From positions 1 through 32,026 of the forward strand of contig JAAWOG010000045.1 in assembly GCA_022799355.1 (NCBI GenBank): a stretch of DNA of 32,026 nt. Reading direction: 5' to 3'. The stretch is from Lachnospiraceae bacterium. GTDB taxonomy: Bacteria > Bacillota > Clostridia > Lachnospirales > Lachnospiraceae. The notes beneath the pieces were generated by a model. That model was not told where the DNA came from. It saw nothing but the letters and a program-made list of their open reading frames with translations, and made no database searches. Within the stretch, counting starts at the first letter, position 1, and every line of letters starts with the position of its first letter. Below are positions 1 through 32,026 of the stretch, piece by piece. Position numbers and translations under genes: made by a program.

Positions 1-100
1 GCACTTCGCCTTTTCTTACCTCCAGGTTTACATGGTCCAACGCATGTACTCCCGGGAAGGACTTATCGATGCCCTTCATCGTCAATATCACTTCACCCAC
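1..100 (-). CDS. Sugar ABC transporter ATP-binding protein, N-terminus only (partial)
   Basis: Only the first 33 codons are in the window; the gene continues beyond position 1. The translation from a GTG at 100 reads VGEVILTMKGIDKSFPGVHA and then LDHVNLEVRKGEV, the characteristic opening of RbsA/MglA/XylG-type sugar ATPases just before the Walker A loop. The GTG start is chosen because an AAGGCGGG-like ribosome binding site lies a few bases upstream; the Met eight codons in is an alternative. By family knowledge the full protein has two fused ABC domains and powers uptake of a monosaccharide. It lies downstream of the sugar-binding protein and two-component system at 250-4733 and is probably their regulatory target or operon partner. 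No Walker motif falls within the window. Confidence 0.8.
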   Translation of the reverse strand, partial: MGEVILTMKGIDKSFPGVHALDHVNLEVRKGEV

Positions 101-158
101 ATCATCACCCGCCTTACCTTCCTTTTTTATGCCGTCCCCGGTTTTACGCCGGGACAAC

Positions 159-193
159 AAAAGACAACCGGCATATGACGCCCGTTGTCTTTT
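159..193 (-). terminator. Hairpin between sugar-binding protein gene and ABC ATPase gene
   Basis: The arms AAAAGACAAC and GTTGTCTTTT are perfectly complementary. They extend through a GGC/GCC pair after one mismatch, around a short loop. Read on the minus strand the stem ends in CTTTTG after the stop of the 250-1260 gene. This could be an intrinsic terminator or a partial attenuator separating sensor genes from the transporter. A second GC-rich hairpin (about 133-154, GTCCCCGG / CCGGGAC) overlaps the leader of the ATPase gene. Together they fill the 149 bp between the two genes. Confidence 0.55.
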
Positions 194-249
194 AGTATAA
201 AGTTTCTTCCTTTTATTTGAAATAGAATATTATCCGCAAAAGGGGGAAA

Positions 250-1260
250 TTATTCCTCATCAGCCTCCCGAAACGGAAACAGAAGTTTCTGGTTTTCCTC
301 CGTGTAGATCGTCTCTTTTGTGATCAGTACCGAGCCGGATTCCACCACTTTCGGCACCTCCTGGCTTCTCGCCGCCTGATATGCCATAGAAACTCCAAGA
401 TAGCCCATATTCAGAGGCCGCTGCACGACAATGGCGTCAAATATGCCGCTCTCGAGAAACTGTATCTCCTCCAGAGAACTGTCAAATCCCACCATATCCA
501 CTTCGCCGCCAAGCCCCATGTCCCGGACCGCCCTTGCCGCCCCTGCCGCGGAATACTCATTCAGTCCAAATATGACATTCATGTCAGGATTTTCCGCCAG
601 CATCTCCCTGGTCTGGGCATATGCCTTATCATAGTTGGAGTCACAAAACCGGATATCCGAAATCCGACTCTCAAATTCCCCCAGCGCATCCCTGATGCCC
701 TTCTCCCGCTCCACCGCGGTGGATACCCCTTTCACATGTCCGATGATGCCGATCACGGAATCTTCCTTTAAAAAGGGCTTCATATACGCCCCCATCTGAT
801 ACCCCGCTTTCAGGTTGTCCGTAGCCACAAGGCAGCACCCCACTTCTTCCTCCATCACGGAATCCAAAACCACCAGCTTAATCCCGACTTCCTCCACCTT
901 TTTGGCATAGGGCAGCGTCCTCGTGTAATCCCCCGGCGCCAGCACAATGGCATCCGGACGCATCTCAATCGCCTCCTCGATCATCCTATTCTGCATCTCG
1001 ATTTCCGTCTCCGAAGAGGGCGCAAGAATGGTCAGTTCCACATTTTTTTCCAGCGCCGCCATCTCGGCGCCTTCTATCACATCACTCCAGAACGCATTGG
1101 CATCATCCATCCCCTTCGGAATCAGCACGATCCGCACCAGCAGTTCATCGCCGCCCTCATCGCTCTCGCCGCTGGAATAAAAAAATACGCTGATTGCCGC
1201 CAAAATCGTTACGGCGACAAGCCAAAACAGAATGTGGTTATGGTTGTGTTTATTTTTCAT
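250..1260 (-). CDS. Membrane-anchored sugar-binding protein (periplasmic binding protein, type 1 fold)
   Basis: This 336-aa protein has a single N-terminal hydrophobic segment (about residues 11-28). Two Rossmann-like lobes follow, typical of ribose/xylose binding proteins (Peripla_BP_4): IPKGMDDANAFWSDVIEGAE opens the fold, then DAIVLAPGD, IGIIGHVKGVSTAVEREKG and VIFGLNEYSAAGAARAV. There is no lipobox cysteine after the hydrophobic segment, so it is probably membrane-tethered rather than a lipoprotein. Its start is one base past the stop of the upstream kinase gene, so the two are almost certainly co-transcribed and translationally coupled. By analogy with the XylFII-LytS/YesN system of clostridia (established knowledge), such a protein can act as the extracellular sugar sensor for the kinase rather than as the transport receptor. 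The ligand is not deducible. Confidence 0.85.
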   Translation of the reverse strand: MKNKHNHNHILFWLVAVTILAAISVFFYSSGESDEGGDELLVRIVLIPKGMDDANAFWSDVIEGAEMAALEKNVELTILAPSSETEIEMQNRMIEEAIEMRPDAIVLAPGDYTRTLPYAKKVEEVGIKLVVLDSVMEEEVGCCLVATDNLKAGYQMGAYMKPFLKEDSVIGIIGHVKGVSTAVEREKGIRDALGEFESRISDIRFCDSNYDKAYAQTREMLAENPDMNVIFGLNEYSAAGAARAVRDMGLGGEVDMVGFDSSLEEIQFLESGIFDAIVVQRPLNMGYLGVSMAYQAARSQEVPKVVESGSVLITKETIYTEENQKLLFPFREADEE

Positions 1261-1261
1261 A

Positions 1262-3022
1262 TCATCCTCTCATCAGATCCGGCAGCGGCAGGTGGATACT
1301 CACCCTCACTCCTTCTCCCTCTCTGCTCTCATAGGACAGCCCATACTGCTGGCCATAATAGAGCTGAATCCTGTGATGCACATTCAGCACACCCACACCG
1401 TTTTTCCGGGTGTCCGTCACTCTTTCGTCAAACACATGGGAAAGCTGCTCTTTTGTCATCCCCACACCGTTATCGATAACCCGCAGCACAACCTGATCTT
1501 CCAGAAAGCCTCCCTCTATTCTGACAAGCCCCTTTCCTTCCTTATATTTGATCCCATGGTAAATGGCGTTTTCCACAAGGGGCTGTATGATCAGTTTGAC
1601 CGTTTCCATCTGCAAAATAGCCGGTTCCACATCTATTTCATATTCCAGTTTGTCCATATACCGCATCTTCTGGATCGTCAGATAGCTGCGGGTATACTCA
1701 ATCTCTTCCTGCAGTGTCACCATCTCATTTTTATTGCTGATGCTCTTCCTGAGCAGTTTTGCCAAAGACGAGGTCATCAGCACCACTTCTTTTCTGTTGC
1801 CGCCCTCCGCCATCCAGATAATGGAATCCAGGGTATTATACAGAAAATGGGGATTGATCTGCGCCTGCAGCGCGTTCAGTTCGCTCTTGCGCTTCTCTCT
1901 CTGTTCGGCATTGTTCTGCTCAATCAGCTCCCTGATCTGCAGGATCATATGCCGGAAGGAACGAAACAGATCCGATATCTCATCCCCCGTATCCGGTTCC
2001 TCAATCTCCACATCAAAGTTTCCGCTCTCCACGGCTTTCATGGACTCCCGCAGTTTGCGGAGCGGTTTTGTCACCATGTCCGTCAGAATAATGGAAAGGT
2101 TCAGCGCCACCCCCACCAGCACGATTGCCATCAGGTAAAACAGATTCCGCAGTCTGTTTGTCCTCGCCATCATCTCATCCAGATAGGTAACGCCCACCAT
2201 GGTCCAGCCCGTGACCTCCGATCTGGAAACCGTATAAAGTTTTTGTCCGTCCCCGGAAAAAACCACTTCCTCCCCCTTTTCCATCCCCAGGGTAAACTCT
2301 TCCTCCCAGAGTCCCGTGTAAATCAGCCTCTGCCTCGGATGGTAGATCAGATTGCCTCCCTCATCCATAATAAACACATAGCCCTTTGTGCCCAGGCTTG
2401 TCTTCTCACAGAGCCGGCTGATGGAGCCGAAATTCAGATCCACAAAAAATACGGCGCTTTTTTCCCCTTCTCTGATCTCCCTGCTCAGCGTCACCACCCA
2501 GGGAAACTCATCGCTGACAATATTCTGGACATGGGAGGAGGTGATGACTTCCTCCCCCGAAAGCGCCTTTTTGTACCATTCCCTCTCTTCATATCCCGCA
2601 AAGGGATTGATCTTCGTATCGGAGTCATTGATCAGATAGCGCCCGTCCTCCCCGATAATACCGATATTGCAGATATCATTTCCGGTATCTTTCAACGTCT
2701 GAAAAAGTTCCGTCACCTTCCCGCCGTACCGCTCCTGCTGCTGCACGCTCTCCGTCCCGGAAAACAGATAACTTCTGACATCCGAATCTTCCACCACAAT
2801 CTGCGCAATGCTTTCCATATTCATGATATAGGAATCAATGCTCTCGTTCATCATCTCAATCAACTGGGATGTATATTCAATTGCCGTGTTCCGCACGGCG
2901 GTCCTGCTCTGGTTGATGGAAATGACCATAAAGCTGACCACCGCCGCCGCCACAATAAACAGCAGGGAAATATTGATCTTACCCTGCAGGCTTTTTGCAT
3001 AGCTGCCGTTTTGTTTTGCCAT
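1262..3022 (-). CDS. YesM-type sensor histidine kinase
   Basis: This is a sensor kinase of 586 aa from the ATG at 3022, which has GAGGAG just upstream; an ATG four codons earlier lacks a ribosome binding site. Numbered from the earlier Met, the order is: transmembrane helix about 22-40, an extracellular double-Cache-like sensor to about 290, a second helix about 298-318, HAMP about 320-372, and the His_kinase domain with QINPHFLYNTLDS (phospho-acceptor His 396). The HATPase domain shows N-box PLVENAIYHG (about 485-494) and G-box DNGVGM (about 521-526). This is the LytS/YesM class that pairs with AraC-type regulators, as it does here with the gene at 3123-4733. The kinase probably senses a sugar, perhaps through the binding protein encoded immediately downstream. 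Confidence 0.93.
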   Translation of the reverse strand: MAKQNGSYAKSLQGKINISLLFIVAAAVVSFMVISINQSRTAVRNTAIEYTSQLIEMMNESIDSYIMNMESIAQIVVEDSDVRSYLFSGTESVQQQERYGGKVTELFQTLKDTGNDICNIGIIGEDGRYLINDSDTKINPFAGYEEREWYKKALSGEEVITSSHVQNIVSDEFPWVVTLSREIREGEKSAVFFVDLNFGSISRLCEKTSLGTKGYVFIMDEGGNLIYHPRQRLIYTGLWEEEFTLGMEKGEEVVFSGDGQKLYTVSRSEVTGWTMVGVTYLDEMMARTNRLRNLFYLMAIVLVGVALNLSIILTDMVTKPLRKLRESMKAVESGNFDVEIEEPDTGDEISDLFRSFRHMILQIRELIEQNNAEQREKRKSELNALQAQINPHFLYNTLDSIIWMAEGGNRKEVVLMTSSLAKLLRKSISNKNEMVTLQEEIEYTRSYLTIQKMRYMDKLEYEIDVEPAILQMETVKLIIQPLVENAIYHGIKYKEGKGLVRIEGGFLEDQVVLRVIDNGVGMTKEQLSHVFDERVTDTRKNGVGVLNVHHRIQLYYGQQYGLSYESREGEGVRVSIHLPLPDLMRG

Positions 3023-3034
3023 ACTTCTCCTCAT

Positions 3035-3122
3035 TTCTGCGTTGTTTTATTACGCATAACGAGTTTGTGACAAGCAACGCGCAGACACAAATCTCGCGAT
3101 TGAAAATTTAATTTTCAATCTT
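3035..3122. repeat. Intergenic element with a perfect 10-bp palindrome
   Basis: The 88-bp gap between the regulator stop and the kinase start contains GATTGAAAAT-TTA-ATTTTCAATC (3098-3120), a perfect 10-bp stem. It is followed by a stretch with repeated CGC/GCG and ACAA motifs. It lies immediately after the regulator's stop codon, in the middle of an otherwise tight operon. It could be a processing site, a weak terminator (no U tract follows on either strand) or a copy of a dispersed intergenic repeat. No second copy exists in this window. Confidence 0.4.
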
Positions 3123-4733
3123 TCAGTTCCTTAACCGCTTCGCGTATTCCGTAGGCGTCATGCCTGTATGTTTTTTGAAGATCGAACTGAAATAATGGGG
3201 ATCGTTATACCCCACCGCCAGCGCCACCTCATAACTTTTCATATTGGATGTCTCAAGAAGTCCCCTTGCCTTTTCCATCCTAATCCTGGTCAGGGCTTCC
3301 ACAAACGTCTCTCCTGTCGCACTCTTAAAGATCGTGCTGAAATAACTGGTGCTGACACAGAGATAACTGCATACGCTGCCCAGCGAAAGATTCACATTGC
3401 CGTAATTTTTCTCCATATAATCGAGTGCCAGCACCGCCTGCTTCTGATTGACGCTCTCGCGTTTTCCCGCGATATCTTCGGAGAGCTTATTACAAAACTT
3501 AAGGAAACACACCTCCACATCGGCAAGGTGTCCGTACTCCGACAAATGGTTGATAAAATCCGCCTCCTCCGTTTCCCTGCCGATATCCACCTCATTGTCC
3601 TCCAAATTGATCAGGATTGTGAGCACCATGTTCTGGATATGCAGAAGCAGTTTTTTCCTCTCGCAGCCCGAATCCCGAAATTCCTGAAACATCCGGCAGG
3701 TATCTTCCTCCAGCTCCGAAAGCTTATGCAGTTTGATCGAAAGTACCAGCCTGTCCACCCAGAAGGAGGTACGCAGATAGCCGTTCTCCTTTTTGCCCGA
3801 AAAGTCCTTCTCATAGACAAAAACACGTTCTTCCAGCAAAAATCTGTTCTCCCTCGCCCGGAGCACCCCCGCATAACTTGCCGCCCATTTTTCAGGCCCC
3901 GCCACGGTCTGCCCTACCAGAATACAGACTTTCATTTTCATAAACCGGCGCAGGGCTTCCACGATACCATTGCCCGTCTTTTCAATTTCTTTCAGGAGCG
4001 CCGCCTCACTGTCGCCGGAAAAAATACAGATACTCCTGTTTTCGGTATTCTGCAGAAAAATAATGCGCGGATTATCCCGCACCAGCTCCTCACTGATATT
4101 GGCAACGGAAAACTCCAAAAGCTCCTGAGTTGTCTCCGGATACAGTTTCAAAAAGGCAGAAGTATCCTCCAGTTCTATCATGGTCACCGCCTGATATGTC
4201 CCCGCCATCTTCAGCCCAAAATATTCCAGCCGCGCCAGGACATCCCCGCCGGGGTAATTTCCTTCCAGCAGCCTGCTGAGAAAATGGTTCCGCAGAATCG
4301 GCATGTTTTTCTGATATTCCTGCTGGATCTTCTCCAGTTGTCCTCGTTTTTTTGACGCCGCGTCCAGTTTTTTATGTATTTTTTCCAGTTCCTCCACCAG
4401 TTCCGTGGAGGTAATGGGTTTCAGAATATAATCCGCCACTTCGTAGGACATTGCCTGCTTCGCATAATCAAAATCATCATAGCCGCTGATAATCACTACC
4501 ATAATATCCGGATGATGTTCATGGACATAGGCGGCAAGCCCGATCCCGTCCAGAACCGGCATACAGATATCCGTCAGGATCAGATCAGGCTCCGCCGCCT
4601 CGATCAGGGCGATCGCCGCCTTTCCGTTTTCCGCGGTGCCAACCAGCGTAAAATCCACATCCTCCCAGGGCGTGTTTCTGCTGATGGCGTCTCTGGTTAA
4701 ATATTCGTCGTCTACAAGAATTACTTTGTACAT
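3123..4733 (-). CDS. AraC-type response regulator (YesN family)
   Basis: 536 aa. An N-terminal receiver domain (MYKVILVDDEYLTRDAISRN; acidic pair D8/D9, phospho-acceptor D55 in LILTDICMP) is joined by a long middle region of about 300 aa to a C-terminal AraC/XylS DNA-binding domain. That domain carries two helix-turn-helix units (about residues 430-536, with SLGSVCSYLCVSTSYFSTIF and VALAVGYNDPHYFSSIFKKH). This is the YesN architecture. The start has GTAAGGAG four bases upstream. It is the first gene of a regulator-kinase-binding protein operon; by family knowledge, phosphorylation by the YesM-type kinase should activate sugar transport genes, most simply the ABC transporter beginning at position 100. 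Confidence 0.93.
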   Translation of the reverse strand: MYKVILVDDEYLTRDAISRNTPWEDVDFTLVGTAENGKAAIALIEAAEPDLILTDICMPVLDGIGLAAYVHEHHPDIMVVIISGYDDFDYAKQAMSYEVADYILKPITSTELVEELEKIHKKLDAASKKRGQLEKIQQEYQKNMPILRNHFLSRLLEGNYPGGDVLARLEYFGLKMAGTYQAVTMIELEDTSAFLKLYPETTQELLEFSVANISEELVRDNPRIIFLQNTENRSICIFSGDSEAALLKEIEKTGNGIVEALRRFMKMKVCILVGQTVAGPEKWAASYAGVLRARENRFLLEERVFVYEKDFSGKKENGYLRTSFWVDRLVLSIKLHKLSELEEDTCRMFQEFRDSGCERKKLLLHIQNMVLTILINLEDNEVDIGRETEEADFINHLSEYGHLADVEVCFLKFCNKLSEDIAGKRESVNQKQAVLALDYMEKNYGNVNLSLGSVCSYLCVSTSYFSTIFKSATGETFVEALTRIRMEKARGLLETSNMKSYEVALAVGYNDPHYFSSIFKKHTGMTPTEYAKRLRN

Positions 4734-4759
4734 GGAACTCCTTACCGGTGATAAGTCCG

Positions 4760-4786
4760 CCCGGACGGGAAACTCTCCTGTCCGGG
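4760..4786. terminator. GC-rich hairpin between rhamnulokinase and regulator genes
   Basis: The arms CCCGGACGGGA and TCCTGTCCGGG pair around a five-base loop. The hairpin lies between the end of the kinase gene (4826) and the start of the response-regulator gene (4733). It may terminate kinase transcription, but the U tract (GTTGTTTT) is on the opposite side, in plus-strand orientation, so direction and function are uncertain. The rest of the 92-bp gap holds the regulator's ribosome binding site. Confidence 0.45.
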
Positions 4787-4825
4787 CCGGGTTGTTTTAA
4801 TACTTATGTTACATGCCTTCGTCCG

Positions 4826-6304
4826 TTATTTTTCCTGCCCGGTTACTTTGAGATAGGTTTGATATGCTTCTTCCCAAATCTCCTCATCCTGGGGCGCATA
4901 GTGCGCGATGGGTTCGGAGGCAGCTATCACGCGGCGGGCTTCGTCGATATCTTTAATCTCGCCGGTTGCCATAAGCTGCAGGGCAATGTTGCCGTAAACC
5001 GTTGCTTCGATGGGACCTGCGGATACTTCCCTGTGACAGGCATTGGCGGTGAGCTGGCAGAGCATATGGCTCTGGATGCCGCCGCCCAGCATGTAGATCA
5101 CCGGATATTCCCTGCCGGTGCAGGCTTTGATCTGATCGATGGTATTTCTGTATTTCATCGCCAGGCTCTGGTTGATGCAGCGCACGATCTCGCCGTCGGT
5201 CTGCGGTACATACTGACCGGTCCTCTCGCAGTATTCCCTGATCCTTCGGGGGATATTTCCCGCGGGATTAAACTCCGGCGCAGCCGTATCCACAAAACAC
5301 TTTAAGGGCTCCGCTTCCTGCGCCATCTTTTCCATCTCGCCGAAGCCGTACTCCCTGCCCTCTCTGATCCACTGACGGCGGCTCTCCTGGATCATCCACA
5401 GTCCGATAATGTTTTTCAGGAAGGAAATCCTTCCGCCGTAGCCGGATTCGTTGGTGATATCCAGTCTGGAAGAGGTTTCGTTGATCAAAGGCTTATCCAG
5501 CTCCGTTCCGAACAAAGACCAGGTGCCGCAGCTCATAAAGATAAAGTCTTTCTCCTGTGTGGGCACGCTGACCATAGCGCTCTGGGTATCGTGTCCCGCA
5601 ACCGCAATGACATCGATGTCACCTTCCAGTCCCAGCTCTTCTTTGATCGCCGCGGTCACTTTTCCCGCCTTTGTGCCGCAGGGGATGATCTCCGGCAGGA
5701 TTCTCTCCGGGATACCCAGCGCATCTAACACTTCCTTCGACCATTTGCCGGTATAGGCATCCATCAGCTGCGTGGTGGAGGCGATGGAAAACTCCGCGTG
5801 TTTCTCGCCGGTCAGGAAATACCCCAAAAGGTCCGGTGTGAGCAGGATCTTATCCGTCCGGTCAAATACCTCAGGCCTTTCCCTGACAAGGGAGAGAAGC
5901 TGGAACGCCGTGTTAAACTCCATAAACTGCAGTCCGGTGATGCCGTAAAATTTCTCTCTGTCAATCAGTTTAAAGCTCTCTTCGATAAGCCCTACGGTTC
6001 TGGCATCCCGGTAATGGATCGGATTTTCAAGAAGCCGTCCGTCCTTATCAAGCATACCAAAATCCACGCCCCAGGTATCAATACCGATACTGCCAAAGCC
6101 GCCGGCATGTTTTGCCTTTATCATGCCCTGCTTCATCTCAAAAAACAGGCGCAGCGTGTCCCAGTACATCGTATCGCCGATGATCACCGGATCGTTGGAA
6201 AAACGATGTACCTCCTGTAATGTGATCTTCTCTCCGTCATATTCTCCGATAATCGCGCGCCCTGACGAGGCGCCGAAGTCAAACGCAAGTACTCTCTTAC
6301 TCAT
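4826..6304 (-). CDS. rhaB: Rhamnulokinase / L-fuculokinase-like sugar kinase (FGGY family)
   Basis: 492 aa from the ATG at 6304, which has TAGGAG nine bases upstream; a TTG two codons earlier is too close to it. The sequence carries rhamnulokinase hallmarks: AFDFGASSGRAIIGEY (phosphate loop), IDTWGVDFGMLDKDG, AGHDTQSAMVSVP and C-terminal MLGGGIQSHMLCQLTANACH. Length matches RhaB (about 489 aa). RhaB phosphorylates L-rhamnulose at O1. However, the only isomerase nearby is L-fucose isomerase, and RhaB-type kinases serve as fuculokinases in some gut Lachnospiraceae, so L-fuculose is a plausible substrate here. No aldolase gene is in the window. The gene follows mazF by 30 bp on the same strand and may be read from the toxin-antitoxin promoter. 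Confidence 0.88.
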   Translation of the reverse strand: MSKRVLAFDFGASSGRAIIGEYDGEKITLQEVHRFSNDPVIIGDTMYWDTLRLFFEMKQGMIKAKHAGGFGSIGIDTWGVDFGMLDKDGRLLENPIHYRDARTVGLIEESFKLIDREKFYGITGLQFMEFNTAFQLLSLVRERPEVFDRTDKILLTPDLLGYFLTGEKHAEFSIASTTQLMDAYTGKWSKEVLDALGIPERILPEIIPCGTKAGKVTAAIKEELGLEGDIDVIAVAGHDTQSAMVSVPTQEKDFIFMSCGTWSLFGTELDKPLINETSSRLDITNESGYGGRISFLKNIIGLWMIQESRRQWIREGREYGFGEMEKMAQEAEPLKCFVDTAAPEFNPAGNIPRRIREYCERTGQYVPQTDGEIVRCINQSLAMKYRNTIDQIKACTGREYPVIYMLGGGIQSHMLCQLTANACHREVSAGPIEATVYGNIALQLMATGEIKDIDEARRVIAASEPIAHYAPQDEEIWEEAYQTYLKVTGQEK

Positions 6305-6334
6305 AATCAATGTCTCCTATTCCGTTCCAATCGT

Positions 6335-6643
6335 TTAATCATATTCAAATATCCCCTGAACCGCATCGGATATGTTCATAATGGTTTCATATGGCACATG
6401 ATCTATTTTGCTGCATCCTCTGACAGCCGGATCGATCAGTTTTATCTGCTCACAAATGACAGTCCCTTTTGTCCCCTCTTTTCCCTCCGCCGGAATGTGA
6501 AGCGGTCCCGCCGGATAGCCCTCCAGCATGGGACAAACATGAAACACATTTGTATATTGTATAAAGGAATTTTTGCTGACTATAATAAAATAATTTTTGA
6601 ACCCCGTTGTTTTTATAATATCTCCCTGAAAAAAGTCCCTCAC
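6335..6643 (-). CDS. Divergent MazF/PemK-like toxin (probable mRNA interferase)
   Basis: 102 aa, starting at a GTG that overlaps the antitoxin stop codon by four bases (GTGA), with GGAAGGAG upstream. It opens with FFQGDIIKTT, equivalent to the MazF start of the fold. It continues with YFIIVSKNSF and ends with GTVICEQIKLIDPAVRG, matching the conserved MazF strand-loop (G.v..eQvr.iD). The Arg of the usual RPxLVV motif is replaced by Lys-Asn (GFKNYFIIV), so the catalytic centre is altered or the family is a divergent branch. MazF proteins cleave mRNA at short sequence motifs. Pairing with a MazE/AbrB-type gene supports the toxin assignment; activity is unproven. Confidence 0.65.
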   Translation of the reverse strand: MRDFFQGDIIKTTGFKNYFIIVSKNSFIQYTNVFHVCPMLEGYPAGPLHIPAEGKEGTKGTVICEQIKLIDPAVRGCSKIDHVPYETIMNISDAVQGIFEYD

Positions 6644-6882
6644 AAAATCTCCTTCCCGATCGGCTCTCCCCAGTCAAATTCACATATGGAAATTTTTCCG
6701 CCGTATTCTTCCAACCTCTCTTCAAAAGTCTTATGTTTCCATACTTTTTTCAGGACAATTGCATCGCCTGCAACATCCATCTGCAGCGTATCCGATATGT
6801 TTATATTCAATTTTTTCAAAATATTTTTGGGAATCCGGATACCCTGACTGTTTCCCCATGGTTTTAAAATAACCTGTTCCAT
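6640..6882 (-). CDS. MazE/AbrB-type antitoxin
   Basis: 80 aa from the ATG at 6882, preceded by GGAGG at ideal spacing; the longer upstream frame has no ribosome binding site. MEQVILKPWGNSQGIRIPKN is the swapped-hairpin DNA-binding fold of MazE (x.kWGNS.girIPk). The acidic C-terminal tail (FEERLEEYGGKISICEFDWG) would bind and neutralise the toxin. The stop overlaps the toxin start by four bases. MazE-family antitoxins repress their own promoter, here at 6941-6969. The pair sits inside a deoxysugar catabolic cluster. Confidence 0.85.
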   Translation of the reverse strand: MEQVILKPWGNSQGIRIPKNILKKLNINISDTLQMDVAGDAIVLKKVWKHKTFEERLEEYGGKISICEFDWGEPIGKEIL

Positions 6883-6940
6883 AATACCTCCATTCCGCCC
6901 TTCTTCCATCTCCAGGCAATCGTTATAACCGTATATACAT

Positions 6941-6969
6941 ATCATACCCTGAATGGTTCACATTATCAA
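6941..6969 (-). promoter_or_regulatory. Sigma-70-type promoter of the toxin-antitoxin genes
   Basis: On the minus strand TTGATA (6969-6964) and TATGAT (6946-6941) are separated by exactly 17 bp, about 60 bp upstream of the antitoxin start. It lies after the fucI terminator, so the pair has its own promoter. The rhamnulokinase gene downstream could share it. Confidence 0.65.
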
Positions 6970-6998
6970 CACAGGATAAACGAAATGGTAAATAAATC

Positions 6999-7030
6999 GT
7001 AACAGTGCAGCCGAAAGGCCGAACTGTTAC
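6999..7030. other. Stem-loop upstream of the toxin-antitoxin promoter
   Basis: GTAACAGT (6999-7006) pairs with ACTGTTAC (7023-7030), with an inner GCC-GAAA-GGC hairpin. This stable nested stem follows the fucI terminator directly. It may be a second terminator stem or an operator; no U tract directly follows on the minus strand. Confidence 0.4.
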
Positions 7031-7036
7031 AATAAA

Positions 7037-7068
7037 TCCCGGTACAGATCATACCTTCCGTACCGGGA
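7037..7068 (-). terminator. Intrinsic terminator of fucI
   Basis: Read on the minus strand, TCCCGGTAC pairs perfectly with GTACCGGGA around a 14-base loop and is followed by TTTATTG. It begins about 20 bases after the fucI stop codon, so fucI is probably transcribed alone rather than with the downstream kinase. Confidence 0.75.
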
Positions 7069-7087
7069 CATATTGTTTCAGCCTACT

Positions 7088-8899
7088 TTATTTTACAGTC
7101 TTGTAAATCGGTCCGTATGTGGAGCATGCTCTGTAATCAGCACCTTCTTTGTCTGCCGTGCCGAATGCACCCCATGCTGCCGGACGGAAGATATCGTCTG
7201 CCGGTACATTGTGCATCGCTACGGGGATTCTCAGCATGGAACACATCGTGATCAGGTCGGCACCGATATGTCCGTAGGAGATCGCGCCGTGGTTAGCGCC
7301 CCAGTTGTTCATCACATCATAAGCACTCTTGAAGGGGCTGCCTTCCTTGCCGTCCGTTCTCGGCGCAAACCATGTGCAGGGCCAGGTATAGTCCGTTCTC
7401 TTCCAGAGCGTATCGGAAACTTCCTCGGGCAGAGCCACGGTCCAGCCTTCTGCGATCTGCAGTACGGGACCTAAGCCTTTTACAAGGTTCAGACGGATCA
7501 TGGTTGCAGGCATTTCCGCTTTTGTCTCAAATCTGGAGGAGAAGCCGCCGCCGCGGAAATATCCGTTGTCAGCCGCACACCACTCGGTTGCATCCATAAT
7601 TGCCTTCTGGTCTTCTTCCGTGATATTGTACCATTCTTTCATGGTCGGATTGCCGTCCTCATCCTTACATACGCCGGATGCATCCAGACAGCATGCGCCG
7701 GAGTTGATCAGGTGGATAAAGCCGTTCGCGTCTTTTGCGTGGCCTTCGATATCATAGCCTGTCACTCTCTTTACGGAAGTATCGCTCCAGCAGGTACGCA
7801 CATCCGCAAACATCTGTGCTCTGTTGGTAAGAAGCTTCATAAACAGCATGCCCAGTCCGTTCAATACATCGTTTTCCGTTGCCAGAACGAAAGGCTCCCT
7901 TGCGCCGTTCCAGTCGAAGGATGTATTTAACATAGCCTCCGGGAAGTCGCAGTTGGGCCAGTGATCCGTCCACTGTCTCTGTCCCTGGAAACCGCCGCAG
8001 ATCGCATTATGTCCCACAGCTTCCTCCTCACAACCTTCCGGCAGATTCGGATTGCCCTGGTACAGATCTTCGATGATAACAGCCATCTTTGCGATAAATT
8101 CCCAGTCTTTTTCTTTCTTTTCATCGGAACTTCTCACGAAGTCAGGATTCTTGTCCCAGCCTTCCTTGCAGTTTGCCTTGATCCATGCAAGTGCTTTCTG
8201 ATAGTCGTCCTCGTTGTAAATATGTTCATCTATTCTGCGGATGATCTCTACCTCATCGATGGATTCCACACGCATACCAAGATATTCCTCAATAAAGCCC
8301 TGATCGATGATGGAACCGCCGATACCCATCGTTACGGAACCGATCTGGAGATAGGATTTATCTCTCATGGACGCCGCTGCCACTGCCGCACGTCCGAATC
8401 TGAGCAGTTTTGCTTCCACGTCGGCGGGAATGGATGTATCGTCAGCTTCCAGCACTTCATGCCCGTAAATACCGAATGCCGGCAGGCCTTTCTGTGCATG
8501 GGTAGCCAGTACGGATGCCAGATAAACGGCGCCCGGTCTTTCCGTTCCGTTGAAACCCCATACCGCCTTGATGGTCTGCGGATTCATATCCATTGTCTCG
8601 GAACCGTAGCACCAGCAGGGAGTTACCGTCAATGTGATCGCTACGCCTTCTTTTCTGAATTTCGCTTCACAGGCTGCGGATTCCGCCACACGTCCGATCG
8701 TCGTATCGGCGATCACAACCTTCACCGGCTCGCCATTGGAATATTTCAGGTTTTCCTCAAACAATTTCGCAGCGGACTTCGCCATGTTCATCGTCTGCTC
8801 TTCCAAAGACTCTCTTACCTTTAATGCGCCTCTGCGGCCGTCGATCGTAGGTCTGATGCCGATTACCGGATAGTCACCGATATATCTGTTTTTTGCCAT
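7088..8899 (-). CDS. fucI: L-fucose isomerase
   Basis: 603 aa, close to the usual FucI length (about 590). The start ATG has GGAGGG nine bases upstream. FucI converts L-fucose to L-fuculose (and D-arabinose to D-ribulose) in the cytoplasm using Mn2+. The N-terminus ([20 protein letters not shown]) is family-typical. Two of the metal ligands are visible at the correct separation of 24 residues: Glu342 in ATENDVLNG and Asp366 in FADVRTCW, corresponding to Glu337 and Asp361 of the E. coli enzyme. It is transcribed away from an AraC-family regulator at 9167 across a shared 267-bp promoter region and ends at its own terminator. A kinase that could take the next step lies two genes downstream. Confidence 0.95.
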
Positions 8900-8952
8900 A
8901 GTAGATTTCCCTCCATAATCATTGTTGATGTTTTAGTTGCCCTATAAGCTAT

Positions 8953-9013
8953 AGTATACAACATTTTTCAAAAATTGATAGTCTCAATTATATTATTATA
9001 TGGACAATTTTTG
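8953..9013. promoter_or_regulatory. Candidate fucI promoter and regulator binding sites in the divergent intergenic region
   Basis: In minus-strand orientation a good -10 hexamer TATACT (8958-8953) has no recognisable -35, as expected for an activator-dependent promoter. The -35 zone is occupied by an inverted repeat ATTGA-TAGTC-TCAAT (8974-8988). CAAAAATTG (8969-8977) and CAATTTTTG (9005-9013) form a second, wider inverted pair. These are candidate operators for the AraC-type protein encoded divergently at 9167. The remaining part, to 9166, holds a small imperfect hairpin (about 9050-9072) and the regulator's AAAGGA ribosome binding site. Confidence 0.45.
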
Positions 9014-9166
9014 TGATTTTTCTGGACTTCCTCGCTTCTTTAGGTTACAATTACCCGTAAAGCGGGAGTAATCGGCATGTTTTTAGTGATTGTCTCCAAT
9101 TTTATATAAGAATCAGCAGACGCCCCGGCAATTTATGAACAATCCGCATCACCGAAAGGAAACCTT

Positions 9167-10084
9167 ATGAAAGCCTTTCATGAAGTAAGAAATTACGCCT
9201 CCGACCTGATGGTCTGGCACAGAGAATTTGAAAATATCAGCTTTATCGCCCACTGGCACAGAGAGATTGAACTGCTCTATATCAAAAAGGGCTCCATTCG
9301 TATGCAGGTTACAAACCACTCCTTCACTGCCGAAGAAGGGGATCTTGTGGTCTGTGATACCGGCGAAATCCACTACAGCAATTCCTGCAGCAGGGGCTCC
9401 ATACTGGATTTCATTATCTTTGATACCGGTCTGATCAGCAGCCATTATCAGCATCACAGCTTTGCAAAGCCCCTCCTTACCGCCGAAGAACTGGAAGCCT
9501 CCGGACTAAAAAAGCGCCTTCTGGCGCTGGAGACACTGATCGATATGGAATTGTCCGATAAAAAACCCTACTATCAGGAACTCATCCGGGCGGCACTGCA
9601 GAATTTCTGGTTCCGGCTTCTGCGCATCATGCCCATGGACGAAGGCGGCAGTACGAAAAACCGCCGGACCGTTATGCTGGAAGAGTTTCAGTCCCTTCTT
9701 TCTTATATGGAGGAACATGCCTCTGAAAATATCACCTTAGAGATGGCCGCCGAAAAGATGCATTTTTCTCCGAGCCATTTTTCCAAAGTGTTCAAACAGC
9801 TTACCGGCACCGGATTTGTCCGATATTTAAATACGATCCGCATCACCCTTGCCTCAGAGCTTCTCTCCCGCTCCGATTTACCCATGATTCAGATTGCCTT
9901 TGCCTGCGGCTTTCAGAATGTGCGGAATTTCAATCGGGTTTTTAAGGAGATCACCGGCTCTACCCCCTCCGAATACAGCCGGATCGCAGGAAAGGAACCA
10001 CGGAATTTTACCTATTATAAATCCAATGCCGATATCATCGCGGAGGCGGAAAAAGATCCGATAACGATCGTAAAACAGACCTGA
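9167..10084 (+). CDS. AraC-family transcriptional regulator, probable fucose/deoxysugar regulator
   Basis: 305 aa. The N-terminal cupin-like sugar-sensing domain (HWHREIELLYIKKGSIRMQV, then TAEEGDLVVCDTGEIHYSN) spans about residues 15-110. The C-terminal AraC/XylS double helix-turn-helix (about 180-285) includes ITLEMAAEKMHFSPSHFSKV and IQIAFACGFQNVRNFNRVF. It is the only protein gene on the plus strand for about 9 kb either side and is divergent from fucI. This arrangement usually means local regulation, so activation of fucI in response to a deoxysugar is the natural inference; the ligand is not shown by sequence. AAAGGA lies about ten bases before the ATG. It converges with the gene at 10129-10638 with only 44 bp between. 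Confidence 0.88.
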   Translation: MKAFHEVRNYASDLMVWHREFENISFIAHWHREIELLYIKKGSIRMQVTNHSFTAEEGDLVVCDTGEIHYSNSCSRGSILDFIIFDTGLISSHYQHHSFAKPLLTAEELEASGLKKRLLALETLIDMELSDKKPYYQELIRAALQNFWFRLLRIMPMDEGGSTKNRRTVMLEEFQSLLSYMEEHASENITLEMAAEKMHFSPSHFSKVFKQLTGTGFVRYLNTIRITLASELLSRSDLPMIQIAFACGFQNVRNFNRVFKEITGSTPSEYSRIAGKEPRNFTYYKSNADIIAEAEKDPITIVKQT

Positions 10085-10128
10085 TCCGGGCAGCCCGTAG
10101 CGATTTATCCTAAAGGCTCTTTGCCGCA

Positions 10129-10638
10129 TCACTCCCCGGGTTCAAGCAGTTCCTGTTCCACGATCTTTGCCGCACATGCCACAAACTTTGCACAGGGGCG
10201 CTTCCGGTAATATTCCGGCGTCCGCTCGGATGGACGCGAGGAGCTGTCCCGTCCCAGAATATGCAGCAGTTCCCGGCAGATCAGAGAACCGTTTTCCTCT
10301 TCAAACTTCGCCGTAAGATCTCTGGTCCTCTTATACACTCTCTCCCTTGCCTTAAGGTCCGTCGGCTCCACATCCCCCTCCGCAAGTCCGGTAAGCAGCG
10401 CCATCGCCGATACCGTCCCGCAGACTTCCCGCAGCCTGCTGATACCGCCTCCTAAGGAGTTTGTCAGATTCATGGCCGTCTGTCTGTCGATGCCGAAGAG
10501 ATCCGCATAGGTGGAAAAAACCGCCTGGGCACAATTGCATCCGCCAAGAAACGCCTCCACCGCCTGCTCCTGTCTGGACTCTTTCAGTACCGCTTTATCC
10601 GCCTGTTTTTCGTTGTCATGCTTATCCCTGTTATCCAT
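10129..10638 (-). CDS. C_GCAxxG_C_C family protein (putative redox protein)
   Basis: 169 aa. The family signature is present: GGCNCAQAVF (the C-x-C-A core), a glycine-rich LGGGISRLREVCGTVSAMAL, then ICRELL and a C-terminal CAKFVACAAKIVEQ. Four or more conserved cysteines suggest metal, haem or Fe-S binding, but no activity is established for the family. A highly charged 25-residue N-terminal extension precedes the domain. AGAGAGGAATAAG gives a good ribosome binding site for the ATG. It lies just downstream of the carboxypeptidase gene (73-bp gap) and converges with the AraC regulator gene. Confidence 0.85.
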   Translation of the reverse strand: MDNRDKHDNEKQADKAVLKESRQEQAVEAFLGGCNCAQAVFSTYADLFGIDRQTAMNLTNSLGGGISRLREVCGTVSAMALLTGLAEGDVEPTDLKARERVYKRTRDLTAKFEEENGSLICRELLHILGRDSSSRPSERTPEYYRKRPCAKFVACAAKIVEQELLEPGE

Positions 10639-10711
10639 CTTATTCCTCTCTCCGAATCCTGCTCTTTTTTTGCCGGATTTTTATCTCCTTATTTCCTGAA
10701 AATCTCTCTTT

Positions 10712-12037
10712 TTACGGTCTGTCCCCCTGCTGTTTTCTCGCCCGGTGCCTTGCCATGATCTCCGCCTGCCTGCGCCTTCTCTCCTGCTCCTTCCGGTAAC
10801 TCTGGTAAAAAATGAAGCCGCAGACTGCCACCGCCCCAAGGGATACGGCAATGACTGAGACGGTCAACACCGGGAATCCACCGGATTTTTCCCGATCCTT
10901 TTTCTCGTTCCCGCCGCTTTCCGCCTGGTCCGTGCTTTCTTCTTTTCTGTCCGTAAGGCCGTCCACCCGCTCATCCATTTCCTTCTGTGTCAGCCTCTCC
11001 CCGTCCTCTCCCGCCGGCTTCTCTTCTTCCTCCGCCGGCGTCTCTTCCTCCTCTGCCGCGCCCAGTTCTTTTGCCTTTGCATCGATCTGCGCCCTCAGAG
11101 CCGGATTATCATAACAGGCAAACCCATAGTTGAACAGGGCGATGGAATCCTCATAATGCTTCGGCTTTTCATCTTTCAGCACAACACAGACCAATCTGTG
11201 CCCGTCTTTTTTGGCAAAGGTGACAAGTGTCTGTCTTGCCGTATCCGTATAACCGTTTTTTCCGCCTGTCGTATATTCATAAGGCTTTTTCCCGGAACGC
11301 TGACATTCCGGCAGCATACGGTGCTTATGCCGCAGATCGATCGCATCCGGCTGCTCCGGCGTCGCATCAATATGATAATAAACGGTTGCCGACATCTCCA
11401 GCAGCATCTGATTTTTTGCAAACGCCTGACCGATCAGCGCCATATCGTAAGCGCTGGTATAATGATTGTCATCGTGCAGCCCGTTGGCATTCACAAAGTT
11501 TGAATCTGATCCGCCCAGTTCCCGCACTTTCGCGTTCATCATCTCCGTAAATCCCTCTATGCTGCCGCCTACATGCTCCGCTATTCCGGAGGACACCTCG
11601 TTTGCCGATTCCAGCAGCGCCGCATACAGACATTCCTCCATGGTAAGCTGCTCCCCCTCATCTATGCCAATATTGGAAGAACCTCTTTCTATCCCGTATA
11701 CCGCCTCATGGGAAAAAGTGACTATATCAGTCAATTCACTGTTCTCCGCCGCCAGCAGACATGTCAGCAATTTGGTAATGGATGCCGGATACTGCCTTTT
11801 ATGAATATTTTTCTCATACAATATGACGCCTGTGTCAATATCCATCAAAATAGCGCTGTCCGCCACTACCTCCGGCGCCGTAGATGCATCCAGCGCCCAG
11901 TCCGGTCCTGAGGGAAGCTGCTCCAGGGCCTGTGCATCCTCTCCCTCTTCCGCGGCACCCACGCTCATACACTGTAATATCAGTGACAATACCGTCAGAA
12001 CGATTGTCACTTTCCATCTTCTCTTTTTATTCTTCAT
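10712..12037 (-). CDS. D-alanyl-D-alanine carboxypeptidase (peptidase S11, DacF type)
   Basis: 441 aa. A signal peptide (about residues 1-28) leads into a penicillin-binding-protein fold with SxxK (S86-I-T-K89) and SxN (S144-A-N146). The third motif is K260-N-G rather than the usual K-T-G. A long acidic Glu/Pro-rich linker (about 325-385) precedes a C-terminal membrane helix (about 390-412) and a very basic cytoplasmic tail. The enzyme would trim the terminal D-Ala from peptidoglycan stem peptides at the outer face of the membrane. No Shine-Dalgarno sequence is visible upstream of the ATG (the 30 bases before it are A/T-rich), although the signal peptide supports this start. The ComEC-like gene ends 41 bp upstream, suggesting one operon. 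Confidence 0.9.
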   Translation of the reverse strand: MKNKKRRWKVTIVLTVLSLILQCMSVGAAEEGEDAQALEQLPSGPDWALDASTAPEVVADSAILMDIDTGVILYEKNIHKRQYPASITKLLTCLLAAENSELTDIVTFSHEAVYGIERGSSNIGIDEGEQLTMEECLYAALLESANEVSSGIAEHVGGSIEGFTEMMNAKVRELGGSDSNFVNANGLHDDNHYTSAYDMALIGQAFAKNQMLLEMSATVYYHIDATPEQPDAIDLRHKHRMLPECQRSGKKPYEYTTGGKNGYTDTARQTLVTFAKKDGHRLVCVVLKDEKPKHYEDSIALFNYGFACYDNPALRAQIDAKAKELGAAEEEETPAEEEEKPAGEDGERLTQKEMDERVDGLTDRKEESTDQAESGGNEKKDREKSGGFPVLTVSVIAVSLGAVAVCGFIFYQSYRKEQERRRRQAEIMARHRARKQQGDRP

Positions 12038-12078
12038 AGTTTAATCTGTTTATTTATTTTCCGCTTCCATTATGATCC

Positions 12079-13005
12079 TCAGAAATAAGGTTCACAATTC
12101 CATACAATATTCTTCCCGTCCGAATATGCCACAATTGTCCCCTGCATATCCGTCCGCCGCACTTTTACGCCCGCCTCCCGCAGCCGCTTCAGCACTTCCT
12201 CATCCGGATTTTCTTTTTCTCCCTGATCATCACAGCTTATCACCGCAAACGCCGGAGAAACGGCGTTCAAAAATTTCTTTTTGCTGGAACTTTTCCCGCC
12301 GTGATGTCCCACCTGATATACGTCCGCCCTCAAAGACAGCCCCGGTTTTCGGCTGTTATCCACCATATCGTTTTCCGCTTCCTTCTCCGCGTCTCCGGTG
12401 AACAAAAACGTATTCTCCCCAAAGCGCAAAAGCAGCGCAATGGAAGAATTATTGGACTCCTCATACACGCCGCTTGGTGCAAGTATTGTAAACCGGGCTT
12501 CTCCAAGCTGATATACGGCTCCCACCTCCGGCATAAGCGGCACAATGCCCTTTTGCTTTAATGTCTCATGCAGAATCTCTTCCGTCCCGCTTCCCTTCAC
12601 ATAGTCAGGTAAAAATACCTGCCCTGTGGGAACTCCGGTTAAAATGGCGGGGGCGCCGCCGATATGATCCTTGTCCGGATGAGTCAATATCAGATACTCC
12701 AGCTTTTCCACTCCCTGCTCTCTCAGATAACTCTGCAGTTTCACTCCCTGTGTATCATCCCCGCAATCGATCATCATGGCATATTCCCCGCAGAGAATCA
12801 AGGTGGAATCCCCATGCCCCACATCCAGAAAGTGTACCTCCAACGCCCCTTCCGCTTCTACGGGATTCCCGGCATCTCTCCCGGGTTCCATAAAAAGCAG
12901 GCACAGCAGCGCCGCCGCGCAAAAAAGCAGCAACAGGAGTCCTCCCCGCTCTTTGCCGAAACGAGTCCCACCGCTTTTTCTATTATATGACCTAAATAAT
13001 CTCAT
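12079..13005 (-). CDS. ComEC/Rec2 C-terminal-like metallo-beta-lactamase-fold hydrolase
   Basis: 308 aa. A short basic N-terminus and one membrane helix (about residues 21-40) are followed by an extracellular metallo-beta-lactamase domain. It shows HFLDVGHGDSTLI, a MIDCGDD metal loop and the LTHPDKDHIGG motif (H109, D111, D113, H114), then FLFTGDAEKEAE and YQVGHHGGKSSS. This resembles the isolated C-terminal domain of the competence protein ComEC, which in many Firmicutes occurs as a secreted or anchored stand-alone hydrolase. A nuclease or phosphodiesterase role is possible but not shown. The start codon lies inside the end of the preceding gene (14-base overlap), implying translational coupling. 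Confidence 0.82.
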   Translation of the reverse strand: MRLFRSYNRKSGGTRFGKERGGLLLLLFCAAALLCLLFMEPGRDAGNPVEAEGALEVHFLDVGHGDSTLILCGEYAMMIDCGDDTQGVKLQSYLREQGVEKLEYLILTHPDKDHIGGAPAILTGVPTGQVFLPDYVKGSGTEEILHETLKQKGIVPLMPEVGAVYQLGEARFTILAPSGVYEESNNSSIALLLRFGENTFLFTGDAEKEAENDMVDNSRKPGLSLRADVYQVGHHGGKSSSKKKFLNAVSPAFAVISCDDQGEKENPDEEVLKRLREAGVKVRRTDMQGTIVAYSDGKNIVWNCEPYF

Positions 13006-13492
13006 ATTCCAGTCCTATTGCATCCGTCAATCTGCATAAAGCCTGATCCCAGCATTTCTCCGGCTCCTTATCCATCGTAAAGCCCTGATAGGAAACGCCT
13101 CCTGTCATAGTGACCATACCGTTTTCGTATTTCACCGTACAAAGCAGATACTTTACAAATCCCCCGCTTCCCGCCTCCTGCTCCGCGCTTTTCAGAAGCT
13201 CCTGCGCCTTCTTCGGATTATATGCCAGCACCTGTTTCATAAAAAGCGGTGTGCGCTTTCCCTTTACGGCAGTAAGGATCTGAGGGCGCACCGACTCCCA
13301 GGCCGTAAACTCCCACAGTTCCTGCATTTCCTGCTCTTCCTTCGTATAAAAATCCCGCCTGATCCGTCCGTCAATACTATAGCTGACATATGTATCGACT
13401 TTTGATTCCATCAGCAGAAAATCAGAAAAAGCATCCGACATCAGAAACTTCTGCATAAATTCTTTTATATTTTTTATCCTTAAGCAAATCAT
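12992..13492 (-). CDS. DUF5721-like conserved hypothetical protein
   Basis: 166 aa, soluble, with no signal peptide or membrane helix. The sequence (MICLRIKNIKEFMQKFL... with FLLMESKVDTYVSYSIDGRI and VKGKRTPLFMKQVLAYNPKK) resembles a Lachnospiraceae family of unknown function that I recall as DUF5721; this match is from memory. AGAGGA sits nine bases upstream of the ATG. It overlaps the metallo-hydrolase gene by 14 bases and heads a likely three-gene unit with that gene and the carboxypeptidase. No function is proposed. Confidence 0.7.
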   Translation of the reverse strand: MICLRIKNIKEFMQKFLMSDAFSDFLLMESKVDTYVSYSIDGRIRRDFYTKEEQEMQELWEFTAWESVRPQILTAVKGKRTPLFMKQVLAYNPKKAQELLKSAEQEAGSGGFVKYLLCTVKYENGMVTMTGGVSYQGFTMDKEPEKCWDQALCRLTDAIGLEYEII

Positions 13493-13535
13493 AGCGCTGT
13501 GTCCTCTTTATTTTACTGCTTATCATCTTAACAAA

Positions 13536-13561
13536 AAAAGCGGCCGCACGCAACCGCTTTT
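13536..13561 (-). terminator. Intrinsic terminator of the metal-efflux operon
   Basis: On the minus strand AAAAGCGG pairs with CCGCTTTT around a ten-base GC-rich loop, followed by a T7 run. It is 71 bp past the ATPase stop codon. The opposite strand also has a T run, but no plus-strand gene ends here. Confidence 0.85.
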
Positions 13562-13632
13562 CCACATCATCCTCTTTTCCTGTTGTCGGATACCATTTAC
13601 CCAATCCGTAAAGATCTCCCAAAAATAACAGC

Positions 13633-15543
13633 TCACTCCGTTTTCAGCGCCCGCATGGAGTTCATAATAGCGATCACCGCCACGCCCACATCCGCAAAAA
13701 CGGCCTCCCACATATTTGCCATACCGAAGGCTCCCAGTATCAGTACAAGTGCCTTGATGCCAAGGGCAAAAACAATATTCTGTCTGACAATCCCAAGCGT
13801 CTTTCCGGCACACCGCATCACCGCCGCGATCTTTCGCACGTCATCGTCCATCAGCACCACATCCGCCGCCTCTATCGCCGCATCGGATCCCATACTCCCC
13901 ATGGCAATACCGATATCCGCCCTTGAGAGCACCGGCGCATCATTGATGCCGTCTCCCGCAAATGCCAGCTTTTCTTTTCCCCTCTGCCCATCAAGCAATG
14001 TTTCCACAATGCTTACCTTATCTCCGGGCAGAAGTTCCGCATAAACTTCGTCAATCCCCAGCGCGGCGGCTGCGGCCTCCGCAGCTTCTCTTCTGTCGCC
14101 GGTCAGCATAACGCATTTTCTGACGCCTACTTTTTTCATATCGCGGATGGCCTCGGCCGCCCCTTCTTTTACCACATCGGAAATCACCAATGCACCCAGA
14201 TACCGTTTTTCACAGGCCGCATAGATAACCGTTCCCGCTCCCGCCACACTTTGATAAGCTATCTGTTCCCGCTCCATCAGTTTTTCATTGCCCAGAAGAA
14301 CTTCTTTGTTATCTACCCTGACACAAATGCCATATCCGGCAATCTCCTTCGCCTCCGACACCCTGTCCATATCGGGCTTTCCGCCCTGCTCCTCATAAGC
14401 CTCCCGAACGGAAACCGCAATCGGATGGTTGGAATATCCCTCTCCGAGAGCGGCAAGCTCCAGCAGCTCCCTGCTTCGCCCATCTCTTCTCTCCTTTGAT
14501 TCCCCGGCTTTTTGCTCCGACGGCAGAATCTCAGTTACCTTAAACTCTCCTTTTGTCAACGTTCCCGTCTTGTCAAAAACGATTGTCTTTACCTCCGCAA
14601 CGGCTTCCAGATAATTTCCACCCTTCACAAGAACGCCCATGCGGGAAGCCGCGCCTATACCGCCGAAAAACCCTAACGGCACCGAGATCACAAGCGCGCA
14701 GGGGCAGGAGATCACCAGGAAGGTACAGGCTCTCTGAATCCATTCCCCGAAACCTCCTCCCAGAACAAAGGGAGGAACAAACGCAAGAAGCACAGCGCTG
14801 ATGGTCACCGCCGGCGTATAATACCGGGCAAATTTTGTAATAAATTTCTCCGTTTTTGCCTTCTTGCTGCTGGCATTTTCTACCAGTTCCAGAATCTTAG
14901 CCACCGTGGAATCATCAAATTCCTTTGTGGTACGGATTTTCAATGTACCGCTCCCGTTTACACAGCCGCTGAATATCTCTTTTCCGGCACTCACCTTTCT
15001 GGGCACGGATTCCCCTGTCAGCGCCGCCGTATCGATATAGGATTCTCCCTCTTCTACCACACCATCCAGCGGTATCCTCTCCCCGGGTTTCACGACTATC
15101 ACACTGCCCACTTCCACATCATCCGGATCTACCTGCACCACTTCACCATCCTGCTCCACATTGGCATATTCCGGGCAGATATCCATCATGGCCGCAATAG
15201 ACTGGCGGGACTTTCCGACAGCATAGCTCTGAAACAGCTCGCCCACCTGATAAAACAGCATTACCGCTGCCGCTTCCGAATATTCTTTTACACCGAAAGC
15301 CCCGAACGTAGCAAGCATCATCAGAAAATTCTCATCAAAAATCTGACCGTTTTTGATATTGCGCAGCGCCTTATATATAATGTCATATCCGATGATCAGA
15401 TAAGGGACCGCATAGGCAGGCAAAAGCGCCCATGTACCGGCAAGCGCTCCAAACATTCCCAGATGTTCACAGGCCATCAGCGCTGCCAGCAAAACAAAGG
15501 ATATGATGATCCTCCATAACACGTTTTTTTGTTTTTTCGTCAT
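13633..15543 (-). CDS. cadA: Zn2+/Cd2+/Pb2+-exporting P1B-type ATPase lacking an N-terminal HMA domain
   Basis: 636 aa. Motifs in order: TGES (176-179), the metal-site CPC in ISCPCALVIS (280-282), phosphorylated Asp in DKTGT (D324), SNHPIAV (the P1B-specific HP), and GDGINDAP in the hinge. The last helix region has FADVGVAVIAIMNSM, whose Asp with the CPC marks the Zn/Cd/Pb group rather than the copper pumps. Unlike CadA/ZntA, it begins directly at the first membrane helices with no heavy-metal-binding domain. That domain is encoded separately just upstream (15573-15791). GGAGGAGAAGAA precedes the ATG. Third gene of a repressor-chaperone-pump operon under the operator at 16266-16297. Confidence 0.93.
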   Translation of the reverse strand: MTKKQKNVLWRIIISFVLLAALMACEHLGMFGALAGTWALLPAYAVPYLIIGYDIIYKALRNIKNGQIFDENFLMMLATFGAFGVKEYSEAAAVMLFYQVGELFQSYAVGKSRQSIAAMMDICPEYANVEQDGEVVQVDPDDVEVGSVIVVKPGERIPLDGVVEEGESYIDTAALTGESVPRKVSAGKEIFSGCVNGSGTLKIRTTKEFDDSTVAKILELVENASSKKAKTEKFITKFARYYTPAVTISAVLLAFVPPFVLGGGFGEWIQRACTFLVISCPCALVISVPLGFFGGIGAASRMGVLVKGGNYLEAVAEVKTIVFDKTGTLTKGEFKVTEILPSEQKAGESKERRDGRSRELLELAALGEGYSNHPIAVSVREAYEEQGGKPDMDRVSEAKEIAGYGICVRVDNKEVLLGNEKLMEREQIAYQSVAGAGTVIYAACEKRYLGALVISDVVKEGAAEAIRDMKKVGVRKCVMLTGDRREAAEAAAAALGIDEVYAELLPGDKVSIVETLLDGQRGKEKLAFAGDGINDAPVLSRADIGIAMGSMGSDAAIEAADVVLMDDDVRKIAAVMRCAGKTLGIVRQNIVFALGIKALVLILGAFGMANMWEAVFADVGVAVIAIMNSMRALKTE

Positions 15544-15572
15544 TTCTTCTCCTCCAGTCCCTCACTGCTTCT

Positions 15573-15791
15573 TTACAGCAATATTTTACAATCCGGTTCT
15601 ACCTTCGCACAGACCGCCGCCACTTCTTTCATAATCTCGTCAAATCTGTCATCTTCCGCATCTATCGTCATTTTCTGCGCCATAAAACTGACATTAGCGT
15701 CATTTACGCCCGCTATCTTTTTAATGGCCTCCTCCATTTTTGCCGCACAGTTTGCACAATCCAGATCTTCCATTTTAAATTTTTTCTTCAT
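15573..15791 (-). CDS. Stand-alone heavy-metal-associated (HMA) domain protein
   Basis: 72 aa from the ATG at 15791, preceded by GGAGAAGAGAA; the in-frame extension upstream is a poly-basic stretch without a ribosome binding site. The ferredoxin-like HMA fold is recognisable from KMEDLDCANCAAKMEEAIKK, where C-A-N-C is the metal-binding CxxC, and from the NDANVSFMAQKMTID strand. The MEDLDCANCA form is the one seen in Zn/Cd pumps. It is 29 bp upstream of the ATPase gene that lacks this domain, so it probably delivers Zn/Cd to the pump or regulates it in trans. The pair looks like a split form of the normal fused protein. Confidence 0.9.
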   Translation of the reverse strand: MKKKFKMEDLDCANCAAKMEEAIKKIAGVNDANVSFMAQKMTIDAEDDRFDEIMKEVAAVCAKVEPDCKILL

Positions 15792-15822
15792 TTCTCTTCT
15801 CCTTCTTCTTTTTTGCTTTCTC

Positions 15823-16182
15823 TTATTCTTCGATATGTTCCCGCCCCTGCGCAATCATCGTTCTCACATGCTCATCCGCCAGAGAATAAAATACCGATTT
15901 GCCTTCCCGCCTTGCACTGACAAGTTTCGCCTGTTTCAGTATCCTGAGCTGATGAGAAACGGCAGACTGCGTCATATGCAAAACTTCCGCCAGATCACAG
16001 ACACATACCTCCGCCTCAAAAAGTACAAACAGGATACGAATCCTTGTGGAATCGCCAAATACCTTGAACAGCTCCGCCAGATCATACAACTCCTCTTCCT
16101 CCGGCATCCCCTTATTCACCTTCTCAACCAGCTCCTCATGCACAAAAATCTGTTCACAGCACTCCACCTTTTCTCCTGCCAT
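15823..16182 (-). CDS. ArsR/SmtB-family metal-responsive repressor (CadC/CzrA type)
   Basis: 119 aa. The ATG at 16182 is chosen because GGAAGGGG lies seven bases upstream; the ATG two codons earlier is too close to it. The winged helix-turn-helix includes FKVFGDSTRIRILFVLFEAE and LHMTQSAVSHQLRILKQAKL. Two metal-site signatures are visible: the alpha-3N CVC motif in AEVCVCDLAEVL with upstream ECCEQIFVHEE, and an alpha-5 site of the form DxH...HxxE in DEHVRTMIAQGREHIEE. Having both is typical of CadC-like sensors of Cd/Pb/Zn. It should repress its own operon through the palindrome at 16266-16297 and release it on metal binding. Confidence 0.92.
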   Translation of the reverse strand: MAGEKVECCEQIFVHEELVEKVNKGMPEEEELYDLAELFKVFGDSTRIRILFVLFEAEVCVCDLAEVLHMTQSAVSHQLRILKQAKLVSARREGKSVFYSLADEHVRTMIAQGREHIEE

Positions 16183-16265
16183 ATCCATCCCCTTCCTTTT
16201 CCGACGCCCGGCTTTTCCCTCTCCCTGCCGCACTATGATCCCGTGTTTTCATATCGATTTTATTT

Positions 16266-16324
16266 TTGAACATATGAATAAGTGTTCATATGTTCAATAT
16301 ACTACCGCCGTCCGGATTTGTCAA
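16266..16324 (-). promoter_or_regulatory. Promoter and ArsR/CadC operator of the metal-efflux operon
   Basis: On the minus strand TTGACA (16324-16319) and TATATT (16301-16296) are 17 bp apart. A perfect inverted repeat with 13-base arms, TTGAACATATGAA and TTCATATGTTCAA, separated by six bases, lies immediately downstream and overlaps the -10 by two bases. This is the classic SmtB/CzrA/CadC operator form (TGAA-N6-TTCA within an ATAT...ATAT context). It sits about 85 bp before the repressor start codon. Confidence 0.9.
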
Positions 16325-16332
16325 CCACTTTT

Positions 16333-16389
16333 AAAAAAATATTCCCCCCTCTTATCAAACATACATCTCTGTCTGATAAGAAGGGGGAA
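16333..16389 (-). terminator. Intrinsic terminator of the GH3-like gene
   Basis: The arms TTCCCCCCTCTTATCA (16342-16357) and TGATAAGAAGGGGGAA (16374-16389) are complementary with one mismatch. On the minus strand they are followed by TATTTTTTT (16333-16341). It starts 22 bp after the stop codon of the gene at 16411 and lies directly against the -35 of the metal operon promoter, insulating the two units. Confidence 0.85.
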
Positions 16390-16410
16390 ATTAATTAACA
16401 TGTTATTATG

Positions 16411-18021
16411 TTATTCTGCCGGCAATTCCGCACCGGCATCGCCGGACTCCGGCGTACCTTCCATGCCGCCTTCCGCTCCCAGTACGCCGTCAACTCTGTC
16501 CTTATATTTTACACGATAGATCCGCATCAGGGATTCATCAATACGGCTCTCCTCCAGTGAACCGCTCTGTACCGCCTGCAGCAGCCCCGTATATGCCTCC
16601 TCAAACTTCTCCGGCATATAAATCATGTCAACGCCTGCGCGCAGCGCCTTCTCCGCCGCATCCGCGGAAGTATAATATTCCGTAACCGAACTTTCATTCA
16701 AAGCTCCTGTTATGATGATCCCATCATACGCCAGATTATTCCGAAGCAGCCCAACGGCTGTTGTGGAAAGACAGCAGGGCGTATTATCCCCTGTCACGTT
16801 TGGCGCCGATATGGTTCCCACCATAACAAATTCACTGCCTGCGGCAATGGCAGCCTGGTAAGCCGAAAACTCCGCCCCTTCCATATCAGCCTGGCTCCGC
16901 TGCGTATCCGCCATTCCGCTTTCGGTTGATTTTGTAACACCGCCCAAACCGGGGAAAGTCTTCACACAGGCACTGACGCCCTTTCCTGTCAGCCCCTGTA
17001 CATAAGCCGCCGCCATCTCTCCTACCTGTGCCGGATCGGAACCAAAACTCCTGTTTCCGAGAATGCTTTCCTCTGATGTTTTGACATCCGCTACCGGTGC
17101 CAGGTTCAAATTAAAACCATACTCCGAAAGATAAGCCCCCGTATTATCTCCCGCCTGAAATGCGCCGTCCACTCCGCCTGCCGATGCCATATCCGGTACT
17201 TCCGTCACGGAAAGTTTGGATGCCACCACGGAATTTTCACCGCCCTCTTCGTTCACAGCCAGAAACAAGGTCTGATCGATCAGCGCCGTATTGCTCAAAA
17301 GCTCTTTCAACTGATCATCACCGGTAATATTTTTTTCCGTATAGACAAGCCCGCCCACTTTATATCTCGTAAGCGCTTCCTTTGTGGTATCGCCTGCCTT
17401 TGTCACACTGTCCACACCGGTAAGCTGTTCCGGCGTTACCATAAATAATGCCGCAATTTTATCTTCCAAAGGCATCTCCGCAATTCTTGCGGTCACTATT
17501 TCATCTAAGGGACTAAGAGCCGGCTCCTCCGCCTGTCCCGTATTCTCAGGCGTATCTTCCAGTTCTACGGACGGCTCCTCTGACTCATCCAATGCCGCAA
17601 GCTGTTCCTCCTGCTCCTTCGCCTGTTTATTTTCCTGAAACTTTTGCAGGACCTTTTTCCCACCCAGAAAGCAGCCGCCGACCGCACCCGCAATCAGTAC
17701 GAGAACTACCGCATACGCAAGAATCTGGTTCCTGATCCGGCGCGCACGCCGACGGGCACGTTTTACGCTTTTATTATCCGGTTCATAGTCCTCCTCGTCG
17801 TCATCGTCTATTTCTTCTTCATCATCTTCCTCGTCGTCGTCATCTTCATATTCCTCATCATCGTCATCTATCTCGTCTTCGTCGTCATATTCTTCGTCGT
17901 CTTCCTCATCATCGTCATCTTCATACTCATCTTCTTCATATTCCTCATCCTTCGCAAAAAGACGCCTCTTTTTTAATTCTTTCTCTGAACTTTTGTTTTT
18001 TCCCGCTTTTGTTTTTTTCAT
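16411..18021 (-). CDS. Membrane-anchored glycoside hydrolase family 3-like protein, probably catalytically inactive
   Basis: 536 aa from the ATG at 18021, which has GAGGAAATT directly upstream; a GTG 13 codons earlier lacks a ribosome binding site. Layout: short basic start, an extreme Asp/Glu-rich tract (about residues 25-80), an Arg-rich patch, one membrane helix (about 98-118), a coiled and acidic linker, then a GH3 (NagZ-like) barrel from about 170. The barrel is recognisable (GGVTKSTESGMADTQ, ALRAGVDMIYMPEKFEEAY, ESRIDESLMRIYRVKYK). However, the NagZ KHFPGHG motif reads KTFPGLG, the nucleophile Asp of the T-D-A/D-L segment is Gly (IIITGALNES), and the Asp of D-Q-E-G-G-R is missing (VNEEGGENS). 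It probably binds cell-wall sugar or acts structurally outside the membrane. It has its own terminator. Confidence 0.85.
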   Translation of the reverse strand: MKKTKAGKNKSSEKELKKRRLFAKDEEYEEDEYEDDDDEEDDEEYDDEDEIDDDDEEYEDDDDEEDDEEEIDDDDEEDYEPDNKSVKRARRRARRIRNQILAYAVVLVLIAGAVGGCFLGGKKVLQKFQENKQAKEQEEQLAALDESEEPSVELEDTPENTGQAEEPALSPLDEIVTARIAEMPLEDKIAALFMVTPEQLTGVDSVTKAGDTTKEALTRYKVGGLVYTEKNITGDDQLKELLSNTALIDQTLFLAVNEEGGENSVVASKLSVTEVPDMASAGGVDGAFQAGDNTGAYLSEYGFNLNLAPVADVKTSEESILGNRSFGSDPAQVGEMAAAYVQGLTGKGVSACVKTFPGLGGVTKSTESGMADTQRSQADMEGAEFSAYQAAIAAGSEFVMVGTISAPNVTGDNTPCCLSTTAVGLLRNNLAYDGIIITGALNESSVTEYYTSADAAEKALRAGVDMIYMPEKFEEAYTGLLQAVQSGSLEESRIDESLMRIYRVKYKDRVDGVLGAEGGMEGTPESGDAGAELPAE

Positions 18022-18080
18022 AATTTCCTCATTTTTTGATGCTTGTCCTTTACTTTCCACTGCTCATTACCTACGTGGAC

Positions 18081-18089
18081 ATGATACCA
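18081..18089 (-). promoter_or_regulatory. Candidate extended -10 promoter of the GH3-like gene
   Basis: On the minus strand TGGTATCAT fits the TGn-TATNNT extended -10 form, about 60 bp upstream of the ATG at 18021 and just after the terminator at 18151-18187. No convincing -35 is visible. If real, the gene is transcribed separately from the repeat-bearing unit upstream. Confidence 0.4.
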
Positions 18090-18150
18090 TATCTTGTTGC
18101 AAATTTCCATATGAAATAAGTTCTAAAGCAAAAAAGTTCTCGTACGTTGT

Positions 18151-18187
18151 AAAAGAGGGTACCAGTCTTTTCAACTAATACCCTCTT
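18151..18187 (-). terminator. Terminator closing the repeat-bearing transcription unit
   Basis: On the minus strand AAGAGGGTA (18187-18179) pairs perfectly with TACCCTCTT (18161-18153) around a 17-base loop, followed by TT. This gives a CTCTTTTAC tail. It lies at the far end of the unit started by the promoter at 19090-19117. Confidence 0.65.
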
Positions 18188-18224
18188 CTAAACTATGCTG
18201 TCCAATGGTTCAACCTCCATTTTA

Positions 18225-18269
18225 TTACGTCAATCTATATGAAGTTTTGGCCTTCTGCTTCCTTTCCAT
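18225..18269 (-). CDS. Possible 14-residue peptide (MERKQ...) near the end of the repeat-bearing transcript
   Basis: The ATG at 18269 gives MERKQKAKTSYRLT and then TAA TAA. The first five residues fit the M-x-x-K-Q start of the unit 4 and unit 8 frames, and a purine-rich GCAGAGAGA precedes the ATG. The Y-G-P core is absent. It could be a diverged further unit or coincidence. A following frame from 18220 (MEVEPLDSIV) ends at the terminator. Confidence 0.2.
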   Translation of the reverse strand: MERKQKAKTSYRLT

Positions 18270-18382
18270 TCTCTCTGCTATGTACCTTTGTACCGTAACG
18301 TTTCTTCTTTTCTTTCCTTCTCTTTTCGTTACCTTTTCAGATGTACTCGTCCGCTTCAGTTTGTTTCCGGTTCCATATTCTT

Positions 18383-18520
18383 TTATGGTAAAAATTTATG
18401 TTTTAGGTGGCCCGTACCTCCTTTGCTTAGATTCCATGATTTATATATTTCATCGGTGTTCACCGCTGTACCACTAATTCTGACTTCCCCTCCGATCTTT
18501 TTGCGATCATCAGGTTTCAT
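18383..18520 (-). CDS. Possible 45-residue small protein in the repeat-bearing transcript
   Basis: An ATG at 18520 opens a 45-codon frame beginning MKPDDRKKIGGEVRISGTAV and ending HLKHKFLP. It overlaps repeat unit 8 in a different frame. A weak AAGAG lies about ten bases upstream. It has no recognised motif, is basic and shows no signal peptide. Given the A+G-rich composition it may be chance; it is listed because it is the longest minus-strand frame found inside the predicted transcript. Confidence 0.2.
   Translation of the reverse strand: MKPDDRKKIGGEVRISGTAVNTDEIYKSWNLSKGGTGHLKHKFLP
18396..18437 (-). CDS. Possible 13-residue peptide of repeat unit 8
   Basis: The ATG at 18437 gives MESKQRRYGPPKT then TAA. 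It has the same length and spacing as the unit 4 peptide although the two units are about 480 bp apart and differ at many bases, including the Gly codon (GGG against GGA), the Tyr codon (TAC against TAT) and the stop (TAA against TAG). There is no ribosome binding site upstream of the ATG. The segment AAAGGAGG inside codons 5-7 is itself a perfect Shine-Dalgarno sequence, but here it is not followed by an ATG. Confidence 0.3.
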   Translation of the reverse strand: MESKQRRYGPPKT

Positions 18521-18871
18521 TGTATTCTCTTATCCTTATATTTCGATTCCGATCTTCCCCACTTATTCTCTGCTGACCTATCTGTTCAGCAGGATTCTCA
18601 GTCTTCCCCTTGCTCTGATCTGCCTCCTGGTTTGTACCGTCTTCTCGATATTCTGATTTTGAGTTTACTTTTAATGGCCCATTGGTCTATACCACCTTTA
18701 TCATGTTTTATTTTATTTCTCTATCCTGTTTCTTTATTTTTGATCAGGGCTGAACTTTCATCCGTCCATTGCCCCTTTACCTTTCTTATTCTATTTTTAC
18801 TTTTTTGAGCTTTCTCTTACCTGCCCATTGGTCCGTACCTCTCTTGTCCTTTTCTTCTTTAAGCCTTCCTT

Positions 18872-18913
18872 CTACTTGTCCATTGGTCCATACCACCTTT
18901 GTTTTCGTATCAT
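18872..18913 (-). CDS. Possible 13-residue peptide of repeat unit 4
   Basis: An ATG at 18913 opens a frame reading MIRKQRWYGPMDK and then TAG. It aligns without gaps with the 13-residue frame of unit 8 (MESKQRRYGPPKT), sharing M1, K4-Q5-R6, Y8-G9-P10 and the stop position. No good ribosome binding site precedes it (CCGGA only). Units 2 and 3 have the same start region (ATG or GTG) but are one base short in an A5 run, so their ATG frame leaves the Y-G-P frame. A single -1 slip there would restore a 13-residue product. Real translation is unproven. Confidence 0.3.
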   Translation of the reverse strand: MIRKQRWYGPMDK

Positions 18914-19089
18914 TCCGGTTTTAATTTACTTTTTCATCGGACCATACCGCCTTTGTTTTTGATCACTCCGGTTTTAATTTACTTTTTCATTGGACCGTAC
19001 CGCCTTTGTTTTTGATCATTCCGATTTCAATTTACTTTCTCATTGGACCGTACCGCCTTTTCTTTTTTGTTCTCTCTGTTTATGTTTCC

Positions 19090-19117
19090 ATTATAGCACC
19101 TTAAATATAATTGTCAA
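19090..19117 (-). promoter_or_regulatory. Near-perfect sigma-70 promoter driving the repeat-bearing unit
   Basis: On the minus strand TTGACA (19117-19112) and TATAAT (19095-19090) are both exact consensus hexamers with a 16-bp spacer. They are flanked by A/T-rich sequence upstream like an UP element. Predicted transcription starts near 19083 and enters repeat unit 1 about 23 bases later. This is the strongest promoter by sequence in the window. The 227 bp between it and the LUD gene (19118-19344) are A+T-rich; nothing further was recognised there except the LUD ribosome binding site. Confidence 0.85.
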
Positions 19118-19344
19118 TACATTTTTTTAAAAATCTTTAAATTTTTTTATTCTTTTTGAATCAGGTATGATTTATTTGATTTTTCAGAAAATTCTGACAA
19201 TTTATCAGTTTTCTATACCGGTAATCCACCGCTATCCGCCTCTTGCTTTCCGGCTGCTTTTATACTACACTTAAAAAAACGCTGCTGTTCTATGAGCAGA
19301 ATGCCTCTTTTGGGGCCAAACTATCATATAAGGAGAATACTGTT

Positions 19345-19980
19345 ATGAATCATTTACAAACCGCTTTCAGCGCCGCCGTGCCCGGCGTCATTATGAATCT
19401 GAAAAAAAGAAACATCGATGCTTTCTATTATGAAAATTCTAAAGCCATGGTCGAGGATATTCTGACAAAAATCCCTGCCGGCAGTTCCATCACCTGGGGC
19501 GGATCGGAATCCGTGACGGAGTGCGGTCTGATGGACGCCATCCAAAATGGTTCTTATACGCTGCTTGACCGCACCTGCGCAAAAACGCCGGAGGAGCGGC
19601 GGGAATTTTATGGCAAAGCAGTTATGGCGGATGTCTTTTTGATGAGTACCAATGCCATTACATACAACGGCGAACTGATCAATATCGACGGCAACGGAAA
19701 CCGCCTTGCCTGCCTGATGCAGGGGCCGAAAGAAGTCTTTATTATCGTCGGCATGAACAAATTTGTCGGTTCCATCGAAGAAGGCATACACCGAATCGAA
19801 AACATTGCCGCTCCCGCCAATGTACAGCGCCTGCAGAAAGAGACGCCCTGCCACACTCTCGGCAGATGTGCCCACTGCTTCTCCGCAGAGAGCATCTGCA
19901 GCCATACGGTAATCACGAGACGCTGCAGCCAGCCCGGCAGAATCAAGCTGTTTATCGTAGCGGAAAATCTGGGTTATTAA
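19345..19980 (+). CDS. LUD-domain protein (DUF162, lactate-utilisation related)
   Basis: 211 aa from the ATG at 19345, chosen for AAGGAG nine bases upstream; the open frame extends 34 codons further but without a ribosome binding site. SSITWGGSESVTECGLMDAI and ADVFLMSTNAITYNGELINI are typical of the LUD (LutC/YkgG-like) fold. The C-terminus carries a Cys cluster, TPCHTLGRCAHCFSAESIC followed by RRC, likely to bind a metal or Fe-S cluster. LutC-type proteins take part in lactate oxidation complexes, but single-gene LUD proteins like this are common in clostridia with unknown role. The gene stands alone with its own terminator and no lutA/lutB neighbours. Confidence 0.88.
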   Translation: MNHLQTAFSAAVPGVIMNLKKRNIDAFYYENSKAMVEDILTKIPAGSSITWGGSESVTECGLMDAIQNGSYTLLDRTCAKTPEERREFYGKAVMADVFLMSTNAITYNGELINIDGNGNRLACLMQGPKEVFIIVGMNKFVGSIEEGIHRIENIAAPANVQRLQKETPCHTLGRCAHCFSAESICSHTVITRRCSQPGRIKLFIVAENLGY

Positions 19981-19995
19981 AGATTACGAATTATA

Positions 19996-20039
19996 AAAAA
20001 AGAACCATTTCGTATATACTGCGAAATGGTTCTTTTTTT
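19996..20039. terminator. Bidirectional intrinsic terminator
   Basis: AAAGAACCATTTCG and CGAAATGGTTCTTT form a perfect stem around a nine-base loop, with an A run before and a T run after. It can end the LUD gene on the plus strand and the chemotaxis receptor gene on the minus strand, which converge here. Confidence 0.92.
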
Positions 20040-20071
20040 ATTTACCTTTATATATTTTTCATTGATGCATA

Positions 20072-21772
20072 CTAATCTTTCAGCTTAAACTGTTTCTCCA
20101 GATTAGACATGGTCTCAGCCTGTGCAAGCATTTCCTGGCTGGTTGCGGAAAGTTCCTCAGCCGCAGCGGAGTTGGACTGCACGATCTCGGAAATCTGATT
20201 GATACCGATCTCTACCTGTCCCATGGATTCTGCCTGTTCGGAAGAAATCTGCGCCAGTCCGGAAACCGTTCCGGCAATATGGTTCACACCTTCCACTACT
20301 TCCGCAATAGCACCTGCGGCATGACCTGCCACATTGTTTCCATCCTCGATCTCCTGCAAAATACCTTCGATCAGACGACGGGTATCCACTGCCGATTTAC
20401 CACTCTGATCAGCCAGTTTGCCGATCTGGTCAGCTACAACCGCAAAGCCCTTGCCCGCTTCACCTGCTCTTGCAGCTTCAATGGATGCATTCAGAGATAA
20501 CAGGTTTGTCTGGCTCGCAATATCTTCAATTTCAGAAATGATATTTCCGATCTGCTGAGAGGTTTCGTTGATACGTCCCATAACCTCCATCAGTTTTTCC
20601 ATCTCACCACGGCTTACATCCGCTTTCTCGGAGTATTCCTGAGCCTGGTCATAAGATTCTTTTGTCTTCTGTGCGGTATGGCCTACTGCTTCGCTGATAT
20701 TCGCAATCGTAGCCTGCAGTTCTTCCACTGCACCCGCCTGATCCGTAGCACCTTCCGCGAGAGACTGTGCCGCTTCCGCAAGTCCGCTTGCACCTACGGA
20801 TACCTGTTCTGATACGTCTCTCATATTATGTAAGGTCTCGTTCATCTGATTGATCGTATTATCCATCCCCATCGCGATCGCTGTCAGATCACCGATAAAC
20901 ATTTCCGGATACTGAGATGTTACGGTCCAGTCGCCGGCTGCCAGACCTGTCAGAGCCTGCTTCAGATCCTGGATTACACCGCACAATACACGGCTCATCT
21001 CTTTACCTGACTTCAGCATATCACCGACTTCATCCGGACGGTCATATACGGGGAATTCACTTTCCAGATCACCCTTTGAAAATCTGTCAAACCGGTCAGA
21101 CAACGCTATAAGAGGTTTTGCGATACCATTTGCAACCTTAACGCCCAGGTTCATTGCAATAACCACACCCAGAACAACAAGGACAACATTTATAGCAACA
21201 ACCGCATATACTACAAACTCCAGTAACTTACTGAGTTCGGCACCCTTATTTGTCTTGGTCTCCATAATGGATTCCATATAGCAATATGCTTCCTTGTAAG
21301 AATCCGCCATTTCCGTATACGCAATTTCCTGCGCCTGGGCTCCCTGTTCGTCGTCTCCGGAAGCACCCATTTCCTGTACCCTGGCTTCAACCTCAAAATA
21401 CTTATCTACCGCTGTCTCAAGCTGGGCAAAAGTTTTTATTGCTTCATCAGTTACCAGTCCTTCTCCTACCGCAGCCATCTCTGTGTCAAACTGAGCTCTC
21501 ATCTCATTATAATTCTTATACACTTCATCGACTATTTCAGGATCGTCATAACCGATAATAGCACGGGTGCAGCTTCTTAAATCCGCAAAATGCGTCATCA
21601 TTCTGCCCACATCCCCCTGCGCAAAACCATAATTCACCAGAGCATCAGCATACTGACGTCCCATTACAAATGATGCAATAGCAGCAATAATCCCGGCGGT
21701 ACTCAATAACGTCGCCACAATCAGGAAACTTGTGGTCAGTCGTTTTTGAATCCTCATACTTGCCAAATTCAT
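20072..21772 (-). CDS. Methyl-accepting chemotaxis protein
   Basis: 566 aa. A first membrane helix (about residues 13-37) is followed by a four-helix-type extracytoplasmic sensor (about 38-185), a second helix (about 186-208) and HAMP (about 210-262). A long coiled signalling domain ends with the conserved hairpin tip [20 protein letters not shown] and [20 protein letters not shown]. It would sense an external ligand and control CheA at the membrane; the ligand is unknown. GGGAG lies seven bases upstream of the ATG and a promoter is visible at 21823-21851. It stands alone between a terminator and its own promoter. No flagellar or che genes are in the window. Confidence 0.95.
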
Positions 21773-21822
21773 ACCAAAACTCCCTCACTTTCGTATTTTA
21801 ATAACTTCTTTACTTAAACAAT

Positions 21823-21851
21823 ATTCTAGTTCAAAAGTATTTTTAAGTCAA
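21823..21851 (-). promoter_or_regulatory. Promoter of the chemotaxis receptor gene
   Basis: On the minus strand TTGACT (21851-21846) and TAGAAT (21828-21823) are 17 bp apart, about 50 bp before the start codon. Confidence 0.75.
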
Positions 21852-21922
21852 GCAGTATCTGCAAAAGAAACATCCTATATTTTCCATCCGAAAAACAAAT
21901 TGATAAATGCATAAAATTTTTG

Positions 21923-21951
21923 TTGACAGGGAAATCCGATAATGGTAAGAT
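21923..21951 (+). promoter_or_regulatory. Promoter of tRNA-Leu
   Basis: A consensus TTGACA (21923-21928) is followed after 17 bp by TAAGAT (21946-21951); an overlapping GATAAT is an alternative -10. The tRNA begins 15 bp downstream. Confidence 0.75.
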
Positions 21952-21966
21952 AATATTTGTGGTTGA

Positions 21967-22050
21967 GCGGAAGTGTCGGAACTGGCAGACGAGCAAGACT
22001 AAGGATCTTGTGGTGGTTACACCGTGTGGGTTCAAGTCCCATCTTCCGCA
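21967..22050 (+). tRNA. tRNA-Leu, anticodon AAG
   Basis: 84 nt with a long variable arm. The acceptor arms GCGGAAG (21967-21973) and CTTCCGC (22043-22049) pair fully, with discriminator A at 22050. The anticodon stem CAAGA/TCTTG encloses the loop CTAAGGA, giving anticodon AAG (codon CUU). The T arm GTGGG-TTCAAGT-CCCAT is normal. The 3' CCA is not encoded (GTTTG follows). The variable-arm hairpin and A discriminator are typical of leucine tRNAs. The following 138 bp to 22188 hold no recognisable feature. Confidence 0.93.
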
Positions 22051-22188
22051 GTTTGTTTTAAGTGCTGAAAGCCTTGATTTTTCTAGGTTTTTAGCTCTTT
22101 TTTATTGTTCATACGGCCTGTTCTTTATCATCGGTTTTATTCCGGCAATATTGTAATCCCCTCCGGCTTTTAAAATAAAGGCAAACAA

Positions 22189-22221
22189 AGAGGTTATCAG
22201 AAAAACCATCTGACAACCTCT
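22189..22221 (-). terminator. Terminator of the phosphorelay operon
   Basis: The arms AGAGGTTATCAGA and TCTGACAACCTCT pair with one mismatch around a seven-base A-rich loop. On the minus strand the loop is T-rich and the stem is followed by TTGTTTG. It is 33 bp past the stop of the last operon gene (22255). Confidence 0.7.
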
Positions 22222-22254
22222 ATCCCAATTATCTTTCCGCTTTTTCAGTCTGCC

Positions 22255-23334
22255 TCAGGCCTCTTCCTTATAGATTCCGCTGATCTGCTCCTCCACGGCA
22301 AAGAAACTGTCCAACAGCTGGGGATTGAACACACCGCACTCCCCGGCCCAGATCATCTCCAGCACTTTGTTTCTGCTGAATGCCTTCTTATAGACGCGCT
22401 TGCTGCTCAGGGCGTCATATACATCCGCCAGCGACACAATCTGCGCCCAGGGCGATATCTCGTTCTCCACAAGGTGATCCGGGTACCCTCTGCCGTCCCA
22501 GCGTTCATGGTGATGGCGGGCAATATCGCAGGCGTAGTCGAACATCGCACTCTCCCGCAATTGAGAAATTCTCTCCAGAAGCACGACTCCCTGCGTGGTA
22601 TGCGTCTTCATAACCTCAAATTCTTCCTTCGTCAGCCTCCCCGGCTTTGCCAGAACCGCATCCGGGATGGCAATCTTCCCCACATCGTGCATAATCGATG
22701 CGACCGCGATATTATTGATCTCCTCCTTGCTCAGGTTCTCCCCGAATTCCGTATTCTCCAGCATAAACTTCGTGATGAAATAGATGCGGTTTACATGCTC
22801 CCCGGATTCCTCATTGCGGAACTCTATGGCGGTAGCCAGAGCCTCTATCATCCCTCTGTTCAGCTCACTGATGCGCTCCGCCTGCTTGAGCAGCTCGGTA
22901 TTCTGATTGTCTATCACGGTATGCAGACGTTCTCTGGTGGCGAACAGTTCCACCACGGACTTCACCCGCCTGCGCACCACATAGGAAACCACCGGCTTGA
23001 TAATGACATCCATCACCCCTAACCGGTACGCCTCCCGCGCCATCTCATCCTCATATTCCGCCGTAATCAAAAATATGGGAATCTTCTCCGGTATCTTCAT
23101 TTTTTTCAGATGCCGCAGTACTTCGATGCCGTTCATTCCGGGCATGACCACATCCAGAAAAATCGCACAGAACTTCTGGCGGTTTGTCAGAATTTCCGAA
23201 AGCCCCGCACTTCCGTTCGCCGCTTCCCTGATCTCATACATATCCGAAAAAATCTTCGCCAGAATTTTCCGGTTCACGAAATCGTCATCAATAATCAAAA
23301 TGGTATTAAAATTGTCCCTGTTGTGTTGTTCCAT
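22255..23334 (-). CDS. Response regulator with HD-GYP c-di-GMP phosphodiesterase domain
   Basis: 359 aa from the ATG at 23334, which has GAGGAG eight bases upstream; a GTG three codons earlier overlaps that site. Receiver domain at about residues 12-130 with the acidic cluster IIDDD and phospho-acceptor D61 in FLDVVMPGMNG. A coiled linker leads to the HD-GYP domain with GEHVNRI, the catalytic MHDVGK pair (H216-D217), THTTQG, RHHHERWDGRGYP and the SLADVYDALSSKR helix, all intact. HD-GYP enzymes hydrolyse cyclic di-GMP. Last gene of the operon with the hybrid kinase, Hpt and the related regulator at 23369, so phosphorylation from that relay is likely to switch the phosphodiesterase on or off. 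Confidence 0.93.
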   Translation of the reverse strand: MEQHNRDNFNTILIIDDDFVNRKILAKIFSDMYEIREAANGSAGLSEILTNRQKFCAIFLDVVMPGMNGIEVLRHLKKMKIPEKIPIFLITAEYEDEMAREAYRLGVMDVIIKPVVSYVVRRRVKSVVELFATRERLHTVIDNQNTELLKQAERISELNRGMIEALATAIEFRNEESGEHVNRIYFITKFMLENTEFGENLSKEEINNIAVASIMHDVGKIAIPDAVLAKPGRLTKEEFEVMKTHTTQGVVLLERISQLRESAMFDYACDIARHHHERWDGRGYPDHLVENEISPWAQIVSLADVYDALSSKRVYKKAFSRNKVLEMIWAGECGVFNPQLLDSFFAVEEQISGIYKEEA

Positions 23335-23368
23335 ACCCTTCACTCCTCGATCCCCTATGCGGCATCAC

Positions 23369-24397
23369 TTACAGAAAATAGTCAAAAATCATGGGCTCGC
23401 ACTCTTCTAACAGTTTATAGACCTCTCTTCCTCCCACACCCATATCATCGTCCACCAGACGCCTGATAATGTATTTGATCGGTTTTGCCTTATCGCCGTA
23501 AAATCTGGATCGCTTTTCTTCAAATTCATCCAGCACTCTGCAGAGCTGATTATAGAAGGAATTGTTTTTTCCCTTGATGCCGTAGGGATATCCTTTGCCG
23601 TCATACCGCTCATGGTGATGGAGGCACATGCTGGCACAGATCTCCACAAAATATTCGCAGGCTTTCGAGTGATTCAGCCTGATAAAGTTTGAACCGTATA
23701 TCGTATGCTTATCTTCCAGTTCCCGGGATTTTGTGCTGCCTGCCACCAGCTCCGCCGGCTTTTCATCCGGGATCAGCATCTCTCCGATATCACAGAAATA
23801 CGCCGCTTTGCTGATCAGCAGAATATTATCCTGATTCAGGTACTCCCCCTTAGAAGTCCTGCTGTAGGCGTTCAGCATAATGCGCATCAGATCTGACCGC
23901 ACCCTGTAACAGGAATCGCTCTTTCCGAAATTCACCAGATACGTTCTGTAAAGCGTCTCCAGTTCCGCGATGTATTTTGTCGTCTCCACCAGGTCCTCCC
24001 TGCTGAGATTATATTCCGGTATAATCCCCAGCCTCGACCGCAGACGCCCCTGTATATCCTCCCGGTCAAAAGGTTTTCCGATGAAATCACAGACATTGTA
24101 CTGAAACGCCTTCTCCACGTTATGCTTCGTAGGCTCCGCCGTAACCACAAATACCGGGATGTCGTTTATATTTTTTTCTTTCATGAATTTCAGCACGTCA
24201 AACCCATCGATATGAGGCATGGACAGATCCAACAAAATGGCATCCAGATCCTCTCCCATCGTAGTAATATATTCAAACGCCCTGTTTCCGCTGTCTGCCT
24301 CCAGCACCCTGAAATCAGCTTCCAGAATACTTTTCAGTATCATTCTGTCCACCATGGTATCGTCCACAATCAATACCCTTTTTTTATCCTGCACCAT
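23369..24397 (-). CDS. Response regulator with degenerate HD-GYP-like domain
   Basis: 342 aa from the ATG at 24397, preceded by GGGAGGAAAAG; the longer frame has no such site. Receiver domain at about residues 6-122 (LIVDDTMVDR, phospho-acceptor D57 in LLDLSMPHIDG). The C-terminal half resembles HD-GYP but is altered: the HD pair is C202-D203 in FCDIGEMLIPD, the lysine after it is Glu, and the upstream E-H ligand segment is missing. The later HHHERYDGKGYP motif is kept. Metal binding and c-di-GMP hydrolysis are therefore doubtful; a c-di-GMP-binding or partner-regulating role is an inference. It lies 34 bp upstream of the intact HD-GYP regulator gene. Confidence 0.85.
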   Translation of the reverse strand: MVQDKKRVLIVDDTMVDRMILKSILEADFRVLEADSGNRAFEYITTMGEDLDAILLDLSMPHIDGFDVLKFMKEKNINDIPVFVVTAEPTKHNVEKAFQYNVCDFIGKPFDREDIQGRLRSRLGIIPEYNLSREDLVETTKYIAELETLYRTYLVNFGKSDSCYRVRSDLMRIMLNAYSRTSKGEYLNQDNILLISKAAYFCDIGEMLIPDEKPAELVAGSTKSRELEDKHTIYGSNFIRLNHSKACEYFVEICASMCLHHHERYDGKGYPYGIKGKNNSFYNQLCRVLDEFEEKRSRFYGDKAKPIKYIIRRLVDDDMGVGGREVYKLLEECEPMIFDYFL

Positions 24398-24451
24398 ATC
24401 TTTTCCTCCCAATATTTGATGATGATCCATTCCTTCCGGACAAGTTTCACA

Positions 24452-24808
24452 TCAGCTCTGATTTCTCTCAATGCATTCGATGATCTGCTCCTGGATGGGG
24501 CGCAATTTCCCCATTACCTCTCCCGCTTCTTTTACTTTCCCTTCCCGCAGCATCCCGAGCATCTCCACATAGCCGTTGAAAAGCGGTGTCAGCGACAGAT
24601 TTCCCGTCATACCCTTCAGCATATGTACCTGCTCTATCAGCTTTTCGGCATCCGCCTGCTCAAAATCACCGGCCAAAATCTCCGCACCTTTTACCGTATC
24701 CGGAAACATACCGAGCATCATTTCGTAAAGAGGTTCATCCCCCATCACACGATCTATCCCCTCCGCCGCATTCACGCCCAGATTTTCCAGTTCTTCTCTG
24801 TATCCCAT
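24452..24808 (-). CDS. Histidine phosphotransfer (Hpt) protein
   Basis: 118 aa, all-helical. The phosphotransfer motif is QVHMLKGMTGNL with phospho-acceptor His62 (HxxKG). AAAGGGG lies seven bases upstream of the ATG. It sits 18 bp after the hybrid kinase gene and 54 bp before the first response regulator gene, exactly where a phosphorelay intermediate is expected. It should pass phosphate from the kinase's C-terminal receiver to the receivers of one or both downstream regulators. Confidence 0.92.
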   Translation of the reverse strand: MGYREELENLGVNAAEGIDRVMGDEPLYEMMLGMFPDTVKGAEILAGDFEQADAEKLIEQVHMLKGMTGNLSLTPLFNGYVEMLGMLREGKVKEAGEVMGKLRPIQEQIIECIERNQS

Positions 24809-24826
24809 TCCATAGCCCCTTTCTTT

Positions 24827-27800
24827 TTATCCCTGCTCTTTCTCTTTTTCTTCCAATACTTCCCGGATTGTCTTTTCCAGATTAGCCAGTATGATCGGCT
24901 TTGCGACGTGGGCATCCATCCCCGCTTCCAGGGCATCCCTGACGTCGTCCGCAAAAGCGTTTGCCGTCATGGCGATGATCGGTACCGTTATCCCGCAGGG
25001 GTGGTTCCCTTTCCTGATCTCCCTCGTCGCCTGATACCCATTCATAACCGGCATCTGCACATCCATCAGAATCATATCATACTCTCCAGGATCGGACTTT
25101 TCAAACATCTCCACCGCTTCCTGCCCATCCTTTGCAATGTCGCAGGTCGCTCCCCGGGTTTTTAATATCTTCACCAGCACCAGTCTGTTCACCTCTATGT
25201 CTTCCACCACCAGGATATGCTTACCCTTCACGGCGCTTTCATCCGGTTCGGGCGCTGCGGTCTCTCCCCCGGGCTTTTGATACATCACCCTCCGGATCGC
25301 CTCCTGAAATCTGGATAAGAAAAAGGGCTTCGGCATAAAGTGGTCTACCCCCGCTTCAAAAGCCTCTTTCTCAATATCGGTCCAGTCATAGGCGGTAAAG
25401 ACCAAAATGGGAAGTTTATGCGGGTAATTCTTCCGGATCAGCCGCGCCACCTCCACGCCGCTCAGTTTCGGCATCTTCCAGTCCAGCAGCATCAGGTCAT
25501 AAGGTTCGCCCTTTTCTTTCGCCTGCCGCACCAGAGGCATCACTTCCTCCCCGTCCGTCAAATAGTCCACCGTCACACCTGTCCCCGCCATACTGTGGAC
25601 CACATTTTCACAGATATCTTCATCATTGTCCGCGACAATGATCCGCTTGACACCATGCTTTTTCCAAAAATCCGGCTCTTCTTCCTTTACCCTGGTCCGC
25701 AGCTGCAGCACCACGGTAAACACGGAACCCTCGCCCAGGGTACTTTCCACTTTTATCGTACCGCCCATCAGGTCCACCAGATTGCTGGTAATCGCCATGC
25801 CCAGCCCTGTCCCCTGTATCTTGTTGGTACGCGTATTCTGTTCCCTGGTAAAAGGATCAAAAATTACCTTCTGGTACTCTTCGGACATACCCTGTCCGTT
25901 ATCTTTTATCCGGAACTGTATACGGCTGTACCCTTCCTTCACTTCCGGCAGTTCGCTGATCGTCACCTCGATCCTGCCGCCCTCCTGCGTATATTTCACC
26001 GCATTTGACAAAATGTTGATCAGAATCTGGTTGATGCGCATTTTGTCCCCGATCAGGTGCTCATGTTTGAAACCTGAGGTATATATCTGCATGGTCTGCC
26101 CTTTGGCGTTTACCTGGGGACGGATGATGCTGTTCAGCCCCTCAATAACCTCCACCAGATCCAGCTCTTCGGCATTCAGCATGACTTTTCCGCTTTCAAT
26201 CTTGTTCATATCCAGCACATCGTTAATAAGCCCAAGCAGATGCTGGCTTGCCGTGTCAATCTGCCTTGCATACTCTATGACGGTTTTCGGATCGTCCGCC
26301 TCCTGCTGCAGCAGTGTAACGAGTCCGATAATGGCGTTCATCGGTGTCCTGATATCATGGCTCACGCTGCTCAGGAACGTACTTTTTGCCTGATTTGCTT
26401 CCCTCGAAGCAATCAGCGCCGTCTCCAGATTTTTCTGAACTTCCCGGTCCCTTGTCCTGTCCGAGACATAGACGATGATCTTTCTCTCCCCCTGTATGCA
26501 GGCGCTGTAGATCGTCTCCCTGAACCATCTGCGCTCCCCTGTCTTCGGATCTATCCGCTCTAACTCTATCGACTTCAGGGATTCCTTCTCGTACAGTTTC
26601 TCCTCATTCTTTATCAGGGCGCATGAAACCGCCTCCCACAGCCATTTATCTTCCTTTTCCTCCGGGTTTGCCTGTTCTTCCTCTCCCGGCGCCTCATTCT
26701 CCGCCCGGCCATTTGTCCCGCCTTCCACATATTCCAGAATTTTCAGTTCCACCGGAGCGCTTTCCGCCTGGATGCCCAGCACCCGCTCAAAATTCGGGCT
26801 CACATATTCTATGCTGCGCTTGTCATCTTTCAGCATAATATAGGCATCATCGGTGTTGTTTCCAAGATATTTCGCGAGAATGCCAAACTGCTGCTCTTTA
26901 TATTCCTTTTCCTTCTCTTTTTGGAGGAGGTCTCTGCGCACCCTCCACATAAAGAAAAGAAACACGGTGAGCGTCACCATAATGGTAAGCGCGATTACTA
27001 TGATGATCTGAGAGTTGCTGATCACGCGGTCTGCCTCGTCCATAATAGCCCCCTCGGATACAATGGACATCAGATACCACCCATCCACACTCTCGATCGG
27101 CGTATAGGTATAGACATACTCTTTTTCCTGATCATGAAAAAGCACCGATCCGGACTCATTTCTGCCAAGTTCTTCTTTTAAGAAGGCTGCCTTTTCTCCG
27201 TTTTTTCCATCATCATCGAGCATCTCAAAAATATTATCCCCGACGCCGTCCTCTTCCCTGACAAAGGGGCGCATCAAAACATCCCCCTGCCGGTTTATGA
27301 TGTACGCGTATCCCTGTCCCCCATAAAAAGAAAGGGTAAATTCCTCCGACACCCGATCGGACTCATATCCCTTCTGAAACAGGCCTCTTACGCCATCCGC
27401 AAACGTAAAACACTCATAATACCCGAACATCTTCGTATCCGTAAACAGGCCGGTATACGGCTCCCTGAGGCCGCTGCCTGAAAATTTCCGGTACTCTTCC
27501 AGTTCCGCCTCTTTCATGCGGTGTACTTCCTGGGATTTGCTGTTATAATATTCTCCCGTCTCAAGGTTCACTACCGTATAGAGCGCATCCACCTCCGCAA
27601 ACACATCCAGTTTGCTCCGGATACTCTGCTGATCCCCGGAATCATGCCTTGAAAAATCATCCGCATAACTGTGGATCCTCTCCCGATCCCGCCTTACAAA
27701 ACTGTCAAACGCCTGCTGCTGCTGATGGGTTACGGTCTCCACATTGGAAATTGTCTGGGACATCAGACAATCACGTATGTAATGCACATAAAAGTGCGCT

Positions 27801-27880
27801 CCTACCAGTACGCACACCACCGCCGCCACAAAAAGATACATCCATTTTTTCTGGCTTTTCTTCTTTCTGTCCTCCTTCAT
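24827..27880 (-). CDS. Hybrid sensor histidine kinase with two receiver domains
   Basis: 1017 aa. Membrane helix about 13-33; extracellular Cache-type sensor about 40-285 (YTVVNLETGEYYNSKSQE, AYIINRQGDVLMRP); second helix about 291-312; a PAS-like region with an acidic insertion about 330-480. Then HisKA with STFLSSVSHDIRTPMNAIIG (phospho-His508), HATPase with NILSNAVKY, DNGQGM and GTGLGMAI, receiver 1 (about 746-866, D800) and receiver 2 (about 887-1010, D940). Both receivers keep their acceptor Asp and the conserved Lys of the KP motif. AAAGG precedes the ATG by about ten bases. First gene of the relay operon; it senses an unknown external signal. Confidence 0.95.
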   Translation of the reverse strand: MKEDRKKKSQKKWMYLFVAAVVCVLVGAHFYVHYIRDCLMSQTISNVETVTHQQQQAFDSFVRRDRERIHSYADDFSRHDSGDQQSIRSKLDVFAEVDALYTVVNLETGEYYNSKSQEVHRMKEAELEEYRKFSGSGLREPYTGLFTDTKMFGYYECFTFADGVRGLFQKGYESDRVSEEFTLSFYGGQGYAYIINRQGDVLMRPFVREEDGVGDNIFEMLDDDGKNGEKAAFLKEELGRNESGSVLFHDQEKEYVYTYTPIESVDGWYLMSIVSEGAIMDEADRVISNSQIIIVIALTIMVTLTVFLFFMWRVRRDLLQKEKEKEYKEQQFGILAKYLGNNTDDAYIMLKDDKRSIEYVSPNFERVLGIQAESAPVELKILEYVEGGTNGRAENEAPGEEEQANPEEKEDKWLWEAVSCALIKNEEKLYEKESLKSIELERIDPKTGERRWFRETIYSACIQGERKIIVYVSDRTRDREVQKNLETALIASREANQAKSTFLSSVSHDIRTPMNAIIGLVTLLQQEADDPKTVIEYARQIDTASQHLLGLINDVLDMNKIESGKVMLNAEELDLVEVIEGLNSIIRPQVNAKGQTMQIYTSGFKHEHLIGDKMRINQILINILSNAVKYTQEGGRIEVTISELPEVKEGYSRIQFRIKDNGQGMSEEYQKVIFDPFTREQNTRTNKIQGTGLGMAITSNLVDLMGGTIKVESTLGEGSVFTVVLQLRTRVKEEEPDFWKKHGVKRIIVADNDEDICENVVHSMAGTGVTVDYLTDGEEVMPLVRQAKEKGEPYDLMLLDWKMPKLSGVEVARLIRKNYPHKLPILVFTAYDWTDIEKEAFEAGVDHFMPKPFFLSRFQEAIRRVMYQKPGGETAAPEPDESAVKGKHILVVEDIEVNRLVLVKILKTRGATCDIAKDGQEAVEMFEKSDPGEYDMILMDVQMPVMNGYQATREIRKGNHPCGITVPIIAMTANAFADDVRDALEAGMDAHVAKPIILANLEKTIREVLEEKEKEQG

Positions 27881-27903
27881 TTTTCACGCCTTTCTGTTTA
27901 TTT

Positions 27904-27931
27904 AAAAACCGGGATGCGGCAGCCGCACCGG
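27904..27931 (-). terminator. Hairpin with U tract between promoter and hybrid kinase start
   Basis: On the minus strand CCGGTGCGG pairs with CCGCA-TC-CCGG and is followed by five T residues. It can terminate transcription coming from the GTPase-NYN gene (stop at 27979). It also lies downstream of the promoter at 27954-27982, so it may attenuate the kinase operon. Confidence 0.7.
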
Positions 27932-27953
27932 ACAACGATACATTATTTTCAGA

Positions 27954-27982
27954 ATTATACACCGTTCCCGGCCCGATTTCAA
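27954..27982 (-). promoter_or_regulatory. Promoter of the phosphorelay operon
   Basis: On the minus strand TTGAAA (27982-27977) and TATAAT (27959-27954) are 17 bp apart. The -35 overlaps the last codons and stop of the GTPase-NYN gene. The predicted start is near 27947, giving a leader of about 67 nt that contains the hairpin at 27904-27931. Confidence 0.75.
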
Positions 27983-30780
27983 GAACTTCCGCCGGGAAAG
28001 CCCCCGCCCTGTTCCATTCCCTCTCTCACTTTTTCCTCCAGCCCGTCCAGCAGATACCGCTTTCCGCCGCCCATACGGTCCAGATAATCCGTTCTCAGGT
28101 TCTGACTATAGTAGTCAATCTCTGTTTTCAACTCCCTTGCCGATAACAGGCGGCATCCCTGTCCCCGGATGATGATCTGCTCAAGCCCGTCGGAGGTCGC
28201 CACCGTAACATCGTATTTTCTGCCGTTTTCATGGGAGAAGCGCTCAATATACTGATCCGCCGTCTCCGCTTCCTTCGTGTAGACCACATGGATATTGTGG
28301 TAATCCAGCATCTCCGTATCGTGCCCTTTTACCCGGTAGGCATCAAAGACCGCAATCACCTCACACTGCCTCATTCCCTGATAATTGCAGAGAATATCCA
28401 GAAGTTTCCCTCTGGCGCCGTCGATGCTCACCTCCGAAATCTCTTTCAGATCCTCCCAGGCAAATATAATATTGTAACCATCCACCAGCAGATATTCTTT
28501 TTTTCTCTCCTTGCGTTTCCCTGTTTCCCGCACTTTTTCCGCGCCGTATTTCAGCGTTTTTCCCGATACGCCCTCCTGTTCGCCCCCGCTCTTTGACGAA
28601 AAACCACTCCCCTCAGCCCGCCGCTTTGTCTTCGCGTTCCATTTGCGCCCGCTGCCGCCGGGGCGGCTGTTGGCATGGGATGCGCCTGCCAAAATGGCAT
28701 CGATCTCCTCGGTGCCGATGGCCACCCGGCTCTCCCTGTCCTTGTCTCTCTCTTCCTGCCGCAGCCGGATCCGTTCTTCTATCTGCCCTGTTTCTCCCTT
28801 TTGTGCTTTTATGCCGCTCTCCACATGCATATAAGAAGGTGCCTCATACCAGGGCACCAAAAAACCCGCTCCGTGGGCGCAAAACACCGAGGAAGAAGGG
28901 TTGTCCGTATCCATATCCGGATCATAGCCGATCTTTTCGACTACCTCCGCCGTGTTATGACAGGGCGCATAACCGCCGGGCTGGCAGCTTAAATGCCCCT
29001 GTCCTTTTGTATACGCCGCAACTTCCCTCTGATAATCCTGCAGACATGCCACCGGAGCCCGCCCGCGCAGGTACGCCCTGATGCCGGAAATCTCCGGCGC
29101 CGTTATCTTTCCCTGCATCCTCTCTATATCAGTCATCGCCCTTCCGACCATCTTAGCCGGAATCTCCAGCACAAACTCATAGAAGGGCTCAAGCAGTACC
29201 GGCTCAGCCTGCATCAGCCCCTGCCTCACCGCCCGGTAAGTCGCCTGCCTGAAATCACCGCCCTCGGTATGTTTCAGATGCGCCTTTCCGCCGGTCAGGG
29301 TAATCCTGATATCAGTTATGACTGATCCGGTCAATACACCTTTATGTTCCCGCTCCTCCAGATGGGTTAGAATCAGCCTCTGCCAGTTCTTATCCAGAAC
29401 ATCCTCACTGCAGTCCATGCCAATCTGCACGCCGCTTCCCGGCTCCCCGGGCTCTAAGCGAAGCTGCACTTCCGCATAGTGCCTCAGGGGCTCAAAATGT
29501 CCGACTCCTTCCACCACGTCCGCTATCGTTTCTTTATAAACGATATTGCCCGGTCCGAAATCCACCGCCATCCGGAACCGCTCTTTGATCATATTCTGCA
29601 AAACCTCAAGCTGTACCTGCCCCATAAGCTGTACATGAATCTCCTGCAGTTTTTCTTCCCATATAATATGAAGCTGGGGTTCTTCCTCTTCCAGTTGTCT
29701 TAAAAGAAGCAGCGCCGCAGCCGCCTGCACATCCTCCGGCAGATAGACCTGATAAGTCAATACGGGCTCCAATACAGGCAGGATGGCTCCTTTTTCCTCC
29801 CCCAGCCCATCTCCCGGCATCGTATATGACAGTCCTGTCACCGCGTAGATGCCGCCGGCTTCGGCACTGTCAGCCGTATCATATTTTTCTCCGGAGTAAC
29901 TGCGTATCTGTGTCACCTTTTCCCGCCACAGGGCATCTTCCTCCCCCGGCATCCTGCCCTGCAGCTCATCCCTGACTTTCAGGCTTCCCCCTGTCACTTT
30001 CAGGAAAGTCAGCCTGTTTCCCTGCTTATCCCTGGAAATTTTATACACCCTCGCCGCAAAGGCTCCGTCCTTTTGATATGACCTTTCTTCTGTATAACAT
30101 AAAAGCCCTTCCAGAAGCTCCGCCACCCCCTCCATGCGCAGGGCGGAACCGAAAAAACAGGGAAACAGCTTTCTCTCCGAAATTAATCCGGCTATCTCCT
30201 TCTGTTCTATAGCGCCCGACTCCAGGAACCTTTCCAGCACAGCCTCCTCGCAGACCGCGATATTTTCATAAAAATCTTCCGTGTCAGGGCGTGAAAAATC
30301 AACCACTCCCCCGCCCGTTAATTCCCGGCTCTCCGCAAGAAGAGCCTCTTTTTTTGCAAGGAGGAGCGTCTGGTCCGTCCCCTGCTGATCCATCTTGTTA
30401 AAAAAGAGAACCGTGGGAATCCGGTATCTCTCCAAAAGTCTCCACAGCGTCTTCGTATGTCCCTGCACACCGTCCGATGCGCTGATCAGCAATACCGCAT
30501 AATCCAGCACCTGAAGGCTCCGCTCCATCTCCGCCGAAAAATCCACATGCCCCGGCGTATCCAGCAGGGTAATCTCCATATCTTTATACCGCAAAAGCGC
30601 CTGCTTTGAAAATATGGTGATCCCCCGCTTTCTCTCCATATCTTCCGTATCCAAAAAGGCATCCCGGTTATCCACCCGCCCCAGCCTGCGAATCATGCCG
30701 CAGTGATAGAGCATAGCCTCGGAAAGCGTGGTCTTGCCCGCATCCACATGGGCCAAAATGCCTGCCGTCAGTTTTTTCAT
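27979..30780 (-). CDS. TetM-like translational GTPase fused to a C-terminal NYN (YacP/Rae1-type) nuclease domain
   Basis: 933 aa from the ATG at 30780, which overlaps the upstream gene's stop (ATGA). Residues 1 to about 660 are an EF-G/TetM-type factor: P-loop AHVDAGKTT (about 10-18), KRGIT, DTPGH (74-78), NKMD (128-131), then translation-factor domains. A basic, low-complexity linker follows (about 660-760). The last 174 residues are an NYN domain: LLVDGYNIIF, VFDAYR, AETADQYIE and VATSDGLEQ preserve the acidic metal-binding residues. TetM-family proteins bind the ribosome like EF-G and dislodge tetracycline. Rae1/YacP of Bacillus cleaves mRNA in the ribosomal A site (established knowledge). 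The fusion suggests a ribosome-directed nuclease or rescue factor. Usual TetM length is about 640 aa. Confidence 0.9.
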   Translation of the reverse strand: MKKLTAGILAHVDAGKTTLSEAMLYHCGMIRRLGRVDNRDAFLDTEDMERKRGITIFSKQALLRYKDMEITLLDTPGHVDFSAEMERSLQVLDYAVLLISASDGVQGHTKTLWRLLERYRIPTVLFFNKMDQQGTDQTLLLAKKEALLAESRELTGGGVVDFSRPDTEDFYENIAVCEEAVLERFLESGAIEQKEIAGLISERKLFPCFFGSALRMEGVAELLEGLLCYTEERSYQKDGAFAARVYKISRDKQGNRLTFLKVTGGSLKVRDELQGRMPGEEDALWREKVTQIRSYSGEKYDTADSAEAGGIYAVTGLSYTMPGDGLGEEKGAILPVLEPVLTYQVYLPEDVQAAAALLLLRQLEEEEPQLHIIWEEKLQEIHVQLMGQVQLEVLQNMIKERFRMAVDFGPGNIVYKETIADVVEGVGHFEPLRHYAEVQLRLEPGEPGSGVQIGMDCSEDVLDKNWQRLILTHLEEREHKGVLTGSVITDIRITLTGGKAHLKHTEGGDFRQATYRAVRQGLMQAEPVLLEPFYEFVLEIPAKMVGRAMTDIERMQGKITAPEISGIRAYLRGRAPVACLQDYQREVAAYTKGQGHLSCQPGGYAPCHNTAEVVEKIGYDPDMDTDNPSSSVFCAHGAGFLVPWYEAPSYMHVESGIKAQKGETGQIEERIRLRQEERDKDRESRVAIGTEEIDAILAGASHANSRPGGSGRKWNAKTKRRAEGSGFSSKSGGEQEGVSGKTLKYGAEKVRETGKRKERKKEYLLVDGYNIIFAWEDLKEISEVSIDGARGKLLDILCNYQGMRQCEVIAVFDAYRVKGHDTEMLDYHNIHVVYTKEAETADQYIERFSHENGRKYDVTVATSDGLEQIIIRGQGCRLLSARELKTEIDYYSQNLRTDYLDRMGGGKRYLLDGLEEKVREGMEQGGGFPGGSS

Positions 30781-31712
30781 GATGTAAGATCCTCTAACGT
30801 ACCGAAACGGTACCCCATTCCTTCCCACTTTGTCAATAACTCATCCAGTATCTCACCGTTGGTCTTTGATGTATTATGCAGAAGAACAACCGCACCCGGA
30901 TGAACTCTGCCGGTCAGTTTCGCGAAAGCCTCCTCCTTTGAGGGCTGCGCATCCACATTCCAGTCCACATAGGCAAGGCTCCAGAAAATAGTCTTATACC
31001 CCTGTTTCTGCGCCATAGCCAGATTGTCTAAATTATATTTTCCCTGGGGCGGGCGGTAAAACCGGTTCAGCTCCTGTCCGGTGATCTCCTGATATTTATC
31101 CGCCACCGATTCCAGTTCTTCCCGGAACTTCTCCTCCGCGGCGATGGTGCTTATATCCGGATGATGCCAGGTATGGTTTCCCACCATGTGTCCTTCCTCG
31201 CTCATCCGCTTTACCAGCTCCGGCGCGCTCTCCAGGAAATGCCCCACCACAAAGAAGGTGGCTTTCGCATTATGCTTTTTCAGCGCTTCCAGAATTTTTT
31301 CCGTATTGCCGTTTTCATAGCCGCAGTCAAAGGTGAGATAAAGTACCTTCTCCGACTCATCCCCCAAAAACCAGGCGTCATACTTTTTCAGTTCCTCTTT
31401 GGATAAACTCCCCGTAGGCTGGCTCTCACTGCCCTCTGCGCCAAACCCCAGTCCCCAGCTTCCGGAGGAGGACGTCTGCACATACTTCTCTCCCCCGTGA
31501 GATATAATGGTCACACCCCTTTGTATCTCATCGCCGTCGTTCTCCCGGTAGCTGCTGGCTCCCTCATTGCCGGAAACGTCTCTTCCGTTTTCTCCCTCCG
31601 TATCCTCCCCGGGTAAAAGCTTTTTCCCGAAAAACAGAACAAGTACCAGTATTGCCGCCCAGAAAACCGTTTTCATCAGTTTTTTGCTGTTGATCCCCTG
31701 CTTCTTATCCAT
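30777..31712 (-). CDS. Polysaccharide deacetylase (PdaA-like NodB family)
   Basis: 311 aa. Membrane anchor about residues 14-29, a charged linker to about 110, then a NodB domain. The domain has YLTFDCGYENGNT (catalytic-base Asp129; the second Asp of TFDD is Cys130), GNHTWHHPDIS (metal His180 and His184) and YRPPQGKYN (220-224). The GYENG form is that of PdaA/PdaB-type deacetylases, which act on peptidoglycan; PdaA makes muramic delta-lactam in spore cortex. The family's second Asp is often Asn or another residue in this subgroup. A CAGGG ribosome binding site lies before the ATG. Its stop overlaps the start of the GTPase-NYN gene by four bases, so the two are co-translated. Confidence 0.9.
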   Translation of the reverse strand: MDKKQGINSKKLMKTVFWAAILVLVLFFGKKLLPGEDTEGENGRDVSGNEGASSYRENDGDEIQRGVTIISHGGEKYVQTSSSGSWGLGFGAEGSESQPTGSLSKEELKKYDAWFLGDESEKVLYLTFDCGYENGNTEKILEALKKHNAKATFFVVGHFLESAPELVKRMSEEGHMVGNHTWHHPDISTIAAEEKFREELESVADKYQEITGQELNRFYRPPQGKYNLDNLAMAQKQGYKTIFWSLAYVDWNVDAQPSKEEAFAKLTGRVHPGAVVLLHNTSKTNGEILDELLTKWEGMGYRFGTLEDLTS

Positions 31713-32026
31713 ACATTACCCTGCTCTCTCACACATATTCTCTTTCTATATGCTTATGTTGACAGGGTACGTCCTATGAAAATGTTCGGGAAATCACCTG
31801 TTCTTCCCACAATGTCATTTCGTTTAGCATTGCCGGACGTCGGGAAGAACATAAAATGCTCCGTCGCCACGCTCCCGCTCGGATAAATGGCTTAACGAAA
31901 TGACACTGGTTCTTCCCATCGATGATTCCTAGTACTGCATTGCGGAAATAACGGTGAAAATCAGTGCCCGATATTTGTGTCAGGGCAAGGCGGAAGAAGG
32001 AGGCGATGCGGTGGCATCGTTGACTG
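31713..32026. repeat. Gene-free stretch with an inverted-repeat-rich element, cut by the window edge
   Basis: No gene is visible in the last 314 bp. TGTCATTTCGTT (31813-31824) pairs perfectly with AACGAAATGACA (31894-31905). GTTCTTCCC occurs just outside both arms in direct orientation (31800-31808 and 31909-31917), and its complement GGGAAGAAC lies inside (31842-31850). The RNA or single strand could therefore switch between alternative folds. The following bases (31918-32026) look like the start of a further intergenic repeat, with GTGCCCGATATTTGTGTCAG and GGCGATGCGGTGGCATCG. A dispersed Lachnospiraceae intergenic element is suspected but no second copy is present here. Confidence 0.5.

Follow-up and report, generated by a model that had tools for sequence, protein, structure and literature searches.

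A standalone RNA gene of Lachnospiraceae with Shine-Dalgarno units, start-stop minigenes and a terminator-adjoining five-codon ORF

Organization of the gene at the source locus

The window analysed here, i.e. the whole stretch of 32,026 nucleotides of a Lachnospiraceae contig, carries on its minus strand between positions 19043 and 18671 seven units composed of Shine-Dalgarno (SD)-like purines, about 9 nt of spacer, an AUG, two codons and a stop. In a reading of the minus strand from 19800 to 17600 all seven were present where the initial annotation had placed them, with the first bases of their ATGs at 19043, 18990, 18937, 18883, 18828, 18769 and 18682. By sequence reading the minigenes are (peptides are written without their stops throughout) ATGAGAAAGTAA (unit 1, MRK, 19032-19043, its ATG and TAA being unchanged across all nine aligned genus members), ATGAAAAAGTAA twice (units 2 and 3, both MKK, 18979-18990 and 18926-18937, recognized as recent copies by repeat analysis), ATGGACAAGTAG (unit 4, MDK, 18872-18883), ATGGGCAGGTAA (unit 5, MGR, 18817-18828), ATGGACGGATGA (unit 6, MDG, 18758-18769, SD region diverged) and ATGGGCCATTAA (unit 7, MGH, 18671-18682, read also in the genus alignment). 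Five of them end in TAA, one in TAG and one in TGA. Start-to-start spacings are 53, 53, 54, 55, 59 and 87 nt, and TRF and a repeat finder reported a 53-bp array of 3.5 to 4 copies. With one of four 53-nt copies taken as the reference, the other three were 94%, 85% and 70% like it; because the similarities of 94% and 85% show recent duplication, the array was counted as about five independent units, which bears out the earlier statement that units 1 to 3 are recent near-identical copies and not three independent events. Sites with SD, ATG, one or two codons and a stop numbered 7 in the 941-nt transcript region, versus 0.84 on average, and never more than 6, across 2000 dinucleotide-shuffled versions of that region.

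The number of units differs among the nine aligned genus members. A counterpart of unit 7 was found in 7 of the 8 other members, being absent from L070 and reading MK in L047, and a degenerate unit without ATG (GACGGTACAAACC, 18629-18641, minus strand), recognized by sequence reading and in the genus alignment, reads MGDIV in the relative L043. In four genus members (L041, L042, L043 and L070) ATG-GGC-TGA stands where the source locus has ATG-GGC-AGG-TAA. The spacing in the regular part of the array is 53-55 nt at the source locus and 49 to 59 nt in the other genus members. Since a ribosome footprint is about 34-38 nt according to PMC8708949 and the units are about 53 nt apart, this spacing would suit a single ribosome on each unit.

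Together these units form the 5′ part of a standalone gene. The promoter that had been proposed for it was found as claimed at 19117-19090 of the minus strand, with TTGACA (19117-19112), a 16-nt spacer and TATAAT (19095-19090) by sequence reading. At the other end, sequence and fold identified an intrinsic terminator (18149-18187, minus strand) with the stem GAGGGTATTAG..GGTACCCTC at 18185-18155 followed by a T-rich stretch. The initially annotated interval 18396..19060 set the end of the element too early, as the gene reaches about 18150; besides the seven units the element comprises a start-less unit, the degenerate ATG-less unit and a UUG-started terminal ORF. As far as sequence allows a judgement, transcription is apparently strong.

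Between the array and the 3′ end, at 18438-18389, lies the start-less unit, here called the core (UCUAAGCAAAGGAGGUACGGGCCACCUAAAACAUAAA), with a perfect SD (AAAGGAGGU from 18424), a small hairpin of the form GG.GGU-loop-NCC.CC and no start codon. It was identified on the minus strand by a match of the R1 model (E 8.3e-7) and by pattern search. By sequence reading, an ATG ORF for MKYINHGI (18427-18453, minus strand) begins after ..CGGTGAACACCG, overlaps the core and ends at the UAA of the core's UCUAAG; it is shorter in some relatives (MNI, MK, MKV). The terminal mini-ORF, UUG-GAC-AGC-AUA-GUU-UAG (MDSIV, 18188-18205, minus strand; sequence reading and unit collection), has its SD (GGAGG) at 18214-18218 of the same strand by sequence reading, and its stop directly adjoins the terminator. 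This ORF, for which there is codon-level evidence of translation, had gone unreported in the initial annotation.

RNAalifold applied to the nine genus members predicted 58 pairs, of which 4 showed a compensatory change, so that the covariation support is poor; the terminator was clear and the remaining structure weak. The RNA is purine-rich and, by this prediction, looks mostly open. A helix flanking the core (UUUAAG..CUUAAG type) appeared good by eye in a few loci and was rejected, being absent from the consensus fold. A long-range pairing of GUCCAAUG in unit 1 with CAUUGGAC at the terminal ORF is predicted, and its eight pairs hardly vary. Around the terminal start, many loci contain the self-complementary GUCCA-N-UGGAC, and in the source genus this site can form 8 base pairs with GUCCAAUG of unit 1; it could be a dimer or long-range contact. 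Further recurring stretches were seen by eye: a AACTTCATATAGAT-like short stretch upstream of the terminal ORF (18246-18233 at the source locus, and in many longer members), GACGAGAAAGTATTAT or GACGAGTACAT mid-molecule in longer RNAs, and a GGTATC..GATACC-like sequence that is often common to terminator stems across the family.

Downstream of the terminator lies a gene (16411-18060, minus strand) that a Pfam search, carried out for the source-locus gene only, assigned to Glyco_hydro_3 (PF00933, E 1e-54), and the nearest downstream ORF in all 8 other genus members belongs to the same cluster. The gene begins with a long Asp/Glu-rich stretch of variable length (17789-17949), which was also seen by eye in L041-L048.

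Distribution and conservation in Lachnospiraceae

The core pattern AAGNAAAGGAGGTACRGRCCRCC matched at least 119 contig stretches. Among these, 80 match titles were listed, and all named Lachnospiraceae, genera that we assign to this family, or broader Clostridia/Eubacteriales groups, save one Verrucomicrobiota MAG. The Verrucomicrobiota locus was rejected as a member, since the match lacks a promoter, has an unlike context and is ascribed to chance. According to the record titles, the carriers include a Blautia schinkii isolate and an Enterocloster bolteae MAG. In a family sample of 299 Lachnospiraceae genomes from 298 genera (nearly one per genus), a longer core pattern with at most 2 mismatches was found in 56 genomes, compared with 1 for the reversed pattern. 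A covariance model of the core matched 47 of the 299 family genomes, while a class-wide search matched 1 of 291, which was the source genome itself; both counts are lower bounds, as 20 candidates were scored per genome. Within its own genome the model matches the RNA once. The counts given here take no account of sequence relatedness.

A nucleotide search of 61 genomes matched the source genome, all 8 other genus members and 6 genomes outside the genus (E 1e-5 to 1e-3), two of which (G023 and G027) carry a short form of the gene that has a promoter, a core, a terminal ORF and a terminator. The exact core pattern had 0 matches in viral contigs, and a phage origin was rejected on this count. The Rfam 15 covariance models gave no match at E<=10 in the source locus (18000-19250). 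In 8 other loci, searched at E<=1, they gave two tRNA genes and three matches to eukaryotic families below gathering scores, none of which lies on the RNA as far as coordinates show. Neither ggagguacgg nor ggaggtacggacc or ggaggtacgggcc was found in the literature text searched, and the RNA was not found described there, supplementary tables, where such motifs may be listed, being outside the scope of that search. The RNA family is apparently undescribed.

Standalone architecture is usual among the members. Of 80 related cores having at least 300 nt of upstream sequence, 70 have in the 400 nt before them a promoter that reaches a score of 11 or 12 of 12, versus 3.9% of 1600 random positions, and the rest scored 10 (8 cores) or 9 (2 cores). 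In 39 further loci that had not been looked at before, 34 had a promoter scoring 11-12. Neighbour genes fall into many unrelated clusters and are conserved only within clades. In L071 the gene is present as two complete tandem copies, the terminal peptides of which, MDNEY and MDSEY, differ by N/S and by a synonymous Tyr codon.

No part of the RNA is kept as widely as the start-less core, and the terminal ORF, too, is kept more widely than the array. The core's AAAGGAGGU, which has no start codon behind it, is a perfect nine-base complement of the 16S 3′ end (..GGCTGGATCACCTCCTTTCT). The 16S stretch ..CACCUCCUUUCU was present in 5 of 5 family genomes queried, while a search of the source genome's own assembly for the anti-SD stretch (..GGCTGGATCACCTCCTTTCT) returned none. 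The base before AAAGGAGGU, which the search pattern did not fix, is A, C or T in 27, 25 and 24 of 76 distinct cores and in 14, 11 and 14 of 39 further cores, and G in none of either set; sequence relatedness is not considered in these core counts. Since a G at this place would add one pair to the helix with ..CACCUCCUUUCU and is never seen, selection seems to cap the SD helix at nine pairs. The small hairpin GG.GGU-ACGG-ACC.CC covers part of the core SD and, as predicted, would hide most of it.

Variation of the terminal ORF and of the internal units

Terminal units were collected on two requirements, a CCN-NTG and a strong hairpin followed by a T-rich tail; the first start base and the stop were both left unconstrained. 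Units were obtained from 102 of 149 loci (90 distinct) and, once the 39 further loci had been added, of which 30 yielded one, the distinct units came to 108. The starts are ATG in 67, TTG in 34, GTG in 5 and CTG in 2; both CTG rows (L173 and L178) are wrong picks in neighbouring DNA, the genuine terminal units of these loci being MDSIV and a UUG-started ORF, and other likely wrong picks, e.g. L098, L114, L140, L150 and L218, were kept in the counts. After five codons a stop follows in 76 of the 108 units (TAA 33, TAG 25, TGA 18), and TGG follows in none, versus about 6 expected from independent columns. Codon 2 is Asp (GAC or GAT) in 88 of 108, and three pentapeptides, MDSIV, MDEIA and MDEIV, appear repeatedly with synonymous differences. 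Of 101 terminator-like hairpins located up to 1 kb downstream of cores, 24 directly adjoin a five-codon ORF that has CC before it, versus 0 of 1125 other hairpins in the same loci; when CC was not required, 14 of these 1125 did so.

The automatic search returned no terminal unit in 47 of the 149 loci; some of these contigs are cut, some have another spacer and in some the stop is lost. A clade including Mediterraneibacter records has the terminal ORF MIEISV or MIEISG behind such a different spacer. L065, L076, L092, L106 and L107 have lost the terminal stop and read on to a frame of 10 codons that ends inside the terminator (MDEIVKRRIS type), in L058 the terminal ORF has no early stop, and several rows have 6 to 9 codons. 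Taken together, the terminal ORF varies as a translated gene does, under constraint at the codon level that is read from sequence variation. To our knowledge, it would rank among the shortest ORFs with codon-level conservation.

The internal units present a less clear picture. Among 78 distinct internal SD-CCN-NTG units, 50 have a start, two codons and a stop, 9 a start, one codon and a stop, and 1 a start directly followed by a stop; 5 have five codons, four of these being terminal-type units that slipped in, and 13 are longer. Thus, the minigene layout of SD, start, one or two codons and stop is found in the seven source-locus units and in 59 of the 78. An in-frame stop occurs within 3 triplets of the start in 60 of 78 units, versus 9 and 4 in the other frames. 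However, a stop triplet at the equivalent place without a start codon is found in 92 of 127 distinct core units, and the stop used at that place is almost always UAA (49 UAA, 3 UAG). Earlier replacement stops are about equally frequent in units with a start (8 of 26) and without one (7 of 35), and were set aside as uninformative about internal-unit translation. Because start-less units keep the stop triplet and replacement stops are equally frequent, UAA is partly a property of the unit motif, and UAA after two codons may be an RNA motif. The earlier observation that the stop position is kept while the sequence drifts was therefore upheld for stop placement and lost much of its weight as evidence for translation of the internal units, which, judged by these patterns, is not as secure as translation of the terminal ORF.

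A repeat peptide R-x-Y-G-P-M running through the units, with degenerate bases at third codon positions, was also considered and rejected, since spacer length and sequence vary and, by eye, unit 1 in this reading has an in-frame stop and no start upstream.

A second array was found in another genus (L192), with eleven CCR-ATG sites, eight of which have a start, two codons and a stop (six MYT, two MGT); where it is regular its sites recur every 51-53 nt, and its last ORF, read by eye, is MNSEC, which a terminator follows. As internal AUG units are missing altogether from many members (e.g. L066, L088, L095 and L131), the array does not define the family and is a lineage-specific part of the RNA, elaborated in some members.

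Possible roles of the RNA

The gene structure, the conservation, the codon constraint of the terminal ORF and the exact SD complementarity are read from the sequence itself; beyond them we infer that the transcript would be strongly made, bind 30S subunits and act in trans. The reading that we favour, with about even chances on present sequence data, is a standalone RNA gene built to engage ribosomes, which would serve as a trans-acting ribosome decoy or sensor. It retains from the initial annotation the idea of a ribosome-loading element, in so far as the units persist throughout the genus and reappear in further genera, and the transcription unit looks made for ribosomes. The start-less core hairpin with its perfect SD could hold a 30S subunit with no protein started. 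In some lineages, that of the source locus among them, core-like units carry an AUG and have multiplied into minigenes about 53 nt apart, with room for one ribosome each. The RNA could then load, and quickly release or park, 30S subunits and initiation complexes in trans, either acting as a decoy or sensing how much initiation capacity is free, while the terminal ORF would tie the state of the 3′ end to translation. Against this reading count the hairpin that hides most of the core SD, the stop triplet of start-less units and the similar frequency of replacement stops with and without a start, the 47 loci that gave no terminal unit automatically, and the poor covariation.

The chief rival, which we consider unlikely overall, is that the units bind an RNA-binding protein, as in a CsrB-like sponge or with a KH-type protein, and that their likeness to SDs and start-stop units is a by-product. 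The conserved motif would then be the small hairpin GGU-AYRG-NCC flanked by UAAG and KUAAR. That the motif is kept also without AUG, that the +9 triplet of internal and core units is nearly always UAA and not UAG or UGA, and that the hairpin is small and almost invariant all suit such a protein site, whereas the coding-type variation of the terminal ORF and an exact SD of nine bases that stops where G is avoided do not. CsrB/RsmZ-type sponges are standalone RNAs with many copies of an SD-like purine motif, and in both respects the present RNA resembles them. Unlike them, it has units without a constant GGA loop, an ORF with coding-type variation and a core SD that matches the anti-SD exactly. 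A sponge for CsrA itself was rejected, as the spacers of the AUG units (ACGGUC, AUAGAC, AAAAAC, AAGGGC) do not keep GGA.

A cis-acting attenuator, in which translation of the terminal ORF would put a ribosome on the terminator and permit read-through into the next gene, appears improbable. In its favour, a terminal ORF was found in 59 of 92 loci, and in these 59 its stop falls between -4 and +3 nt relative to the terminator stem (the script allowed up to +10, and one of the 59, L083, is a chance pick). On the other hand, what the nearest downstream ORF is depends on the clade, and in 31 of the 79 loci having such an ORF (simple ORF calling) it runs on the opposite strand; downstream genes in the source genus have promoter-like sequences of their own by eye, and no antiterminator was found by eye. 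A conserved regulated downstream gene, as a leader peptide or attenuator calls for, was not found among the many neighbour clusters, and with neighbouring genes that differ between clades the translation-controlled leader considered in the initial annotation had to be given up.

Minigenes of the lambda bar type, in which two- or three-codon ORFs release peptidyl-tRNA and drain tRNAs or peptidyl-tRNA hydrolase, are similarly hard to credit. Lambda bar minigenes reportedly act by tRNA starvation. The layout is alike, with an SD, an AUG, one or two codons and mostly UAA, and the lambda bar, axe-txe and ler-leader minigenes share with the present units the SD, the AUG, one or two codons and the stop. 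PMC8708949 states that minigene toxicity is favoured by short length, a strong SD and UAA, and that the axe-txe minigenes act in cis within a leader. Here, by comparison, arrays occur in a standalone cellular RNA alongside an SD hairpin that lacks a start and a terminal ORF joined to the terminator, many members (those named above without an internal AUG unit) have core and terminal ORF only, and the codons of the internal units are not kept. That the pentapeptide itself (MDSIV, MDEIA, MDEIV and relatives) is the product that matters is likewise given little chance, for although Asp at codon 2 and the recurrence of MDSIV and MDEIV across genera with synonymous differences speak for it, residues 3-5 vary widely (MDNEM, MDTEH, MDKAV, and MIEISV in one clade) and length and position stay mostly constant while residues change.

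Two other known systems were set aside. ToxI type III antitoxin RNAs consist of tandem repeats between a promoter and a terminator, a layout that the present RNA shares; unlike ToxI, it has dissimilar units, variable neighbours and no ToxN-like gene downstream at the source locus, where the Glyco_hydro_3 gene follows and the source stretch holds no toxin gene. The TwoAYGGAY motif, listed for human gut and Clostridiales in PMC2864571, resembles the ACGGAC/AUGGAC sequences found here; it and the other Rfam families were rejected, with no covariance-model match at the source locus and 8 other loci.

A further near system is OLE RNA, a large Bacillota non-coding RNA that, as stated in PMC12054373, binds bS21 through a mimic of the SD/anti-SD duplex. 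Both are Bacillota non-coding RNAs linked to the SD/anti-SD site, and OLE RNA shows that such a link is possible for an RNA of this kind. OLE RNA, however, is highly structured and carries an anti-SD mimic, whereas the RNA described here carries SDs, is purine-rich, has weak predicted structure and has no Rfam match.

We tentatively propose, with rather less than even confidence, that the RNA represents a new class of bacterial regulatory RNAs that would occupy ribosomes, in which a start-less hairpin with a perfect SD parks 30S subunits, arrays of minigenes are added at intervals of one initiation complex and a five-codon ORF is locked to the terminator, so that the whole could serve across Lachnospiraceae as a tunable ribosome sink or sensor. 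If this is true, translation signals would be the working part of an RNA and not a means of making protein, which would be a new mode of RNA regulation. Given a core motif that 56 of the 299 sampled genomes carry, in a family important in the gut, the proposal is testable in existing RNA-seq and metatranscriptome data.
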